Assembly (NCBI GenBank): GCA_016285075.1
Contig: JAEEQB010000012.1
Coordinates: forward strand, 27,667-91,666
DNA: 64,000 nt
From: Prevotella sp.
GTDB taxonomy: Bacteria > Bacteroidota > Bacteroidia > Bacteroidales > Bacteroidaceae
Direction: 5' to 3'
Below, piece by piece: positions 1 through 64,000 of the stretch. The notes beneath the pieces are model-generated. The model ran no database searches and was not told the origin of the DNA. It saw only the letters and a list, made by a program, of their open reading frames with translations. How positions within the stretch are numbered: the stretch's first letter is position 1; every line of letters begins with the position of its first letter. The translations under genes and the position numbers were made by a program.

Positions 1-214
1 GCTCTATTCCTTGGATGATTACTATCTTCCTGTAGACAAGCTGCTTCTCTATTCCCCACACCAGGCAGCAAATGCTGAGACTCAGCAGCTATCTGACTGT
101 ATTATCAGCCGTGACTATGAGATCATTATCCGAGCGTACGACGAATCTACACGTAAGTTCTTACAGAAGGTGTATCACGTGAGTGATGGTCGTCTGTTCA
201 TTCAACAGAAATAG
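1..214 (+). CDS. C-terminal fragment of an unknown protein (cut by window edge)
   Basis: An open frame runs from the first bases of the window to a TAG at 212-214. It reads through in the same frame upstream of the TTG at position 11, so that TTG is unlikely to be the true start and the gene begins outside the window. The roughly 70 visible residues are polar, with a mid-segment of beta-like Ile/Tyr-rich residues (DYEIIIRAYDESTRKF). I recognise no family. It ends 6 nt before the stop codon of the convergent gene at 221. Confidence 0.55.
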   Translation, partial: LYSLDDYYLPVDKLLLYSPHQAANAETQQLSDCIISRDYEIIIRAYDESTRKFLQKVYHVSDGRLFIQQK

Positions 215-220
215 GCGTGT

Positions 221-661
221 TCAGTTCTTCAGCAGTTTCTTGAAGAATTCGTCCAAGTCCTTGTCCAGATCAGCCATCAGCTCTGTGTCAATGATGACGG
301 TATTGTCGTCCACTACATAGAGTTCTGCCTCATTCTCTTTATCGTCGTTTTCTAGAACGAAAGAATAAGGCTTAAGGATGGACATTTCATCTACCAGCTT
401 TTTCTGATGTTCAATGGCTCTGCGCAAGGTGGTTGTGATTTGTTCGTAGAAGTTGTCTTCCTTGTTGTCTATCCACTGCTCCACCACACAACGCGTAATC
501 TCCTGATCGTCATCGTCGAAGGCCATCAGTTCGCCAGTCTCCTGTGTCACGCGGATATGAATGTCAGTCAATTGTGTGGCATCCATGGTAGAAGGATACT
601 TTTCGGCTATCTTTCTGATAGCCCGTTCTAGCTGTTGAAGGGCCTGTTCTGTAGCTTTCAT
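221..661 (-). CDS. acidic hypothetical protein, 146 aa
   Basis: The ORF track starts this frame at 763, but the first 34 residues would lie over a promoter. The ATG at 661 (MKATEQALQQLERAI) sits about 27 nt downstream of a good minus-strand TAnnTTTG box and is the better start. The protein has no signal peptide or membrane segment, an amphipathic N-terminal helix and a strongly acidic composition, ending in a Lys-rich tail (DEFFKKLLKN). It is probably a cytoplasmic protein. I recognise no domain. It is divergent from the rseC-like/rnf operon. Confidence 0.75.
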   Translation of the reverse strand: MKATEQALQQLERAIRKIAEKYPSTMDATQLTDIHIRVTQETGELMAFDDDDQEITRCVVEQWIDNKEDNFYEQITTTLRRAIEHQKKLVDEMSILKPYSFVLENDDKENEAELYVVDDNTVIIDTELMADLDKDLDEFFKKLLKN

Positions 662-687
662 CGTATTTGTTTTTCTCAATTCAGCCG

Positions 688-719
688 CAAAAGTATAAAA
701 AATGATTTGTAATCGCAAA
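688..719 (-). promoter_or_regulatory. Bacteroidota-type promoter for the 146-aa gene
   Basis: On the minus strand a -7 box TACTTTTG (plus-strand CAAAAGTA, 688-695) is preceded by a -33 TTTG (plus CAAA, 716-719) with exactly 20 nt between. This matches the TTTG-N19/21-TAnnTTTG consensus of the Bacteroidota primary sigma factor and recurs in front of many genes here. Confidence 0.75.
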
Positions 720-780
720 CGATTACGAGTTTTTTTTGAAAAAAAAATGAATATGCCCTCCACGATTCACTATTTATTTG

Positions 781-788
781 TACCTTTG
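781..788 (+). promoter_or_regulatory. probable -7 box for the rseC-like/rnf operon
   Basis: TACCTTTG matches the Bacteroidota -7 consensus. No TTTG lies at the usual 20 nt upstream, so the -33 element is weak or absent. A transcript from here would start near 795 and could serve either ATG at 816 or 840. Confidence 0.5.
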
Positions 789-839
789 CAAAGGAAAAAA
801 CAAGGCTTATGTCTCATGTCCTTGGGACTGCAAGAATCT

Positions 840-1259
840 ATGAGTAACAAGATTAGCCATTCTGGCGTGATAGAGAGTATAACTGACGGTTGCGTGAAAG
901 TGCGCATCCTTCAGACTTCTGCCTGCGCAAGTTGCAAGGTGGCTGCCCACTGTCATGCTTCCGAGGCAAAGGTCAAGGTGGTTGATGTGTGTGGCGTTAC
1001 TGACTCTTCAAACCTGTCAGTAGGTCAGTCTGTGGCTGTCAGCACTTCTGGCAACACTGCCAGCCGTGCACTTCTCTTGGGATATGGTTTGCCTTTTCTG
1101 CTGATGGTGGGTGTGCTGGTGGTTGTGCTCAGGCTCACGGACAATGAAGGTGCAGCAGCACTTTCCGCATTAGGGTCACTTATACCTTATTATTTCTTAC
1201 TATGGATCCTGCGTGACCGCATTAGCCGTCAGGTGTCATTTGAATTGGAAGAATCTTAA
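840..1259 (+). CDS. RseC/MucC-type SoxR-reducing family protein
   Basis: The protein starts at ATG 840 (MSNKISHSGVIESITDG), the usual start for this family; the longer ORF from 702 would cross the promoter. It has an N-terminal beta region with a C-x2-C-x5-C cluster (ACASCKVAAHCHA) and two hydrophobic membrane segments (about residues 70-90 and 100-120). In known relatives RseC/RsxC-type proteins help keep SoxR reduced together with the Rnf-like Rsx complex. Here it is the first gene of the rnf operon, 27 nt before rnfB, which supports the assignment. Length 139 aa is normal. Confidence 0.85.
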   Translation: MSNKISHSGVIESITDGCVKVRILQTSACASCKVAAHCHASEAKVKVVDVCGVTDSSNLSVGQSVAVSTSGNTASRALLLGYGLPFLLMVGVLVVVLRLTDNEGAAALSALGSLIPYYFLLWILRDRISRQVSFELEES

Positions 1260-1286
1260 AAAACAAACAAATAAACAAAAGCTATT

Positions 1287-2186
1287 ATGAATTTCATTTT
1301 GATTGCAGTGATTGTACTTGGAGCAATAGGCCTGATAGCAGCCCTTGTGCTGTACCTTTGCTCTAAGAAGTTCGCTGTCTATGAAGATCCCCGTATTAGC
1401 AAGGTTAACGCACTGCTACCCGGTGCAAACTGTGGTGGATGTGGTTTCCCGGGCTGCGGAGGAATGGCCGATGCACTTGTCAAAGGTGCCGATGCAGGCA
1501 GCCTTGACGGACTGTTCTGTCCTGTAGGCGGCCAGGATGTGATGGGGCAGGTGGCCGACCTGTTAGGAATGGCCATAGCCAACGGTGAACCTAAAGTGGC
1601 TGTGGTGAGATGTCATGGCACATGTGAGCTACGTCCGAAGATTGCCCAGTATGCAGGCCTGCGTACTTGTGCAGCCATGCATGCCTGTGGTGCCGGCGAG
1701 ACAGCCTGCGGCTTTGGTTGCCTGGGGTGTGGCGATTGTGTGGAAGCCTGCCAGTTTGATTCTATTCACATCAATCCTGAGACGGGCCTTCCGGAAGTCG
1801 ACGAAGACAAGTGTACTGCCTGCGGTGCTTGTACAAAAGCCTGCCCACGCAATATCATTGAGTTGCGCAAGAAAGGGCCGAAGGGTAGGAGAGTGTTCGT
1901 CAGCTGTGTCAATAAAGACAAGGGAGCTGTTTCCATGAAAGCCTGTAAGGTTAGCTGCATCGGATGTGGCAAGTGCGAGAAGGAATGTCCGTTCGGTGCC
2001 ATATCTGTTGAAAACAACTATTCTTACATCGATCCCGACAAGTGCCGTCTCTGCCGTAAATGTGAGAAGGTTTGTCCTACCCATGCCATTGTGGCTGTGA
2101 ACTTCCCGGCTCCCAAGCCCAAACCAGAAGCTCCGGAATCAACGGGTGCTTCGTCTAATGATCAAAAGAAGGAGGAGAACGCATGA
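1287..2186 (+). CDS. rnfB: RnfB, ferredoxin subunit of the Rnf complex
   Basis: RnfB carries electrons between ferredoxin and the membrane part of the Rnf ion pump. Residues 1-25 form a single N-terminal membrane helix. A C49-x2-C52-x4-C57...C78 motif (NCGGCGFPGC) binds the first 4Fe-4S cluster. Four further CxxCxxC-type ferredoxin motifs follow (GCLGCGDCVEACQ, CTACGACTKACP, CIGCGKCEKECP, CRLCRKCEKVCP), more than the two in E. coli RsxB. A Pro/Glu-rich tail closes the protein. Its stop overlaps the rnfC start (ATGA), indicating translational coupling. Confidence 0.96.
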   Translation: MNFILIAVIVLGAIGLIAALVLYLCSKKFAVYEDPRISKVNALLPGANCGGCGFPGCGGMADALVKGADAGSLDGLFCPVGGQDVMGQVADLLGMAIANGEPKVAVVRCHGTCELRPKIAQYAGLRTCAAMHACGAGETACGFGCLGCGDCVEACQFDSIHINPETGLPEVDEDKCTACGACTKACPRNIIELRKKGPKGRRVFVSCVNKDKGAVSMKACKVSCIGCGKCEKECPFGAISVENNYSYIDPDKCRLCRKCEKVCPTHAIVAVNFPAPKPKPEAPESTGASSNDQKKEENA

Positions 2187-3550
2187 ATATCAGAACATTT
2201 CGCATAGGTGGCGTACACCCCGAAGAAAACAAATTGACCCATGAGTCAAAGACCCAGGTGGCATCTCTGCCGAAGCAGGCCTTCTTTCCCTTGAGCCAGC
2301 ATATCGGTGCCCCTGCAAAGCCTGTTGTCCAGAAAGGAGACTCCGTGAAGGTTGGTACGCTTATTGCCGAGGCTGGTGGCTTTGTCTCGGCTCCGATCTA
2401 TTCGTCGGTCAGTGGTAAGGTGTTCAAGATTGATACAGCCATTGACGCTACAGGTTATCGTAAGCCTGTTATTATCATTAATGTGGAGGGTGATGAATGG
2501 GAAGAGTCCATCGACCGCTCACCCAAGTTGGAAACAGTGGCGGAGCATCCGGAGCTGACACCAGAGGAAATCATCAACCGAGTCAAAGAAGCCGGAGTGA
2601 CGGGTATGGGAGGTGCTGGTTTCCCCACCTTCATCAAGCTTACTCCACCGCCGACAGCCAAGGCTGAATGTGTGATTATCAATGCCGTGGAGTGTGAGCC
2701 TTACATCACTGCAGACTACAGGCTGATGATGGAGAAGGCTGACGAAATACTTGTTGGTTTGGAACTGCTGATGATAGCAGCCAAAGTAAAAACAGGTTAC
2801 ATCGGCATAGAGACCAACAAGCCTGCTGCCATAGAACTGCTGACCAGTAAATGTGCTGAGGTGTTTGGTAAGACTGACTATCAGGTAGAGGTTGTCCCAT
2901 TGAAGCAACGCTATCCGCAAGGCGGTGAAAAGCAGCTTGTCGATGCAGTGATACGCCGTCAGGTGCCTGCTCCGCCAGCCATTCCTGTCAACGTTGGAGC
3001 AATTGTTCAAAACGTAGGTACTGCCTATGCTGTGTATGAGGCAGTTATGAAGCATAAGCCGCTTTTCGAGCGCTATACAACAGTGACAGGAAAACGCTTG
3101 TCTTCCCCTGGTAACTTCCTCGTTCGTATGGGTACGCCGATGAAGGATCTGATAGATGCCTGTGGTGGCATGCCGGAAGGCGACAACAAACTGCTGGCAG
3201 GTGGCCCAATGATGGGTAAGGCCTTGACTTCCGTCGAGGTGCCTATCTGTAAAGGAACCAACTCTGTGACCATTCTCAGTGGCGAGGATGCCGTGCGCAA
3301 AGAGCCTGAGCCCTGTATCCGCTGTGCCAAATGTGTAGGTGCCTGCCCCATGGGTCTGGAGCCTTACTTGTTGGCCAAATTGTCGGCTTTCAAGAATTGG
3401 GAGAAGTGTGAGCAGGAAGACATTACTTCCTGTATAGAGTGTGGCTCATGTCAGTTTACCTGCCCAGCCCACCGCCCGCTGCTCGACAATATACGCCTTG
3501 GCAAGAGTACTGTTATGGGAATCATACGCAGCCGTGCTGCAAAAAAGTAA
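2183..3550 (+). CDS. rnfC: RnfC, NADH-binding subunit of the Rnf complex
   Basis: RnfC is the peripheral subunit that binds NAD(H) and FMN and carries iron-sulfur clusters. The N-terminus has the RnfC barrel-sandwich domain (residues about 1-110), followed by the Complex I 51-kDa-like flavin/NADH domain with GMGGAGFPTF near residue 135. Two C-terminal 4Fe-4S motifs are visible (CIRCAKCVGACP and CIECGSCQFTCP). Length 455 aa fits the compact Bacteroidota/Clostridia form. The start ATG overlaps the rnfB stop by 4 nt. Confidence 0.96.
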   Translation: MNIRTFRIGGVHPEENKLTHESKTQVASLPKQAFFPLSQHIGAPAKPVVQKGDSVKVGTLIAEAGGFVSAPIYSSVSGKVFKIDTAIDATGYRKPVIIINVEGDEWEESIDRSPKLETVAEHPELTPEEIINRVKEAGVTGMGGAGFPTFIKLTPPPTAKAECVIINAVECEPYITADYRLMMEKADEILVGLELLMIAAKVKTGYIGIETNKPAAIELLTSKCAEVFGKTDYQVEVVPLKQRYPQGGEKQLVDAVIRRQVPAPPAIPVNVGAIVQNVGTAYAVYEAVMKHKPLFERYTTVTGKRLSSPGNFLVRMGTPMKDLIDACGGMPEGDNKLLAGGPMMGKALTSVEVPICKGTNSVTILSGEDAVRKEPEPCIRCAKCVGACPMGLEPYLLAKLSAFKNWEKCEQEDITSCIECGSCQFTCPAHRPLLDNIRLGKSTVMGIIRSRAAKK

Positions 3551-3581
3551 AAAGGTAAAAGTAAAAAGGAAAATTAATACA

Positions 3582-4586
3582 ATGGGAAAATTGATTGTTT
3601 CTCTTTCGCCACATGCTCATGGAACCGACACTGTCGAGCGCAATATGTATGGCGTTATCATCGCTTTGCTGCCAGCGTTGCTCGTGTCGTTCTACTATTT
3701 CGGCATAGGGTCGGCCATTGTGTGTCTGACCAGTGTGGCAGCCTGCGTATTCTTTGAGTGGGCTATCAATAAATATGTATTAGGTAATGAGCGCTGCACC
3801 GTGCTCGATGGTTCTGCAGCCCTGACAGGTCTGCTCTTAGGCATGAACCTGCCTTCTAATCTGCCTGTATGGATTATCCTGATTGGCGCTCTCTTTGCCA
3901 TCGGAGTCGGCAAGATGACTTTCGGAGGTCTCGGGCAGAATATCTTCAATCCTGCACTCGTAGGACGTTGTGCCCTGCTCGTGGCCTTTCCTGCACAGAT
4001 GACCTCATGGCCAGTGGCAGGACAACTCACCAGTTATCTGGATGCAGAAACGGGTGCCACTCCGCTTTCCATCATGAAGACTGCCATCAAAGAGGGTGAT
4101 CCCTCCGTGCTCCAGCAGCTTCCCGACTCATTGTCGTTGCTGTTGGGTGACCATTCGTTGGCAGGAGGTGCCGGTACCATCGGCGAGGTCTGTGCTCTGG
4201 CGCTGCTCATTGGCCTGGCATATATGCTTTGGAAGAAGATTATTACGTGGCATATCCCCGTGAGCATCATAGCAACGGTATTCGTGTTCTCAGGTCTGAT
4301 GCATCTGGCTAACCCCATCTATGCCGATCCTCTTTCAGAGATACTGAGCGGTGGACTGATGCTGGGTGCCATTTTCATGGCAACCGATTATGTCACCTCA
4401 CCTATGACTCCGAAGGGACAGCTGATCTACGGCGTCTCCATCGGCCTGCTCACCATCATTATCCGTAACTGGGGTGCCTATCCCGAGGGTATGTCGTTCG
4501 CCATTCTCATTATGAACGCATTTACTCCGTTGATTAACAATTATGTGAAACCCAAGCGTTTTGGAGAAGTGCCTGAAAAGAAGTAG
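3582..4586 (+). CDS. rnfD: RnfD, membrane subunit carrying covalent FMN
   Basis: RnfD is an integral membrane subunit of Rnf. The true start is ATG 3582 (MGKLIVSLSPHAHGTD), since the longer frame from 3441 lies inside rnfC. Several hydrophobic helices are visible, and the motif ETGATPLSIMK near residue 150 contains the conserved Thr that carries covalently bound FMN in NqrB/RnfD proteins. The last helices (LINNYVKPKRFGEV) end the protein. A low-complexity GTAAAA-rich spacer separates it from rnfC. Confidence 0.95.
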   Translation: MGKLIVSLSPHAHGTDTVERNMYGVIIALLPALLVSFYYFGIGSAIVCLTSVAACVFFEWAINKYVLGNERCTVLDGSAALTGLLLGMNLPSNLPVWIILIGALFAIGVGKMTFGGLGQNIFNPALVGRCALLVAFPAQMTSWPVAGQLTSYLDAETGATPLSIMKTAIKEGDPSVLQQLPDSLSLLLGDHSLAGGAGTIGEVCALALLIGLAYMLWKKIITWHIPVSIIATVFVFSGLMHLANPIYADPLSEILSGGLMLGAIFMATDYVTSPMTPKGQLIYGVSIGLLTIIIRNWGAYPEGMSFAILIMNAFTPLINNYVKPKRFGEVPEKK

Positions 4587-4650
4587 TTCTTTGCAAACGA
4601 ACCGTCCCCCCCTGTGGGTCGGGCAAAAGAAGTTTAGAAGAATAGAAGAT

Positions 4651-5277
4651 ATGAAGAAATTAGAATCATCTTTAACGAATATGGTGCTGGTACTCACAGG
4701 AGTGGCAGTGGTGATGGGTGGTATCCTTGCTTACGTGAACCACCTTACTGAGGGTCCTATCCAGCAGCAGAAGGCGAAGGTGCTGGCCGATGGCATTAAG
4801 GCGGTAATGGCCTGCAATGATGTAACGGTTGCCAGTACAGATACCGTCTGCCAGACCGATGCAAAGGGTAAGGAGCTTACCTATACCATCTATCAGACCA
4901 AGGATGCCCAAGGCAATGATCTCGGTGCAGCAGTAGAAAGCACTACAGGAGGATTCGGCGGCGACCTGAAAATACTTGTGGGTTTCGACCCTGAGGGTAA
5001 GATCCTTGGTTATACGCTTTTGGAACATGCTGAGACTCCCGGCTTGGGTGCCAAGGCCGACAAGTGGTTCCAGAAAGGTGAGAAAGGCGACATCATCGGC
5101 AAGGATCCCAAGGAAAAGCTGACTGTGTCAAAGGATGGCGGACAGGTGGATGCCATCACTGCTTCTACTATTACCAGCCGTGCTTTCCTGCTTGCTGTGA
5201 ACAATGCATACAATGCCTATAAGGCAACTCCTGCTACTGACGGTGAGACCGGTGCAACCAAGCAGACAGAACAATAA
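4651..5277 (+). CDS. rnfG: RnfG, FMN-binding subunit of the Rnf complex
   Basis: RnfG has one N-terminal membrane helix (LTNMVLVLTGVAVVMGGILAY region, residues 8-28) and a periplasmic FMN-binding domain. The motif DAITASTITSRA near residue 170 corresponds to the S/T-G/A-x-T attachment site for covalent FMN. ATG 4651 (MKKLESSLTN) is chosen because the upstream part of the ORF overlaps rnfD and a C-rich spacer. A short Thr/Gln-rich tail follows the domain. Confidence 0.95.
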   Translation: MKKLESSLTNMVLVLTGVAVVMGGILAYVNHLTEGPIQQQKAKVLADGIKAVMACNDVTVASTDTVCQTDAKGKELTYTIYQTKDAQGNDLGAAVESTTGGFGGDLKILVGFDPEGKILGYTLLEHAETPGLGAKADKWFQKGEKGDIIGKDPKEKLTVSKDGGQVDAITASTITSRAFLLAVNNAYNAYKATPATDGETGATKQTEQ

Positions 5278-5300
5278 TAATGAACTATGATTTTTGAATT

Positions 5301-5885
5301 ATGAATTATATCAATATTATCAAGAATGGTATCGTCAAGGAGAACCCTACGTTCGTCTTGATGCTGGGTATGTGTCCTACGCTGGCCACAACCACCAGTG
5401 CCGTTAACGGTATGGCGATGGGTCTGGCCACGATGGCTGTTCTCATCTGCACCAACGTTGTGATATCCCTGCTGAAGAGTCTTACGCCCGATAAAGTGCG
5501 CATACCGGTTTTCATTGTCGTGATTGCCGCCTTCGTTACTATCCTTCAGATGGTCATCAAGGCTTTTCTGCCTGACATTGACGCAGCCTTGGGACTCTTC
5601 ATCCCTCTGATCGTGGTCAACTGCATTATCCTTGGTCGTGCCGAGGCCTTTGCTGCCAAGCAGAGCCCTGTGGCATCGCTGTTCGACGGCATTGGCATTG
5701 GTCTGGGCTTTACATTGGGCTTGACGCTGCTCGGCATTGTACGCGAGGTATTGGGCTCTGGTTCCATTTTCGGATTCACCCTGTTGCCCGAGACCTATAA
5801 TATCCTGCTCTTCGTGCTGCCTCCGGGTGCTTTCATTACTTTGGGATTCCTCATTGCCATTGTGAATAAGCTGCGCAAGGCGTAA
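5301..5885 (+). CDS. rnfE: RnfE, integral membrane subunit
   Basis: RnfE and RnfA are homologous six-helix membrane proteins that form the ion-conducting core. The sequence begins MNYINIIKNGIVKENPTFV and has the family motif GMCPTLATTTSAVNGMAMG in helix 1 plus the later motif NCIILGRAEAFA. Length 194 aa is typical. A short AT-rich spacer (TTTTTGAATTATGAATTAT) separates it from rnfG and carries the start codon. Confidence 0.95.
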   Translation: MNYINIIKNGIVKENPTFVLMLGMCPTLATTTSAVNGMAMGLATMAVLICTNVVISLLKSLTPDKVRIPVFIVVIAAFVTILQMVIKAFLPDIDAALGLFIPLIVVNCIILGRAEAFAAKQSPVASLFDGIGIGLGFTLGLTLLGIVREVLGSGSIFGFTLLPETYNILLFVLPPGAFITLGFLIAIVNKLRKA

Positions 5886-5921
5886 TTATCAATTCTCAAT
5901 TTTAAAAATCTCAATTGAGTT

Positions 5922-6524
5922 ATGGAATATATACTGATTTTCATTAGTGCCATCTTCGTCAATAACATCATCCTGGCGCAGTTCCTTGGCATTTGCCCGT
6001 TCCTCGGTGTTTCTAAGAAGATCGATACGTCGTTGGGTATGTCGGCAGCCGTGGCCTTTGTGATGACTTTAGCCACTATCGTCACATGGCTTGTGCAGAA
6101 ATACGTTTTGGAAGCCTTTGGTCTGGAATACTTGCAGACCATCGCCTTCATCCTCGTCATAGCCTCTCTGGTTCAGATGGTTGAGATAGTCCTGAAGAAG
6201 GTGTCTCCTGCCCTCTATCAGGCTCTGGGCATCTTCCTTCCGCTCATCACCACCAACTGTGCTGTCCTGGGTGTAGCCATTCTGGTCATTCAGAAGGACT
6301 TCAACCTCTTACAGTCTGTTGTCTATGCCTTCTCTACAGCCATTGGCTTTGGCTTGGCAATGACAGTCTTTGCAGGCATGCGTGAACAGCTTGAGATGGC
6401 TGCCATTCCCAAGGGTATGCGTGGAATGGCTATCGTTCTCGTCTCTGCCGGTCTGCTGAGCCTTGCTTTCATGGGCTTCTCAGGCGTTGACGGAGGACTG
6501 CGTACACTGTTCGGGCTTGACTGA
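5922..6524 (+). CDS. rnfA: RnfA, integral membrane subunit; last gene of the rnf operon
   Basis: RnfA pairs with RnfE in the membrane core. It begins MEYILIFISAIFVNNIILAQ, typical of RnfA, and contains GICPFLGVSKK and the TTNCAVLGVAIL motif with the conserved Cys that lines the core. Six hydrophobic segments fill the 200 residues. The gene is followed 16 nt later by a long inverted repeat that may end the operon. Confidence 0.96.
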   Translation: MEYILIFISAIFVNNIILAQFLGICPFLGVSKKIDTSLGMSAAVAFVMTLATIVTWLVQKYVLEAFGLEYLQTIAFILVIASLVQMVEIVLKKVSPALYQALGIFLPLITTNCAVLGVAILVIQKDFNLLQSVVYAFSTAIGFGLAMTVFAGMREQLEMAAIPKGMRGMAIVLVSAGLLSLAFMGFSGVDGGLRTLFGLD

Positions 6525-6540
6525 TTTATCCCTTTATTGT

Positions 6541-6621
6541 AAAACAACTTGTTTTGGTGCAGTTAAGACTATTCCTTCGTATTGAAGAGACATAGTCTTA
6601 GGAGCCAAAACAAGTTGTTTT
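6541..6621 (+). terminator. long inverted repeat after rnfA, possible terminator or MITE-like element
   Basis: Outer arms of 17 nt match exactly: AAAACAACTTGTTTTGG at 6541-6557 and its complement at 6605-6621. An inner perfect stem TAAGACTAT/ATAGTCTTA lies inside. The right arm ends in T-rich sequence, so it could act as a terminator for rnfA. The same arm sequence bounds an unrelated element at 23035-23119, which suggests a dispersed repeat family rather than a gene-specific terminator. Confidence 0.6.
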
Positions 6622-6633
6622 TACTTTTGTCTT

Positions 6634-6773
6634 GCTTGAAATTACTCAAACTAATGCGCTATTTTACTCGCTTATTCGTACCTTTGAGCTTTGCTCGAAA
6701 ATAGGCTGCATCTCGGAAAACCAAAAGAAAAATGCTTTTCTTTTGGTTTTTCGCTCGATTTGCACTACCTTTG
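6634..6773 (+). repeat. promoter-bearing intergenic repeat, copy 1
   Basis: About 140 bp, nearly identical to copy 2 from 6660 onward (CGCTTATTCGTACCTTTGAG ... CACTACCTTTG) and weaker upstream of that. Inside is a strong hairpin (AAAACCAAAAGAAAA with its complement, 4-nt loop) whose right arm holds TTTTGG. Then, 20 nt after TTTG (6742-6745), comes TACCTTTG (6766-6773), a full promoter. Promoter repeats of this kind are, from memory, widespread in Prevotella intergenic regions. No gene starts directly after this copy. Confidence 0.85.
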
Positions 6774-6796
6774 ACTTGTTGTCTTAGGTACTCACT

Positions 6797-6936
6797 CTCG
6801 AAAATACTCAAATTTATTTGGTATTTTGCTCGCTTATTCGTACCTTTGAGCTTTGCTCGAAAATAGGCTGCATCTCGGAAAACCAAAAGAAAAATTGCTT
6901 TTCTTTTGGTTTTTCGCTCGATTTGCACTACCTTTG
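6797..6936 (+). repeat. promoter-bearing intergenic repeat, copy 2
   Basis: Second copy of the repeat, with a one-base insertion in the hairpin loop (AATTGC against AATGC). It ends at TACCTTTG, 23 nt before the ffh start, so it supplies the ffh promoter. The minus-strand ORF 6659-6928 in the track is a translation of these two copies and not a gene. Confidence 0.85.
6905..6936 (+). promoter_or_regulatory. ffh promoter inside repeat copy 2
   Basis: TTTG at 6905-6908, 20 nt spacer, TACCTTTG at 6929-6936. Transcription would start near 6942, leaving a leader of under 20 nt before the ffh ATG at 6960. The -33 box lies in the right arm of the repeat's hairpin. Confidence 0.75.
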
Positions 6937-6959
6937 CAGCCTAATTAATTAAGGTTTAT

Positions 6960-8312
6960 ATGTTTGAGAACTTAAGTGACAGGCTTGAACGGTCGTTCAA
7001 GATTCTGAAAGGTGAAGGAAAAATCACCGAGATTAACGTAGCCGAAACCCTGAAAGACGTTCGTCGGGCATTGTTGGATGCCGATGTGAACTTTAAGGTA
7101 GCCAAACAGTTTACTGATACTGTGAAGCAGAAAGCTATGGGCATGAATGTACTCACGGCTGTGAAACCGAGTCAGTTGATGGTGAAGATTGTCCACGACG
7201 AGCTGACAGAACTGATGGGTGGTAAGGCTGTAGAGCTGAAGTTGGAGAGCCGTCCCGCCATCATCCTGATGTCTGGTCTGCAGGGTTCGGGTAAGACAAC
7301 GTTCAGTGGAAAGCTGGCCAATATGCTGAAGACACGCCAGCACAAGAAGCCTCTGTTGGTTGCCTGCGACGTTTATCGTCCTGCAGCCATTGAGCAGCTG
7401 AAGGTTGTCGGCGAGAGTGTTGGCGTTGACGTCTATACTGAGGAAGGCAACAAGAACGTTGTGGAGATTGCCCAGAACGCTATCCGCAAGGCCAAGCAGG
7501 AGAGTTATACTGTGGTCATCGTCGATACCGCCGGCCGTCTGGCTGTGGACGAGGAGATGATGAACGAGATAGAGACGTTGAAGAATGCCATTCATCCCGA
7601 TGAGACACTCTTCGTGGTAGACTCGATGACAGGTCAGGATGCTGTCAATACCGCCAAGGAATTCAATGACCGTCTGGACTTCGACGGTGTAGTGCTGACG
7701 AAACTTGACGGTGACACCCGTGGCGGTGCTGCCCTGAGCATCCGTACTGTGGTTACCAAGCCCATTAAGTTCGTGGGTACAGGCGAAAAGATGGAAGCCA
7801 TCGATGTGTTCCATCCTGAGCGTATGGCCGACCGTATCCTCGGTATGGGAGACGTGGTGTCTTTGGTGGAGCGTGCCCAGCAGCAGTTCGACGAGGAAGA
7901 AGCCAAGCGGCTGGAGAAGAAGATCCGTAAGAACAAGTTCGATTTCGACGACTTCATGGGGCAGATCCAGCAGATCAAGAAGATGGGTAACATCAAGGAT
8001 CTGGCATCGATGATACCTGGTGTGGGCAAGCAAATCAAGGATTTGGATATCGATGATGATGCATTCAAGAGTATCGAGGCTATCATCAATTCCATGACTC
8101 CGAAGGAACGGGCTAATCCCGACATCATCAATCAGAGCCGTCGCCTGCGCATAGCCAAGGGAAGCGGTACGAAGATCGAGGACGTAAACCGTCTGATGAA
8201 GCAATTTGACCAGACCCGCAAGATGATGAAGATGGTGAGCGGCATGGGTAGTAGCCGTATGGCACAGATGGCAGCTGCCATGAAAATGAAAGGCGGGATG
8301 CCGAAGATGTAA
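6960..8312 (+). CDS. ffh: Ffh, signal recognition particle GTPase (SRP54)
   Basis: Ffh binds signal sequences and 4.5S RNA and delivers ribosomes to FtsY at the inner membrane. The N domain is at residues 1-90. The GTPase domain shows G1 GLQGSGKTTFSGKL near residue 105, DTAGRLAVDEE near 190 and TKLDGDTRGGAALS near 250. The C-terminal M domain is Met-rich (MMKMVSGMGSSRMAQMAAAM) and ends MKGGMPKM. Length 450 aa is normal. It is transcribed alone, from a repeat-borne promoter to a strong hairpin. Confidence 0.98.
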   Translation: MFENLSDRLERSFKILKGEGKITEINVAETLKDVRRALLDADVNFKVAKQFTDTVKQKAMGMNVLTAVKPSQLMVKIVHDELTELMGGKAVELKLESRPAIILMSGLQGSGKTTFSGKLANMLKTRQHKKPLLVACDVYRPAAIEQLKVVGESVGVDVYTEEGNKNVVEIAQNAIRKAKQESYTVVIVDTAGRLAVDEEMMNEIETLKNAIHPDETLFVVDSMTGQDAVNTAKEFNDRLDFDGVVLTKLDGDTRGGAALSIRTVVTKPIKFVGTGEKMEAIDVFHPERMADRILGMGDVVSLVERAQQQFDEEEAKRLEKKIRKNKFDFDDFMGQIQQIKKMGNIKDLASMIPGVGKQIKDLDIDDDAFKSIEAIINSMTPKERANPDIINQSRRLRIAKGSGTKIEDVNRLMKQFDQTRKMMKMVSGMGSSRMAQMAAAMKMKGGMPKM

Positions 8313-8348
8313 GTTTGCAAGAATGACACAATAGATGTCATCAACTAT

Positions 8349-8390
8349 AATCGCCGCTTTCCTTCATAAGCAATGAGGAAAGCGGCGATT
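8349..8390. terminator. bidirectional hairpin between ffh and the M16 peptidase gene
   Basis: A perfect 15-bp stem, AATCGCCGCTTTCCT paired with AGGAAAGCGGCGATT, has a 12-nt loop. It sits between two convergent genes, 36 nt after the ffh stop and 20 nt from the peptidase stop, so it can serve both. The 3' T run is short on both strands. Confidence 0.75.
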
Positions 8391-8410
8391 CTGTCACAAG
8401 ACAGCTATTT

Positions 8411-11218
8411 CTATTCCGATAACATCGTCACTTCAATGCAGCGCTTAGAAGCTAAGAGTTGTTTGGCCATACGCTGTATGTCCTCTGGTTTCATCTGTTC
8501 AACCATCTTGCAGTAGTCGCGATCGAAGTCGGTGTCATCATCCAGCTCATGCCAGATGATGTAACTCCAATAATCGTTGGTGATGGCAGCCTGTGCATAT
8601 TGTTTCACCAGATACTCCTTCACTTTTTGCATCGATGTTTCTGCAGGACCATTGTCGGCAATGTTTTTCAACTGCTGATAGACAATCGGATTCAGTTCTT
8701 TATATCTGTTAGGATCGACGTTATACGCAATTTTCATCGTTGCATTTGGCTGATTGTCCTTATCAAGCTCGAAGTCTACGCTGACGCCATAGGTTCCACC
8801 TTTTTCCTCACGGACAGAGTCGGTATAGGCAATTGAGAGACAACGCTTCAAGAAGTCCAGCTCCAGATCACTTTGCGGCGTAAAAGGCACATCAGCTGTC
8901 AAGAAAATGCTGACATTGGCCAATGGAGTTGCTTGCTGCTTGGTGAAACAAGTCTTCTTCTCACCACCCACAATCTGAGGAATACGACTGTAATCGGTTT
9001 GCTCGTGTTGATTAGTAGCAGGTAACGTGGCCAGATATCGGCACAACATTTGGCGAAGATCCTGTTCATCGTAGTTGCCGATGATCACCGTCTTGAAATT
9101 GGCAGCATCGCTGAAACGCTCTTTGTAGATTTGAAGTATGCGCTCGTAATTCACCTTGTCTAACGTAGCCTGCACGACGGGCTCCATACGAGGGTGATGA
9201 CCATAGAGTATAGCGCGGATGGAGTCATTGTAATCCACTTTTGGCGATGCATTACGGTTAGCCAGGAATGCGTGCTGGCGGTTCATGAGACTGGCAAAGG
9301 CTGCAGTATCCTTGCGGGGTTGAGTAAAGTAGAGGTATGCCAGTTGGAACATGGTCTGCATATCCTTAACCGATGAGCTGCCACTGATGCTCTGGCCTTT
9401 GCTGCCAACCGATGGACTGACGCGCACACTCTTACCTGTCAGCATCTTACGCAATGTAACGGCATCAAACTGTCCGACTCCACCTTCTGTAACGCCACTT
9501 GCTATCAGGGCAAAGTTAGGAATGTCCTCGTCGCCATAGAGTGAGGTTCCGCCATCAGCATACATACGCATTGATACGGCATCGGCCTCATAGTCAGTCT
9601 TCTTGGTGTAAACCTTCATACCATTGCTCAGCGTGAGCTCTGTAAAACCGTGTCGATAGGGTTTCTCGCTGACAATCGTGCCTGGCTGAGGAACAACAGA
9701 GATCAGTGACTCGGCCAGCTGTCCTTCCTGATAAGGTGCGTACTCCTGCTGCTGGGCAGCCAGTATGACCTGCTCTATCTGTTGTTCAGATGGTATCTCG
9801 AAGCCTTCCTTGTCAGGTGCATACATAATGACAACCTGGTTCTTGTTGGTGATGAGTTGCTTGACGGCTGCATTCACCTCAGCAAGTGTTACCTCTCGAT
9901 CGAGTTTCCGTGTAAACTCCAACTTGAACTCGACGCTCACCATTGGCTCACTTTCCAGGAAGTTGTCAACACATTCGTTGACATAGTGTGAATTGCGGTA
10001 GTCGTCCTTCATGTTGGCACGACGCTCTGCTGCATTCAGTTGCAAACGTTTGGCACGGTCGAGCTCTGATTGCGTAAACCCATGCTGACGTGCACGTTCA
10101 GCAACACCAACGGCACAGATAATACCTCCAAGGATATTGTCTTTCTTACAGCTGATGCTCAATGAGAATGCATCTTTGGTACGGCTGAGGAAGAACTGCG
10201 AAGCCCTACCCGTAGCACTCTGGAAGGGTGATACGGGCTGTTGGCGCAGTTCTACCAGCCGGTCGTTGAGCATCGTACCAATCAGCCGGTCTATATAGTC
10301 ATCGCGCAGGTACTTCTCGCTGTTTTTCTCATTGTCTGGTGTTGCCTCACGCTTCTGATAGATATGACAGAGGGCAATAGGTTGTTCCTTGTCCTTTTCT
10401 ATGTCGATGATCATCTTCTCGTTGTCGCCTACAGGATAATAGATGCGCTCAGCAGCATTCTTTGGCATAGGGATAGGGGAGAATATCTTCTTGATTTTCT
10501 TCTCAATCTTGTCTACGTCAATATCGCCCACCACTATGATGGCCTGCAGGTCAGGACGATACCATTTGTGATAATAGTCGCGCAGGTCCTGATAGGGGAA
10601 GTTGTCGACGATGTCCATCGAACCGATAGGCAGGCAGTCCTCATACTTTGTTCCCTGATACACCTTAGGCATGGCTTGTTCCTGTAGCCGCTGCACAGCC
10701 ATGCCGGCACGACGGGTGCGCCATTCTTCGTGGATGACGCCACGTTCCTTGTCAATCTCTGCGTCTTCCAGCAACAGATAGTGGCTCCAGTCGTGGAGCA
10801 CTAGCAGACATGAGTCAATGATGCCTTCGCGCTTTAACGGAGCAGAGCCGATGTGATATACCGTCTGGTCGATAGAGGTATAGGCATTCAGGTTGGCACC
10901 AAACTTCACACCGATTGTCTCGCACCATGGCACTATACCCAAACGCTTACCTTTGCCGGGAAAGTTCTTTGTGCCATTAAAGGCCATGTGTTCAAGGAAG
11001 TGAGCCAGTCCACGCTGACGTGGTTCCTCCAGGATACTTCCCACACGCTGTGCAATATAGAAGTCGGCCAGGCCTGCCTCTTTCGCATTATGGCGAATAT
11101 AGTAAGTCATGCCGTTTTTCAGTTTACCCTTGCGGATAGTGGGGTCTTGTGGCAATTGCTGAGCTGACAGGCCAAACGCTGTCAAGAAAAGTAAAAATGT
11201 TACAAATAGCTTTTTCAT
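8411..11218 (-). CDS. secreted M16 (pitrilysin/insulinase family) zinc metallopeptidase, 935 aa
   Basis: ATG 11218 (MKKLFVTFLLFLTAFGLSAQ) gives a clear signal peptide; the ten residues added by the ORF track are not needed. The inverted zinc motif H73-F-L-E-H77 (LAHFLEHMAFNG) and a downstream acidic helix (IDKERGVIHEEWR) supply the zinc ligands and catalytic Glu. The protein holds two successive M16 halves, the second (from about residue 520, HGFTELTLSNGMKVY) lacking HxxEH, as usual for this clam-shell family. It probably degrades peptides in the periplasm. It is transcribed alone, convergent with ffh. Confidence 0.93.
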   Translation of the reverse strand: MKKLFVTFLLFLTAFGLSAQQLPQDPTIRKGKLKNGMTYYIRHNAKEAGLADFYIAQRVGSILEEPRQRGLAHFLEHMAFNGTKNFPGKGKRLGIVPWCETIGVKFGANLNAYTSIDQTVYHIGSAPLKREGIIDSCLLVLHDWSHYLLLEDAEIDKERGVIHEEWRTRRAGMAVQRLQEQAMPKVYQGTKYEDCLPIGSMDIVDNFPYQDLRDYYHKWYRPDLQAIIVVGDIDVDKIEKKIKKIFSPIPMPKNAAERIYYPVGDNEKMIIDIEKDKEQPIALCHIYQKREATPDNEKNSEKYLRDDYIDRLIGTMLNDRLVELRQQPVSPFQSATGRASQFFLSRTKDAFSLSISCKKDNILGGIICAVGVAERARQHGFTQSELDRAKRLQLNAAERRANMKDDYRNSHYVNECVDNFLESEPMVSVEFKLEFTRKLDREVTLAEVNAAVKQLITNKNQVVIMYAPDKEGFEIPSEQQIEQVILAAQQQEYAPYQEGQLAESLISVVPQPGTIVSEKPYRHGFTELTLSNGMKVYTKKTDYEADAVSMRMYADGGTSLYGDEDIPNFALIASGVTEGGVGQFDAVTLRKMLTGKSVRVSPSVGSKGQSISGSSSVKDMQTMFQLAYLYFTQPRKDTAAFASLMNRQHAFLANRNASPKVDYNDSIRAILYGHHPRMEPVVQATLDKVNYERILQIYKERFSDAANFKTVIIGNYDEQDLRQMLCRYLATLPATNQHEQTDYSRIPQIVGGEKKTCFTKQQATPLANVSIFLTADVPFTPQSDLELDFLKRCLSIAYTDSVREEKGGTYGVSVDFELDKDNQPNATMKIAYNVDPNRYKELNPIVYQQLKNIADNGPAETSMQKVKEYLVKQYAQAAITNDYWSYIIWHELDDDTDFDRDYCKMVEQMKPEDIQRMAKQLLASKRCIEVTMLSE

Positions 11219-11245
11219 CTTCTTAAAATTTGATTGAACTGACTG

Positions 11246-11253
11246 CAAAGTTA
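11246..11253 (-). promoter_or_regulatory. -7 box for the M16 peptidase gene
   Basis: Plus-strand CAAAGTTA is TAACTTTG on the minus strand, 28 nt before the peptidase ATG. No TTTG is found at the standard distance, so the -33 is weak. Confidence 0.5.
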
Positions 11254-11364
11254 TAAATAAAAGGAGTTATCACATATATCCCATTAAGTTTTTTTATATC
11301 AAATCATTAGAGTTAGGTATGGGTATGATCAGTTCTTCTTATTTAGATTACCTATAATTAAGTA

Positions 11365-11395
11365 TTGCGTACGTAAGAGATTGTCATTACCTTTG
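11365..11395 (+). promoter_or_regulatory. promoter of the TonB-receptor operon
   Basis: TTG at 11365-11367, 20 nt spacer, TACCTTTG at 11388-11395. It lies 43 nt before the receptor start. Confidence 0.65.
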
Positions 11396-11437
11396 CAGCC
11401 ACATTTCAGAACACTATTTTTTACTTGATCATTACAT

Positions 11438-14401
11438 ATGGTTATACGGCTCACATCACTGCTCTTTTCCCTGCTGTTTTCTATGACGATGACAGCACAG
11501 CTGACATTGAGCGGTAAGGTGTTGGACGATGCAGGTAACCCCATAAGCTATGCACATGTCGCCATTGTTGAAAACGGCTTGTGGAGTATGAGCAACGAGA
11601 AGGGCCTTTTTATGATAAAAGGTGTGGAGTCGGGAAGAATGACTCTTACCGTTCATTGCCTGGGATATCAGAAGCGCAGTTGGGTGATGACGTTCACCAA
11701 AAGCATCTCTAATCTGAAACTTGTCCTAAAAGAGGAAAACCTGGCCCTTGACGAGGTGATGGTTGTGGCCAAGCGCAAGGCAAACGAGAGCACGACGTCA
11801 TACTCTATTGACCATGTCACTCTGGAGAATCAGCAGATCATCAATGTCAGCGACATCAATGCTTTGCTGCCTGGCGGGAAGACCACTAACCCCACGCTGA
11901 TGAGTGACAACCGGCTGTCGTTGCGTAGCGGTTCGTCGGAAATGGGTAATGCCTCGTTCGGCACAGCCGTTGAAGTGGATGGCATCAGACTTGACAACAA
12001 TGCGACTGCCGGTGAGACGACAGGCCCCTCCACACGTACTGTCAGTACTGCCAATATTGAAAATGTCGAAGTCATCACAGGCATTCCCTCCGTGGAATAT
12101 GGCGATCTGTCGAATGGCGTTGTCAAAGTAAACACCCGCAAGGGTAAGTCGCCGTTTACTATTGACGGAAGGATGAACCAGCACACCAGACAGATAGCTG
12201 TCAGCAAGGGATTTGATTTGGGGCATAGCAAGGGCGTTCTCAACACATCGTTCGAGCATGCCCGTTCTTTCAGCGATGCGGCCTCCCCCTATACAGCCTA
12301 TCAGCGTAATATCCTGTCACTGAATTACATGAACACATTCTTCAAACAGTCCATGCCGTTGACCCTGAATATTGGAGTGACGGGAAACGTCGGTGGCTAC
12401 AATTCGAAGTCCGATCCCGACGAAGAACAGGATGACTACTCCAAAGCACGTGACAATGCCTTGCGTGCCAACCTGACACTCAACTGGCAGTTGGGACGCA
12501 AATGGATTACAAGTCTGCAACTGAAAGGGACATTGTCATATGCCGACCAGTTGTCAGAAACCTATAGTCACACGACCAGTGCATCCACCCAGCCCTATAT
12601 CCACGTGATGACAGAAGGCTACCATATAGCACAACAATTTGACGATCATCCTCAAGCAGACATCATATTAGGCCCTACAGGAGCATGGAACGAACAACAT
12701 TTCGGAAGCAAGAACTGGTATGTTCAGAGCTTTACGGACTCGAAGCCTTTCAACTGGTCGTTACAGATGAAAGGAGACTGGGTGCGGCGTTTCGGAAAGA
12801 TGCTCAACCGTCTCATGGCGGGCTGCGAGTACAAAGGCAATCGCAACTTGGGTAGGGGCAAATATTATGCAGACATGCGCTATGCCCCCACTTGGCGTGA
12901 ATACCGTTACGACGAACTGCCTGCGATGCACAATCTGGCACTCTATGCTGAGGAGAAAGTCAGCATACCCACTACACGGCATGCCACTTTTGAACTGACA
13001 GCAGGACTACGTGACGACATCACACTCATCAAAGGTTCTGATTATGGTACGGTAAGCAGCATCTCACCCCGTTTCAACAGCCGTTACATCTTTTGGAGAA
13101 ACCGCCAGAAATACTTGGTCAGAGACCTGACCATCCATGCCGGCTGGGGAAAGTCCGTGAAGTTGCCTTCTTTCCAGGTGTTATATCCATCCACACGTTA
13201 CTATGATGCGTTGGCATTCTCGTCTCCCAGCACGGCAGACAACACATCGTTCTATGCCTATTACACCCATCCTTCAAAACCGTTTTACAATGCAGGTCTC
13301 CAATGGCAGTACACCCATCAGACGGACATTGGCATAGAGATGGATATAAAAGGATCGCATGTGTCACTCACAGCCTACCATCATCGTACACACCATCCTT
13401 ATATGAGCAGTAGTATCTACACACCTTTTGCCTATAAATATACTCCACCGTCATCACTCAATGGCATGGCCATTGCTTCAGCCAACAGGCAATATGCCAT
13501 TGACAAGCAGACAGGCGTTGTCACCGTAAACGACGTAACAGGTTTACAGTCGCCCAAGACGCTGGACTACAACGAACGGCGCACCTTCCTCACCCATACT
13601 CTCTACGATAATGGAACGGCCGTAGACCGCTATGGAATGGAGTGGATTATAGACTTCAAGCAGATACGTGCCTTGCGTACGTCACTACGTTTAGACGGTA
13701 ACTATTATTATTATAAAGGTATTGAAGAGAAGCTGATGGCAGACATCCCTTATGGCAATCTCACCATGGCCGACGGACAGCCTTACCAGTTCGTAGGCTT
13801 CTATCGGGGTGGGGCATCGGCAGCCAACGGCTCGCTGAAACGTCATTTGAATCTTAACAGCACGCTGACCACCCACATTCCCAAGATCCGGCTGGTCGTG
13901 TCGCTTCGCCTTGAAACCACACTCTATCACTACAGTCGAAGTCTCTCAGAGTATAGCGATGGCATCCGTGCCATTGTCCTAGCAGACAAAGGTGATTACT
14001 TCGGCACACCATACGACGGTGGCAGCGAGAACCAGAACCTTGCTGTCTACCCGGATTATTATATCACCTGGAGCAACCCAGACGAGAAGATACCCTTCGC
14101 CCATCAGTTCCTTTGGGCCAAAGACAACGATGCTTCACTTTATAACGAACTGACGAAGATGGTGGTCAAGACGAACTATGCATACGTCATGAATCCCGAC
14201 AGGATCAGTGCTTACTATTCTGCAAATCTGAATGTGACCAAGGAAATCGGTGACCACATCACGATGTCGTTCTATGCCAACAATTTCTTTAACAACCTAC
14301 GCAAAGTCCACAGCAGTCAGACCGACCGCTACACATCACTCTTCGGCAGCGGATACATCCCCAGCTATTACTACGGTCTGGCCCTGAAACTGAAAATATG
14401 A
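11438..14401 (+). CDS. TonB-dependent outer-membrane receptor with CarboxypepD_reg domain, 987 aa
   Basis: This is a TonB-driven importer of an unknown ligand. A signal peptide (residues 1-20, ending MTMTAQ) is followed by a carboxypeptidase-regulatory-like beta-sandwich (about 22-100: SGKVLDDAGNPISYAHVAIV), a plug domain (about 110-235, with NVEVITGIPSVEYGDLSNGVV) and a long beta-barrel of aromatic-rich strands to the C-terminus. No SusD partner follows, so it is not a classic glycan SusCD pair. It overlaps or abuts the lipoprotein gene and leads a five-gene envelope operon. The substrate cannot be read from the sequence; a metal chelate or small peptide is possible. Confidence 0.9.
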   Translation: MVIRLTSLLFSLLFSMTMTAQLTLSGKVLDDAGNPISYAHVAIVENGLWSMSNEKGLFMIKGVESGRMTLTVHCLGYQKRSWVMTFTKSISNLKLVLKEENLALDEVMVVAKRKANESTTSYSIDHVTLENQQIINVSDINALLPGGKTTNPTLMSDNRLSLRSGSSEMGNASFGTAVEVDGIRLDNNATAGETTGPSTRTVSTANIENVEVITGIPSVEYGDLSNGVVKVNTRKGKSPFTIDGRMNQHTRQIAVSKGFDLGHSKGVLNTSFEHARSFSDAASPYTAYQRNILSLNYMNTFFKQSMPLTLNIGVTGNVGGYNSKSDPDEEQDDYSKARDNALRANLTLNWQLGRKWITSLQLKGTLSYADQLSETYSHTTSASTQPYIHVMTEGYHIAQQFDDHPQADIILGPTGAWNEQHFGSKNWYVQSFTDSKPFNWSLQMKGDWVRRFGKMLNRLMAGCEYKGNRNLGRGKYYADMRYAPTWREYRYDELPAMHNLALYAEEKVSIPTTRHATFELTAGLRDDITLIKGSDYGTVSSISPRFNSRYIFWRNRQKYLVRDLTIHAGWGKSVKLPSFQVLYPSTRYYDALAFSSPSTADNTSFYAYYTHPSKPFYNAGLQWQYTHQTDIGIEMDIKGSHVSLTAYHHRTHHPYMSSSIYTPFAYKYTPPSSLNGMAIASANRQYAIDKQTGVVTVNDVTGLQSPKTLDYNERRTFLTHTLYDNGTAVDRYGMEWIIDFKQIRALRTSLRLDGNYYYYKGIEEKLMADIPYGNLTMADGQPYQFVGFYRGGASAANGSLKRHLNLNSTLTTHIPKIRLVVSLRLETTLYHYSRSLSEYSDGIRAIVLADKGDYFGTPYDGGSENQNLAVYPDYYITWSNPDEKIPFAHQFLWAKDNDASLYNELTKMVVKTNYAYVMNPDRISAYYSANLNVTKEIGDHITMSFYANNFFNNLRKVHSSQTDRYTSLFGSGYIPSYYYGLALKLKI

Positions 14402-14418
14402 CACAAAAGAACAGAAAT

Positions 14419-14805
14419 ATGAGAAGACTAATATTGATGGCCGTTCTTCTGCCGTTAATGACGACAGCCTGTAGCTATGACGAGAACATCAGCCTGTGCA
14501 CAGTCTGCGTTCGTCTGGTATATCCAGAAAACTCCACTGGCCCTTATGCAGGTGCCTGCGTGGAATTGAAAGATGCCTCAGCCTCAGTTTTTGAAGGTGA
14601 AACGAACGACTCCGGCATAGTTCTTTTCTCTGTCCCGGCAGGTCTTTACGAGGTCTCCAGCAGCAGCAGCTTCACCGACAAGTCGAGCGACACATGGTGG
14701 CAATATAATTACAATGGGGTACGTAGTCAGATTCTCATCTCGCATGAGTATTCAGAGGACATCGACCTTGAGCTGAAAATGTCGCGGAAGCGCATTGTGC
14801 ATTGA
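14419..14805 (+). CDS. small lipoprotein with carboxypeptidase-regulatory-like fold
   Basis: The lipobox (LMTTAC) follows a short hydrophobic stretch when translation starts at ATG 14419 (MRRLILMAVLL). A start at 14398, overlapping the receptor stop as ATGA, would add seven residues and is also possible. The mature part has a beta-sandwich pattern (YAGACVELKDASASVFEGETNDSG, then VPAGLYEVSS) like CarboxypepD_reg or transthyretin-like domains. It is probably anchored in the outer membrane next to the receptor encoded just upstream. The function is unknown. Confidence 0.8.
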   Translation: MRRLILMAVLLPLMTTACSYDENISLCTVCVRLVYPENSTGPYAGACVELKDASASVFEGETNDSGIVLFSVPAGLYEVSSSSSFTDKSSDTWWQYNYNGVRSQILISHEYSEDIDLELKMSRKRIVH

Positions 14806-14847
14806 AACAATTACACTCTTTAAATCATAAAAACAAGTAATGAGCTT

Positions 14848-15345
14848 ATGAAAACAAAACAATTCATCACACGGATGGCACTGTCCTGCTTATTGATGTT
14901 GCCCTGTTCCATGCAGGCTGCAACAGTAGACGTGCAGTATCTGGTGCTGACGCAAACTGATGGCACAGTCCACAAGTTTGCACTCCATGAGGCCCCTGTT
15001 ATTACGTTCAGTGGCAGCAGCATGATTGTCACTTGCGGAGAGCAGGTCCTCCAAACCGACATGGCCGGTATTTCCAACAGCGGCTATGTAACAGAACAAG
15101 TGTCAACCGGCATTGACCGAACAGAGCTTTCCGAAAAACCTCGAAATCCGGTCTTCGCCTTTGGTCAGGCAAAGTTCGAGGGTATGGCTCCTGGCAGTCG
15201 TATCGCTGTCTATACCCTCGACGGCAAGATGGTAGCCTTTACCCATGCCGATGCCGAGGGAAAGGCCAACGTCAGTCTTACAGCACTTCAACGTGGTATC
15301 TATGTGCTACGTACACCCACCAGGAATTACAAAATCAGCAAGTAA
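14848..15345 (+). CDS. small secreted protein with T9SS-like C-terminal domain
   Basis: The 165-aa product has a signal peptide (ending CSMQAATV) and a short beta domain with the pattern YLVLTQTDGTVHKFALHEAP that recurs in Prevotella exported proteins. The C-terminal 60 residues (SRIAVYTLDGKMVAF ... LQRGIYVLRTPTRNYKISK) resemble the Por-secretion/T9SS sorting tail. I infer surface or secreted location. It lies 42 nt after the lipoprotein gene and before the DUF4876 gene, in the same orientation. Confidence 0.75.
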   Translation: MKTKQFITRMALSCLLMLPCSMQAATVDVQYLVLTQTDGTVHKFALHEAPVITFSGSSMIVTCGEQVLQTDMAGISNSGYVTEQVSTGIDRTELSEKPRNPVFAFGQAKFEGMAPGSRIAVYTLDGKMVAFTHADAEGKANVSLTALQRGIYVLRTPTRNYKISK

Positions 15346-15373
15346 AAACAGTAAAAAGAAAACAAGAACGAAT

Positions 15374-16501
15374 ATGAAAAAAGAAATACTTTCCCTGCTG
15401 GTCATGCTCTGTATGGCAACCAGCGTAAATGCACAGAGTTGGAAGATGGTCATCACCAAGGCCGACGGGTCGCAACAGGAGTTGTACACCGCAGACATCA
15501 AGGACATCAAGTATGTCCAGGAGGTGAAGGAAGACCAGAATGTTGACCAGGTGATCATCAAGGAGCTCTATAGCGGCGGATGTAAGAAAGAAGACGGTTC
15601 CAATTTCCAGTACGACAAGTGCGTCGTCCTGTATAACAACTGCCCTCAGAAAGCTGTCATCAACAACCTTTGTTTCGGTGCCTGCTCACCTGCTAACGCC
15701 CAGGCCAACAACAAGAACTATGGTGAGGACGGAAAGCTGACCTATGAGTCGGAAGGCTTCATACCCGTATGGAACGGCCTGTTCTATTTCCCTGGTGCAT
15801 TGGAGATTGAGCCCTATTCACAGGTAGTAGTCAATGTACATGGTGCCATAGACAACACACAGACCATTCCCAACTCTGTGAACTATGCCAACGCAGACTA
15901 CTATGCCATGTACGACCCGGAGAGCGGCTATAACCATACTGGCTATTATCCCACACCGTCCGAACTCATCCCCACGTCCCACTATCTGAAAGCCGTCCGT
16001 TATGGCTTGGGTACTGGCTGGTCGCTCAGCGTCTCTTCACCAGCTCTGATTGTTTTCCAGGTGAAGGACACTACACCGGCTGAATATGCCACCAACACCT
16101 CCAACCAGTGGTATGACGGTGGTGCCGTAGGTGAACAGGTATGGTGCTGCGTAAAGGTTCCCAACGAATGGATCCTCGATGGTATTGAGGTCTATGCTGC
16201 CGCTTTTCAAGATGGCTGCACCAAGCGTCTTACTGCAGATATCGACGCTGGCTATGTATGGCTCACCAACTACATGGGTCACTCGCTCTATCGTAATGTA
16301 GACAAGGAAGCTACCGAGTCTTTGGCAGAGAATGCCGGCAAACTGGTATACAATTATAGCTTAGGTGTTGACAACAGCACCGATCCCAGTGGTATTGATG
16401 CCGAGGCTAGCATGAAGAAAGGTGCCCATATCGTCTATCAGGACACCAACAACTCTACAGCCGACTTCCACGAACGCCAGAAATGCTCGCTGAAAGACTG
16501 A
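15374..16501 (+). CDS. DUF4876-like secreted protein, 375 aa
   Basis: ATG 15374 (MKKEILSLLVMLCMATSVNAQ) gives a clean signal peptide; the longer frame overlaps the previous gene. Residues 21-45 (WKMVITKADGSQQELYTADI) form a short version of the beta module in the preceding protein. The core (IIKELYSGGCKK ... YDKCVVLYNNCPQKAVINNLCFG) fits my memory of DUF4876, whose ELYY/YNNS pattern resembles lamin-tail-like domains. Cysteines are frequent, suggesting disulfides. Proteins of this type tend to sit with TonB receptors and a barrel protein, as here. Its role is unknown. Confidence 0.7.
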   Translation: MKKEILSLLVMLCMATSVNAQSWKMVITKADGSQQELYTADIKDIKYVQEVKEDQNVDQVIIKELYSGGCKKEDGSNFQYDKCVVLYNNCPQKAVINNLCFGACSPANAQANNKNYGEDGKLTYESEGFIPVWNGLFYFPGALEIEPYSQVVVNVHGAIDNTQTIPNSVNYANADYYAMYDPESGYNHTGYYPTPSELIPTSHYLKAVRYGLGTGWSLSVSSPALIVFQVKDTTPAEYATNTSNQWYDGGAVGEQVWCCVKVPNEWILDGIEVYAAAFQDGCTKRLTADIDAGYVWLTNYMGHSLYRNVDKEATESLAENAGKLVYNYSLGVDNSTDPSGIDAEASMKKGAHIVYQDTNNSTADFHERQKCSLKD

Positions 16502-18129
16502 CATATTCACTACTATTCCTGTGCGTGGCTTTCAACGGTCACGCACAGGATTCCCTGACCCTCAGCCGGAACGAGGAATCACCGTCCCTTCTGCTTCGTG
16601 ACTATCAGTTCGTGAAGCATGCTGATGCATGGCTCACCAGTCACAATGCAGCGGGACTGACCAGCTTCCGGTCGCAGAATATTGCTCTGGCAGAGCTGTC
16701 GGTCAACTATGCCACTGGCAGACTTGTTGACTTCGGCGGTGCTGACAAGGCATTGCAGGCCGACGTACATGTAGAATCCTTTTACCGCATCAATCCACGT
16801 ACCATCGTCTTTGGACAGGTAGGCTATACCAACCACACGGGTCGTCACATGACGGGATCAGCCTTCATGCCTTCTTCGACACGACACCTTCCTTTCGACA
16901 TCGTGGAAGACTCACTCACCAATGAAGGCACCAAACACCGTGACACCTACGAGTTATCGGGTGCCGTCGGCATAGACATGGGAAGGGGTGTCTCGCTTGG
17001 CATACGAATGGACTATACTGCTACCAATTACGCTAAATACAAAGACCTGCGCCACAAGAACAAACTCATGGACATGGTTCTTTCCGCAGGCATCCTGGTC
17101 GAACCAACCCAATGGCTGTCCATAGGTGCCGACTACCTTTACCATCGCAGGACGGAAAGCGTATCTTTCAGTCTCTACGGACGGGAGGATAAAGTGTACA
17201 AGTCGTTTATCAACTATGGTCCCTTCATTGGCAAAGTGGAACAGTTCGGCAACTATGGACTGACAGACAAGACAAGAGAAATGCCGCTGGCAGACGACTA
17301 CAACGGATTCGGTCTGCAGATGGCAGTCGACTTCCTGCCAGCACTCTCATTCTATCATCAGTTCACTTACATGCAACGTAAAGGCTATTACGGACGCAAG
17401 TCACCTTATACCATAACCTATACTAACCATCACTCCAAGGTCTATTCATGGAATGGAGAACTGATGCTCTCCACAAAAGCCGCACGTCACAGTCTGACTG
17501 CCTACGTCAGTATTGAGAACCTTGAGAACAATTTCCTGAGCTACCGTGAACTACGTGACCAGAACGATGTCTCCTATTATGAGTATTATGATCCTGTAAA
17601 GACTGGTAATCGGCTGTGGGTGAACAGCAGCCTGACTTACACCGGACATTACGGCATCCGACACGAACTACCCACATGGACGGTTACGGCATCGTTTTCC
17701 AATGACAGACGCAAGCAAACGGCCTATTTCTATCCCTTCTTCCGCCGGCAAGACCTGTCTGCCAGAAAGATCAATGGTAGCATCACGCGGAATATCGTCC
17801 TCCAGCAAGGAATATGGTCGGTGATGCTGAATGCCGGTTTCCAGAAAGGATCGGGCGAACCCTGTGAAGACGGTACCTTTGTTCAGCCAAGCAGTAAACA
17901 GACAGAACCGGCAACAATGGAGCCATTCTTCTGGCAGGACTACCATCTGCTGACTGCTCCTCAGTATCATCTTGGTCTTCAGTTGAAGTATTCCTTCCAC
18001 TTTCCTGGTACACAACTGCTAACCTATATTCGCGGAGACTTCCAGTATCGCAAGGCAAACAGTCTGCAGAATGAGTACTGCGGCAGGGATCGGGCTGTCT
18101 ACACCATGGCCTTGGGCAGCACATTCTGA
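16483..18129 (+). CDS. outer-membrane beta-barrel protein (DUF6850-like), 548 aa
   Basis: Translation starts at ATG 16483, 19 nt inside the previous gene, giving the signal peptide MLAERLTYSLLFLCVAFNGHAQ. The rest consists of alternating amphipathic strands rich in Tyr, Phe and His with short turns, consistent with an outer-membrane barrel. It has no plug or CarboxypepD domain. From memory this resembles the DUF6850 family found beside DUF4876 proteins. The overlap shows it belongs to the same operon; it is the last gene before the folD promoter. Confidence 0.72.
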   Translation: MLAERLTYSLLFLCVAFNGHAQDSLTLSRNEESPSLLLRDYQFVKHADAWLTSHNAAGLTSFRSQNIALAELSVNYATGRLVDFGGADKALQADVHVESFYRINPRTIVFGQVGYTNHTGRHMTGSAFMPSSTRHLPFDIVEDSLTNEGTKHRDTYELSGAVGIDMGRGVSLGIRMDYTATNYAKYKDLRHKNKLMDMVLSAGILVEPTQWLSIGADYLYHRRTESVSFSLYGREDKVYKSFINYGPFIGKVEQFGNYGLTDKTREMPLADDYNGFGLQMAVDFLPALSFYHQFTYMQRKGYYGRKSPYTITYTNHHSKVYSWNGELMLSTKAARHSLTAYVSIENLENNFLSYRELRDQNDVSYYEYYDPVKTGNRLWVNSSLTYTGHYGIRHELPTWTVTASFSNDRRKQTAYFYPFFRRQDLSARKINGSITRNIVLQQGIWSVMLNAGFQKGSGEPCEDGTFVQPSSKQTEPATMEPFFWQDYHLLTAPQYHLGLQLKYSFHFPGTQLLTYIRGDFQYRKANSLQNEYCGRDRAVYTMALGSTF

Positions 18130-18147
18130 CAGTTTTTTTGCTGAAAG

Positions 18148-18179
18148 TTTGGCAGTCTGAGGTTATTTGTGTAACTTTG
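18148..18179 (+). promoter_or_regulatory. folD promoter
   Basis: TTTG at 18148-18151, 20 nt spacer, TAACTTTG at 18172-18179, 22 nt before the folD ATG. Confidence 0.75.
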
Positions 18180-18201
18180 CCACCCCAATAAGATTATTTG
18201 T

Positions 18202-19080
18202 ATGCAGTTAATTGATGGAAAAGCAACGGCAGCGGCTATCAAGGCCGAGATTGCCGAAGAAGTAAAGCAGATTGTGGCACAGGGTGGCAAGCAGCCTCAC
18301 CTGGCAGCTGTGTTAGTGGGTCACGACGGTGGTTCGGAGACTTATGTGAAGAACAAGGTGCTGGCCTGCGAGGCTTGCGGTTTCAAGAGCACGCTCATTC
18401 GCTATGAGGATGATGTGACAGAGGAAGAGCTGCTTGCCTGTGTGGACCAGTTGAATCGTGATGACGACGTGGACGGCTTCATTGTCCAGCTGCCTCTGCC
18501 GAAACATATCGATGAGCAGAAAATCATTGAGGCCATAGATTACCGGAAGGATGTGGACGGTTTCCATCCCATCAACGTAGGTCGCATGGCCATCGGTCTG
18601 CCCTGTTTCATCTCAGCCACGCCCCTCGGCATCCTGACCCTGCTGAAACGCTATCATATTGAGACCAGCGGTAAGAAGTGCGTCATCCTGGGACGTTCCA
18701 ATATTGTAGGCAAACCCATGGCGCAGCTCATGATGCAGAAACAATACGGCGACGCTACGGTGACTGTGTGCCACTCTCGTTCGAAGACCCTGAAGGAAGA
18801 GTGCCGCGAAGCCGACATCATCATTGCCGCCATCGGTCAGCCCGACTTCGTGACGGCCGACATGGTGAAGGAGGGGGCTGTCATTGTGGATGTGGGTACG
18901 ACCCGTGTGCCTGATGCCACCCGTAAGAGTGGCTTCCGTCTGAACGGTGATGTGAAGTTCGACGAGGTAGCCCCCAAGTGCAGTTTCATTACCCCGGTTC
19001 CTGGTGGGGTAGGGCCTATGACCATCTGCTCGCTGATGAAGAACACCCTCGCCGCAGGCAAGAAGGAATACTATAAGTAA
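18202..19080 (+). CDS. folD: FolD, methylenetetrahydrofolate dehydrogenase/cyclohydrolase
   Basis: FolD interconverts 5,10-methylene-THF and 10-formyl-THF, using NADP(H), in the cytoplasm. The N-terminal catalytic domain has the [13 protein letters not shown] segment with the family's catalytic Lys (residues 50-62) and [14 protein letters not shown] (about 93-106). The Rossmann domain has [17 protein letters not shown] (about 160-176), and [18 protein letters not shown] closes the active site. Length 292 aa is standard. A short TTGACAATT-type repeat separates it from the small TPR ORF downstream. Confidence 0.97.
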
Positions 19081-19114
19081 TTGACAATTGATCATTGGCA
19101 ATTGACAATTAGCT

Positions 19115-19294
19115 ATGACTGCGGAAGAGTATTACCAGAAAGGCAACGAGGCTCGCAAGCAGGGCTTGTGGCACGAAGCCATCAACAACTATATACAAGC
19201 TATTGCGCTTGACCCTGACAGTCCTGCTGTCGAGGCCAAGCGCATGCTTGATGATATCATGTCCTTCTATTGTAAGGACATGTACAATCCCTGA
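19115..19294 (+). CDS. 59-aa single-TPR-motif protein (too short for the ORF track)
   Basis: ATG 19115 to TGA 19294 encodes MTAEEYYQKGNEARKQG..., with one good tetratricopeptide motif (A-x3-Y-x2-AIALDPDSPAV) followed by a short helix and DMYNP. It lies 34 nt after folD in the same direction and ends 5 nt before the convergent kinase gene. Small TPR proteins beside folD are, to my recollection, seen in other Bacteroidales. It is probably cytoplasmic and acts by protein-protein contact; the partner is unknown. Confidence 0.75.
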   Translation: MTAEEYYQKGNEARKQGLWHEAINNYIQAIALDPDSPAVEAKRMLDDIMSFYCKDMYNP

Positions 19295-19299
19295 TTCAT

Positions 19300-20805
19300 C
19301 TATACACGGAGGTCAAGTACAAAGCGAGTACCTTTCGTGAAGGCCGGGTCAATGTCCAGGTCACCATTCATCTTCAGGGCCATCTGTTTGCAGATGGGCA
19401 GTCCAAGTCCGTCGCCTGTAGTAAGATCCCTGATTTCAAGGAAGGGCTTGAACACGTCCTCACGCTTTTCCTCTGGTATGCCACAACCGGTGTCTGACAC
19501 CAGGAACTGGTAGGACTGGGGACCACGTTTCTTGAAGTCCAGCCAGATGGTTCCACCGGCAGGGGTGTATTCTGCAGCATTGTTCAGCAGGTGCAGAATG
19601 ATGTGCGATACATATTCCTTGTTGATCTTGGCACTCATGTTGGGTGAGTTGACATTCAGCGTGACATCGCTCTTTACCTTGCCGCGTATCTGGTTCATCA
19701 GGCTTTCGCAGAACTGCGGGATCTGTGTGTTTTCATATTCTATTTCGGTCTTGGGCTGATTCTCCAGCTCCGACAGCGTATGAATGTGTTCCGAGAAATC
19801 CAGCAGGGCCTTTGCCTCGGGTATGCTGCTGTCGAATTTCTTCAGCGTCGGCTCCAGCTGGGCAGAAATATTGCTGATGAACTTTGCCTTGAGGGCATTG
19901 CTTTCGTTGAGCAGCTTGATGTTCTTCTTCTGCCTGCGTGTCAGTAGGATATAGCGCATCAGGACGATGGCTCCGAGAATGAGTGCTCCGGCTAAGACGG
20001 CTGCCAGGATGCAGAGTCCTACGATGATGACCCAGCGGGTGGTGAGCGAGCTGTCCTTGTCGGCGATGGAAGCCTCGTTGTCAGCAATCTGTTTCTTCAA
20101 TGCGGCAATTTCGTCAGCATGCTTGATGGCACTGGTAGAGTCTTTCCAGGCAATATAGTTGCTATACGACTGGGCTACCATGTTGGCGCTGTTGCTCTTG
20201 CGACCGTTGGCTATCAGCGTCTGGTACACCTCGTCCACCTTGTCATACTCCTTCACGGCAGTCAGCTTGTCGGCCATCTCCTTGAACACGGCATTGCCCT
20301 GGGCGTTCATCCCGAAGGTATAGTAATAGATGGCTTTGTTGTAGAGCAGGTCGTTCTTCACATTCTCGTCGTTTGACTGGTTGGCCTGGCTCTCCATCAC
20401 GTTGAGCTGTTCCTTGGCATTCTGGGCCTTCCTCAGCTTCAGGTACATCTGCATACGCTCCTTCGTGGTCAGGTAATGCAATGCAGCCTTCTCGTTGGCA
20501 GACAGCTTTCCGGAATTGATGGCGTCGTCAGCATGACGCAACAGGTCAAAGGCTTCCTTATAGTAGTTCTCCTTATAATAAAGGGCGGTGGCTTTCACAG
20601 CACATTCCACGCCCGGACGTATCTGCCCCTTGTTGGCATAGTCGTTGAAGGCATGGATAAACAGGGAACGGGCTTGGGCAATGTTTTTTTTCGGATCTAC
20701 GGCCTCTGCACGTTCTTGGAGACTACTTTTCTGGTTCTCCTGGGCAGTGATATAGGCACAGCAGAGAAACAGATTGACTAGCAAAAACAGTACTTTCTTT
20801 TTCAT
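19300..20805 (-). CDS. TPR-containing sensor histidine kinase homologue lacking the phospho-acceptor His
   Basis: ATG 20805 (MKKKVLFLLVNLFLCCAYITAQ) gives a signal peptide. Residues 25-235 are helical TPR-like repeats, presumably periplasmic. A membrane helix lies at about 259-287. The cytoplasmic HATPase_c domain is intact: N box HLLNNAAEYTP (406-415), G1 DTGCG (438-442) and G2 GDGLG (464-468). In the dimerisation helix the sequence FISNISAQLEP has Ala315 where FxSNISHELR-type kinases carry the His. It may be a pseudokinase or an ATP-dependent partner of another kinase. No response regulator is adjacent. Confidence 0.85.
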   Translation of the reverse strand: MKKKVLFLLVNLFLCCAYITAQENQKSSLQERAEAVDPKKNIAQARSLFIHAFNDYANKGQIRPGVECAVKATALYYKENYYKEAFDLLRHADDAINSGKLSANEKAALHYLTTKERMQMYLKLRKAQNAKEQLNVMESQANQSNDENVKNDLLYNKAIYYYTFGMNAQGNAVFKEMADKLTAVKEYDKVDEVYQTLIANGRKSNSANMVAQSYSNYIAWKDSTSAIKHADEIAALKKQIADNEASIADKDSSLTTRWVIIVGLCILAAVLAGALILGAIVLMRYILLTRRQKKNIKLLNESNALKAKFISNISAQLEPTLKKFDSSIPEAKALLDFSEHIHTLSELENQPKTEIEYENTQIPQFCESLMNQIRGKVKSDVTLNVNSPNMSAKINKEYVSHIILHLLNNAAEYTPAGGTIWLDFKKRGPQSYQFLVSDTGCGIPEEKREDVFKPFLEIRDLTTGDGLGLPICKQMALKMNGDLDIDPAFTKGTRFVLDLRV

Positions 20806-20834
20806 AACATAACTATAATTCTTGTTTCTGAGTG

Positions 20835-20842
20835 CAAAAGTA
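20835..20842 (-). promoter_or_regulatory. -7 box for the TPR kinase-like gene
   Basis: Plus-strand CAAAAGTA is TACTTTTG on the minus strand, 30 nt before the ATG. The -33 position carries only CTTGG-like sequence. Confidence 0.5.
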
Positions 20843-20957
20843 AACAATTATTTGATAAATGCCAAGCATTTTTTGTTATTTTTGCAGCGCCGCCTTTGCT
20901 TGTAGAACAATTTTCAGGTTTAACCCGAATCGGTCATTAGCGTTATGATGAAGGCAG

Positions 20958-21019
20958 ATCATGGGGACAGGTTTTTGAATGAATTCACGTGAATTCATTC
21001 AAAAACCTGTCCCCATGAT
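20958..21019. repeat. 62-bp perfect palindrome, GGGGACAGG family, copy 1
   Basis: Left arm 20958-20988 (ATCATGGGGACAGGTTTTTG...) and right arm 20989-21019 are exact reverse complements, 31 bp each with no loop. Extended palindromes with GGGGACAGG tips resemble REP sequences that are mobilised by RAYT (Y1) transposases. It lies just upstream of the ATPase gene promoter. Confidence 0.9.
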
Positions 21020-21060
21020 TCTGTTTGTTTGATGCCATCGAATAAAAATACTAGATATTG

Positions 21061-21092
21061 TTTGCTATTATCAAACAAATTTATTACCTTTG
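21061..21092 (+). promoter_or_regulatory. promoter of the DUF4143 ATPase gene
   Basis: TTTG at 21061-21064, 20 nt spacer, TACCTTTG at 21085-21092, about 40 nt before the ATG at 21133. Confidence 0.75.
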
Positions 21093-21132
21093 CCCTTGAT
21101 TTGATGATGTCTTGATAATATTGTGTTCTATT

Positions 21133-22401
21133 ATGGCAATAACGAAAGAAACGTTCCGTACCCTGATTCATGAGGGACAGGAGGAGATAAGAGACGTGGA
21201 ACTCTACGACCGTCCGTTTGAGTTCGAAGAGAATGGACGCTATGTGCTTGTTGGTGTTCGACAGGCTGGTAAGTCATATATGCTGTACAAACGTGCCCGA
21301 CAGATGATGGCGGCAGGCTATCAGTTAGAGGATATGGTGTATATCAACTTTGACGATGAGCGTCTGATGGGCTTGACGGCAGACGAACTTGACCTTATTC
21401 TACAAGCCTATCAGTCTGTTTACAATCGCATACCTGTTTTTTTCTTTGATGAGATACAAAACGTGGATGGTTGGGAACATTTTGTCCGACGTTTGGCCAA
21501 CAAGAAATATCATGTCTATGTCACTGGCAGCAATGCCAAGATGCTGAGTCGCGATATACAGACAGTTCTTGGCGGTCGCTTCCTCGATGCACTCATATAT
21601 CCCTACAGCTTTTCAGAATATTTGGAGGCAAAGGGAGTAGCATTGGAAAAGGAATGGCAGTACGGCCGTCAGCGTGCCATCGTACAACAAGCCTTTGTGG
21701 ATTATATGAAGTGGGGCGGTTTCCCGGAACTGCTGTTATTCCGCAACAAACGCACTTGGCTTAACGGCCTCTACGAAAAGATTCTATTGGGTGACATCAT
21801 TCTGCGCAACAAGGTAAAAAACGAGATGGCATTACGACTGACCATGAAGCGATTCGCAGAAAACGTCATGCAGCCAATATCATATAATCGCGTTGCCAAC
21901 CTGATTCGCTCTACAGGAACAAGTATCGCCGTTTCTTCCGTCAGCGACTATGTACGTTATGCGCAGGAAGCCTGCATGTTGTTCTCATTGGAGAACTATG
22001 CTTCGAAGTTTGTGGAGAAAGAGACGGTGAAGAAGCACTATTTTGTAGATAATGGCCTGCTGAGCATTTTCCTCTTTAGCGGCGAAACTGCTCTGCTGGA
22101 AAATCTTTGCGCCATACACCTGCGCAAGAAATATGGTGATGAACTATGTTTCTACAATAAGAACATAGAGGTGGACTTCCTTGTAGCTGAAGAAGGCTAT
22201 GCCGTTCAAGCTTCCTATTCCATCTATGGTGAGGGCATGCAAGAAACTTTCGAACGTGAAACCAAGGCATTGAAGCAGTTGGATGCCTTTCTCTCAATGA
22301 AGCGTATGGTGATTGTCACTTACGACGAAGAGGGTACGGTGTCTTTAGATAACGGTAAGCTGATTGAGGTAATTCCTGCCTGGAAATGGCTGCTTGAATA
22401 A
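21133..22401 (+). CDS. AAA family ATPase with DUF4143 C-terminal domain, 422 aa
   Basis: ATG 21133 (MAITKETFRTLI) is preferred to the in-frame TTG at 21112. The AAA_14-type ATPase domain has Walker A GVRQAGKSYMLY near residue 47 and Walker B VFFFDEIQNV near 105; a DUF4143 nuclease-like domain follows (EVDFLVAEEGYAVQASY near 355). Proteins of this family are common accessory genes of unknown role. It stands alone with its own promoter and is bracketed by two near-identical GGGGACAGG palindromes 90 nt before its promoter box and 6 nt after its stop, which suggests acquisition or shuffling with those repeats. Confidence 0.92.
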   Translation: MAITKETFRTLIHEGQEEIRDVELYDRPFEFEENGRYVLVGVRQAGKSYMLYKRARQMMAAGYQLEDMVYINFDDERLMGLTADELDLILQAYQSVYNRIPVFFFDEIQNVDGWEHFVRRLANKKYHVYVTGSNAKMLSRDIQTVLGGRFLDALIYPYSFSEYLEAKGVALEKEWQYGRQRAIVQQAFVDYMKWGGFPELLLFRNKRTWLNGLYEKILLGDIILRNKVKNEMALRLTMKRFAENVMQPISYNRVANLIRSTGTSIAVSSVSDYVRYAQEACMLFSLENYASKFVEKETVKKHYFVDNGLLSIFLFSGETALLENLCAIHLRKKYGDELCFYNKNIEVDFLVAEEGYAVQASYSIYGEGMQETFERETKALKQLDAFLSMKRMVIVTYDEEGTVSLDNGKLIEVIPAWKWLLE

Positions 22402-22407
22402 CATCAC

Positions 22408-22460
22408 TGGGGACAGGTTTTTGAATGAATTCAGCGAATTCATTCAAAAACCTGTCCCCA
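22408..22460. repeat. GGGGACAGG palindrome, copy 2
   Basis: Arms 22408-22432 and 22436-22460 (TGGGGACAGGTTTTTGAATG...) pair over 25 bp with a 3-nt loop. The sequence is almost identical to copy 1 and begins 6 nt after the ATPase stop; as RNA it could also act as a terminator-like hairpin. Confidence 0.9.
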
Positions 22461-22467
22461 TGATCTC

Positions 22468-22545
22468 TCAATCAAATGATTCCACAATCTCGCTCTCGCT
22501 CAACTTGTAGATTGAGAAGCGTTCCAGAAACTCAAAGTCCACCAT
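22468..22545 (-). pseudogene. 25-aa ORF downstream of the antitoxin-like gene, probably a remnant
   Basis: ATG 22545 to TGA 22468 encodes MVDFEFLERFSIYKLSESEI.... It starts 5 nt after the stop of the 50-aa ORF, as a coupled partner gene would, but is only 25 codons long and ends right at palindrome copy 2. It may be what is left of a longer partner cut off by the palindrome, or a chance ORF. Confidence 0.35.
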
Positions 22546-22550
22546 GAATA

Positions 22551-22703
22551 TCAGAAGTTTGCGGTTGCCCTAAGTGTCTTGTAAATCATATCCATCTCGG
22601 CTCTTTCTTCAACCGAAATACGGCGCCGCTCCTGCATCCGTGCCTCAAAGCGTCGTGCGTCCTCACCGTAAAGGATTGGGGTTTCTTTTATCGGTCTTGC
22701 CAT
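22551..22703 (-). CDS. 50-aa antitoxin-like small protein
   Basis: ATG 22703 to TGA 22551 encodes MARPIKETPILYGEDARRFE..., a short, highly charged protein too small for the ORF track. The opening MARPIKETPIL.G.DA resembles small Bacteroidales proteins that precede GNAT-type toxin or acetyltransferase genes; this is from memory. A minus-strand TACCTTTG (plus CAAAGGTA, 22740-22747) lies 37 nt upstream. No full toxin partner follows, so this may be an orphan. Confidence 0.6.
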   Translation of the reverse strand: MARPIKETPILYGEDARRFEARMQERRRISVEERAEMDMIYKTLRATANF

Positions 22704-23034
22704 AAATAAATACGTATTTAACATTAGAATATTCTAGTGCAAAGGTATAAAAAATAATTCAAATTACCGCAGGAATTCTCCTAAATTATCGAGAAATGGG
22801 GAAATTCTTGACCTCTGCGTCCCCTCATAATGATTCTTCTATGTTAACATCACTTCCTATATAACAGCTTGTCATATAGGTTGTTATTTTTGGTGTATAT
22901 AAAATAATTGTACTCACTATTTGTGATGTTATTAATGGTTTCCATGCAAAAGTATTGCCAATTATGGTGTTACTGAGGGTTCTTTTATTGACAGAACACG
23001 TTTGAAAGAAAGTTTACAAAATATCACTCTGAAA

Positions 23035-23119
23035 GTAAAACAAGTTGTTTTACTTATGTAAACCCCATACTTTTACATCGTTAACCCGATAGCTACCAAG
23101 GTAAAACAACTTGTTTTAC
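23035..23119. repeat. AAAACAAGTTGTTTT terminal-inverted-repeat element, copy 2
   Basis: Arms GTAAAACAAGTTGTTTTAC (23035-23053) and its exact complement (23101-23119) flank a 47-nt spacer with a small internal hairpin (ATGTAAA/TTTACAT). Each arm is itself nearly palindromic. Arms and length match the element after rnfA (6541-6621), while the spacers differ. Confidence 0.8.
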
Positions 23120-23358
23120 TGTAAGAGCAGACTTGTCTACGCAGGGATTTGCTGTTTCGGCGAAGGCTAATGGACATAAAAGTGATGTTGAAAGAATTAC
23201 CATCACTCCCATAAAACATTCGTAACCAGTAGATTGCAAAGAAAGTGATGGTAATGCACTTCTCCCAACTGTTTCTGTACTATGAGGTTGAACGATAACA
23301 TGACCGTTGCGCGGTCAACGCTCAGGATTCGAACTTGTAGGCTTGGCTTGGCCAAGGA

Positions 23359-23429
23359 GAATCAGGGGGACAGGTTTTTGAATGAAACCATAAAATGGAT
23401 TTCACTTCAAAAACCTGTCCCCCTGATTC
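23359..23429. repeat. GGGGACAGG palindrome, copy 3
   Basis: Arms of 24 bp (GAATCAGGGGGACAGGTTTT... at 23359-23382 and the complement at 23406-23429) enclose a 23-nt loop that differs from copies 1 and 2. It ends 26 nt before the -33 box of the pseudouridine synthase gene. Confidence 0.85.
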
Positions 23430-23455
23430 TCTGTCCCAAGAAAAGCTCAAATAAA

Positions 23456-23487
23456 TTTGGCTTTTCTCTCTTTTATTCGTAACTTTG
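23456..23487 (+). promoter_or_regulatory. promoter of the pseudouridine synthase gene
   Basis: TTTG at 23456-23459, 20 nt spacer, TAACTTTG at 23480-23487. The predicted transcript start is nearly at the ATG at 23496, so the mRNA would be leaderless or nearly so. Confidence 0.7.
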
Positions 23488-23495
23488 CAGCGAAT

Positions 23496-24392
23496 ATGAG
23501 AATGAATACAGGATATAACCGCGAGGGTGAATACGATCACTATGTGGTGGAGCAAGGCGGTCCGCTGCTGGATTGGCTGCTTGAGAATCTGGGGCAGAGC
23601 CGTTCGAAGGTGAAGGCAACGCTTCAGGGCAGGGGTATCAAAGTGAACGGCAAGACGGTGAGTCAGTTTGACTTCCTGTTGGAGCCTGGTATGAAGGTGG
23701 CTGTGAGCCGTACAAAGCGCAACCAGCAGGGATTCAAGAGCCGCTGGGTGCGGATAGTATATGAAGACCGGTGGCTGATAGTGGTTGAGAAAGCAGAGGG
23801 CATTCTCTCGATGGCAGGAGGACATGCAGCACTGAACGTGAAGTCTGTGCTTGACGACTATTTCCACAAGTCACATCAGAACTGCCGGGCTCATGTGGTG
23901 CACCGGCTGGATCGTGACACGAGTGGACTGATGGTCTATGCGAAGGACATGGAAACGGAGCAGGTGTTGGAACACAACTGGCACGACATTGTGTACGACC
24001 GCCGCTATGTGGCTGTCTGCTCGGGCGAGATGGAGCAGGACGAGGGGACGGTGGAGAACTGGCTGAAAGACAACAAGGCCTATATGACCTATTCTTCACC
24101 GGTGGACAACGGAGGGAAACTGGCCATCACGCATTTCCATGTGTTAGACCGCACGACGGAGCATACGTTGGTGGAGTTCCGGCTGGAGACCGGGCGTAAG
24201 AACCAGATACGTGTCCATTCTGCCGACATGGGACATCCGGTTTGTGGCGACGTGAAATACGGCAATGGTGATGATCCGCTGCACCGTCTGTGTCTGCATG
24301 CCTGGCTGTTGTGCTTCTACCATCCTGTTACTCATGAGCCGATGGAGTTTGAGACACCTATACCTGTGGCATTCAAGAAACTATTCAAATAG
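23496..24392 (+). CDS. RluA-family 23S rRNA pseudouridine synthase
   Basis: The enzyme isomerises uridine to pseudouridine in RNA. An N-terminal S4 domain (SRSKVKATLQGRGIKVNGK, about residues 32-50) is followed by the catalytic domain with HRLDRDTSGLMVYAK (about 140-154), which holds the catalytic Asp. TGRKNQIRVHSADMGHPV (about 233-250) is the usual RluA-type C-terminal motif. ATG 23496 (MRMNTGYNR) or 23502 is the start, since the promoter lies just upstream. The exact target site (RluC or RluD type) cannot be told. Confidence 0.93.
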   Translation: MRMNTGYNREGEYDHYVVEQGGPLLDWLLENLGQSRSKVKATLQGRGIKVNGKTVSQFDFLLEPGMKVAVSRTKRNQQGFKSRWVRIVYEDRWLIVVEKAEGILSMAGGHAALNVKSVLDDYFHKSHQNCRAHVVHRLDRDTSGLMVYAKDMETEQVLEHNWHDIVYDRRYVAVCSGEMEQDEGTVENWLKDNKAYMTYSSPVDNGGKLAITHFHVLDRTTEHTLVEFRLETGRKNQIRVHSADMGHPVCGDVKYGNGDDPLHRLCLHAWLLCFYHPVTHEPMEFETPIPVAFKKLFK

Positions 24393-24407
24393 AAGCAGAG
24401 AAAGGAA

Positions 24408-24560
24408 ATGGAAAATCTGACCCAATATATTGTGGCATTACTTGCCATTATCATTGCCTTTGTGATTATCAAGAAGGTGGCAAGCTGCCTGATTCGTACG
24501 GTGGTTGGCATTGTGCTGGTAGCTGTGCTTGCCTATATATATATAATGTATATGCAATGA
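24408..24560 (+). CDS. 50-aa membrane protein (too short for the ORF track)
   Basis: ATG 24408 to TGA 24560 encodes MENLTQYIVALLAIIIAFVI..., with two hydrophobic helices (about 7-23 and 29-48) separated by a KKVASCLIR turn. It sits 15 nt after the pseudouridine synthase gene and its stop overlaps the next gene's start (ATGA at 24557), which strongly supports it being translated. The function is unknown; it may be a two-helix hairpin in the inner membrane. Confidence 0.75.
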   Translation: MENLTQYIVALLAIIIAFVIIKKVASCLIRTVVGIVLVAVLAYIYIMYMQ

Positions 24561-26161
24561 CGAGTGAATACCAGATCAGGGTGCTGCCTCAGGTGGCAGC
24601 GAGTGAGCAGTCGCTGAAGTCGTGGCTGGCTGAGGACAAAGGCTTGGATGTTCGAACGATAACGGCTGTACGTATCCTTAAAAGAAGTATCGACGCACGG
24701 CAGCGTACTATCTATGTGAACCTGAAGGTGCGCATGTATGTGAACGAGGAGCCTGTGGATGACGAATATCAGCCGGTTGATTATCCTGACGTTAGCCAGA
24801 AGCCTCAGGTGATTGTCGTAGGAGCAGGCCCTGGAGGTCTTTTTGCTGCACTTAGACTGATTGAGCTGGGATGGCGACCTGTTGTCTTGGAACGCGGCAA
24901 GGATGTTCACCAGCGTAAAAAGGATCTGGCCGCCATCAGCCGGACGCAGTGTGTGGACGAAGAAAGCAACTACTGCTTTGGAGAGGGTGGGGCTGGTGCC
25001 TATTCCGATGGAAAGCTCTACACACGTTCAAAGAAACGCGGCTCGGTAGAGAAGATCCTGAATGTGTTCTGTCAGCATGGAGCCAGCACATCCATCCTGG
25101 CCGATGCTCATCCACATATCGGTACCGACCGTTTGCCGAAGGTCATCGAGGCCATGCGTAACACGATTATCCGTTGTGGCGGTGAGGTGCATTTCCAGAC
25201 GAAGATGACAAGGCTGATCCTGAGTAACACCAGTAACGGTGGGAACACGGCAGGGAGGGTGATCGGTGTCGAAGCCATCAGCCATCAGCCATCGCCTCAG
25301 GAACAGCAGTTCTTCGGCCCTGTTATTCTTGCAACGGGTCATAGTGCACGTGACGTCTACAGATATCTGGCTGAAGCCAGGATTGAGATAGAACCTAAGG
25401 GAATAGCCGTGGGCGTAAGACTGGAACATCCTGCAGAGTTGATTGACCAGATACAATACCATTCCCGCAATGGACGCGGACGCTATCTCCCAGCAGCAGA
25501 GTATACATTCGTGACCCAGGTGGAGGGTAGGGGGGTCTACTCTTTCTGCATGTGTCCGGGTGGCTTTGTCATACCAGCTGCCACGGGGCAGGAGCAGATC
25601 GTGGTCAACGGCATGAGTCCCGCTAATCGTGGTACACAATGGTCGAACTCGGGCATGGTGGTGGAAATCAGGCCAGAGGACGTGGCAAACGATGACCCTT
25701 CACCATTGTGCATGATGGCGTATCAGGAAGAGTTGGAACGTCTGTGCTGGCAGCAGGGAAACAGGAAGCAGACAGCACCAGCCCAACGGATGGCCGACTT
25801 TGTGAATGGCAGGCTGAGCTACGACCTTCCTCGTACATCCTATGCTCCCGGAGTCATCTCTTCTCCATTGCATTTCTGGCTGCCACCCTTCGTGGGCAAG
25901 CGACTGCAAGAGGGGTTCCGGACATTTGGACGCCAGGCTCACGGATTCCTGACCAACGAAGCCATGCTCATTGCCATAGAGACGCGTACTTCGTCTCCCG
26001 TACGTATTCTCCGTACTCCGGACACCTTGCAGCATGTACGTCTGCAAGGATTGTTCCCATGTGGTGAAGGGGCAGGCTATGCAGGAGGCATCGTCTCGGC
26101 AGCCATTGACGGAGAACGATGTGCAGAAATGTGTGCGGAATACTTGAAAGGTGGTGAGTAA
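24557..26161 (+). CDS. NAD(P)/FAD-dependent dehydrogenase of the COG2509 type, 534 aa
   Basis: A short N-terminal domain (residues 1-85) is followed by the dinucleotide-binding motif VIVVGAGPGGLFAALRL (about 92-108). ERGKDVHQRKKDL, CFGEGGAGAYSDGKLYTR (about 140-157) and a C-terminal FPCGEGAGYAGGIVSAAIDG motif are typical of this uncharacterised FAD dehydrogenase family. It is cytoplasmic and its substrate is unknown. It overlaps the small membrane protein gene by 4 nt, so the two are translationally coupled. Confidence 0.9.
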   Translation: MTSEYQIRVLPQVAASEQSLKSWLAEDKGLDVRTITAVRILKRSIDARQRTIYVNLKVRMYVNEEPVDDEYQPVDYPDVSQKPQVIVVGAGPGGLFAALRLIELGWRPVVLERGKDVHQRKKDLAAISRTQCVDEESNYCFGEGGAGAYSDGKLYTRSKKRGSVEKILNVFCQHGASTSILADAHPHIGTDRLPKVIEAMRNTIIRCGGEVHFQTKMTRLILSNTSNGGNTAGRVIGVEAISHQPSPQEQQFFGPVILATGHSARDVYRYLAEARIEIEPKGIAVGVRLEHPAELIDQIQYHSRNGRGRYLPAAEYTFVTQVEGRGVYSFCMCPGGFVIPAATGQEQIVVNGMSPANRGTQWSNSGMVVEIRPEDVANDDPSPLCMMAYQEELERLCWQQGNRKQTAPAQRMADFVNGRLSYDLPRTSYAPGVISSPLHFWLPPFVGKRLQEGFRTFGRQAHGFLTNEAMLIAIETRTSSPVRILRTPDTLQHVRLQGLFPCGEGAGYAGGIVSAAIDGERCAEMCAEYLKGGE

Positions 26162-26238
26162 GAGGTGTGAAGTGAAAAGTTTTGTGCCTTTTCACATATT
26201 TTATCACTTATCATCTGCTCAATATCACTTCTTTTTTG

Positions 26239-26246
26239 TATCTTTG
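26239..26246 (+). promoter_or_regulatory. -7 box for the cytidylate-kinase-like/cobalamin operon
   Basis: TATCTTTG, 37 nt before the ATG at 26284, fits TAnnTTTG. The -33 region has no clean TTTG. Confidence 0.5.
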
Positions 26247-26283
26247 CAAACGAAGATAAGAACCTAAAAAGACTATTACGCTT

Positions 26284-26904
26284 ATGAATAAGGAGGAGAA
26301 GTTTGTGATTACCATCAGCCGCCAGTTCGGAACAGGCGGTCATGAGATTGGCGCAGAGCTTGCCCGTAGGCTGGGCGTCAAGTTGTTGGACAAGCAGATA
26401 CTCAATGAGGTTGCCCGACGGGCAGGCGTCGTAGAGGAGGCTATGGCGAAGCTGGAAGCACGCAATCCGCTATGGCGTGACGACTTTACCAACTTCTATC
26501 GTAACTACATGTCGCGTGCAGAGTACAACGGACAAGAGCAGGATCAGACTTCACACGAGCTGTTTGATGCACAGGCAGAGACAATCCGGCGTATTGCTAA
26601 CGAGGAGTCGTGTGTCATCATCGGCCGTTGTGGATTTGATATCTTTGCCAACCATCCCAATGCGCTGAAGATTTTCATTCACTCCACCATTGACTGCCGC
26701 AAGCGCAGGATTGCTGAGCGTTATGGCATCAGCGAGCAGGATGCTGCAGCAATGATCGTGGACAATGACTATTCGCGCGAACTCTACACCAAGACCTTTA
26801 CAGGACGTGACTGGACCGATGCCCGCAATTACGACGTCTCGCTTGATGTACGTAAGTTCGGAGTCAACGGAGCGGTGAGGTTCCTGCTACAGTGTATAGA
26901 ATGA
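26284..26904 (+). CDS. cytidylate-kinase-like family protein, 206 aa
   Basis: The protein begins MNKEEKFVITISRQFGTGGHEIG; the P-loop of this family is the SRQFGTGGHEIG-type loop rather than a classic Walker A. LLDKQILNEVARRAG and the IIGRCGFDIFA segment also match cytidylate kinase-like (Cytidylate_kin2) proteins. It probably phosphorylates a nucleotide or related substrate. Its stop overlaps the cbiA start (ATGA at 26901), so it shares an operon with cobalamin genes; whether it has a role there is unknown. Confidence 0.85.
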   Translation: MNKEEKFVITISRQFGTGGHEIGAELARRLGVKLLDKQILNEVARRAGVVEEAMAKLEARNPLWRDDFTNFYRNYMSRAEYNGQEQDQTSHELFDAQAETIRRIANEESCVIIGRCGFDIFANHPNALKIFIHSTIDCRKRRIAERYGISEQDAAAMIVDNDYSRELYTKTFTGRDWTDARNYDVSLDVRKFGVNGAVRFLLQCIE

Positions 26905-28196
26905 AGGGATTCCTTATAGCAGCGCCATCAAGCGGTTCGGGTAAGACTACTATTGCCCGGGGCTTGATGGCATTGTTTGTTGGAAAAGGTCTGAAGGTTC
27001 AGCCGTTCAAGTGCGGACCTGACTACATTGACACGAAGTTCCATACTGCCGTCTGTGGTCGCCCGTCAGTGAACCTGGACACCTTCATGGCTACTTCATC
27101 GCATGTGAGACACTTACTTTGCCGTTATGGCAAGAACACAGATATGTGTATTGTTGAAGGCATGATGGGGCTTTACGACGGCTATGACCGCTACCATGGT
27201 TCTTCAGCAGAGATTGCCCAGGTGTTGCGTATACCCGTGGTGCTGGTAGTGGATGCCCGTTCAGCTGCTTATTCACTGGCACCGTTGCTGTCGGGTTTTC
27301 TGAATTTCCGTCAGGATGTGAACATCTGCGGCGTTATTTTCAATAAGGTTGGCTCCGGACGTCATGTCCAGATGTTGCGTCAGGTATGCGACGAACTGGG
27401 GGTGACGTGTTTCGGATGTATTCCCAAGGATGCCTCCATAGAGCTGGGAAGCCGGTATCTGGGGCTTGATTTCTCTGAGGAAGCCGATAACCACCGGTTG
27501 GTTGAGCTACTGGAAGCACATCTGGATGTTGATGCACTCATGGGGCTCTCTTTTGAACTGGACGGTCAGGATGAACTGTTGCCAGACAGCTCTTCTGCCC
27601 ATGATCCGGGCAAGGTGTTGGTGGCTCGTAATGCAGAGTCGTTCTCATTCCTGTATCAAGAAACGATAGATGGCTTCACTGATGTCAGTTTCTTCGACCC
27701 CGAAAGCGATGTGCCACTTTTGGATGATGTCAGTCTGCTTTATCTGCCTGGCGGCTATCCCGAAAAACATCTGGATGCGCTGGTGGCCAATGAGACAGCC
27801 CGGCAAGCCATTCACCAATATGCGGAAAGAGGAGGACGTGTGGTGGCTGAGTGCGGTGGCATGATGTATCTATGTGACAAAATTGTGACGGACGATGGCG
27901 AATATCCCATGTGTGGCGTACTGCCTTATGTCATTTCTGCCCGCAAGGCCGACCGTAGACTATCATTAGGCTATCGGCGATTCATGCTTGACGATCAGGA
28001 GTTTAAAGGCCATGAGTTCCATTACACTCAGTTCCTTGAAGAAACACCCACGTCGGCAGCCCAGGTCTATAATGCTCTTGGAAATCCTGTGGATACACCC
28101 GTGTTCCGCTATCAGAATGTTTTGGCCAGCTATACGCATTTGTATGCGGGCTTTGCATTGAAGAGAAATATGCAGGCATCATTACAAAAGGAATAA
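26901..28196 (+). CDS. cbiA: CbiA/CobB, cobyrinate a,c-diamide synthase
   Basis: The enzyme amidates the a and c side chains of cobyrinate using ATP and glutamine. ATG 26901 (MKGFLIAAPSSGSGKTT) puts the P-loop directly at the N-terminus, as is normal; the ORF track start is three codons earlier. The N-terminal synthetase half has KCGPDYIDTKFH, and the C-terminal class I glutamine amidotransferase has the nucleophile in VAECGGMMYL (about residue 319). Length 431 aa fits. It is coupled to the gene upstream and followed by cobQ. Confidence 0.95.
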   Translation: MKGFLIAAPSSGSGKTTIARGLMALFVGKGLKVQPFKCGPDYIDTKFHTAVCGRPSVNLDTFMATSSHVRHLLCRYGKNTDMCIVEGMMGLYDGYDRYHGSSAEIAQVLRIPVVLVVDARSAAYSLAPLLSGFLNFRQDVNICGVIFNKVGSGRHVQMLRQVCDELGVTCFGCIPKDASIELGSRYLGLDFSEEADNHRLVELLEAHLDVDALMGLSFELDGQDELLPDSSSAHDPGKVLVARNAESFSFLYQETIDGFTDVSFFDPESDVPLLDDVSLLYLPGGYPEKHLDALVANETARQAIHQYAERGGRVVAECGGMMYLCDKIVTDDGEYPMCGVLPYVISARKADRRLSLGYRRFMLDDQEFKGHEFHYTQFLEETPTSAAQVYNALGNPVDTPVFRYQNVLASYTHLYAGFALKRNMQASLQKE

Positions 28197-28252
28197 GTGG
28201 GTTTCGCACAGAACAGAAAAAAGAAACAAATCATAAGAGAGAGAAACGAACA

Positions 28253-29785
28253 ATGGGAAATGAGAAGCACCTTCATCCCCTCATGCTTGCAGGGACGGGC
28301 AGCGATGTAGGCAAAAGCATCGTGGCTACAGCCTTTTGTCGCATCTTCCTGCAAGACGGTTATCATCCTGCTCCTTTCAAGGCCCAGAACATGGCACTCA
28401 ACTCGTTTGCTACGCCCGAGGGACTGGAGATTGGTCGTGCTCAGGCGGTACAGGCCGAGGCTGCAGGCATCCCCTGCCATACGGACATGAATCCCTTGCT
28501 GCTGAAACCTCAGAGCGACCATACCAGTCAGGTGGTGCTTAACGGTAAACCTATTGGCAGTAAGAATGCCTATGATTACTGGAGAAGAGGGGAGGGTAGA
28601 GACGATAACGGCACAACAATAGATTTCCGTAAGGAGGTGTGTGCTGCCTTTGACCGTTTGGCCTGCCGATACAATCCCATCGTGATGGAAGGGGCTGGCA
28701 GTATTTTAGAAATCAATCTGCGCGACACCGACTTGGTGAATCTTCCCATGGCCCGTCATGCGGGAGCTGACGTGATACTTGTCGGCGACATAGACCGTGG
28801 AGGTGTCTTTGCATCAGTCTATGGTAGTATTGCCTTGCAGACAAAACAGGACCAGCAGCTCATCAAAGGTATTATCATCAACAAGTTCCGTGGAGACATG
28901 CGTCTCTTCGATTCAGGGCGCCGTATGCTGGAGGAAATATGCGGTGTTCCTGTATTGGGTGTGATACCCTATTATAAGAACATACATATCGAGGAGGAAG
29001 ACAGTGTGGCATTAGCCCAGAAATCGATGGCGCTGGAACAGGGAAAGGTGAATGTGGCTGTCATCATGTTGCAGCATCTGTCGAACTATACTGATTTTGA
29101 CGCCCTGGAACAGGATTCGCGCATCCATCTTTTCTATACCAATAATGTCAGCGACATTCAGAAAGCTGATATCATCATCCTTCCTGGGACAAAATCCACC
29201 CTGCACGATCTATACGAACTGCGCCGCAATGGCTGTGCACAGGCAATTGCCAGTGCTGCACGTGGAGGAACGACTGTACTGGGCATCTGTGGCGGTTACC
29301 AGATGATGGGTGTGGAAGTGTGTGACCCTGACCATGTGGAAGGTGACATCAGCCGTCTCCCCGGACTGGGGCTGCTTCCTGTTACAACTACATTGAGTGG
29401 TGAGAAGGTGACCCGTCAGGTTTCCTGTTCACTTGCAACAAGTCTACAGAACCTGTCCTCCCTTCATGGCTATGAAATCCATATGGGCAAGACCTTGCCT
29501 TTCGGTGATGCAAAAGCCTCTCCACTACTTCTACTGGAAGACGGAAACGAGGACGGCTACATGGTCAGTCCTCACTGCATGGGTACTTATGTCCATGGCA
29601 TTCTCGACAATCAGTCCTTTGTCGATTTCATATTGGAGCCTTTTAAGGAAAAATTCAATACCCAAGAAAAAACGTTTGACTACCAAGCGTTTAAGGAAAG
29701 ACAGTACGATTTGTTAGCAGAACATGTTCGACGCCATGTGGATATGGAACGCATCTACCGCATTCTTCGCGGAGAAGACTGTTGA
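28253..29785 (+). CDS. cobQ: CobQ, cobyric acid synthase
   Basis: CobQ (CbiP) amidates the b, d, e and g side chains of adenosylcobyrinate diamide. The N-terminal P-loop-like ATPase half shows LAGTGSDVGKSIVATAF and FKAQNMALNSF; the glutamine amidotransferase half has ILPGTKSTL and the nucleophile in VLGICGGYQMMG. Length 510 aa is typical. It lies 56 nt after cbiA and 24 nt before cbiB, in the same direction, as part of a late-cobalamin operon. Confidence 0.96.
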   Translation: MGNEKHLHPLMLAGTGSDVGKSIVATAFCRIFLQDGYHPAPFKAQNMALNSFATPEGLEIGRAQAVQAEAAGIPCHTDMNPLLLKPQSDHTSQVVLNGKPIGSKNAYDYWRRGEGRDDNGTTIDFRKEVCAAFDRLACRYNPIVMEGAGSILEINLRDTDLVNLPMARHAGADVILVGDIDRGGVFASVYGSIALQTKQDQQLIKGIIINKFRGDMRLFDSGRRMLEEICGVPVLGVIPYYKNIHIEEEDSVALAQKSMALEQGKVNVAVIMLQHLSNYTDFDALEQDSRIHLFYTNNVSDIQKADIIILPGTKSTLHDLYELRRNGCAQAIASAARGGTTVLGICGGYQMMGVEVCDPDHVEGDISRLPGLGLLPVTTTLSGEKVTRQVSCSLATSLQNLSSLHGYEIHMGKTLPFGDAKASPLLLLEDGNEDGYMVSPHCMGTYVHGILDNQSFVDFILEPFKEKFNTQEKTFDYQAFKERQYDLLAEHVRRHVDMERIYRILRGEDC

Positions 29786-29809
29786 CAACGAATAACCATC
29801 ACTTGTTCT

Positions 29810-30778
29810 ATGGGTAGTGTGTTCTCATTGATTTCTGGATGGATACTTGACCTCCTCTTTGGCGACCCGGTACGTTTGCCCCATCCCGTAGTTTGGTTTG
29901 GCAAAGCGATCTCTCTTTCCGAGCATCGGCTGAACAAGGGAGGCTGTCGCAAGCTGAAGGGGGCAATGATGGCTATTATGTTTATAGCTGCTGTCTTCGC
30001 ACTCACTTGGCTACTACGATACGGCATCATATACGTACAGCATACTATTACAGACCTTTTCTGCCCTGCATGGGTTGGATTCTGCCCGTTGCTTGTTTTG
30101 TTTGATGCTATCATTGTCTTCTACTGTCTGGCAGGCACCACCTTGATCCGAGAGGTACGTCAGGTGTTTCTAGCCGTGGACCGCTCTTTGGAAGAAGGAC
30201 GCCAACAGGTGGCCCGTATTGTTGGTCGAGACACATCAGAACTGTCGGCACAGGAAGTGCGTACCGCAGCCCTTGAGACACTGGCCGAGAATCTGAGTGA
30301 CGGTGTCATTGCACCGCTCTTCTGGTTTGCTTTGTTAGGTACGCCGGGTATGATGGCCTACAAGATGGTGAATACGCTCGACTCCATGATAGGCTACCGT
30401 ACTGACAGGTTCCGTGACTACGGCTGTTGGGCAGCCCATATTGATGACTTGGCAAACTATCTGCCAGCGCGGCTGACTGCCCTGCTGATGATTCTCCAGC
30501 AACCATCGTCCTTCATCCGTCATCTCCGTTTCGTACTCCGTTACGGACGTCAGCACGCCAGTCCCAACAGCGGCTATCCCGAGGCAGCATTGGCAGGAAT
30601 CCTCGATTGCCGTTTCGGCGGACCACACCACTATTTCGGCCAGCTTTTCCCCAAGCCCTACATCGGCAGCAACGACCGTCAGCTCTCTACCCAGGACATG
30701 AAAACAGCCATCAGTGTGAATAGATTTGCAGAGATTGTGATGGTTATTCTCACCGCTCTTACCGTTTTTATTTGTTAA
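29810..30778 (+). CDS. cbiB: CbiB/CobD, adenosylcobinamide-phosphate synthase
   Basis: This membrane enzyme attaches the aminopropanol arm to cobyric acid. The N-terminal pattern GWILDLLFGDPVRLPHPVVWFG, the ENLSDGVIAPLFWF and MVNTLDSMIGYR motifs and several hydrophobic helices identify the family. ATG 29810 follows cobQ by 24 nt. An active vitamin B12 pathway also needs the early corrin-ring genes, most of which lie outside this window. Confidence 0.95.
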   Translation: MGSVFSLISGWILDLLFGDPVRLPHPVVWFGKAISLSEHRLNKGGCRKLKGAMMAIMFIAAVFALTWLLRYGIIYVQHTITDLFCPAWVGFCPLLVLFDAIIVFYCLAGTTLIREVRQVFLAVDRSLEEGRQQVARIVGRDTSELSAQEVRTAALETLAENLSDGVIAPLFWFALLGTPGMMAYKMVNTLDSMIGYRTDRFRDYGCWAAHIDDLANYLPARLTALLMILQQPSSFIRHLRFVLRYGRQHASPNSGYPEAALAGILDCRFGGPHHYFGQLFPKPYIGSNDRQLSTQDMKTAISVNRFAEIVMVILTALTVFIC

Positions 30779-30792
30779 ATATCCTTATTTGT

Positions 30793-30823
30793 TTTGCTGA
30801 CTGCCAAAAAAACCGTACCTTTG
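30793..30823 (+). promoter_or_regulatory. promoter of the alpha-glucan operon
   Basis: TTTG at 30793-30796, 19 nt spacer, TACCTTTG at 30816-30823, with a leader of about 55 nt before the ATG at 30886. Confidence 0.7.
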
Positions 30824-30885
30824 GGCATCAAAATCTAAAACAAATAAAGTAATTATAGATAAGAAAACCTTATAACTGAGGAACT

Positions 30886-32835
30886 ATGAGTTATTTACGA
30901 TTTGAAAAAGCCGTGATGACCAACCTTGAGGAAAGTCTCCGTCGTGAATTTCTCCGCACCAATCGTTCTGGCGCGTACAGCTCTTCTACGCTCGTAGATT
31001 GCAATACACGCAAGTACCATGGCCTGCTGGTGGTTCCTGTGCCTGAGCTTGACGACGAGAACCATGTTCTCCTGTCATCACTCGACTGCACAGTACTACA
31101 GCACGGGGCGGAATTCAACCTCGGTCTCCACAAGTATCAGGGCAACAACTTCAGTCCCAAGGGACACAAGTACATCCGTGAGTTTGACGCTACCCGTGTA
31201 CCGACAACTACGTATCGCGTGGGTGGCGTTGTGTTGAAAAAGGAAGTGATTTTCCAGCATTACGAGGACCGTATCCTCATTCGGTATACGCTGGAGGATG
31301 CACACTCTGCTACTACATTGCGCTTCCGTCCGTTCCTGGCATTCCGTTCCGTGCGTGCCTTCACTCATGAGAACATGACGGCAAGCCGTGAGTACAGCCA
31401 GGTGGACCATGGCATCAAGACCTGTATGTATGCAGGATATCCTGACCTCTACATGCAGTTCTCCAAGAAGAACGAGTTCATCTTCCATCCCGACTGGTAT
31501 CGTGGCATTGAATATCCCAAGGAGCAGGAGCGTGGCTATGCCTCCAACGAGGATTTGTATGTGCCTGGCTATTTTGAGATGCCTATCAAGAAGGGCGAGA
31601 GCATTATCTTCTCTGCATCTACATCGCAGATCAAGGCTACTACGCTGAAGAGCCTGTTCGATGAGGAAGTGAACGAACGCGTACCACGCGACAATTTCTA
31701 CCATTGTCTGGTCACTGCTGCCCATCAGTTCCACAACCGTAAGGACAACGACGACCGCTACCTGCTGGCGGGTTATCCGTGGTTCAAGGCACGTGCCCGT
31801 GACACGTTTATAGCACTGCCCGGACTGACGTTGGCCATTGGCGAGCAGGACTACTTCGAACTGGTGATGAAAACCGCCGAGAGAGGCCTTCGTGAGTTTA
31901 TGAAGGGTATGCCCCTGTCGGTGAAGATTTACGAGATTGAACAGCCCGATGTACCCTTGTGGGCCGTGTGGGCCATTCAGCAGTATTGCAAGGATGCCGG
32001 CAAGGACAAATGCTACGAGATGTACGGCAAACTGTTGAACGACATCGTCGACTATATCATTGCCGGAGGTCATCCCAACCTGCGTCTTGACGAGAACGGG
32101 CTGCTCTATTCTAATGGACGTGACCGTGCTGTGACATGGATGAACTCAACAGCTAACGGACGTCCAGTAGTGCCTCGCTCCGGCTATATTGTCGAGTTCA
32201 ATGCCCTGTGGTACAACGCACTGAAGTTCTGTGCAGCTATGGCTGCCGATCAGGGTGACCAGAAGAGACAGGAGGATTTAGAACAGCGTGCTGCTCTTTG
32301 CAAGAATTCATTTGTCGAGACTTTCGTGAACGAATACGGATATCTGCTTGACTATGTGGATGGTACCAATATGGATTGGAGCGTTCGTCCAAACATGATT
32401 TTTGCTGTGGCACTCGACTACTCACCCTTGTCCCAGCAGCAGATGAAGAGCGTAGTTGATATATGTACGCGCGAGCTGCTCACCCCGAAGGGACTGCGTT
32501 CTCTCTCGCCGAAGAGCGGTGGCTACAATCCTATGTATGTAGGTCCGCAGACGCAGCGTGACTATGCTTATCATCAGGGTACTGCATGGCCGTGGCTGGG
32601 AGGATTCTATATGGAAGCCTGCCTGAAACTCTATAAGCGCTCGCGCCTCTCGTTCATCGAGCGTCAGCTCGTGGGCTACGAGGACGAGATTGACTATCAT
32701 GCCATTGGTACTATCTCGGAGCTGTTCGACGGCAACCCGCCCTTCCACGGACGTGGTGCCATGTCGTTTGCTATGAACGTGGCCGAGATTCTGCGCACGC
32801 TGAAGCTCATGGACAAGTATTCGTATCAAAAATAA
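30886..32835 (+). CDS. glycogen debranching enzyme family protein, 649 aa
   Basis: The N-terminal domain (LRREFLRTNRSGAYSSSTL, TRKYHGLLVVPVPELDDENH) is the bacterial/archaeal GDE N-terminal fold. The C-terminal (alpha/alpha)6 amylo-alpha-1,6-glucosidase domain has RDTFIALPGL, GRDRAVTWMN and YIVEFNALWYNAL, which carry the usual active-site residues. It has no signal peptide, so it should act on cytoplasmic glycogen branches. It is the first gene of a three-gene operon with GT4 and GH57 genes, an arrangement common in Bacteroidales. Confidence 0.94.
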   Translation: MSYLRFEKAVMTNLEESLRREFLRTNRSGAYSSSTLVDCNTRKYHGLLVVPVPELDDENHVLLSSLDCTVLQHGAEFNLGLHKYQGNNFSPKGHKYIREFDATRVPTTTYRVGGVVLKKEVIFQHYEDRILIRYTLEDAHSATTLRFRPFLAFRSVRAFTHENMTASREYSQVDHGIKTCMYAGYPDLYMQFSKKNEFIFHPDWYRGIEYPKEQERGYASNEDLYVPGYFEMPIKKGESIIFSASTSQIKATTLKSLFDEEVNERVPRDNFYHCLVTAAHQFHNRKDNDDRYLLAGYPWFKARARDTFIALPGLTLAIGEQDYFELVMKTAERGLREFMKGMPLSVKIYEIEQPDVPLWAVWAIQQYCKDAGKDKCYEMYGKLLNDIVDYIIAGGHPNLRLDENGLLYSNGRDRAVTWMNSTANGRPVVPRSGYIVEFNALWYNALKFCAAMAADQGDQKRQEDLEQRAALCKNSFVETFVNEYGYLLDYVDGTNMDWSVRPNMIFAVALDYSPLSQQQMKSVVDICTRELLTPKGLRSLSPKSGGYNPMYVGPQTQRDYAYHQGTAWPWLGGFYMEACLKLYKRSRLSFIERQLVGYEDEIDYHAIGTISELFDGNPPFHGRGAMSFAMNVAEILRTLKLMDKYSYQK

Positions 32836-32847
32836 GGAGGGACGACT

Positions 32848-34119
32848 ATGAAAGTATTAATGTTTGGATGGGAGTATCCTCCTCACGTATTTGGTGGACT
32901 CGCTACTGCTAACTATGGAATATCCGAGGGCCTGAAGGCCCAGGGTGATATCGAGACCGTGCTCTGCCTGCCTCACCCCTTTGGCGACGAGAGTCAGCAT
33001 GCATGCCGCATCGTGGCTATGAATGCAGTGCCTATTGCCTGGCGCGATGTTGACTATGACTATGTCAAGAACCGCGTGGGCAACATCATGGACCCTGACT
33101 ACTATTTCAAGCTCCGTGAGCATATCTATGCCGATTTCAATTACATGAACGTCAATGACCTGGGCGCCATGGAGTTTGCCGGTGGCTATCCTGGCAATCT
33201 GCATGAGGAGATTAACAACTACTCCATCATTGCCGGACAGGTGGCACGTGCCGAGGAGTTCGACATTATCCACGCTCACGACTGGCTCACCTTCCCTGCA
33301 GGCATCCATGCCAAGCAGGTATCGGGCAAGCCCCTGTGCATCCATGTCCATGCTACCGACTTCGACCGTTCGCGTGGCAAGGTGAACCCCACAGTCTATT
33401 CCATCGAGAAAAATGGTATGGACTGGGCCGACTGCATCATGTGTGTGTCCGAACTTACCCGTCAGACCGTCATCAACCAGTATCATCAGGACCCGCGCAA
33501 GTGCTTCACCGTTCACAACGCCGTTTATCCGTTGCCGCAGGAGTATCAGGACATTCCGCGTCCCGACCACACCGGCAAGGAGAAGGTGGTGACCTTCCTC
33601 GGACGTATCACCATGCAGAAAGGTCCCGAGTACTTCGTCGAAGCTGCCAATATGGTGCTCCATCGCACCCGCAATGTACGTTTCTGTATGGCTGGTTCGG
33701 GCGACATGATGGATGCCATGATCTACCTGGCTGCCGAGCGCGGCATTGCCGACCGTTTCCATTTCCCCGGATTCATGCGCGGCAAGCAGGTCTATGAGTG
33801 CCTGAAGGACAGCGATGTCTATGTAATGCCCTCTGTGTCAGAACCCTTCGGCATTTCGCCCCTGGAGGCTATGCAGTGCGGCACGCCTTCCATCATCTCC
33901 AAGCAGTCGGGCTGTGCCGAGATCCTTGACAACTGCATCAAGGTAGACTACTGGGACATCCACGCACTGGCTGACGCCATCTACTCCATCTGCCACAACG
34001 AGTCGCTCTTCCAGTATCTCAAGGAAGAGGGCAAGCGCGAGGTAGACCAGATTACCTGGGAGAAGGTAGGCACATGGATTCGCACCCTCTATCGCCGTAC
34101 ATTAGGCTGGGAAGAATAA
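32848..34119 (+). CDS. GT4 glycosyltransferase, glycogen synthase-like, 423 aa
   Basis: The N-terminus MKVLMFGWEYPPHVFGGLA and the E-x7-E motif in EPFGISPLEAMQCGTP (about residues 331-346) define a GT-B retaining glycosyltransferase of family 4. FDIIHAHDWLTFPAG and LGRITMQKGPEYF are further family features. The family in this operon context is presumed to extend alpha-glucan chains from a nucleotide sugar in the cytoplasm. It starts 12 nt after the debranching enzyme gene, following a GGAGG-like sequence (AAGGAGGGACGACT). Confidence 0.93.
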   Translation: MKVLMFGWEYPPHVFGGLATANYGISEGLKAQGDIETVLCLPHPFGDESQHACRIVAMNAVPIAWRDVDYDYVKNRVGNIMDPDYYFKLREHIYADFNYMNVNDLGAMEFAGGYPGNLHEEINNYSIIAGQVARAEEFDIIHAHDWLTFPAGIHAKQVSGKPLCIHVHATDFDRSRGKVNPTVYSIEKNGMDWADCIMCVSELTRQTVINQYHQDPRKCFTVHNAVYPLPQEYQDIPRPDHTGKEKVVTFLGRITMQKGPEYFVEAANMVLHRTRNVRFCMAGSGDMMDAMIYLAAERGIADRFHFPGFMRGKQVYECLKDSDVYVMPSVSEPFGISPLEAMQCGTPSIISKQSGCAEILDNCIKVDYWDIHALADAIYSICHNESLFQYLKEEGKREVDQITWEKVGTWIRTLYRRTLGWEE

Positions 34120-34157
34120 TCAAGGTAAAATAGTAATAAGGTAAAAAAGTAAAAGAT

Positions 34158-35549
34158 ATGAAAACGATTTGTTTATATTTCGAGATACATCAGATTATCC
34201 ATCTGAGGCGCTACCGTTTCTTCGATATCGGTACCGACCATTACTACTACGATGACTATGAGAACGAGCGTAGCATCACGGACATTGCAGAGCGCAGCTA
34301 TATGCCTGCCCTGAACACCCTGCAACAGATGATTGAGGAGAACGGCAAGTACTTCAAGGTGGCCTTCTCGCTCTCGGGTACCGGCATCGAGCAGTTGGAG
34401 TATCATGCTCCACAGGTCATTGCCAAGCTCCAGCAACTGGCACAGACGGGATGCGTGGAGTTCCTGGCAGAGCCTTACAGCCACGGACTCTCGTCGTTGG
34501 CCAATGAAGAGACCTTTGCCCTCGACGTGAAGAAGCAGTGCCAGAAGATAGAAGAGCTCTTTGGACAGAAGCCTACCGTTGCCCGTAACTCCTCGCTGAT
34601 TTACAGCGATGATATCGGCTCGCAGATTGCTGCCATGGGCTTCAAGGGCATGCTCACCGAGGGTGCTAAGCACGTGCTGGGATGGAAGTCTCCCCACTAT
34701 GTCTACAACTGTAACATCGCTCCCAACCTCAAGCTGCTGTTGAGAGATGTCGAGCTCTCAGACGATATCTCACTGCGCTTCAACAACTCTGAGTGGGACG
34801 GCTATCCCCTGTTTGCCGATTCATACATCGACCGCATTTCACGTTTCCCCGAGGAAGAAAAGATTATCAATATCTTCATGGAACTCAGTGCATTGGGCAT
34901 TGCACAGCCCCTCAGCTCCAATATCCTCGACTTCATCCATGCACTACCTGCCTGTGCCAAGGAGAAGGGTATCGACTTCGCCACACCTACGGAAATCTGC
35001 ATGAAGACCAAGAGCGTGGGAGCTATCGATGTGCCTGACACCCTTTCGTGGGTCGACGAGGAACGCGACTGCTCTTGTTGGCTAGGTAATGCCATGCAGC
35101 GCGAGGCCTTCCAGAAACTCTACAGCGTGGCTGACCGTCTGCGCATTGCCAACGACCCGCGCATCAATCAGGACTGGGATTACCTGCAGGCTTCCAACAA
35201 CTTCCGTTTCATGACCACTAAGCCCTCTAACGTCGGGCTCGATCGTGGCATCTACACCGGACCGTTCGATGCCTTCACCAACTACATGAACATCCTCGCC
35301 GACTTCATCAACAGGGTCAACGAGCTCTATCCGCTCGACATCGACAACGACGAGCTCGAGGGACTGCTCACCACTATCAAGAACCAGGGTGATGAGATCG
35401 AGATGAAGGACAAGGAGATTACCCGTCTGAAGGCAAAGCTCGAGAAGCTGGAGACAGCCAAGCCCGCCAAGGCTGCAGCTGCCAAGAAGGCTCCTGCCAA
35501 GAAAGCCGCCCCGAAGAAGGCTGCCAAGAAGGCCGATAAGGAAGCTTAA
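34158..35549 (+). CDS. GH57 alpha-amylase/glucanotransferase with Lys/Ala-rich tail, 463 aa
   Basis: The catalytic barrel begins ICLYFEIHQIIHLRRY; motif GCVEFLAEPYSHGLSSL (about 100-116) holds the conserved GH57 Glu region. The enzyme is expected to cleave or transfer alpha-1,4-glucan chains in glycogen turnover. From about residue 405 a predicted coiled coil (IKNQGDEIEMKDKEITRLKA) runs into a tail made almost only of Lys, Ala and Pro (PAKAAAAKKAPAKKAAPK), like histone H1-type tails. A GTAAAA-rich spacer of 38 nt separates it from the GT4 gene. Confidence 0.92.
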   Translation: MKTICLYFEIHQIIHLRRYRFFDIGTDHYYYDDYENERSITDIAERSYMPALNTLQQMIEENGKYFKVAFSLSGTGIEQLEYHAPQVIAKLQQLAQTGCVEFLAEPYSHGLSSLANEETFALDVKKQCQKIEELFGQKPTVARNSSLIYSDDIGSQIAAMGFKGMLTEGAKHVLGWKSPHYVYNCNIAPNLKLLLRDVELSDDISLRFNNSEWDGYPLFADSYIDRISRFPEEEKIINIFMELSALGIAQPLSSNILDFIHALPACAKEKGIDFATPTEICMKTKSVGAIDVPDTLSWVDEERDCSCWLGNAMQREAFQKLYSVADRLRIANDPRINQDWDYLQASNNFRFMTTKPSNVGLDRGIYTGPFDAFTNYMNILADFINRVNELYPLDIDNDELEGLLTTIKNQGDEIEMKDKEITRLKAKLEKLETAKPAKAAAAKKAPAKKAAPKKAAKKADKEA

Positions 35550-35569
35550 GTTATTGTTCTTTCTATGCG

Positions 35570-37426
35570 TCAGGCATAGATATTCCCATCGTCATCGATG
35601 AGTAGCACTGTCAGTCCCCCATTCACAATAAGGGGCTGACAGTGTTTTTTACAGTGTCCTATCACCACCCTGGCAAAGTCCTGCAGCTTCTCTGCAGGAA
35701 TGGCTTTCCACAGTTCACGTGCCAGGGGTAGCCCGCTGTTCGCCACGTCCAGTTCACAGTGGGCTTCATCTATCATCTGCTGAATGAATCCCTTGTCCAT
35801 GGTAGCCCTGCGGCTGTGAGTGTCTAGGTGTCCTGCTGCCAGTTTCACTGCCTTGCCCAGCATCACGCCCAATGTCACGTGTTCAAACCCCAGTTCACTC
35901 GCCATCTTCAGCGTCTCGCCTATATAGTTGCCGTATTCCACAAATGCCTGGCGAGGCAGGGCAGGGTAGAGCGTCTTCACAAAACGCTCGCTCTTGGCAC
36001 CGCTGTTGATGACCACACGGTCAGTACCGCTGGCCTTTGCCACGTTCATACATTTGCGGATGCTTTCGATAAAGGCTTCTTCCGAGAAAGGTTTCACGAT
36101 GCCTGACACGCCGATGATGCTGATGCCACCCTCAATGCCCAGGCGTGGATTGAATGTCCTGCGGGCTATCTCTGCCCCGTTGGGTACCGATATGGTGACA
36201 GCAAGCCTGCAACCCTCCTCCCCACATGGCAGCCAGCTTTTAAGGGTAGGGCACGAAGCTATGAGCGATGAATATGACGTTAGCAGAAGGCATAGGTTCC
36301 GGTGAATCATCTCGCGTGGTGACTTGTTTATGGCAGGAGAGCCTGGTGGAAAGTCAAAGCCCGGCAGCGTGATGGTGCCTACACCTTCGCCACCCAGTAT
36401 CTGAAACGAATCAGCCGTCTCTACACTTGCCCTCACCTCAATACCATTCGTCACGTCGGGGTCGTCGCCGGCATCTTTGCGGCAAGCAGCATAGCCCTCG
36501 CCGTAGCTCACTGGTACGTCAATGGTCTCACCATTGGGCAGCATGACTGGAACGGTAGGTGGAAGGATGATGGTTGATGAAGGCATGGTGTCGAATGATG
36601 AAACAGGCATGAAGTGTTTGGCCTCATGCTTCATCAGTTGCAGCGCAGCTGCCATCGCGGCAGCAGTGGCACAGGTGCCTGTGGTCAGTCCGCTGTGTAG
36701 GGTATAGAACTCTGGCAGGAGCTTCTCCACCGCTCTCCTCAATCCGTGGGGACCGTTCACCCTCATTGTCGTCTCAGGCAGCTGCGGGCGTTTTATCACT
36801 ATCACCCTCATGCCCTTACTCTGTGCAGCAGACACCTTATCGGCAAAACCTCCCGACAGTCCGCTCTCCTTCAGCAGAATGGCATCGGCATTCACCTCTA
36901 TCTGTCCACTGTCCTTATAGTAGCACAACTGTTCGCTTGCTGCTCCCTGTCTCAAGGCCAAAGATATCGACGAATCCCTGTTGAGTATACGGTAATAAAC
37001 CCTGATGCCTTCATCCTCTAAAGGTTTCAGCCGGGCAATACTCTGCACACCCGTCGTGGCCAGCAGACTGTGAATGTCACGGGGAATCTCCTCGTAGTCG
37101 TCAATCCAGATAAAGTCGGGGTTACGTGGCGGATAGATACGTTCATAGCGCACCACGTCAATCCCTGCCATATCTGCCGTGCGGGCAATTGTCTGGTGGA
37201 GCTGCCGTGCGAAGGGATGGGCAGCATCAACGATGAGCCGTATGTCGTGCTCCTGGCAGAAGACCAACATTGCTTCTTCATCCATGGCACCATCAACACA
37301 CTGTCCATAGTGCAGCGTCAGTTCCTGCTCACCCATCTTTGTGCTGTAGAAAAAGCCCTTTCCTGCCTCCTCCAGCACCTCGGCAGCCTTGCGACCCTCT
37401 GTGGTTCCTCCAAAGACCAGTATCAT
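35570..37426 (-). CDS. bifunctional CobK-CbiD: precorrin-6A reductase fused to cobalt-precorrin-5B C1-methyltransferase
   Basis: Residues 1 to about 240 match CobK/CbiJ (MILVFGGTTEGRKAAEVLEEAG, LIVDAAHPFARQLH, ADAILLKESGLSGG), which reduces precorrin-6A with NAD(P)H. Residues about 244-618 match CbiD (HSGLTTGTCATAAAMAAALQ), the anaerobic C1-methyltransferase. Both steps are adjacent in the anaerobic corrin pathway, so the fusion is logical. The gene starts 4 nt inside the lipoprotein gene upstream. Its last 80 nt carry an antisense terminator for the opposite operon. Confidence 0.93.
   Translation of the reverse strand: MILVFGGTTEGRKAAEVLEEAGKGFFYSTKMGEQELTLHYGQCVDGAMDEEAMLVFCQEHDIRLIVDAAHPFARQLHQTIARTADMAGIDVVRYERIYPPRNPDFIWIDDYEEIPRDIHSLLATTGVQSIARLKPLEDEGIRVYYRILNRDSSISLALRQGAASEQLCYYKDSGQIEVNADAILLKESGLSGGFADKVSAAQSKGMRVIVIKRPQLPETTMRVNGPHGLRRAVEKLLPEFYTLHSGLTTGTCATAAAMAAALQLMKHEAKHFMPVSSFDTMPSSTIILPPTVPVMLPNGETIDVPVSYGEGYAACRKDAGDDPDVTNGIEVRASVETADSFQILGGEGVGTITLPGFDFPPGSPAINKSPREMIHRNLCLLLTSYSSLIASCPTLKSWLPCGEEGCRLAVTISVPNGAEIARRTFNPRLGIEGGISIIGVSGIVKPFSEEAFIESIRKCMNVAKASGTDRVVINSGAKSERFVKTLYPALPRQAFVEYGNYIGETLKMASELGFEHVTLGVMLGKAVKLAAGHLDTHSRRATMDKGFIQQMIDEAHCELDVANSGLPLARELWKAIPAEKLQDFARVVIGHCKKHCQPLIVNGGLTVLLIDDDGNIYA
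35606..35650 (+). terminator. intrinsic terminator of the glucan operon, inside the convergent gene
   Basis: CACTGTCAG-t-CCCC (35606-35619) pairs with GGGGCTGACAGTG (35632-35644) in a 13-bp stem with one bulge and a 12-nt loop, followed by TTTTTT (35645-35650). The orientation suits the plus strand, 56 nt after the GH57 stop, but the sequence lies within the 3' coding end of the minus-strand cobK-cbiD gene. Confidence 0.85.
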
Positions 37427-37716
37427 TTCTTCCTCAGTTCCCAGTCCACATCGAAGTCACTGCCGGAGTCGTCCACCGTTAGGTCGTATTCAACGTCCTT
37501 GCCATTCAGCTTGCCGGTAAGCACACCTTTGTAGTTCTTCCCCTCGCTTTTCTCGAGTTTCAGGTCTGTCACCTCCAAGCGGTTCCCCTGCTGTTGTTCA
37601 TACTCCACGATGCCCTGCGTCACCTTGTCCGTCAGTTTCTCTTCCGACACCACGCATCCGTTCAGCAACACCAGTGCCGAACATGCCAAAACCATTGAAA
37701 TCAATACCTTTTTCAT
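37423..37716 (-). CDS. small lipoprotein, about 97 aa
   Basis: MKKVLISMVLACSALVLLNGC is a lipoprotein signal with lipobox LLNGC. The mature part is acidic and beta-rich (VTDLKLEKSEGKNYKGVLTG, DVEYDLTVDDSGSDFDVDW), like small secreted PepSY- or DUF4333-like domains, though I cannot assign one. ATG 37722 would add two residues. The stop overlaps the cobK-cbiD start, so it is cotranscribed with a cobalamin gene without an obvious reason. Confidence 0.8.
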   Translation of the reverse strand: MKKVLISMVLACSALVLLNGCVVSEEKLTDKVTQGIVEYEQQQGNRLEVTDLKLEKSEGKNYKGVLTGKLNGKDVEYDLTVDDSGSDFDVDWELRKK

Positions 37717-37738
37717 TGTCATATACCGTTTAATGCCA

Positions 37739-37769
37739 CAAAGTTAACAATTATTTCTCAAACGGCAAA
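37739..37769 (-). promoter_or_regulatory. promoter of the lipoprotein-cobK-cbiD unit
   Basis: On the minus strand, TTTG (plus CAAA, 37766-37769), 19 nt spacer, TAACTTTG (plus CAAAGTTA, 37739-37746). The box overlaps the last codons of the 62-aa ORF upstream. No cobalamin riboswitch-like leader fits in the short gap. Confidence 0.7.
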
Positions 37770-37939
37770 GGGATTACCCGATAATTCTGCTTTTCCACTT
37801 CTCCTGTACCCCTCCAGTTCATGTAGTATCGGATTTCTTGCGTTTCGGGTTCATCGGAAACTATGTGAAAGATGGTCGGATAATTGTCATCAGATGAGAA
37901 AAACATGCCCAATTCGTTCACGACGGAAATCTGTATCAT
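37751..37939 (-). CDS. 62-aa hypothetical protein
   Basis: ATG 37939 to the stop at 37751 encodes MIQISVVNELGMFFSSDDNY.... The residue mix is protein-like (Trp, Tyr, acidic and basic residues) and there is an in-frame TGA just upstream, so the ORF is not part of a longer frame. It has no signal peptide. It may be an intact small gene or a remnant of a longer one. Confidence 0.45.
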   Translation of the reverse strand: MIQISVVNELGMFFSSDDNYPTIFHIVSDEPETQEIRYYMNWRGTGEVEKQNYRVIPLPFEK

Positions 37940-38291
37940 GTTTGACGGATTTCCGCCGCTTCCTTTTCAATCATATTTCTTACCTTTGTACCCGACAAAC
38001 TACAATAATATATCATTTTTTGGGTTATAAGGCATAAGTCGTTAGTACAATTAGTTAGAGTTAGTTGATAATTTGTCGTAGATAGCTGTTGGTTTGACAG
38101 AGGTAATAAAGATTTTTTCAGGATGATATAATAGAATGGACCAGATCAGAAAATAAATCAAATGAAGGAAGCAGAATTATTCAAACAGAACGATGTTAAC
38201 CCAGTGTGGCCTTTAATTCCCCAAAAAGTAGTAACTTTGCAGCAACATTGCAACATAAAACCGAATCAAGAAAAATAAGAGATAAAACAGC
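37940..38291. other. gene-free tract upstream of the propeller-DUF362 gene
   Basis: About 350 nt of AT-rich sequence. TAACTTTG at 38232-38239 is the likely -7 box for the next gene, with only a weak TGTG at the -33 position. TACCTTTG at 37981-37988 also fits a -7 box but lacks a -33. A 38-codon ATG frame (38162-38278) runs through the promoter and is probably not real. Confidence 0.55.
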
Positions 38292-40424
38292 ATGATAAAA
38301 AGACTATTTCTTACACTCGGTCTGATAGTGACGACGGTGTGTGGTGCTTCGGCACAGGAGATGGAGAAGAGTTTGGCACGTCATAATTTCTTCTATGCCG
38401 GACAGAGCAAGCAGCGACGAATGTTCATGGTGAAAAATGGACAGATAAGCTGGCAATATGACGACAAGCTGAAGCGCGGTGAAATCAGCGATGCCGTACT
38501 CATGAGCGACGGGAACATATTGGTTGCCCATCAGTACGGTGTGGCCGAAGTGACGAAGAACTCTGAGACCGTCTGGAGCTATGCAGCACCTGAGGGGACG
38601 GAGATTCACACCATACAACCCATCGGCAGGAAGCATGTAGTGTTCGTGCAGAACGGCAAGCCTGCTAAGGCGGTGGTGATGGAGATACCACAATGTAACA
38701 TCGTCCGTGAGTTCGAACTACCGATCAATGAAAAAGGATCTGTCCACGGTCAGTTCCGTAATGCCCGGCTTACAAGCCGAGGCACATTGCTTGTTGCCAA
38801 CATGGCCATGGGGTGTATCCACGAGTTTACCAGTGACGGAACGGAGGTGGATCGGTGGGGTGACATGCTACCGTGGAGTGTGCAGGAGCTGCCTAAGACC
38901 GGCAACCTGCTCGTTACAGGACGTAAGGGCAGGATTCAAGAGATCAATCGGCAGGGGCAGACCGTGTGGGAACTGAATACGACCGACTATGGCGTGACTC
39001 AGCCACAGAAGACTGTGCGTCTGAAGAACGGCGCACACATCATCAATAACTGGTATAACGAGTGGAACAAACAGCCAATGGACACTGCGAATGCCCCTGT
39101 GCAGGCTATTGAGGTTGGCAAGGACGGTAAGTTGGTATGGCAGCTGAAGGCATGGAAGAATCCCGACTTGGGGCCTTCGACCACCATCCAGTTGCTCGAC
39201 GAGCCTGTCAATCGCGACCGGCTGTTCTTTGGGGATTTTAATCCGCAGAAACCGAAACTTTTTGTCAGTCCCCATGTACCGATAGGCGAGGGAAGAGGCA
39301 TTTTCCCAGGGCGAGTGGCATGGGTTCATGCACCGGGCGTGGCTCAGTGGGACGGTAAGACCGGCCTCTGGGTAGAAGACCGCTGGAACGATCAGACGAA
39401 AGCCGATGCAATGATACCCGAGGCGGTGATGCTATTGACGGGCGAGACCACAGCTAAGAAGGCGTGGCGGGCTTTGTTCAAGCACTTTAACAAAACCCAT
39501 GGATGCGGCAACCGAGGCTATAAGAAAGGAGAAAGCATCGCCATCAAACTGAATCTGAATAATGCCATTACCCACCATGACACCATCGAACTGAACTCGT
39601 CGCCTTTCGTGACGTTGGCACTGGTGCGATCGATGGTTCGCGATGCAGGAGTACGCCAACAGGACATCATCCTCTGCGAACCCAGCCGTGCCATCACAGA
39701 CAGTATATATGATAAGGTTCATCGCGAGTTTCCCATGGTGCGCATGATCGACAATATTGGCGGTGACGGACGTGAGAAATGTGAGTACTATCCAGAACAG
39801 ATAGTTTATTCAGTAGACAACGGGAAAATGGCACGCGGGCTGGCAAAGTGTATTGTCGATGCAGACTATCTCATCAATTCCGCCTTGCTCAAGACACACA
39901 GTGGCCCGGGTGTGACGCTGACCACCAAGAACTGGTATGGGGCAACGGACATCAATCTTCTTTGGCGACAGAACGCCCACAATAACGTGAGCCAAGATAA
40001 GCGTAACGGCAAACCCGGATATAAAACCTTCGTGGACTGGATGGCGCATAAGGACATGGGACAGAAAGCATTGCTACTCCTGATTGATGGAACCTATGGT
40101 TCACGCGATGTCAACGGTGCTCCCAATCCCAAGTGGATGAAGGAACCGTTCAACGGTGACTGGGCATGTTCCATCATCGCCTCGCAGGACGAAGTGGCCT
40201 GCGATGCCGTCGGTATGGACATCATCATCGGCGAGTGGCCGGAGTTCGGCTCGCTGAACTATTGTGATGAGTATCTGCGCGAAGCTGCCTCGTTACCTCA
40301 TGCTCCCAGTGGAACGGTGTACAAGCAGGAGGGCAAACCGGTGGACAGACCACTCGGTCTCTTTGAACATTGGAACAGTGAACATAAGTACACGAAGATA
40401 GACCTCAAATACAAGAAACTATGA
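38292..40424 (+). CDS. secreted fusion: PQQ/ASST-like beta-propeller + DUF362, 710 aa
   Basis: A signal peptide (ending GASAQ, residue 22) is followed by repeated beta-blades (ISWQYDDKLKRGE, TVWSYAAPEGTE, TVWELNTTDYG, LVWQLKAWKNPD) spaced as in PQQ-like or arylsulfotransferase-type propellers, up to about residue 310. From about 360 on, the sequence matches the DUF362 pattern (ESIAIKLNLNN, LALVRSMVRDAG, DADYLINSALLKTHSGPGVTLTTKNWYG). DUF362 function is not established. The stop overlaps the start of the esterase-GH2 gene (ATGA), so the two products probably work together on one extracellular or periplasmic substrate. Confidence 0.82.
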   Translation: MIKRLFLTLGLIVTTVCGASAQEMEKSLARHNFFYAGQSKQRRMFMVKNGQISWQYDDKLKRGEISDAVLMSDGNILVAHQYGVAEVTKNSETVWSYAAPEGTEIHTIQPIGRKHVVFVQNGKPAKAVVMEIPQCNIVREFELPINEKGSVHGQFRNARLTSRGTLLVANMAMGCIHEFTSDGTEVDRWGDMLPWSVQELPKTGNLLVTGRKGRIQEINRQGQTVWELNTTDYGVTQPQKTVRLKNGAHIINNWYNEWNKQPMDTANAPVQAIEVGKDGKLVWQLKAWKNPDLGPSTTIQLLDEPVNRDRLFFGDFNPQKPKLFVSPHVPIGEGRGIFPGRVAWVHAPGVAQWDGKTGLWVEDRWNDQTKADAMIPEAVMLLTGETTAKKAWRALFKHFNKTHGCGNRGYKKGESIAIKLNLNNAITHHDTIELNSSPFVTLALVRSMVRDAGVRQQDIILCEPSRAITDSIYDKVHREFPMVRMIDNIGGDGREKCEYYPEQIVYSVDNGKMARGLAKCIVDADYLINSALLKTHSGPGVTLTTKNWYGATDINLLWRQNAHNNVSQDKRNGKPGYKTFVDWMAHKDMGQKALLLLIDGTYGSRDVNGAPNPKWMKEPFNGDWACSIIASQDEVACDAVGMDIIIGEWPEFGSLNYCDEYLREAASLPHAPSGTVYKQEGKPVDRPLGLFEHWNSEHKYTKIDLKYKKL

Positions 40425-43400
40425 AAAAGTGCCTTTGGCTGATATTATCCTGTTTCGTCTGCTGCACGGCCGTCTTCCCTGCAGAAAAGACAATACCCGT
40501 CATTCTGACAGCGGGACAAAGCAATGCCGACGGACGGGTACCCATTAATGAACTTCCCAGGTACATCCATTATGACTACTGTCAGTGGAGCTATGGCAGC
40601 GGAGACTTTGAAACTGCCACTGGCGTGTTCGTACCTTTCAGCCCACACGTTGCAAAAGCAGGAATTGAGGATAGTTGGGGGTTCGATGCTATGGTCTATT
40701 ATCTGTTGGAAGAATACTGGCAGCAACCTTTTTATGTAATCAAACAGACGATGGGCGGTACGGCAGTCGACACTACTTGTACAAAGAGTACCCATGGTTG
40801 GTTTTGGAGTGTTGATGCCAGACAGAAATCCCTATTGAAGGCATTTTGCCAACAGATAGACTTATGCTTAAGTCAGTTACCTCGGAATTATGACATAAAG
40901 TGTTTGCTTTGGCATCAGGGAGAAAGTGATCAGTCTGCAGCCGATCGCTATCACGATAATCTGAAAGCTGTCATAAACCACATCCGCCAGTATCTTGTCA
41001 CCAGGACGGGAAGGAAGGAGTATGCCTCACTGCCCGTTGTCTGTGGCACCTTTGCCAAAGGAAGCCGACAGGGTTCCCCAAAGGTCGTAAAGGCGTTGCA
41101 TCAGTTAGAACACGAGGACAGCCATTTCCACGTTGTCGATGCTAGTGACCTGAGTCTGCAGAAAGACATGTTGCATTTCGACGCCCATGGTGCCGTAGAC
41201 CTGGGTTGGCGGGTGTTTACAAGAATGAAGGAAGAAGGCATTGCCGGTGACTGTTTACAAAGGGGAAAAGATGCCTTCAAAGGCATTTGGCCTGTGACCG
41301 ACCCCACCATGAAGAAGAGCCTGAATGGTGAGTGGCAACTGGAGGTGAACGGGAAAAAGGGAATGATTCCTGTTCCTGGCTGCTGGGAGACATTTGGCTT
41401 CTGCAAACCGAGATACGACTATCCCGATTCGCTGACAGGCTGTTACCGCACATCATTCACAGTACCAGAGACTTGGAAAGGTCAGAAAGTCATCATCAGA
41501 CTGGACGGTGTGCTGCGAGGATACGTTCTGTGGCTCAACGGTCATTATGTAGGTAAATGGGAGTCGGGGTATAACACATGTCTGTTCGACCTGACACCCT
41601 ATCTTTCTCAAAAAGCATTTAAAGGAGAGGCCCAGCAACTGACCATGCAGGTCTATTCACGTTTCAAAGGCTATGAGTTCGATTGCTTCGATGACTGGGC
41701 TGCAATGGGCATATTCCGTGACGTGACGTTGATGGTTGTTCCCAAGACCCACCTCAGCGACTTGGAAGTGAATACACGTATGGACGGAACGGTTATTGTG
41801 AAACCGCAGATAGCCAATGCCACGAAACATACTACTGTGAGTTACGAGTTGACGGATGCTGAGGGGCATGTCGTGTCAACAGGAGGACGGGTAAGGCATC
41901 CTCATCTTTGGACAGCCGAGACACCTTATCTATATACCTTATATGTATATGTCAAGGAAAAAGACAGGATACTTCAGACCTTCACCCACAAAATCGGAAT
42001 ACGCGAGATATCCATCGCAGGAAATGTATTGAAGGTGAACGGTCAACCAGTGAAGCTACGCGGCGTGAATGCCCATGCTACAGACCCATACAGAGTGAAG
42101 GTCATTTCAGATAATCTTACCCTGAGGGACATGCATCTGATGAAGGAAGCTTCTGTTAATTTCCTTCGCTTATCCCACTATCCCCGCGAGCCCCGGTTCT
42201 ACGAGTTAGCCGATTCATTAGGCTTCTACCTCGTAGACGAAATACCCTTTGGATTTGGTGACAAACATCTGTCGGACAACAGTTACCAGGAAATATTGAT
42301 GACACGGGCACTGGCAACGGTTCAACGCGACAAACTGCATCCCTCGGTGCTTGTATGGAGTGTAGGCAACGAGAATCCGCTGCCACAGACATGCATCGAG
42401 GTGGGTAATTATGTAGGATCCTTAGACCCATCGCGGCCTTATTGCTTCCCCCAGGTGGGAAGTTACTTCCGGCGTTTCTGGGAATCGGGAGGATTGAAAC
42501 CATCAGAGAACAGTCTTTCCCCCTTCCCTTCTGCTGCTCCTGTTTATGCACCTCATTATCCTACGACGGGTCAGATGGGAGGATTCTACCAACACATGGA
42601 CCGTCCTGTCATCTTCACAGAGTATTGTCACACGCTTGGCATTTCCTTTGAGGACCATGATCGTCAATGGGAAATCATTGAACATACGCCAGGCATTGCC
42701 GGAGGTGCTGTGTGGGAGTGGGCTGATCAAGGCATGAGCCTTGTCTCTGGCTCGTCTCTGACCGGAGAAGATAGTGTTACTCCCAAGGTTGTTTACGGCT
42801 ACGAGGAAAAGGTTCTTACGTTGGGTGGTGGGGGCTTTGAGATGTACGGCAATAAAGGCACTGACGGTTTACTCTATGCCGATCGCACTCCGCTTCCCAA
42901 TTATTTTGAACTGCAACATAATTACGCCCGTGCCTTCGTCAGTTCCGTATGTTGCGATTCCTCAGCAGCTCACCTAACCCTGACCAACCGATACGACTTC
43001 TTGAATCTGAAGGACAATGTCACCTTCCTTTGGGCGCTGACAAATAATCGCGACACCATGATGCGTGGTGCCTTCAGTCCCGATTGCGCGCCCCACTCAT
43101 CGTCCCCATATCAACTGTCTCTCCCATTTGCTGCGATATCATCGCAGACAGGCCACCTCATCCTCCTTCACTTCGAAGTAATGGACACCCAAGGCCGCAC
43201 TTTCCTCCATCAGTCATTCGTTGTGAACAAGACGCAGATGACATGGTCTGGTCATGGCAGCAGTTCCGTTATGATCAGAGATTCATTAATAAGGACTGGC
43301 AGGAAACCAACATTGGCCGAACGACTGACCCAGAAGAACCGGCTACCAAAGAAATACCTACTCCCCCTCACGAATAGTCAGGTGAAAGCCGAAATTCAGC

Positions 43401-43972
43401 GTCGTTCCTTCAATGGTGGCGAGGAGATCAGCTTTACACTGACTCCCGACACTGCCGATATATTCCGTTCGGAACTAGGTCTGGCCTGGCTGCTAGACCC
43501 CGTCATCGACCGTGTGCAATGGATAGGCTTTGGTCCCTTTGCCAGCTATCCAGGTCGCTATCAAGCTAACACCTATGGCTTTTGGGCGAAACATCAGGAC
43601 GATCTGTACTTTGAGGGCAATCATAGTGGCATCGATGCAGCATTCCTTTCGGACAAAGATGGCAACGGAATACTGATAACTGGCGATTCCCTGTCGTTGG
43701 ATTTCGAACAGACAGACCTGGGTATCGTGCTCACAATCAATGCTTCTGTCAGCGGGCAAGGTCCGAAGTTCGCAAAGACCCACTTCCCAGGATGGAAGAA
43801 AGGTGACCCACCAATAGGAGCCACCTTCCAAAGCTATTACATCAAAGCGGATGATACAGATGAAACGCTACACCGCATGTTTGAGCCTGCAGCCAATACG
43901 CCTGCTCCCTTCCATCCGTTCGTAACCCAGTACGATACCTATTTGATGAAATATAAAGATATATCTTGGTAA
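40421..43972 (+). CDS. multidomain SASA-type carbohydrate esterase + GH2 glycosidase, 1183 aa
   Basis: After a signal peptide (ending VFPAEK) comes an SGNH/SASA esterase domain (about 24-275): AGQSNADG with Ser34, WHQGESD near 165, and HFDAHG near 255. A GH2 module follows: jelly-roll sugar-binding domain (about 295-440, VPGCWETFGF, YRTSFTVPETW), beta-sandwich, TIM barrel with acid/base E651 (SVGNENP) and nucleophile E734 (FTEYCH), and a C-terminal LacZ-type domain. It likely removes acyl groups and a beta-linked sugar from the same glycan. It is cotranscribed with the propeller-DUF362 gene. Confidence 0.9.
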   Translation: MKKCLWLILSCFVCCTAVFPAEKTIPVILTAGQSNADGRVPINELPRYIHYDYCQWSYGSGDFETATGVFVPFSPHVAKAGIEDSWGFDAMVYYLLEEYWQQPFYVIKQTMGGTAVDTTCTKSTHGWFWSVDARQKSLLKAFCQQIDLCLSQLPRNYDIKCLLWHQGESDQSAADRYHDNLKAVINHIRQYLVTRTGRKEYASLPVVCGTFAKGSRQGSPKVVKALHQLEHEDSHFHVVDASDLSLQKDMLHFDAHGAVDLGWRVFTRMKEEGIAGDCLQRGKDAFKGIWPVTDPTMKKSLNGEWQLEVNGKKGMIPVPGCWETFGFCKPRYDYPDSLTGCYRTSFTVPETWKGQKVIIRLDGVLRGYVLWLNGHYVGKWESGYNTCLFDLTPYLSQKAFKGEAQQLTMQVYSRFKGYEFDCFDDWAAMGIFRDVTLMVVPKTHLSDLEVNTRMDGTVIVKPQIANATKHTTVSYELTDAEGHVVSTGGRVRHPHLWTAETPYLYTLYVYVKEKDRILQTFTHKIGIREISIAGNVLKVNGQPVKLRGVNAHATDPYRVKVISDNLTLRDMHLMKEASVNFLRLSHYPREPRFYELADSLGFYLVDEIPFGFGDKHLSDNSYQEILMTRALATVQRDKLHPSVLVWSVGNENPLPQTCIEVGNYVGSLDPSRPYCFPQVGSYFRRFWESGGLKPSENSLSPFPSAAPVYAPHYPTTGQMGGFYQHMDRPVIFTEYCHTLGISFEDHDRQWEIIEHTPGIAGGAVWEWADQGMSLVSGSSLTGEDSVTPKVVYGYEEKVLTLGGGGFEMYGNKGTDGLLYADRTPLPNYFELQHNYARAFVSSVCCDSSAAHLTLTNRYDFLNLKDNVTFLWALTNNRDTMMRGAFSPDCAPHSSSPYQLSLPFAAISSQTGHLILLHFEVMDTQGRTFLHQSFVVNKTQMTWSGHGSSSVMIRDSLIRTGRKPTLAERLTQKNRLPKKYLLPLTNSQVKAEIQRRSFNGGEEISFTLTPDTADIFRSELGLAWLLDPVIDRVQWIGFGPFASYPGRYQANTYGFWAKHQDDLYFEGNHSGIDAAFLSDKDGNGILITGDSLSLDFEQTDLGIVLTINASVSGQGPKFAKTHFPGWKKGDPPIGATFQSYYIKADDTDETLHRMFEPAANTPAPFHPFVTQYDTYLMKYKDISW

Positions 43973-43985
43973 GCCGATAGGTGTG

Positions 43986-45572
43986 TTACCGGGCTGATAC
44001 ATATTTGTGGAGTGTCTGACGGACAGCGCCATTACCGGCATAGAGCTCCTTTACCATTCCTTCTATCTGCTCGCCGAGACCAGCTTCGTAGAGGTCAAGT
44101 CCGAAAACATCTTTGCGGCTGTAGAGCTTCTTCAAAGGACTCCAGTCTTGGTCTGCCTTGCCAATCTCGAGAGGAGCTACTATCTGCTGCAGCTCTGCGA
44201 GCATCGGATCGGGTGAGGGCTCGAAAGGAGTGCCGTCGTCCTTAATACCCTTCAGATAGCGGGCATAGCCAGCGAGGGTGAGGGGAATCAGTACAAGGTT
44301 ACTCATGTCAAGTCCACGGGCAAGATACTTTTTGATGGTCTCGCCAAAGCGGATGGGCAGTTTCTGTGACGTGTCCATTGCAATACGCTGCGGTGCATCG
44401 GGCATGAAGGGGTTGGGCAGGCGACGGTTGATAACGGCACCAATGAACTCGTAGGGGTTCAGCACACCTGGATCAGTAACTACCGGCATGGCCTCCATAT
44501 AACCTATCTTTTGGATGAATGGGCGAAGGTCTTCATCGGCCATCTCAGCCGAGATCAATGTGTAGCCCAACATGCAGCCATAAATCGACATCGCCGTATG
44601 CAAGGGATTGAGGCAGGTAGTAACTTTCATTGTCTCTACCTTGTCTACGGTCTCACGAGTGGTATAGAGAGCACCGCCCAGATGGAGTGGGGGACGCCCA
44701 TTGGTGTAGTTGTCTTCAATGACAAGATACTGCACTTCCTCTGCATTTACAAAGGGGGCAGTAAAGGTGTGCTTCTCAGTCTCGATGTAGTCGTTATCCT
44801 CGAAACCATCGGCAGCAAGCATCTCCTTTACCTTCTCGTGAGGGCGAGGGGTGATTTTGTCTATCATCGACCAGGGGAAAGTGATTTTCTTCTCATTTTT
44901 CAGATAGGCAAGGAAAGCCTCGGGCACAAGACCGTCATTGACCCAGCGCTCCGCATAGGCAAAGACTCCAGCCTTGACCTTGTCACCGTTGTGCGAGCAG
45001 TTGTCCATACTCTGTACTGTCAGAGGCAATTCTCCAGCCCTATAACGCTCATAGAGCAGAGCACACACCTTACCCATGGCAAACATGGGACTCATGCCTC
45101 GTGCGAGATCGGATTCATTATAGGTGTAACCCTTTTCGGTGATGGTGAAAGATATCATCTGGAGCGACGGATTGCGGAAGATATCCACCAGACGGTTCCA
45201 ATCGGGGAACTGGGGATCGGCCTTCAGAGCCTCAGTGACACTGGCAATTACTTTTTTCTCGATGGAACCGTCGGAACAGAGGTTCACACAAAGCGAGAGG
45301 TTGTTGAAGGGAGCGTAGGCTTTGTCGACAACTTCGAAATCGAATGTCTCTGCCACAATGACACCACGGTCGTACTTTCCTGTGTTCAATGCATCGTTCA
45401 GGATGGCTGCAGGGAAGGCACGGAAGATGTTTCCTCCGCCGAAGTGTACCCATGTGGGTTCTTTGGCTGTCTTTTCTCTTACAGCTTGAATGTCAAACTT
45501 AGGAAGCTCATAACCTTTCTGCTCCCATTCTGCGGCGTTAAACTGGCCGCTCAGTATATCATTTAACTTCAT
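43986..45572 (-). CDS. uxuB: UxuB-type fructuronate reductase (mannitol dehydrogenase family), 528 aa
   Basis: The protein has the long-chain mannitol dehydrogenase fold: an N-terminal Rossmann region (WVHFGGGNIFRAFPAAIL, about 41-58) and the C-terminal helical domain with LNPLHTAMSIYGC. It should reduce D-fructuronate to D-mannonate with NADH. The next gene upstream encodes mannonate dehydratase, which supports UxuB over mannitol or tagaturonate enzymes. It starts 25 nt after uxuA and ends 13 nt from the convergent GH2 gene. Confidence 0.88.
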   Translation of the reverse strand: MKLNDILSGQFNAAEWEQKGYELPKFDIQAVREKTAKEPTWVHFGGGNIFRAFPAAILNDALNTGKYDRGVIVAETFDFEVVDKAYAPFNNLSLCVNLCSDGSIEKKVIASVTEALKADPQFPDWNRLVDIFRNPSLQMISFTITEKGYTYNESDLARGMSPMFAMGKVCALLYERYRAGELPLTVQSMDNCSHNGDKVKAGVFAYAERWVNDGLVPEAFLAYLKNEKKITFPWSMIDKITPRPHEKVKEMLAADGFEDNDYIETEKHTFTAPFVNAEEVQYLVIEDNYTNGRPPLHLGGALYTTRETVDKVETMKVTTCLNPLHTAMSIYGCMLGYTLISAEMADEDLRPFIQKIGYMEAMPVVTDPGVLNPYEFIGAVINRRLPNPFMPDAPQRIAMDTSQKLPIRFGETIKKYLARGLDMSNLVLIPLTLAGYARYLKGIKDDGTPFEPSPDPMLAELQQIVAPLEIGKADQDWSPLKKLYSRKDVFGLDLYEAGLGEQIEGMVKELYAGNGAVRQTLHKYVSAR

Positions 45573-45597
45573 AATGCCTTTATATTTATTTGCTTCA

Positions 45598-46851
45598 TCA
45601 ATCGAAAAATCCGGGCTGCTTGTATTCTATTCCTAACTCTCGGTCTACTGTGGCGAGAATACCCTGAACCTGCCCAAGTGCAAACATTCGTCCAAGAAGT
45701 GTGTATCCTGCATTATGTCCATGACTGGACTCGTCCATGATGCCACCCTGCTGGTCGGTGAAGGTCATACCATGATCAACACGCATTGGCAACTGCGGGT
45801 TCTCCTTCTCAAAGATACGGCAAAGCTCGATGAGGTCGGCACGACCACCGAGATGCGATGCCTCCGTGAAGTCTCCGTTGGGGAAGATATGGCAGGAGCG
45901 CAAGTGAACAAAATGAGTACGTGAGGCAAATTTCTTGGCCATTTCCACTACATTATTGTAGGCACCTGCAGAGAGGGAACCTGCGCAGAATGTGAGTCCG
46001 TTGTGCTTATTTGGCACGGCATTAAGGAACCACTGGATGTCCTCCTCGGTACGGACGATACGGGGAAGACCCAGAATCTCGATGGGGGGATCGTCAGGAT
46101 GAACACACATATTCATGTCGCACTCCTCACAGACAGGCATGATGGCCTCAAGGAAGTACTTCATGTTTTCACGTAGCTGAGCCTTGTCGATGCCTTTGTA
46201 GAGATTGAGGAACTCACGGAACTTCTGAATGGGGGCCTCGTCGTTCTCGCTGAAATTTCCGCTGACAAAACCCTGGGTCTTGATAACGATGTTCTCAACC
46301 AGCTTGTGGTCTTTCTCAGGTGTCATCGTCTTGGCCAACTCATCACACTCGGCAAGAACGTTACGACCTTCACCCACACCTGCCGGGAACTGGAACTGTG
46401 CCCATTCCTCACGTGCACCCTCACGTTTCAGGATATAAATGTCGAAGTAGGCAAATTCAGCATAGTTGAAGTAAAGGTTAGTAGATCCATTGGGATTTTC
46501 ATGGAGCAGGTCAGTTCTTGCCCAGTCGAGCACAGGCATGAAGTTATAACAAATACAATGTATTCCCTCAGCCGAAAGGTTACGCAGACTCTCTTTGTAC
46601 ACTTCAATCTGATGATCCCTGTCAGGGCCTCCATATTTGATGGTCTCTACCACGGGCAGGCTTTCTACCACACTCCAGCGCATGCCATAGCTCTCAATGT
46701 ATTCGCGCAGATCACGTATCTTCTCACGGGTCCACACTTCTCCCAAAGGAACATCGTGCAGAGCAGTTACGATGCCCTCAACGCCGATTTGTCTTAACAT
46801 GGCAAGGGTGATCTTATCCTTCTTGCCAAACCATCTCCAAGTTCTTTCCAT
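45598..46851 (-). CDS. uxuA: UxuA, mannonate dehydratase
   Basis: UxuA dehydrates D-mannonate to 2-keto-3-deoxygluconate. The opening MERTWRWFGKKDKITLAMLRQ and GVEGIVTALHDVPLGEVW are diagnostic, and FCAGSLSAGAYNN, HLRSCHIFPNGDF and MRVDHGMTF carry metal- and substrate-binding residues. Length 417 aa is typical. It is followed by uxuB and preceded by a GHL10 gene 22 nt away, forming one minus-strand operon for uronate breakdown. Confidence 0.96.
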   Translation of the reverse strand: MERTWRWFGKKDKITLAMLRQIGVEGIVTALHDVPLGEVWTREKIRDLREYIESYGMRWSVVESLPVVETIKYGGPDRDHQIEVYKESLRNLSAEGIHCICYNFMPVLDWARTDLLHENPNGSTNLYFNYAEFAYFDIYILKREGAREEWAQFQFPAGVGEGRNVLAECDELAKTMTPEKDHKLVENIVIKTQGFVSGNFSENDEAPIQKFREFLNLYKGIDKAQLRENMKYFLEAIMPVCEECDMNMCVHPDDPPIEILGLPRIVRTEEDIQWFLNAVPNKHNGLTFCAGSLSAGAYNNVVEMAKKFASRTHFVHLRSCHIFPNGDFTEASHLGGRADLIELCRIFEKENPQLPMRVDHGMTFTDQQGGIMDESSHGHNAGYTLLGRMFALGQVQGILATVDRELGIEYKQPGFFD

Positions 46852-46873
46852 AGTTTATAAGTATTTGAAACGA

Positions 46874-48493
46874 TTAGTGATTTCTTTTAATTGAAAAATA
46901 AGCCAACCTGTGGGTGATTCCCTTGCGTCCAAGCGACTTCAGCTGATAGATGCCATCAGGCAGTTGGCTTATATCGAGTTGCTTGTCAGGATAGGGTAGG
47001 GTCTTCAGCTTCTGTCCTTGTATGGTTTCCACAATGACATATTCCGCATCTAGCGTCTTCTGCTTTGTAGGCATATCAAGCCACTTTCCGTTGGTTTTTA
47101 CAATGTGTGTGGAAACCCTGTGCCGTATAGACGAGTTGGCAAGTTGTCTTGGGGCACTTTCCTGACCATAGCGGTCTACAGCGCATACTGCATAATACTT
47201 GCCGGCCTTTACCTTCAGTTGCTCGGCTCTGACGCGGATAGCCACAAGGTTCTCTGGTCGGGAAGTATCAACAGGGTAATTGCTGGAAGCATATACATTA
47301 TATAATAAATAAGGCGAGTCATTCGTCGACTGCGCGCCTCTCCACCATAAGGTCTGCTTTTGCAGATACAATCCTGTCGGAGCTGTCGGCGCAGCTTTTC
47401 CTGCCCACGTCATTGGAGGTACAAGCGCAGGCTGTCGGTTGTGGCGGCAGACGTAGTCGTAGATACCTTTGTGATTGTCTGTCAGGAACTTTGAACGGAA
47501 GAAGCATTGTCCCAGTCCTTCTTGCCGCATCGCCGAAAGCTGGCGTGTCACATCAGACAGCTGCCATCGACCTTCGCGAGGGTCAAGGAAATAGATGCCC
47601 AGTCCTGCTGCCACAGTACGTCCATAGCTGTGCTCCTGCCAGTCAAGCATGAAGGGGAAAAACTGGTTGTCGCGGAAATACATCATGGGGTACAACTGGT
47701 CCATCAGTCCTTGCTGAAGCCATCCTTGTGCGTCTTGACATACTGCTGTATAGGCATTCCATCCATTGGAGCTGTACCGGCTGACATCATCATATTTCCC
47801 TACGGGCGAGCACGACATCTTCACCCAGGGCTTCGACTGTTTTACGGCTTGATGAATCTTACGTACTATGTCAGTGATGTATTGGCGTCCCGTGACTCGG
47901 GGAACACGGATTTTCCAACCGTCAGGATACCGGCAGTAGTCTAAGTGTATGCCATCCACATCGTAGTTTTGGGTAATCTCCTTGCAGATGCGTGCCAGAT
48001 AGTCTCCCGTCTTAGGGTCTTCAGGATTCATAAACCCCGCGTCACCTACATGTTTCACCAGTTTTGGATTGCGTCTGACAAAATCCTTACAGCGCTGCTC
48101 TGTCCACTTACCCACGGGAAGCGTCACAACCCAAGCATGGAATTCCATCCCTCTGCGATGGCACTCGTCAATGCAGTATTGCAAAGGGTCATAGCCAGGG
48201 GACTGTCCGTGTTTGCCTGTCATGCACATGTCCCATGGCTCGATAATGGAAGGGTAGATGACCGATCCACGTACACGTGTCTGCAAAAGCACGGTATTGA
48301 TTCCTGCCTGTTGCAACTGATCTAAGATTGTTGCCAGTTCTTGTTTCTGCTCTGCTGCGGTGTGAGCTCTGGGCCAGTCTATGCCACCAATTGTAGTCAG
48401 CCAAACAGCTCTCACTTCATGCTTCTGGCTTCTGATTGTCGGCGTAGTCAGTAACAGGAATAATATTATAATGTAGAGTGATTTTCTTGCCAA
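46874..48493 (-). CDS. GHL10/DUF187 family secreted glycoside hydrolase-like protein, 539 aa
   Basis: The only plausible start is a TTG at 48493, giving the signal peptide MARKSLYIIILFLLLTTPTI; no in-frame ATG precedes the mature part. EVRAVWLTTIGGIDWPRAH, ILDQLQQAGINTVLLQTRVRG and DVDGIHLDYCRYP are typical of the GHL10 (DUF187) barrel. The C-terminus has a fibronectin-III-like stretch (APTAPTGLYLQKQTLWW) and a short tail. It heads the uxuA-uxuB operon, which suggests it acts on a glycan that releases uronate, though relatives have also been linked to peptidoglycan. Confidence 0.87.
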   Translation of the reverse strand: MARKSLYIIILFLLLTTPTIRSQKHEVRAVWLTTIGGIDWPRAHTAAEQKQELATILDQLQQAGINTVLLQTRVRGSVIYPSIIEPWDMCMTGKHGQSPGYDPLQYCIDECHRRGMEFHAWVVTLPVGKWTEQRCKDFVRRNPKLVKHVGDAGFMNPEDPKTGDYLARICKEITQNYDVDGIHLDYCRYPDGWKIRVPRVTGRQYITDIVRKIHQAVKQSKPWVKMSCSPVGKYDDVSRYSSNGWNAYTAVCQDAQGWLQQGLMDQLYPMMYFRDNQFFPFMLDWQEHSYGRTVAAGLGIYFLDPREGRWQLSDVTRQLSAMRQEGLGQCFFRSKFLTDNHKGIYDYVCRHNRQPALVPPMTWAGKAAPTAPTGLYLQKQTLWWRGAQSTNDSPYLLYNVYASSNYPVDTSRPENLVAIRVRAEQLKVKAGKYYAVCAVDRYGQESAPRQLANSSIRHRVSTHIVKTNGKWLDMPTKQKTLDAEYVIVETIQGQKLKTLPYPDKQLDISQLPDGIYQLKSLGRKGITHRLAYFSIKRNH

Positions 48494-48519
48494 AATATCG
48501 TTTTTTTTTGTTTTGAGTG

Positions 48520-48551
48520 CAAAATTACGATAATTTTTCCATTATCTCAAA
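48520..48551 (-). promoter_or_regulatory. promoter of the GHL10-uxuA-uxuB operon
   Basis: On the minus strand, TTTG (plus CAAA, 48548-48551), 20 nt spacer, TAATTTTG (plus CAAAATTA, 48520-48527). Transcription would start near 48513, about 20 nt before the TTG start codon. Confidence 0.75.
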
Positions 48552-48560
48552 TAAAAATAG

Positions 48561-48568
48561 TACTTTTG
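48561..48568 (+). promoter_or_regulatory. -7 box for cstA
   Basis: TACTTTTG, 33 nt before the cstA ATG. It lies only 10 nt beyond the -33 box of the divergent operon, so the two promoters are packed back to back. No TTTG is found at the usual -33 distance. Confidence 0.55.
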
Positions 48569-48600
48569 CACAAAGAAACTTTAAAAAACAATTTGGCCAT

Positions 48601-50037
48601 ATGATTTCTTTTGTTTTGAGCCTTGTCGCTCTTGTAATAGGTTACATGCTCTATGGGCGCTTTGTGGAACGGGTGTTTGGACCTGATGACCGTGTTACGC
48701 CTGCTGTTGCAAAAGCCGATGGGGTAGACTTTATTGTGCTTCCCAACTGGAAGATTTTCATGATTCAGTTTCTCAACATTGCAGGTACAGGCCCCATTTT
48801 CGGTGCCATCATGGGTGCGAAGTTCGGTCCTGCTGCTTATCTGTGGATTGTGTTCGGCTGCATTTTTGCCGGTGCCGTACACGACTACCTCAGCGGTATG
48901 CTCTCTATGCGTCACGATGGTGCAGGGCAGCCGGAGCTGATAGGACACTATCTGGGTCAACCCACCAAGAAGGTGATGCTGGTTTTCTCTGTGTTCCTGC
49001 TCATGATGGTGGGAGCAGTATTTGTATATAGTCCTGCGCTTATTCTCGGTAAGATGTGTAGCGATGGCCTTACCTGGGTATATATCTGGTGCGGCATCAT
49101 TTTCGTATACTATATCATTGCCACGATGCTGCCTATAGATAAGATTATCGGCAAGATATATCCGTTGTTTGCCATTTCCATGCTTTTCATGGCAGTAGCG
49201 TTGATGGCTGTTCTCTTCTATAAGTGGCCGTCCCTGCCGGAACTCTATAATGGACTTGGTGGTGAAGGGTTTACCACTCCTATCTTCCCTGCTCTGTTCA
49301 TAACCATTGCATGTGGTGCCATCAGTGGTTTCCATGCTACTCAGACCCCTCTTATGGCGCGTTGCGTAAAAAGTGAGAAAATGGGGCGTCCTATGTTCTA
49401 TGGTGCTATGATTACTGAAGGTCTTGTGGCACTGATTTGGGCTACTGTGTCTATGTATTTCTTCTATGGAGGTGCTGCTCAGGAACTGAATCAGCCATTG
49501 ACACTCCAAGCTCCTGAGGTGGTGACAGTGGTCAGCGAGGGTTGGCTTGGCACGTTTGGCGGTCTGCTGGCACTCTTAGGTGTTGTGGCAGCCCCCATAA
49601 CCAGTGGCGATACGGCACTACGCTCTGCCCGTCTCATTATTGCAGAATTCATCCACTTGGAACAGAAAACCATCATGAAGCGCATCTGGATTTGCATACC
49701 TTTGTTCGGGGCAACTTTGCTGCTGCTTTTCTATAACATAGAGAATCCTGATGGTTTCAATGTAATCTGGAGCTATTTTGGATGGGCAAACCAGACATTG
49801 GCTGTATTCACCCTTTGGGCTATCACCGTCTATTTGGTACGTGCTAAAAAGGCTTTTTGGGTGACCATGCTTCCTGCATTGTTTATGACAGTTGTGTGTT
49901 CGACATTCATCATGATTTCGCCCAATGCATTCGGCTTCAATATGAATGTAGGTTATGTCGTAGGTGCTGCTTCCTTGCTCGTTGCCGTGGTTTGGTTCTG
50001 CATCTGGTATAGGAAGACTAATATGAATATTCATTAA
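48601..50037 (+). CDS. cstA: CstA family carbon starvation protein (peptide/pyruvate transporter)
   Basis: The start is ATG 48601 (MISFVLSLVALVIGYMLYG); the longer frame from 48517 reads through the promoter. Family motifs are FLNIAGTGPIFGAIMGAKFGP, AGAVHDYLSGMLSMRH and CGAISGFHATQTPLMARC, and a dozen or so hydrophobic segments cover the 478 residues. This is the short CstA form seen in Bacteroidota. It would import peptides or pyruvate across the inner membrane under carbon limitation. An OmpX-like barrel gene follows 18 nt later. Confidence 0.93.
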   Translation: MISFVLSLVALVIGYMLYGRFVERVFGPDDRVTPAVAKADGVDFIVLPNWKIFMIQFLNIAGTGPIFGAIMGAKFGPAAYLWIVFGCIFAGAVHDYLSGMLSMRHDGAGQPELIGHYLGQPTKKVMLVFSVFLLMMVGAVFVYSPALILGKMCSDGLTWVYIWCGIIFVYYIIATMLPIDKIIGKIYPLFAISMLFMAVALMAVLFYKWPSLPELYNGLGGEGFTTPIFPALFITIACGAISGFHATQTPLMARCVKSEKMGRPMFYGAMITEGLVALIWATVSMYFFYGGAAQELNQPLTLQAPEVVTVVSEGWLGTFGGLLALLGVVAAPITSGDTALRSARLIIAEFIHLEQKTIMKRIWICIPLFGATLLLLFYNIENPDGFNVIWSYFGWANQTLAVFTLWAITVYLVRAKKAFWVTMLPALFMTVVCSTFIMISPNAFGFNMNVGYVVGAASLLVAVVWFCIWYRKTNMNIH

Positions 50038-50055
50038 TAGAAAAATATCAAACTT

Positions 50056-50562
50056 ATGAAAAAGCTGTTTTTAACCCTGATTCTCGGCTTGATGGCCGCA
50101 ACGGCAGTTAATGCCCAGTACTCTACTTATGACACACCACCCTTCGGACAGGGCAAAATCTATGTGGGTGCCTCCATGTCGGGATTCGACATTGGCAGCG
50201 CAAACAAGAACTTCCACGTAGACCTTGCTGCCAAAGGAGGTTATATTGTGATGGACAATATCCTGGCATTGGGAGAACTGTCATATAACTATGTTGAGCA
50301 TAATGATGGCGTAATTTCACTTGGAGCAGGTGCACGCTACTATATTGAACAGAACGGCATTTTCCTTGGTGCAGGAGTACGTCTGGCCAATATGACCAAC
50401 GACCTTGATTTCCAGCCAAATGTCTCTGTTGGTTATGCCTTCTTTCTCAACCGTACTGTCACCGTTGAGCCGGAACTTTACTTTAACCTCTCTACCAAAG
50501 ACTTCGATTACTCCAGCTACGGCCTTCGCATAGGCGTTGGTATTTACCTCTTTAATGAATAG
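50056..50562 (+). CDS. small outer-membrane beta-barrel protein (OmpX/OprF-like), 168 aa
   Basis: A signal peptide (MKKLFLTLILGLMAATAVNAQ) precedes about eight amphipathic strands (KIYVGASMSGFDIGSA, KGGYIVMDNILALGELSYNY, NGIFLGAGVRLA, YGLRIGVGIYLF), as in Bacteroidota porin-family barrels. Length and pattern fit an eight-stranded barrel. It sits between cstA and nadC in the same direction, 6 nt before nadC, and may be cotranscribed with both. Confidence 0.85.
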   Translation: MKKLFLTLILGLMAATAVNAQYSTYDTPPFGQGKIYVGASMSGFDIGSANKNFHVDLAAKGGYIVMDNILALGELSYNYVEHNDGVISLGAGARYYIEQNGIFLGAGVRLANMTNDLDFQPNVSVGYAFFLNRTVTVEPELYFNLSTKDFDYSSYGLRIGVGIYLFNE

Positions 50563-50568
50563 TGTATC

Positions 50569-51417
50569 ATGCTGAGTGTAGATGAATTGGTGGACAGGTT
50601 GATTGACCTGTCGTTTGCTGAGGATATAGGTGACGGTGACCACACAACCTTGTGTTGCATACCCGAGGATGCTATGGGGAAGAGCCATCTTCTCATCAAG
50701 GAAGATGGTATCCTGGCGGGTGTAGAGATTGCCAAAGAAGTGTTCAGACGGTTCGACCCTGAAATGCAGGTAGAAGTGCTCATGGGCGACGGCTCACAGG
50801 TAAAGAAAGGTGACATCGCCATGATTGTAACGGGGCGCGTACGTTCCTTACTACAGACCGAACGCCTGATGCTCAACATCATGCAGCGAATGAGCGGCAT
50901 AGCAACCATGACAAACAGATATGTGGAGCGATTGAAAGGTACAGGCACACGTGTCCTTGATACCCGAAAGACCACTCCTGGCATGCGTATGCTTGAAAAA
51001 CAGGCTGTCAAGATTGGAGGAGGATGCAACCACCGCATCGGTCTCTTCGACATGATTCTATTAAAAGACAACCATGTTGACTTCTCTGGCGGTATTGTTA
51101 ATGCAATCGAACGTTGTCACAACTACCTCAAGGAGAAAGGTCTTGACTTGAAGATTGAAATAGAGGTACGCTCGTTTGAAGAATTGAACCAAGTCCTGCA
51201 ACATGGTGGCGTTGACCGCATTATGCTTGACAACTTCAGTGTTCCCGACACCAGGAAAGCTGTCGAGATTATCGATCATCGCTATGAGACGGAGTCCTCT
51301 GGCGGCATCACATTCGATACCATTCGCGACTATGCTGAACAGGGTGTCGACTTCATCAGTGTTGGTGCGCTTACTCACAGTGTGAAAGGCCTTGATATGA
51401 GCTTTAAGGCATGCTGA
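50569..51417 (+). CDS. nadC: NadC, quinolinate phosphoribosyltransferase (decarboxylating)
   Basis: NadC makes nicotinate mononucleotide from quinolinate and PRPP in de novo NAD synthesis. EDIGDGDHTT near residue 18, LNIMQRMSGIATMT near 102, TRKTTPGMRMLEKQAVKIGGG (about 131-151) with the active-site basic residues, and LLKDNHVDF are conserved. Length 282 aa is normal. It starts 6 nt after the barrel gene. Confidence 0.97.
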   Translation: MLSVDELVDRLIDLSFAEDIGDGDHTTLCCIPEDAMGKSHLLIKEDGILAGVEIAKEVFRRFDPEMQVEVLMGDGSQVKKGDIAMIVTGRVRSLLQTERLMLNIMQRMSGIATMTNRYVERLKGTGTRVLDTRKTTPGMRMLEKQAVKIGGGCNHRIGLFDMILLKDNHVDFSGGIVNAIERCHNYLKEKGLDLKIEIEVRSFEELNQVLQHGGVDRIMLDNFSVPDTRKAVEIIDHRYETESSGGITFDTIRDYAEQGVDFISVGALTHSVKGLDMSFKAC

Positions 51418-51440
51418 GGGAAATTGGGAAAATGAGAAAT

Positions 51441-51524
51441 TGAGAAAATGAGAAATGAATTGAAGATGAACAGATTGTTTTTGTCTTTTGCGTTTTTATG
51501 CGCAGCCAATTTCTCATTTTCTCA
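51441..51524. repeat. low-complexity inverted repeat spanning the M23 gene start
   Basis: TGAGAAAATGAGAAAT (51441-51456) and its exact 16-nt complement (51509-51524) enclose the ATG at 51466. The right arm is part of a TTCTCA-type tandem repeat that encodes the end of the signal peptide (SFSHSLILSIFHS). Several pairing registers are possible because both arms are tandem repeats. Confidence 0.75.
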
Positions 51525-53145
51525 TTCTCTCATTCTCTCAATCTTTCATAGCCCCGTTGACTATGAAATCTCCTTGGCGGGCAATTTTGGTGAACCACGT
51601 CCTCACCATTTTCACGGAGGGCTCGACATTAAAACCGAAGGACGTGAAGGCAAGCATATCTATGCCATCGGTGATGGCTATGTCAGCCGTGTCACCTCTG
51701 GCCTTTACGGATTTGGCAATGCTGTCTACATCACTCATCCTTCGGGCCATACGTCTGTCTATTGTCATCTGAAGTCCTTCTCACCCCGCATCCGGGCAGC
51801 TCTGCTGCGCTATCAGTACCAGCACCAGACATCAGTGTCCGATGCCCGGCTTTCTCCTCTTGATTGTCCCGTCAGTCAAGGGCAGTTCATTGCGCTTAGT
51901 GGAAATACGGGCTCATCCACAGCTCCCCATCTGCATCTTGAGATTCATGACACTCGTACTTGGGATATGCTCGACCCCTATCCGTTCCTGTCAGATTTCA
52001 TCAATGACACTGTTCCACCACGTGCCCATGGTTTTATGGCATGTCCTCAGGACAAGTTTAGTCGTTTCAATGGTAGCAGCAAATTCGCCGTTTTCTATCT
52101 TCAGTCTACAAATACCGCCTGGGGGCGGGTAGGGTTTGCGCTATGGGCTGATGACTATATGCAGGACAGCTATAATCATTATGGTGTGCGAGAGACCCAC
52201 CTCCTGGTAGATGGAAAGGAAGTTTTCAGCAGTTGTGTGGACCGTATCCCGGTGACCCACAACCGTCTTGTCAACTCGTGGGGGGACTATGACCATTGGC
52301 TCCATCGAAGAGCATGGTACTTACGCTCATACAAGGAACCAGGCAACAACCTCTCTATTCTTCATACCGACCAACGTAGGGGAATTGTCGATTTCTCGGA
52401 AGAGCGCGATTATCATCTGGAGTATATCCTCCGTGACTACAAAAACAACGAGGCACGCTATGCTTTCACGGTTCATGCTCAACGCCCTGTCGACTCAAAC
52501 AATTCTGTTTCTAAAGACCGTGACATGACTGCGGCGGGTTTATCCGTTCCCTTCCGTTGGAACCAGACCAATACATACTCTCTTCCTGGCATGCAGCTCA
52601 TCGTGCCTTATGGCCTGCTTACACGTGATGTTACGATTCATCCCTCCATACAGGAGGCTACCGAGATTGACGCACTCTCCGATGCCTTTACTTTCCATGA
52701 CGCTTCGCTGCCATTGGTTTCCGATGCCTCTGTCAGTATCTCTGTTCAGGCACCTGTAGAAGATCCCTCCAAACTGTATGTGACATCCGGAGGGAAGTAC
52801 ATGGGTGGTGAATACGATGACGGATGGGTCAAAGGACATCTGCGTGAGTTGGGGGCTACCTACCAGCTGGCATACGATGCCGAGCCACCTCGTATTTCAG
52901 AACTCTCACTCAATGCTCCGCGTCTTGCCCTCAGCTGTAGTGACAAAGAGTCTGGACTTGACTCATGGACAGCAACCATTGACGGACGGTTCGTGGTGTT
53001 TGAGTCAGTGGAGAAGTCTTCTACCTTTTCCTGTGACCTACGTGAAACGTGGCTTCCCCGTAGCGGAAAGACCCACCAGCTGCTGTTTACTGCAACTGAC
53101 AATCGCCACAATTCACGCACATACCAGGCCTCATTTGTTTATTAA
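51466..53145 (+). CDS. secreted M23 family (LytM-type) metallopeptidase, about 559 aa
   Basis: ATG 51466 (MNRLFLSFAFLCAANFSFS) gives a signal peptide; ATG 51448 would add six residues. The M23 domain is at about residues 30-180, with HFHGGLDIKTEGREG supplying the HxxxD zinc ligands and APHLHLEIHD the HxH motif. The remaining 370 residues form beta-rich domains of no known type. It probably cleaves peptidoglycan cross-links in the periplasm. The start region sits in a long inverted repeat that could affect translation. Confidence 0.9.
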   Translation: MNRLFLSFAFLCAANFSFSHSLILSIFHSPVDYEISLAGNFGEPRPHHFHGGLDIKTEGREGKHIYAIGDGYVSRVTSGLYGFGNAVYITHPSGHTSVYCHLKSFSPRIRAALLRYQYQHQTSVSDARLSPLDCPVSQGQFIALSGNTGSSTAPHLHLEIHDTRTWDMLDPYPFLSDFINDTVPPRAHGFMACPQDKFSRFNGSSKFAVFYLQSTNTAWGRVGFALWADDYMQDSYNHYGVRETHLLVDGKEVFSSCVDRIPVTHNRLVNSWGDYDHWLHRRAWYLRSYKEPGNNLSILHTDQRRGIVDFSEERDYHLEYILRDYKNNEARYAFTVHAQRPVDSNNSVSKDRDMTAAGLSVPFRWNQTNTYSLPGMQLIVPYGLLTRDVTIHPSIQEATEIDALSDAFTFHDASLPLVSDASVSISVQAPVEDPSKLYVTSGGKYMGGEYDDGWVKGHLRELGATYQLAYDAEPPRISELSLNAPRLALSCSDKESGLDSWTATIDGRFVVFESVEKSSTFSCDLRETWLPRSGKTHQLLFTATDNRHNSRTYQASFVY

Positions 53146-53211
53146 CTCTCACGTGTATTTTTGAATTTTTGAATTTCACCCTTATCTATCAACTTTAAAC
53201 TTCATATTACT

Positions 53212-53919
53212 ATGACTCCAACTCCCACTCCCCATATCGGGGCCAAGTACGGCGAAATTGCCGAAACAGTAATTATGGCGGGTGATCCGCTGCGTGTGAA
53301 ACTCATGGCCGAGAAGTTTCTCGACCATCCTGTCCTGTTCAACAATGTCCGAGGCATGTTGGGCTATACCGGCACCTATCAAGGAAAGCCCGTTAGTGTT
53401 ATGGGACACGGAATGGGCATACCATCCATAGGCATCTATACCTATGAGCTGTACAATTTCTATGGCGTAAAGACCATCATCCGAGTTGGCTCTGCCGGAT
53501 CCATCAACAAGGATCTGCACATTGGTGATCTGGCCATTGCTATGGGTGCCTGTACCAACAGTAACTTCGCTGCTCAGTACGAGCTTCCTGGCACCTTTGC
53601 TCCTATAGCCGATTTCGGACTGGTCAGGGCTGCAGCTGAGTCGTGCGAGAAGTTCGGTTACCATTACATGGTGGGCAACGTATTGTCTTCCGATATGTTC
53701 TATGGCGAGAACCCTCGTAATGACAAGTGGATCTCCATGGGTGTGCTGGCTATAGAAATGGAAATAGCCGCACTCTATATGAATGCGGCTCGTTCTGGTA
53801 ATCGTGCTCTTGGCATCTGTACCATTTCCGATCATATACTCACGGGTGAGGTTACTACGGCTGAAGAACGCCAAAACAACTTCACACACATGATGGATGT
53901 GGCTTTCTCATTGATTTGA
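53212..53919 (+). CDS. deoD: DeoD, purine nucleoside phosphorylase
   Basis: DeoD cleaves purine nucleosides with phosphate in the salvage pathway. MTPTPTPHIGAKYGEIAETV, AGDPLRVKLMAE, NNVRGMLGYTGTYQG, MGHGMGIPSIGIYTYEL and CTISDHILTGE (with the catalytic Asp) match the hexameric bacterial enzyme. Length 235 aa is typical. Its last 12 nt overlap the convergent phosphatase gene. No clear TAnnTTTG promoter was found directly upstream, where TTTTTGAATTTTTGAATTT repeats lie. Confidence 0.96.
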   Translation: MTPTPTPHIGAKYGEIAETVIMAGDPLRVKLMAEKFLDHPVLFNNVRGMLGYTGTYQGKPVSVMGHGMGIPSIGIYTYELYNFYGVKTIIRVGSAGSINKDLHIGDLAIAMGACTNSNFAAQYELPGTFAPIADFGLVRAAAESCEKFGYHYMVGNVLSSDMFYGENPRNDKWISMGVLAIEMEIAALYMNAARSGNRALGICTISDHILTGEVTTAEERQNNFTHMMDVAFSLI

Positions 53920-55269
53920 GAAAAGCATCTGAAGCACGGCAGGATTAATCTGCGGACCTTGTGAAGGCATGTTGGGGTAAGGGTTCTTGGGCTGCTTCTT
54001 CAGTTTCTCCAGATAATATTCCCTGACATCCGTCCACTTGTAGTAGGGGTACATGCTCGTTTCGACGGGCATGGTTACTTCGTTTTCGTTAAGCATTGCC
54101 TTCACTAAGATGTCGCCCTTGCCTTTCTTCGGACGGTAGAATACCAACTGAAGGTTGCAGGCTGTGGGAACGGCCATGTAACTGCGGAAGTAGGTGTCAA
54201 GCTCTTCCAGATTGTCTATCGAGCATCCCATGCCTCCCAGTTCCATCAGGGAAATGATAGGCAGCACCACAGTGTCGTGACCAAATCTTAGCGTGGCTTG
54301 CTTTTGTGTTACTGTGTCGGCAGTCTCAATGATGTTCTTAAGCAGGTTGGCATGCATCCACGGCATTACATTACCTGTCTGGGGAGCATTGGCATAGTTC
54401 AGATACCAGTACAGATTGTTGCCATTCCACAGACGGTAGAGTTCCTCTGTTGTAAACAGGTCCAGCAGTGTCCTGTCGTTGTCATGGCTCTGCTGGTTGG
54501 TGGCTATATCATAAATGCTACCCATCAGCTGTGTGGGCATCACGTTCATGTACACCCAGTCCTGATCGTTGAACAGCACCTTCATCAGTCTTCTGGGGTC
54601 TCTCATCTTTGCACTCCATTCGTTCTGTATCGGTCGGGCCTTACCCTCATTCATCCGTTGCAGACCCTCCTTCGGTGGATTCATGTATGCCATGTTGGCC
54701 TCGTTCGCCTCGTTATGAATGTTGGCTGTGGGGTTGGCCTGGGCCAGCTCCTCACATTCCGCAATCATTGAGAGTATACTTCGTATCACCGTCGTGCTGC
54801 GGGCATCGATGCGTACGTTTGGTGCTTTGAAAATCTCGGGAAAGTTCTTGACCATGCGTTTGCCGATAGCGTGGTGCTGAGCTTCACCAACAGGTGAAAG
54901 GTCACCTAGTCTGCCCTTCGACGATTTCTGTATCTCCTCTAACTTGGCCAATGCCTGTTCACCGACAGGTGTCAGTTTCCCTGCCTTCTTCGCGTCTCTC
55001 AGTGTGTTCACAGGACTGGAGTAGTCACGGTCACCCAATAGCCAACGTGAACCGTGACGCCCATAGTGACTCATGTAGTAAGGCTCATAGCCTTTGGGAG
55101 CGGGGGTCAGTGCCTTGCGTGGTAAGCGTTCATAGTCAGTGGCATTACCTCCAGCCAGGAATCTGTCTGCTGTAATCTCCTCTAAGGCGGTTTTCTCATA
55201 CGCCTGTTTCGTCTGGGCTGATAGCGTGAGTGCAGAGACCAGCCCCATGATAGTAATGATAGTTTTCAT
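53908..55269 (-). CDS. secreted histidine acid phosphatase (phytase/MINPP-like), 453 aa
   Basis: ATG 55269 (MKTIITIMGLVSALTLSAQ) provides the signal peptide; the longer frame crosses the promoter. The catalytic histidine is in YGRHGSRWL (about residue 70), the RHGxR signature, and the C-terminal proton donor is in LRFGHDTVVLP (HD motif, about residue 316). The family hydrolyses phosphomonoesters, including inositol polyphosphates, in the periplasm or outside the cell. It stands alone and converges on deoD with a 12-nt overlap. Confidence 0.9.
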   Translation of the reverse strand: MKTIITIMGLVSALTLSAQTKQAYEKTALEEITADRFLAGGNATDYERLPRKALTPAPKGYEPYYMSHYGRHGSRWLLGDRDYSSPVNTLRDAKKAGKLTPVGEQALAKLEEIQKSSKGRLGDLSPVGEAQHHAIGKRMVKNFPEIFKAPNVRIDARSTTVIRSILSMIAECEELAQANPTANIHNEANEANMAYMNPPKEGLQRMNEGKARPIQNEWSAKMRDPRRLMKVLFNDQDWVYMNVMPTQLMGSIYDIATNQQSHDNDRTLLDLFTTEELYRLWNGNNLYWYLNYANAPQTGNVMPWMHANLLKNIIETADTVTQKQATLRFGHDTVVLPIISLMELGGMGCSIDNLEELDTYFRSYMAVPTACNLQLVFYRPKKGKGDILVKAMLNENEVTMPVETSMYPYYKWTDVREYYLEKLKKQPKNPYPNMPSQGPQINPAVLQMLFSNQ

Positions 55270-55308
55270 TTTTGTTAGGTTTATGTTAGATAATAAGTAA
55301 TTTCGTTG

Positions 55309-55339
55309 CAAAGGTACAAATAAGTGCGAACAAAACAAA
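55309..55339 (-). promoter_or_regulatory. promoter of the histidine phosphatase gene
   Basis: On the minus strand, TTTG (plus CAAA, 55336-55339), 19 nt spacer, TACCTTTG (plus CAAAGGTA, 55309-55316), about 40 nt before the ATG. Confidence 0.75.
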
Positions 55340-55595
55340 ACTTTTTCTCATGATTCTTCACGTCATGCTGATATCCTTTGGGAAATAATCACATGAGTCA
55401 AGATTCGGAGTCACTTTAGAATTTGGGTGTTCAATGTGATGTACCCAATTTCCGCTTATAAAACACTACAATTAGGTTAAATGTGACTCTATGGATGACT
55501 TATACTGATTTCGGTGACCCTTTTTCAATTTGGTTTTAAACATGATTCGGAATTCTTGACAAATCAGGAAGGCCCGGAAATGGTTATTTTCAATC

Positions 55596-55671
55596 CAGTT
55601 AACTCACTCAATTAATTGAGTTAACTCAAACGATCAATCGAGTTAACTCAAACGACTGATCGAGTTAACTC
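55596..55671. repeat. four GAGTTAACTC palindromes at exact 22-bp period
   Basis: The 10-bp palindrome GAGTTAACTC occurs at 55618, 55640 and 55662, and once with a first-base change (CAGTTAACTC) at 55596, each exactly 22 bp apart. The 12-nt linkers are partly conserved (AAACGATCAATC, AAACGACTGATC). Two helical turns per unit would place all palindromes on one face of the DNA. Confidence 0.85.
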
Positions 55672-55807
55672 GCGTTTTTGGGGCAGTTATGCCAATTTCC
55701 CTTTTTCATAGCAAAAAGAAAGTAAAATAATTTGACTTTCGCAATTGTGCCCCTTCAGACCGTTTCTTACTTGAGAAAGTTGAGTTCGTTATTCAAAAAT
55801 GCGTAAG

Positions 55808-55890
55808 CACGCCCTGTAGGGGCGGCCAGCTTATAGCCCAGGGCAACGCCCTGGGTGTGGGTAGGCCACAGCAAACGCCCTGCAAGGGCA
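55808..55890. repeat. GC-rich triple-hairpin repeat, copy 1
   Basis: Three hairpins follow one another: CGCCC/GGGCG (55810-55824), CCCAGGGC/GCCCTGGG (55837-55855) and GCCCT/AGGGC (55877-55889). The same order and spacing, in a diverged form, occurs at 63533-63616 inside the broken recombinase-like gene. Confidence 0.75.
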
Positions 55891-55909
55891 AAAGAATCAG
55901 CGGTACTGC

Positions 55910-55994
55910 ATCCGCTCAGGCACTGAACCTCGTTCACTCCCGTTCTCTCCTCGGTTCACAAGGGATGTCAACGGCAGAGAGAACGTAAGCGGAT
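55910..55994. other. nested stem structure, possible structured RNA or repeat
   Basis: ATCCGCT (55910-55916) pairs with AGCGGAT (55988-55994), and inside it CGTTCTCTC (55941-55949) pairs with GAGAGAACG (55977-55985), leaving 2 nt between the two right arms. Competing pairs exist (TGAACC/GGTTCA and TCGGTT/AACCGA). No ORF covers it. Confidence 0.5.
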
Positions 55995-56085
55995 AACCGA
56001 GAGTGGCAAGGTGAACAGACTTTTCATTCCTTCGCCTTTTCACTTCTTCACCTTTTCACTCTTTTGCCCCTCCTGAGATAACTCA

Positions 56086-56136
56086 GATCATGGGGACGGC
56101 TCCTATTAAATATAAATGGGAACCGTTCCCGTGATC
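56086..56136. repeat. degenerate GGGGAC palindrome, copy 4
   Basis: GATCATGGGGACGG pairs with CCGTTCCCGTGATC when two G-U pairs are allowed. The tip resembles the GGGGACAGG palindromes at 21, 22.4 and 23.4 kb, but the loop differs. It lies 47 nt past the stop of the minus-strand secreted-protein gene and may double as its terminator. Confidence 0.6.
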
Positions 56137-56183
56137 ATATGCGTTTCTTAATATAGGTTCAGCGTCTGCAATGCAGAGGCTCT

Positions 56184-56870
56184 TTATGGCCTCACGTATT
56201 TCTTGCCACCACGGATATAGACGCCCTTCTTTTGCGGCTCGCCCTGGAGGCGACGACCCTGGAGGTCGAAGAGACTGTTAGGCTGGAGGTTTGAATCTAC
56301 AGTTACATGATTCATGTTTGCGACAACTCCACTAAACTGATTCGTTGAGAAGACATCCTGTCCTTTATCTGACACCGAAAATTGGTTGTCACCCACAGTT
56401 ATTCCGGTCTGATAAAAAAAGGATATCGGGAGAATGCCAAATCGAGAATCTCCGATTCCTTCAATCCAGGAGTATTCTCCAAAATTGAGGATTCGATACG
56501 TCTCACCACTCACTAAAACATTGTCAATGGACTTTACGCCCTCTTCTCCTATTTTCAGATTGAAGTCAAACCTTTTTACCCATTGGTTGGGGTAACTAAT
56601 ATAGTCATAATAGTTATATACATATACACATCTTGATTCTTCGCAAATATACATTCCCGTAGGACGGCTAACGCTTTCATTCGCTATACGTGCTTTTATC
56701 TGATAACAACTTTTGCCAGACACCTCCACCGGACCATCTAACGAAACAATCAGAGACCCTTGGTCATACGTCCATTGACGATCGGCATCCAACATCTTCC
56801 TGTAACCATCCTGTGCAGATGCAAGAAAGGAAAAGGAAGAAAGAAACATGATAAAGAAAATTTTTTTCAT
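56184..56870 (-). CDS. secreted protein with short C-terminal sorting-like tail, 228 aa
   Basis: ATG 56870 (MKKIFFIMFLSSFSFLASAQ) gives a signal peptide; two more residues are possible from 56876. The mature beta-rich domain has no family I recognise. The end (SLFDLQGRRLQGEPQKKGVY, then IRGGKKYVRP) resembles the short Prevotella-type C-terminal sequence found on exported proteins. It is the last gene of the C25 peptidase cluster, 75 nt after it. Confidence 0.78.
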   Translation of the reverse strand: MKKIFFIMFLSSFSFLASAQDGYRKMLDADRQWTYDQGSLIVSLDGPVEVSGKSCYQIKARIANESVSRPTGMYICEESRCVYVYNYYDYISYPNQWVKRFDFNLKIGEEGVKSIDNVLVSGETYRILNFGEYSWIEGIGDSRFGILPISFFYQTGITVGDNQFSVSDKGQDVFSTNQFSGVVANMNHVTVDSNLQPNSLFDLQGRRLQGEPQKKGVYIRGGKKYVRP

Positions 56871-56945
56871 AAGCAATTAATTTGATTAAGTGAATTATTA
56901 GAATCAATTCTATTGTCCTCTTGTGTGTTCATTTGTAACACACAA

Positions 56946-59300
56946 TTATTGGCTTCCCATATATAAAGTAGCTCCTTGAGTTACCACAAAGTCGTTCTCA
57001 ATGTTTATGTCGTTACCAATGATCTTTGTTTGGCCACTCACAATATTTACGGCACCCTGTGGTTTGTCTGTGGTTACGTCACTACCAACGAACACATGCC
57101 TTGCCAGAATATTCCTCAAACCACTTATTGCCTCATTCTGAACATAAATGGTATCGAAATAGTTCGTAATATATGGTACATATCCTGGTTTGGTAATGCA
57201 GATGCTGCAATCTACAGCAGGTGTTACAAGTGAGACAGAAGAGACGTTATCATACACTTCATAATGGCTTGCACCATTGTCCTGAATACTCATCACACAA
57301 ATCTTACAGGAATCTACGCCAGGATTGATGACCAGTGAATCATTCCTGAAGAAACATGAAGCATTACTAAAAATCTTTGGCGTATCTATGAACACAGGCA
57401 TTTCCGGGTCTCCAAGAGGATTGACTCCATAAAGCAGCCATCCATACGACCCGAATATTGAAAAATTAAGGAGCCACAATACATTATGCTTCGCTTTCCA
57501 TGCAATCTCTCCAAAATGCTTTTGTTTATCATTGAATAGGAGCTTGTAGAATTCTCCATTAAGTTGATTGGATGTCCCTCTATATGCAATGGTATCGCTA
57601 TACCATCCTTCACGTGAACAACCAAAATAGCCAAGGATGCCACTGTTTGGATTTCTCATAAAAGCCTCGCTGAGACTGGTCGGTCTGTCAAAGGCATTAG
57701 TAAGACAGGCTTCCGTAACGATAATGGTATGTCCTGTGTTTTCAATATTCATGGCATCGGACACTGTAAAGTCAGTTCCTTCCATCTTTATAAGAGTAGT
57801 GTCGCCATGAGTGCGTATATTGACGAATGCATATCCATTATTAATTTGGGCTTGTAGGTTTGAAACATTGAAATCGTACGTAGATCCTCCAAAGTCCGTA
57901 TCTGTATCATAGAATCTTTTTTTTACACCACTCCAATATGGCAAGATATCATCGGTGTACATCCATTCACTTTTGTATTGTGTGTCACTCATGGTCACCC
58001 CATTAACAATATAATAAGGTTTTGAGGAGAGTTGCTTACCTGCAAGAAGTAACTGGCTGTTCCAATTAGTGGTGTCACTTGGATTCTCATAATCAATTAG
58101 GCGACTAATATAATTGTTAGCCTCATTGCTGTTATTAACGGACAGTCTCGTAAGTGAAACATCGGGGATTTTATCTATAATGTCATCTTCATTTTGGGAA
58201 AGATCGCCACCATACTCTCCATAGACGCCATTACCATTAGTATCCCAGTCCAAGCTGTCTAGACATGAATAGAAGAGATCTGCAGGGGTATCTTCTTCAT
58301 ATAGGTACCAAAACGAATGAAAAAATGGGTCTTTTGCATATAAATTTATATGGGCTTCTTGGGCTGGAACGACATCGACATCGCCACCTAACAACACGTA
58401 TTTCAATGGACGTGTTGAATGTGTTTTGTAGTCTTTTATTGCTTTCTTTATCCGAAGTTGCTGACGGTTCCCAGTGTACGCATCATCTATGTCTTCCACA
58501 GTAAGCACTTTTGTCCTAACACCCTTTTGGGTTTTCCAGTCTGCCAATCGTTGGAACGATGTTCTCAGGCTCTCATTTGTGATAATGAGGTATTCATAGT
58601 CATAATCTACTCCAGAACCGTTTACTTTAGCTTTCCTCACAAAGGGTTCTGCCTGTTCCATATTTCCGTAAAGTTCCTCAAGATCATCGCCATTGATAAC
58701 CATACCACGTACCATATCACGAGCCAACAGCCCTTGTTTTCCTGTATTTACATTCTTTTTTCTGCCATCAAATGTAAGCTTCGACGTCAAACGAATATCC
58801 ATTTCTTGTGTCATATAGAGTTTCTTTGTTTTAGCGTCGTAGCGAAATGGACAAACGACGAAAGAAAGGAATCTATAGCCGTCCATATGATGCGTTCCTG
58901 TATATATAACTGCTGAATCAGGATAGACTCGTGGAAGATAACCAGTCATTGATTCATTATGATGAGTCAATGAAATGTTTGTAGGAATCTCCCCTGGAAT
59001 TGGGGCTATATCGACTCCCTCTTTTATCAAGACCTCCTTTCTGTCAATAGTGAAGCCGAACAGTTCATAGTCTGGTGCGACAAGGAACTGAATACCCATA
59101 AAAGGCAACGCAGGGTCACATGGCCTTGAGACAAAGGCCGTCTTATACTTTTCAGTACTGATATACAACTCATTGTTCCTGCTCTTCATACAAAAATCCT
59201 TTTCATCAAACAGCAAATGAATTTCATTTGTTGTCTGAGCCGTAACATACCACGGAATACATAGCAATAAGAGCAGGATAATTAACAAATACTTTTTCAT
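56946..59300 (-). CDS. C25 family (gingipain-like) cysteine peptidase, 784 aa
   Basis: A signal peptide (ending YVTAQ, residue 21) is followed by a beta-rich pro-region (about 25-225) and the caspase-like C25 domain (about 230-645). The catalytic dyad is His498 (NIRTHGD) and Cys532 (VTEACLTNAFD); GILGYFGCSREGW and NPLGDPEMPVF are later family features. The C-terminal 130 residues form Ig-like or coat-hanger-like beta structure. It is shorter than PorU and lacks an obvious full T9SS tail. It is expected to cut proteins at the cell surface or outside the cell. Confidence 0.88.
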   Translation of the reverse strand: MKKYLLIILLLLLCIPWYVTAQTTNEIHLLFDEKDFCMKSRNNELYISTEKYKTAFVSRPCDPALPFMGIQFLVAPDYELFGFTIDRKEVLIKEGVDIAPIPGEIPTNISLTHHNESMTGYLPRVYPDSAVIYTGTHHMDGYRFLSFVVCPFRYDAKTKKLYMTQEMDIRLTSKLTFDGRKKNVNTGKQGLLARDMVRGMVINGDDLEELYGNMEQAEPFVRKAKVNGSGVDYDYEYLIITNESLRTSFQRLADWKTQKGVRTKVLTVEDIDDAYTGNRQQLRIKKAIKDYKTHSTRPLKYVLLGGDVDVVPAQEAHINLYAKDPFFHSFWYLYEEDTPADLFYSCLDSLDWDTNGNGVYGEYGGDLSQNEDDIIDKIPDVSLTRLSVNNSNEANNYISRLIDYENPSDTTNWNSQLLLAGKQLSSKPYYIVNGVTMSDTQYKSEWMYTDDILPYWSGVKKRFYDTDTDFGGSTYDFNVSNLQAQINNGYAFVNIRTHGDTTLIKMEGTDFTVSDAMNIENTGHTIIVTEACLTNAFDRPTSLSEAFMRNPNSGILGYFGCSREGWYSDTIAYRGTSNQLNGEFYKLLFNDKQKHFGEIAWKAKHNVLWLLNFSIFGSYGWLLYGVNPLGDPEMPVFIDTPKIFSNASCFFRNDSLVINPGVDSCKICVMSIQDNGASHYEVYDNVSSVSLVTPAVDCSICITKPGYVPYITNYFDTIYVQNEAISGLRNILARHVFVGSDVTTDKPQGAVNIVSGQTKIIGNDINIENDFVVTQGATLYMGSQ

Positions 59301-59330
59301 ATTGTTTCCTTCTATATAAATAAGTACTTT

Positions 59331-60422
59331 TTACTTCGACAGAATCATTCGCTTCGTATCAATCTCCCGTCCATTCACTACGAGGGAATACAAGTAGAGG
59401 CCTTCGCCGAGTTCCCATCCGTTAATAGACACGCTGGTCATTCCCAATGATACAGGCAGTTTCTTCAGCATCTTGCCACTCATATCGAAGATGCAGATGG
59501 CAGCATTCGTTGCATCGTCAGCCAAACGAAAACGAATGGTAGTTTGTTCCTTGAAAGGATTCGGCGTGTTCTGATAGAGCACATTACCTGTAGCAACATC
59601 ATTAAAATCTGCATTTTCCTCGCCAACAGAGCGTGTCTTATAATCTGAGCTGCCCTTCACAGCATCCAGTTCCTGCTTCAGTTCCTGAATACTACGCAAA
59701 AGGAGAGGCACCATTTCTATGTAGTTCACTGTCATATAGCCATCTTGTCCTTCTTTAACTAAGTCAGGATATATCTTCTGGAGTTCCAGAGCCGATACGC
59801 CGAAATGTCGTCTGTCAGATAGTTCTTTTGTACTGGGACGCTTTAAGTTGTATTCCATCACCTCCAAGTTCTGGAGTTTTGCCAACGGAGATTGTTCCTT
59901 TGCTACCGAACTCAGAGATGTTACATTCTCATTCAGCCGCATGTCCATTATACAATTTATAATGTATGCAGTAAAATCACCATCCACATAAGTCGACCCA
60001 TAGAAGAAGCCTGCATAGCCACCAGAAGGAATGGCTATTGACTCTACATTACTCCCATATATGGCAGCACCACTTGCATTATATTTAATAGTACCAATCA
60101 CTCCGTATTTTTTGCCGCTGAGTCCTATTCCATTTCCCCAAATTCCAATGGAATTTCCTGTATTTCCATTCTTTAATCCTTCAGCCAATACAGCAACTGA
60201 TCCTATCGATGTACCCGACTCATGGTTGTATGACCATATACCTTTTGAATAATTGCCAAAATCACTGTTGAAAGATGAATTTGAACTATCCCCAATATTC
60301 AATTTAGCATTAAAGTTTGTACTATTTTTAATACCTACTTCACCAGACTGATTAACTTTCAGCTGAGCTGAAGCTAAAGCGGGAACAACAAAGGCGAGCA
60401 GTAGAAACAAATCTTTTTTCAT
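59331..60422 (-). CDS. secreted protein with S74-type chaperone region and T9SS C-terminal domain, 363 aa
   Basis: After a signal peptide (ending ALASAQ) come Gly/Asn-rich beta repeats like tail-fibre or adhesin shafts (about 20-165). RHFGVSALELQKIYPDLVKE and DGYMTVNYIEMVPLLLRSIQ (about 205-245) match the S74 intramolecular chaperone seen in phage tail spikes, ending in a coiled coil. The last 80 residues (LYQNTPNPFKEQTTIRFRL ... MSGKMLKKL ... LYLYSLVVNGREI) are a type-A T9SS sorting domain. It may be a surface trimer. It lies 30 nt upstream of the C25 gene. Confidence 0.85.
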   Translation of the reverse strand: MKKDLFLLLAFVVPALASAQLKVNQSGEVGIKNSTNFNAKLNIGDSSNSSFNSDFGNYSKGIWSYNHESGTSIGSVAVLAEGLKNGNTGNSIGIWGNGIGLSGKKYGVIGTIKYNASGAAIYGSNVESIAIPSGGYAGFFYGSTYVDGDFTAYIINCIMDMRLNENVTSLSSVAKEQSPLAKLQNLEVMEYNLKRPSTKELSDRRHFGVSALELQKIYPDLVKEGQDGYMTVNYIEMVPLLLRSIQELKQELDAVKGSSDYKTRSVGEENADFNDVATGNVLYQNTPNPFKEQTTIRFRLADDATNAAICIFDMSGKMLKKLPVSLGMTSVSINGWELGEGLYLYSLVVNGREIDTKRMILSK

Positions 60423-60465
60423 GTTTTTTGTTTTTTAAGTTTATAAATTACTGTTGTTAATAGAA

Positions 60466-60506
60466 GTGCCGACACACCGGTGTTTAGCTTCTTTGCCGGC
60501 ACACCG
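60466..60506. other. alternative-stem hairpin in the lipoprotein / S74 gene gap
   Basis: GTGCCG (60466-60471) pairs with CGGCAC (60497-60502), while CGGTGT (60478-60483) pairs with ACACCG (60501-60506); the two stems share bases 60501-60502 and so exclude each other. ACACCGGTGT (60474-60483) is also a perfect palindrome. A similar arrangement occurs at 61114-61158. Confidence 0.6.
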
Positions 60507-60574
60507 AAAAGAGGGATTAGCTTAAACTATGTACATGAGTACAAGTTATTTAGGCACATCAAAAAGGAATATAA

Positions 60575-61075
60575 TTATTCTTGAAGAATGACAGTATAAT
60601 CTGGGGTCATTTCCACTTCAATTGGTAGTGTTTCCACTTTCGGAAATATCTTCCAGAAATACATATCGAATGCCATGCACCAGCTCCAATCTGTTGGTTC
60701 CACATCAAGAACCAGTATATATTTCTCTTCCTGCCTGATAAGTTCCTGCTTCAGCACGTTACACTCTCTTGCGACATAACGTTGACCAATAAGGAGAGTT
60801 TTGTCTGAGAAATCAATATTGGGGAGTTCCTTTGTTCCCGAATATATGCTCTTCAGTTCTTCCATGCTATTTATTAGATAGATGTTATTGGAATTACGCT
60901 CGTTCACAAAAAACGAAGCCGATTCTTCAAGATATACAGGCAATTCGGAAGAAAGAAAAGATGTGATGGAGTCATCGGAAGCAAAAACATCCTTTGGCTC
61001 ATCAACTTCAACAGTGTCATTCCTTTCACATGAGATAACTGTTAAAAAGCATGTTAAGAATAGAATTTTTCTCAT
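60575..61075 (-). CDS. lipoprotein of unknown function, 166 aa
   Basis: MRKILFLTCFLTVISC is a short lipoprotein signal with lipobox TVISC. The mature part has an acidic linker (NDTVEVDEPKDVFASDDSIT) and then a mixed alpha/beta domain (NIDFSDKTLLIGQRYVA, KYILVLDVEPTDWSW). I recognise no family. It sits between the DUF3244 gene and the S74/T9SS gene in the C25 cluster, with hairpins in both flanking gaps. Confidence 0.78.
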   Translation of the reverse strand: MRKILFLTCFLTVISCERNDTVEVDEPKDVFASDDSITSFLSSELPVYLEESASFFVNERNSNNIYLINSMEELKSIYSGTKELPNIDFSDKTLLIGQRYVARECNVLKQELIRQEEKYILVLDVEPTDWSWCMAFDMYFWKIFPKVETLPIEVEMTPDYTVILQE

Positions 61076-61113
61076 TTTAATTAATGTTTGAATTAATACT
61101 TAATACGTTACAA

Positions 61114-61158
61114 AGTGCCGACGCTTTGGAGTTGCACCATCAACACCGGCACTCCAAA
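61114..61158. other. alternative-stem hairpin in the DUF3244 / lipoprotein gap
   Basis: AGTGCCG (61114-61120) pairs with CGGCACT (61147-61153), and TTTGGAGT (61125-61132) pairs with ACTCCAAA (61151-61158). The stems overlap at 61151-61153 and cannot form together. The design is the same as at 60466-60506, although the loop sequences differ. Confidence 0.6.
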
Positions 61159-61172
61159 TAAGATAGATTGCC

Positions 61173-61547
61173 TTACAGCGTGATATAGCCATAGAAGAGC
61201 AAACTGCCAGAGATTAGCTCTATGCGGTAAGTGCCGCTGAGCGTGGTGGGTAGCCAGACCTGGGTCTGCAACGAGGGAACGACAACCATATAGACCACGT
61301 TGTTCGAAGTATCAACAATGCGGAGCAAATAGTCGACATGGGTGCCGTGGAAATCCAAAAGGTAGCCATTCTGCCATAGATGGGGCATTAGGATGGGTGT
61401 CTTTGGATTGCCTGGTGTATCAGGAGTAGGATCTCCCCAATCAATACTGAATTCAATTTCTTCCTCCTCTGGTTCTTGCGCATACGTAGGAATGCCCAAG
61501 AAAAGAGAACTAAATAATAATAACGTAAGTAATAATTTTTTTCTCAT
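61173..61547 (-). CDS. DUF3244-like small secreted protein, 124 aa
   Basis: ATG 61547 (MRKKLLLTLLLFSSLFLGIP) gives a signal peptide ending at TYAQ; the ORF track start lies upstream, near the promoter. A Glu-rich stretch (EPEEEEIEFSIDWGDPTPDT) leads to a beta-sandwich with HVDYLLRIVDTSNNVVYMVV and SGTYRIELISG, the DUF3244 pattern of Bacteroidales exported proteins. It is the first gene of the C25 cluster. Confidence 0.75.
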   Translation of the reverse strand: MRKKLLLTLLLFSSLFLGIPTYAQEPEEEEIEFSIDWGDPTPDTPGNPKTPILMPHLWQNGYLLDFHGTHVDYLLRIVDTSNNVVYMVVVPSLQTQVWLPTTLSGTYRIELISGSLLFYGYITL

Positions 61548-61595
61548 AGTTGTTAATGTTCTTGTTTGTAAATAACCAGAATTGCAATTCGGCTG

Positions 61596-61627
61596 CAAAT
61601 ATATACATTAACAAATAAAGCATCAAG
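61596..61627 (-). promoter_or_regulatory. probable promoter of the C25 cluster
   Basis: On the minus strand TATATTTG (plus CAAATATA, 61596-61603) fits TAnnTTTG. At the -33 position only CTTG (plus CAAG, 61624-61627) is found, 20 nt away, so the promoter may need an activator. Confidence 0.55.
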
Positions 61628-61643
61628 AAAAAAGTGAGCTAAG

Positions 61644-61718
61644 AATTTACCAAGAATTTACCACAACAGAAAACCCGCTTAAAACGAGCGGGTTATGATA
61701 ATTTACCATAAATTTACT
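61644..61718. promoter_or_regulatory. two pairs of 11-bp-spaced AATTTACC direct repeats, candidate activator sites
   Basis: AATTTACC occurs at 61644 and 61655, and again at 61700 (AATTTACC) and 61711 (AATTTACT). Within each pair the spacing is exactly 11 bp, about one helical turn. The first pair ends 17 nt from the presumed -33 of the C25 cluster and the second lies across the regulator gene's terminator hairpin. This layout is typical of dimeric activator sites with direct-repeat half-sites. Confidence 0.65.
61672..61694 (-). terminator. hairpin after the TPR-HTH regulator gene
   Basis: AACCCGCT and AGCGGGTT form an 8-bp stem with a 7-nt loop, 33 nt after the regulator's stop. On the minus strand the stem is followed by TTTTCTG, a weak U tract. 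Confidence 0.6.
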
Positions 61719-61726
61719 CCTTGGAG

Positions 61727-63403
61727 TTACAATGGTGATTGCTCGTGAATCGACCTCAACAGCCGGTCGAAATCCTTACTGTCACCATCGCCTTTAAACA
61801 GTTTTGTGTGAAGGCGCTTGCGGGTTTTAGTCACCGTTGCTTCATCTATCCCTAAGATTCCGGCGCAAGATTTAACGGAGATGTAGAGTCGGGTAAGAAG
61901 ACAGATATGGTATTCATTGTCAGTCAAAGAGGTCTTCTGTTCTGTTATGAAATGATAGAAGTTGGGAAACTCTTCCTTAAGCAATTCGTGGACATTCTGC
62001 CAATCTCCTTCCGTCATTTGTATACCGCGTCTAGCCTTTTTTGCGAATACCTGATATTTGCTGTTTTCATTAATGCGTGTCAGTTCGTCTTTGAAGGCTT
62101 TGCCGGAAAGCGTTTCTTTCAGGTATTCGTATTTAGTCAAAGCACTCTGCAAGTCAGCTATTTCTGCAGTCTTTTTTGTAATCAGCTCGTCAAGGTTGGC
62201 ATCATTCGCACGCAAGATCTCCAACTCTTCTTGTGCTTTCTTAAGGTGGGACTGGAGCTCAAGGTATCGGGCTGTTTCAGCCTTACGCTTTTTCCGCTGT
62301 AAATGATACATCACCGCAATGGCGCCAGAGACAATCAGCAGTAATAAGGCAATCACACTGACAATAAGTAGCCGGATGGTTTGCATGTCAGCTTTGTTCT
62401 TTTCTTGCTGCGCTATCTCTTGCTGGCTGCTATAGTCGTACATGGCCTTGGCCTGTTCAACCTCGTGTGTAGTCATCTGGACAAAGCAAGAATCGTTCAT
62501 GTCGTATGCATAGAGGGCATACTTGGCGGCAGAGTCCGACATGTGCTTTTGTTGGTATAGCAGGGCAAGGCCTCTTGATCCATAATTCTGATTGTTAAAG
62601 TCTCGTCCAGTACGCAGTTCTTTGCGAAAGAAGAATTCTGAAGAGTCCAGTTGTTGTTCTCTCAAATAATAAAGACCTTTAAAGAAATAATAGACTTCTC
62701 GACCCGCCGAGATATTCATTGCATCATCAAAATAGCCCGAATAGAGTTCGTGCTCTATCATATATGGTAAGGCCTTGTCATCTTCACCTTTATCAATGAG
62801 TGTTTTTGCAAGAGCTCCTGAATAGCCTGCTGCAACCTTATTATAATTATATGCTTTCATTTGACTAATAGCATCCATATAAATAAAGATTGCAGAATCT
62901 TTCATTTGTAGCTGTTCGTAGGCAGATGCTTTCATGGCATAACACTGTAAAGCTGCCAAAGTGTCGTTTTCTCGCCATGCATAAGATGATGCAAGATCCT
63001 CATATTCCAGCTGGTTTCGATACAGACCCTGCTGATAGAAGATAGTAGCGCTTTGCCCATACACTCGGCTGAGTTGGGCGAAGTCGCAGTCGGGGCTAAG
63101 TGTGTCGGCACGGGTGATGGCCTCCTGGTAGCAGTGGAGGGCCATGGGAGCCTCGCGCATATCGGCGTAGCAGCGGCCCAAGAGGTAGTGGGCCAGCAGC
63201 TGGTCGTTGGGTGTGCCGTGGCTGTCGAAATAATCAGCAAGGGTCTGTGCCTCGTTGCGCTCCTTGACGGTGAGCACGGAGTCGGCACGGTTCAGCTCGT
63301 TCAGCGCATCAAGCCGCTGGCGCATCTCGCTGTACTGACCGCCGCCTGAACAGGAGGCCAGCGTGATCAGTATCAGGAGCACTGTGTATGAGATTCTTTG
63401 CAT
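61727..63403 (-). CDS. membrane-spanning TPR regulator with C-terminal HTH, 558 aa
   Basis: The N-terminus has a lipoprotein-like signal (LLILITLASC, Cys18). Residues 40-320 are TPR-like helical repeats (ALHCYQEAI, DDKALPYMIEHELYSG). A single membrane helix lies at about 335-360 (IRLLIVSVIALLLLIVSGAI), then a long coiled coil (KAQEELEILRANDANLDELI). The end (NEYHICLLTRLYISVKSCAG, then ILGIDEATVTKTRKRLH) is a LuxR-like HTH. It probably senses an envelope signal through the TPRs and binds DNA in the cytoplasm. The adjacent C25 cluster is the obvious target. Confidence 0.85.
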   Translation of the reverse strand: MQRISYTVLLILITLASCSGGGQYSEMRQRLDALNELNRADSVLTVKERNEAQTLADYFDSHGTPNDQLLAHYLLGRCYADMREAPMALHCYQEAITRADTLSPDCDFAQLSRVYGQSATIFYQQGLYRNQLEYEDLASSYAWRENDTLAALQCYAMKASAYEQLQMKDSAIFIYMDAISQMKAYNYNKVAAGYSGALAKTLIDKGEDDKALPYMIEHELYSGYFDDAMNISAGREVYYFFKGLYYLREQQLDSSEFFFRKELRTGRDFNNQNYGSRGLALLYQQKHMSDSAAKYALYAYDMNDSCFVQMTTHEVEQAKAMYDYSSQQEIAQQEKNKADMQTIRLLIVSVIALLLLIVSGAIAVMYHLQRKKRKAETARYLELQSHLKKAQEELEILRANDANLDELITKKTAEIADLQSALTKYEYLKETLSGKAFKDELTRINENSKYQVFAKKARRGIQMTEGDWQNVHELLKEEFPNFYHFITEQKTSLTDNEYHICLLTRLYISVKSCAGILGIDEATVTKTRKRLHTKLFKGDGDSKDFDRLLRSIHEQSPL

Positions 63404-63468
63404 TAAATAATCGAATTAAATAATTAGTCCGATTCACAGCAGTTGGCGCAGTCTCTGCTCGGACGGTG

Positions 63469-63501
63469 CAAAGGTAATGAAATTTATACAGAACACCAAA
63501 T
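63469..63501 (-). promoter_or_regulatory. promoter of the TPR-HTH regulator gene
   Basis: On the minus strand, TTTG (plus CAAA, 63498-63501), 21 nt spacer, TACCTTTG (plus CAAAGGTA, 63469-63476). The leader is about 60 nt. Confidence 0.7.
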
Positions 63502-63517
63502 TTTTGGTGATTTTTAT

Positions 63518-63985
63518 TTAATCTGACCCCCTAACGCTCCGAAGGGGCAACAGCAGTAAGCCCGAGGCATTGCCCTGGGTGATAGGTATGGCGCGGATAA
63601 CGTCCTGCGAGGGCAATACATTCTCAATATACGATTTAATATGCTTGGCAAATTCGCCCCTGAAGAGCCTTTTTACAGGAACCCTTTGCTTACGGAAGAA
63701 ACTGTCTGCATCTCCAGAGATAATAGAGTCCAGCATGACAATGGCTCTTTTGTCTCGTTGATAATGCCTGTAGGCAATTCATTTGCCCACATTTATTGTG
63801 GATAGGTAACTGACACCAACATCTGGAGTGTAGTCACTCAGATGCTCTTTTTCCATGTAGGAAACGAGGTGGTAGACACTCGTCATTAGCCTGTTTTGGG
63901 AGTCTCCAGACACCTCGTAACCTGACAAGGATTGACGAACCTTATTAAAAAGGTCATCTCGTGAAACCTTGATAAATTTACCCAT
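63518..63985 (-). pseudogene. broken tyrosine-recombinase-like gene (N-terminal part)
   Basis: Two track ORFs (63779-63985 and 63518-63736) are in one frame, separated by a single TGA at 63779-63781 and 14 further codons (IAYRHYQRDKRAIV) without another stop. The joined product MGKFIKVSRDDLF ... LMTSVYHLVSYMEKEHLSDY ... MLDSIISGDADSFFRKQRV resembles the core-binding domain of Bacteroidota site-specific recombinases; this is from memory of the pattern and is not certain. No catalytic domain follows: the frame runs into a GC-rich triple-hairpin repeat and stops. Both nonsense mutation and truncation mark it as a pseudogene. Confidence 0.6.
63533..63616. repeat. GC-rich triple-hairpin repeat, copy 2 (diverged)
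   Basis: The order of blocks (GAAGGGGC, then CCCGAGGCATTGCCCTGGGT, then CGTCCTGCGAGGGC) matches the element at 55808-55890, with several changes that weaken the stems. It forms the 3' end of the broken recombinase-like gene, as if it had inserted there or replaced the catalytic domain. Confidence 0.65.
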
Positions 63986-64000
63986 AATACTGATAGTTTT

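Follow-up and report, generated by a model that had tools for sequence, protein, structure and literature searches.

The paired repeats lying between a membrane regulator gene and a secreted-protease operon of Prevotella sp. would, in the reading that we favour at a probability of roughly 85%, be the private operator of that regulator, which would activate the neighbouring set of secreted proteins. The regulator itself very probably belongs to a large gut and rumen bacterial family, whose members each have a repeat word of their own, placed at a constant spacing from the promoter that serves a set of secreted proteases.

Regulator gene, repeats and operon in the window

In the window (the whole stretch of 64,000 nucleotides that was analysed), the 8-bp word AATTTACC occurs exactly at 61644, 61655 and 61700, while a fourth copy at 61711, AATTTACT, has one mismatch to it. 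The step within each pair is 11 bp. The preliminary description had announced two pairs of the word at exactly this spacing; the spacing and the first pair are indeed exact, and the second pair carries the mismatch. All the features described here are on the minus strand. Read in that direction, the regulator stop codon is followed after 8 nt by the putative distal operator pair (AGTAAATT-N3-GGTAAATT, 61700..61718), then by a terminator-like hairpin of the regulator gene (61672..61694, RNA fold -12.4 kcal/mol, z -3.35), which thus sits between the two pairs, and by the putative proximal pair (GGTAAATT-N3-GGTAAATT, 61644..61662). After a further 16 nt comes the predicted operon promoter (61596..61627), made of a CTTG -33 box at 61624-61627, a 20-nt spacer and the -7 box TATATTTG at 61596-61603, and then the DUF3244-like gene. 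Family-wide, a TTG likewise precedes the -7 box by 20 nt. The proximal pair had been placed 17 nt upstream of the -33 box: its position stands, and the distance to CTTG is 16 nt. From the end of this pair to the -7 box there are 40 nt, and with the -7 box taken at -12 to -5 the centre of the operator is estimated at about -62. An Rfam search of the repeat and terminator region gave no match.

Judged from the window alone, the repeat pairs are weak evidence and only mildly surprising, as two sites were found at three mismatches or fewer against 0.45 expected, and 6 of 100 window shuffles were equally good; it is the relatives that make them compelling. In the whole 4.33-Mb genome, these two pairs are the only sites with zero or one mismatch. 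Matches with two mismatches on contigs C6, C45 and C91 have no regulator of the family alongside and were not counted. A single unpaired AATTTACC at 63975-63982, at the end of the window and by the start of another gene, was taken as chance.

The regulator gene (61727..63403) encodes 558 amino acids. Its product has a lipoprotein-type signal peptide with Cys18 (this lipobox cysteine is conserved in at least 90% of the regulator family), a TPR domain, with TPR matches in Pfam, at about residues 20-320, a transmembrane segment at about 337-365, a coiled coil extending to about 446 and a C-terminal helix-turn-helix (HTH). In the AlphaFold2 model (pLDDT 85), one long helix runs from 325 to 446 with its hydrophobic part at 337-365, and the HTH occupies 495-536, with helices at 495-505, 510-517 and 521-536. 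The claim that the gene directly upstream of the operon encodes a TPR protein with one membrane helix and an HTH was therefore borne out by the model. Pfam gave no HTH match in this protein, and a PDB search with the full-length regulator matched TPR and coiled-coil segments only. When the HTH was modelled separately (pLDDT 93), its nearest PDB structures were of the LuxR/NarL type (3clo, VraR, LiaR, DosR and NarL), with Foldseek probabilities of 0.9-0.99 and E values of at least 0.37, none of them significant. The predicted topology fits the layout of membrane one-component regulators, with an external sensor, a single membrane segment and a cytoplasmic DNA-binding domain.

The operon begins with a secreted DUF3244-like protein of 124 amino acids (61173..61547), whose PDB relatives are 4g5a and 3d33 and whose match to PF11589 (E 0.03, 14.7 bits) lies below the gathering cut-off of 25 bits. 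Among its counterparts in the family, 35 of 46 match PF11589 at E<0.1, the best at 5.9e-7. There follow a lipoprotein with no family match (60575..61075), an S74 (endosialidase chaperone) protein with a T9SS sorting tail (59331..60422), a gingipain-type C25 peptidase of 784 amino acids (56946..59300, E 2.7e-61) and a secreted protein (56184..56870) with a short C-terminal LQGRRLQGEPQKKGVYIRGGKKYVRP tail common to other cassettes. The Peptidase_C25 domain scores 208 bits against a cut-off of 23, and the Por_Secre_tail of the S74 protein 34.1 bits against a cut-off of 27, which by that measure makes it T9SS type A cargo. The arrangement first proposed, with the regulator directly upstream of a DUF3244, lipoprotein, S74-T9SS and C25 set, is thus confirmed, with the caveat that the window DUF3244 protein falls below the Pfam cut-off.

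In the family loci, the first gene of a cassette usually encodes a DUF3244-like, secreted protein of about 118 amino acids. Further along, secreted peptidases from unrelated families (S8, C25, C10, C1 and trypsin-like) are often encoded, and S74 and T9SS-tail proteins occur along with them; among the scanned cassette genes, three code for C10 peptidases. In the genome of the window, three of the five C25 genes are within such cassettes. A fourth non-PorU C25 gene (L344:5707-7029, G000:C63) has no regulator of the family nearby.

A conserved layout behind related regulators

Of 30 genera of the family, 19 yielded relatives of the regulator. A set of 109 nonredundant regulators was drawn from 150 genomes belonging to the genus, together with a scan of named genomes that were mostly of rumen origin (Prevotella, Xylanibacter and other Prevotellaceae); behind 92 of these regulators the gap was clean. 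Exact tandem repeats of at least 8 nt with a period of 9-12 occur in 44 of these 92 gaps after the regulator stop, against 2.2 expected from dinucleotide shuffles (sd 1.3, maximum 5, 30 rounds), about half of the gaps being without an exact 8-nt repeat. At period 11 alone, there are 28 such gaps against 0.6 in shuffles. When the 300 bp before each regulator gene were analysed, no such peak was seen. The distance from the repeat end to the -7 box TAnnTTTG was 38-43 nt without any fitting, and a registered fit placed an operator in 75 of 93 loci, with the consensus [AGT][GC]TnAAnT and a distance of exactly 40 nt in 67 of the 75; the same fit with the upstream part shuffled gave 0-11 loci.

The layout was found again in loci that had played no part in its definition. 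Of 48 more distant loci, unseen before and including other genera, 25 had the repeats (0.78 expected), as did 12 of 28 further unseen loci; behind the regulators of 20 regions, mostly outside the genus, about half had tandem 11-bp repeats. A second pair built from the locus's own word was found in 30% of loci, compared with 3.6% when the words of other loci were used, and in 14 of 20 cases it lay 55-59 bp further upstream than the proximal pair, as in the window.

That the repeats are chance A+T-rich sequence, or that the terminator and replication slippage produced them as a by-product, might have been entertained on the window statistic, which is weak. However, the roughly 20-fold enrichment over shuffles, exceeding 30-fold in the unseen set, together with the sharp 11-bp peak and the fixed place, refutes this at the level of the family, and we give it almost no weight. 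The preliminary description had made its proposal depend on conservation of the repeats ahead of related operons. What is conserved there is the layout and not the exact word AATTTACC; because the word changes and the layout is kept, a literal search for AATTTACC would have led to a wrong rejection.

Two loci of the survey deserve mention in their own right. In the gap behind one regulator (L331, G288:C9), AGTACGCA pairs and TTGCGTACT pairs are oppositely oriented, in an inverted arrangement. Another cassette (L150) comes from a metagenome bin labelled Erysipelothrix rhusiopathiae and resembles a Prevotella contig; the bin is probably mislabelled or mixed.

Repeat words that change with the DNA-binding domain

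The word differs between loci, and also from cassette to cassette within one genome. The genome of the window holds about ten relatives of the regulator. With the same layout as in the window, the word is TGCTAATT at 12 bp behind the paralogues on contigs C50 and C44, GGTGAAAT at 10 and 11 bp on C43, TTAAGAAAT at 11 bp on C101 and CTTGCGTAC at 11 bp on C76. The regulators on C91, C54 and C88 have no clear operator behind them. Three of the four words tested were found only beside their own regulator in the 4.33-Mb genome, the GGTGAAAT and TTAAGAAAT pairs having one site each. Pairs of TGCTAATT, one of several words whose register is uncertain, occur on C50, on C44 and at a third site without a regulator, on C82. 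Since each paralogue has its own word, we propose that there would be no cross-talk between the cassettes of one genome.

Several features of these paralogues are recorded here as observations. At the third site (L343:7999-8058, G000:C82:62998-63057), two TGCTAATT pairs form an inverted repeat around a hairpin with no family regulator nearby; they may be left over from a lost cassette, or may serve the C50 regulator as a second target. Three regulator copies are broken (L026, L028 and L020, that is G000:C44, C76 and C50): the C44 copy has in-frame stops, with the TGCTAATT operator still behind it, the C76 copy retains the first ~90 residues only, and in C50 a stop separates the sensor half from the HTH half. 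Downstream of the C91 paralogue (L022:10903-12558) there is no tandem operator, and about three copies of a 22-bp unit, CGCCTATACCCAAACGATTGAA, stand in its place. At an intergenic position with no family regulator beside it (L038:7760-7878, G000:C6:51759-51877), the pairs AAGTTACC/AAGTTACC and AAGTTACC/AAATTACC lie 100 bp apart.

Across 72 loci, word distance followed HTH distance when TPR distance was controlled for (partial Mantel 0.31, p=0.0005), and did not follow TPR distance when HTH distance was controlled for (0.03, p=0.30). The most informative residue-base pair by mutual information joined residue 526 to word base 2: with Lys or Arg at 526, base 2 is G in 40 of 40 cases, and with Gln it is C in 17 of 20 (p=1.3e-11; p=1.2e-5 after thinning to representatives with less than 50% HTH identity). 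In the HTH tree of 178 branches, four changes are shared between the 8 changes of residue 526 and the 10 of base 2 (p=0.0003). As the first validation set held no Gln regulators, a second one was collected; in the held-out loci, with base 2 left out of operator scoring, Gln went with C in 3 of 3 (the only Gln regulators in that set) and Lys or Arg with G in 12 of 13 (p=0.0018). The rule has 6 exceptions in 90 and does not reach distant N-type HTHs. Covariation puts residues 519-526 at the word; in the window, the codons for recognition-helix residues ~520-526 lie at 61824..61844, and residue 526 is Lys. In the model, residue 526 falls in the third HTH helix, at the position that adjoins Lys188, a base-contacting residue, in the NarL-DNA structure. 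The signals linking residue 322 to base 3, and residues 105, 253 and 88 to base 6, came from near-invariant columns (MI ~0.15) and were discarded.

A word that changes together with the HTH is stronger evidence that the neighbouring regulator binds it than a fixed word would be. Binding of the repeats by another factor, such as a global regulator, with the adjacent regulator being incidental, gains some room from the fact that the pairing of regulator and repeats is one that we infer, yet a shared global factor would need one word, while the observed word varies between the cassettes of one genome, tracks the adjacent HTH and has a base predicted in unseen loci by one recognition-helix residue. 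We regard such a factor as very unlikely.

Adjacency raises a different question. Comparison of the window cassette with those on C50 and C101 shows 80-85% DNA identity that starts about 210 nt ahead of the regulator gene and runs to about codon 335; identity resumes, at about 80%, from a point inside the DUF3244 gene. The approximate 'specificity island' between them (61470..62396), which comprises the transmembrane segment, coiled coil, HTH, operators, promoter and signal peptide, has no detectable DNA identity to either cassette. Among the paralogous cassettes of this genome, the sensor and the target are kept, and the predicted DNA-binding specificity and operator differ jointly. Because the HTH end of the gene and the operator are physically adjacent, co-inheritance could mimic their co-evolution, and the diverged island, covering both, is what would be expected if the two were matched merely as neighbouring DNA inherited or recombined in one block, with no functional coupling. 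However, flanking gap sequence follows HTH distance far less closely than the word does (0.10, 0.07 and 0.00), although the operator spacer and flanks are equally close, and at HTH distances of 0.35-0.50 the word differs at 14% of positions and the spacer at 51%, so that similar HTHs keep the word over a spacer diverged at half of its positions. Plain co-inheritance is thus insufficient; these flank controls argue against it as the whole explanation, and there is little chance that it accounts for the match.

The proposal that the neighbouring membrane regulator acts through the repeats is therefore supported by the tandem repeats of about 11 bp after its stop codon, by their place 40 nt before the -7 box and by the tracking of the HTH by the word. 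The regulator would be anchored in the inner membrane, its lipidated TPR sensor facing the periplasm and its LuxR/NarL-like HTH the cytoplasm. The tandem 8-bp units may be bound by at least two HTH domains of a membrane-tethered dimer or oligomer; being one helical turn apart, these units would present the same DNA face about 16 bp upstream of the weak -33 box, and the distal pair, about 56 bp further upstream, would be a second binding site. The bound regulator may then recruit RNA polymerase for expression of the DUF3244 protein and the secreted set, often including a protease. Binding, activation, topology and signal are in this scheme what we infer.

The regulator could also bind the repeats and repress the operon, releasing it upon a signal. 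Nothing in the repeats contradicts this, and the distal pair could support looping. For a repressor site, however, one would expect overlap with the promoter. The operator stops short of the -33 box, keeps a constant 40 nt to the -7 box and is centred at about -62, the usual place of an activator. Many of the -33 boxes depart from TTTG (27 of 75 operon promoters have it), but the regulator-gene promoters are little better (25 of 52), so that a weak -33 box is not clear-cut proof of activation. We consider repression unlikely, and activation by the adjacent regulator remains the reading that we prefer.

Known systems and a possible exchange of specificity

Membrane one-component regulators and private operators are already known kinds. 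ToxR and CadC have an external sensor, an internal DNA-binding domain, one membrane span and an adjacent target operon. The window regulator shares this plan, but in reverse order (sensor N-terminal, HTH C-terminal), with a lipoprotein signal and with an unrelated sensor and HTH. In the LuxR/NarL group, half sites usually lie about one turn apart, as direct or inverted repeats. The predicted HTH fold and helix order resemble those of LuxR/NarL/GerE-type domains (NarL, VraR, LiaR, DosR and 3clo), but there is no receiver domain, the HTH being fused to a transmembrane segment and a periplasmic TPR sensor.

In lambdoid phage immunity regions, the repressor and its operators are exchanged as a block. 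The likeness is an analogy: binding specificity and operators vary together among otherwise similar relatives, giving insulation. The system described here differs in being chromosomal, membrane-bound and probably activating, with operators that are tandem and not palindromic. We lean, with some reserve, towards the view that the regulator family expanded in a comparable manner, by swapping the specificity island as a whole (HTH and promoter along with the matching operators) while the sensor and target blocks on either side were conserved, which would yield many insulated circuits per genome and a readable code (526 for base 2; 519-523 for bases 4 and 7), resembling immunity regions but for membrane-anchored activators.

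The closest described neighbourhood is in B. thetaiotaomicron, where BT_3442 (TPR) is accompanied by BT_3441 (DUF3244, PDB 3d33) and the MACPF proteins BT_3439 and BT_3437 (PMC2954219). The window regulator matches the BT_3442 family (NF053779) over residues 56-535 with E 3.5e-8; at 32.6 bits against an equivalog cut-off of 940, it is a distant relative and not a member. As in the window, a TPR protein in that family is encoded directly upstream of a DUF3244 gene and secreted effectors, and in most loci, the window included, the gene next to the regulator is DUF3244-like. The published account of BT_3442 goes no further than a TPR protein encoded in a putative operon; it assigns no regulator role to the protein and mentions no repeats (PMC2954219). 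The same species has C10 peptidase clusters, btpB, btpC and btpZ, with small candidate inhibitors, btiZ and btiB. BT2221 (btiZ), annotated DUF3244 (PMC10434189), was put forward as an inhibitor of the C10 protease encoded next to it; the gap between this gene and the secreted protease gene downstream is 14 bp (PMC3462683). The likeness is a DUF3244 gene by a secreted protease; no regulator or operator is described for these clusters, and their peptidase is C10 where that of the window is C25.

In the literature searched, outside which most subscription journals lie, we found no description of the family as regulators or of its repeats. Within that literature, the family, its fixed geometry, the joint variation of HTH and operator and the residue-base rule appear undescribed.

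Bacteroidota regulators are poorly connected to their targets, and here well over a hundred loci allow putative operator, promoter and regulator to be read side by side, so that matching a regulator to its target may be possible by reading DNA alone. The natural variation would amount to a specificity code, already at hand, for tandem operators spaced one turn apart, and to a collection of regulator-promoter pairs, possibly orthogonal, for gut bacteria. It may also offer a first functional handle on DUF3244 proteins, and one on the control of secreted proteases of several unrelated families in rumen and gut Prevotella.
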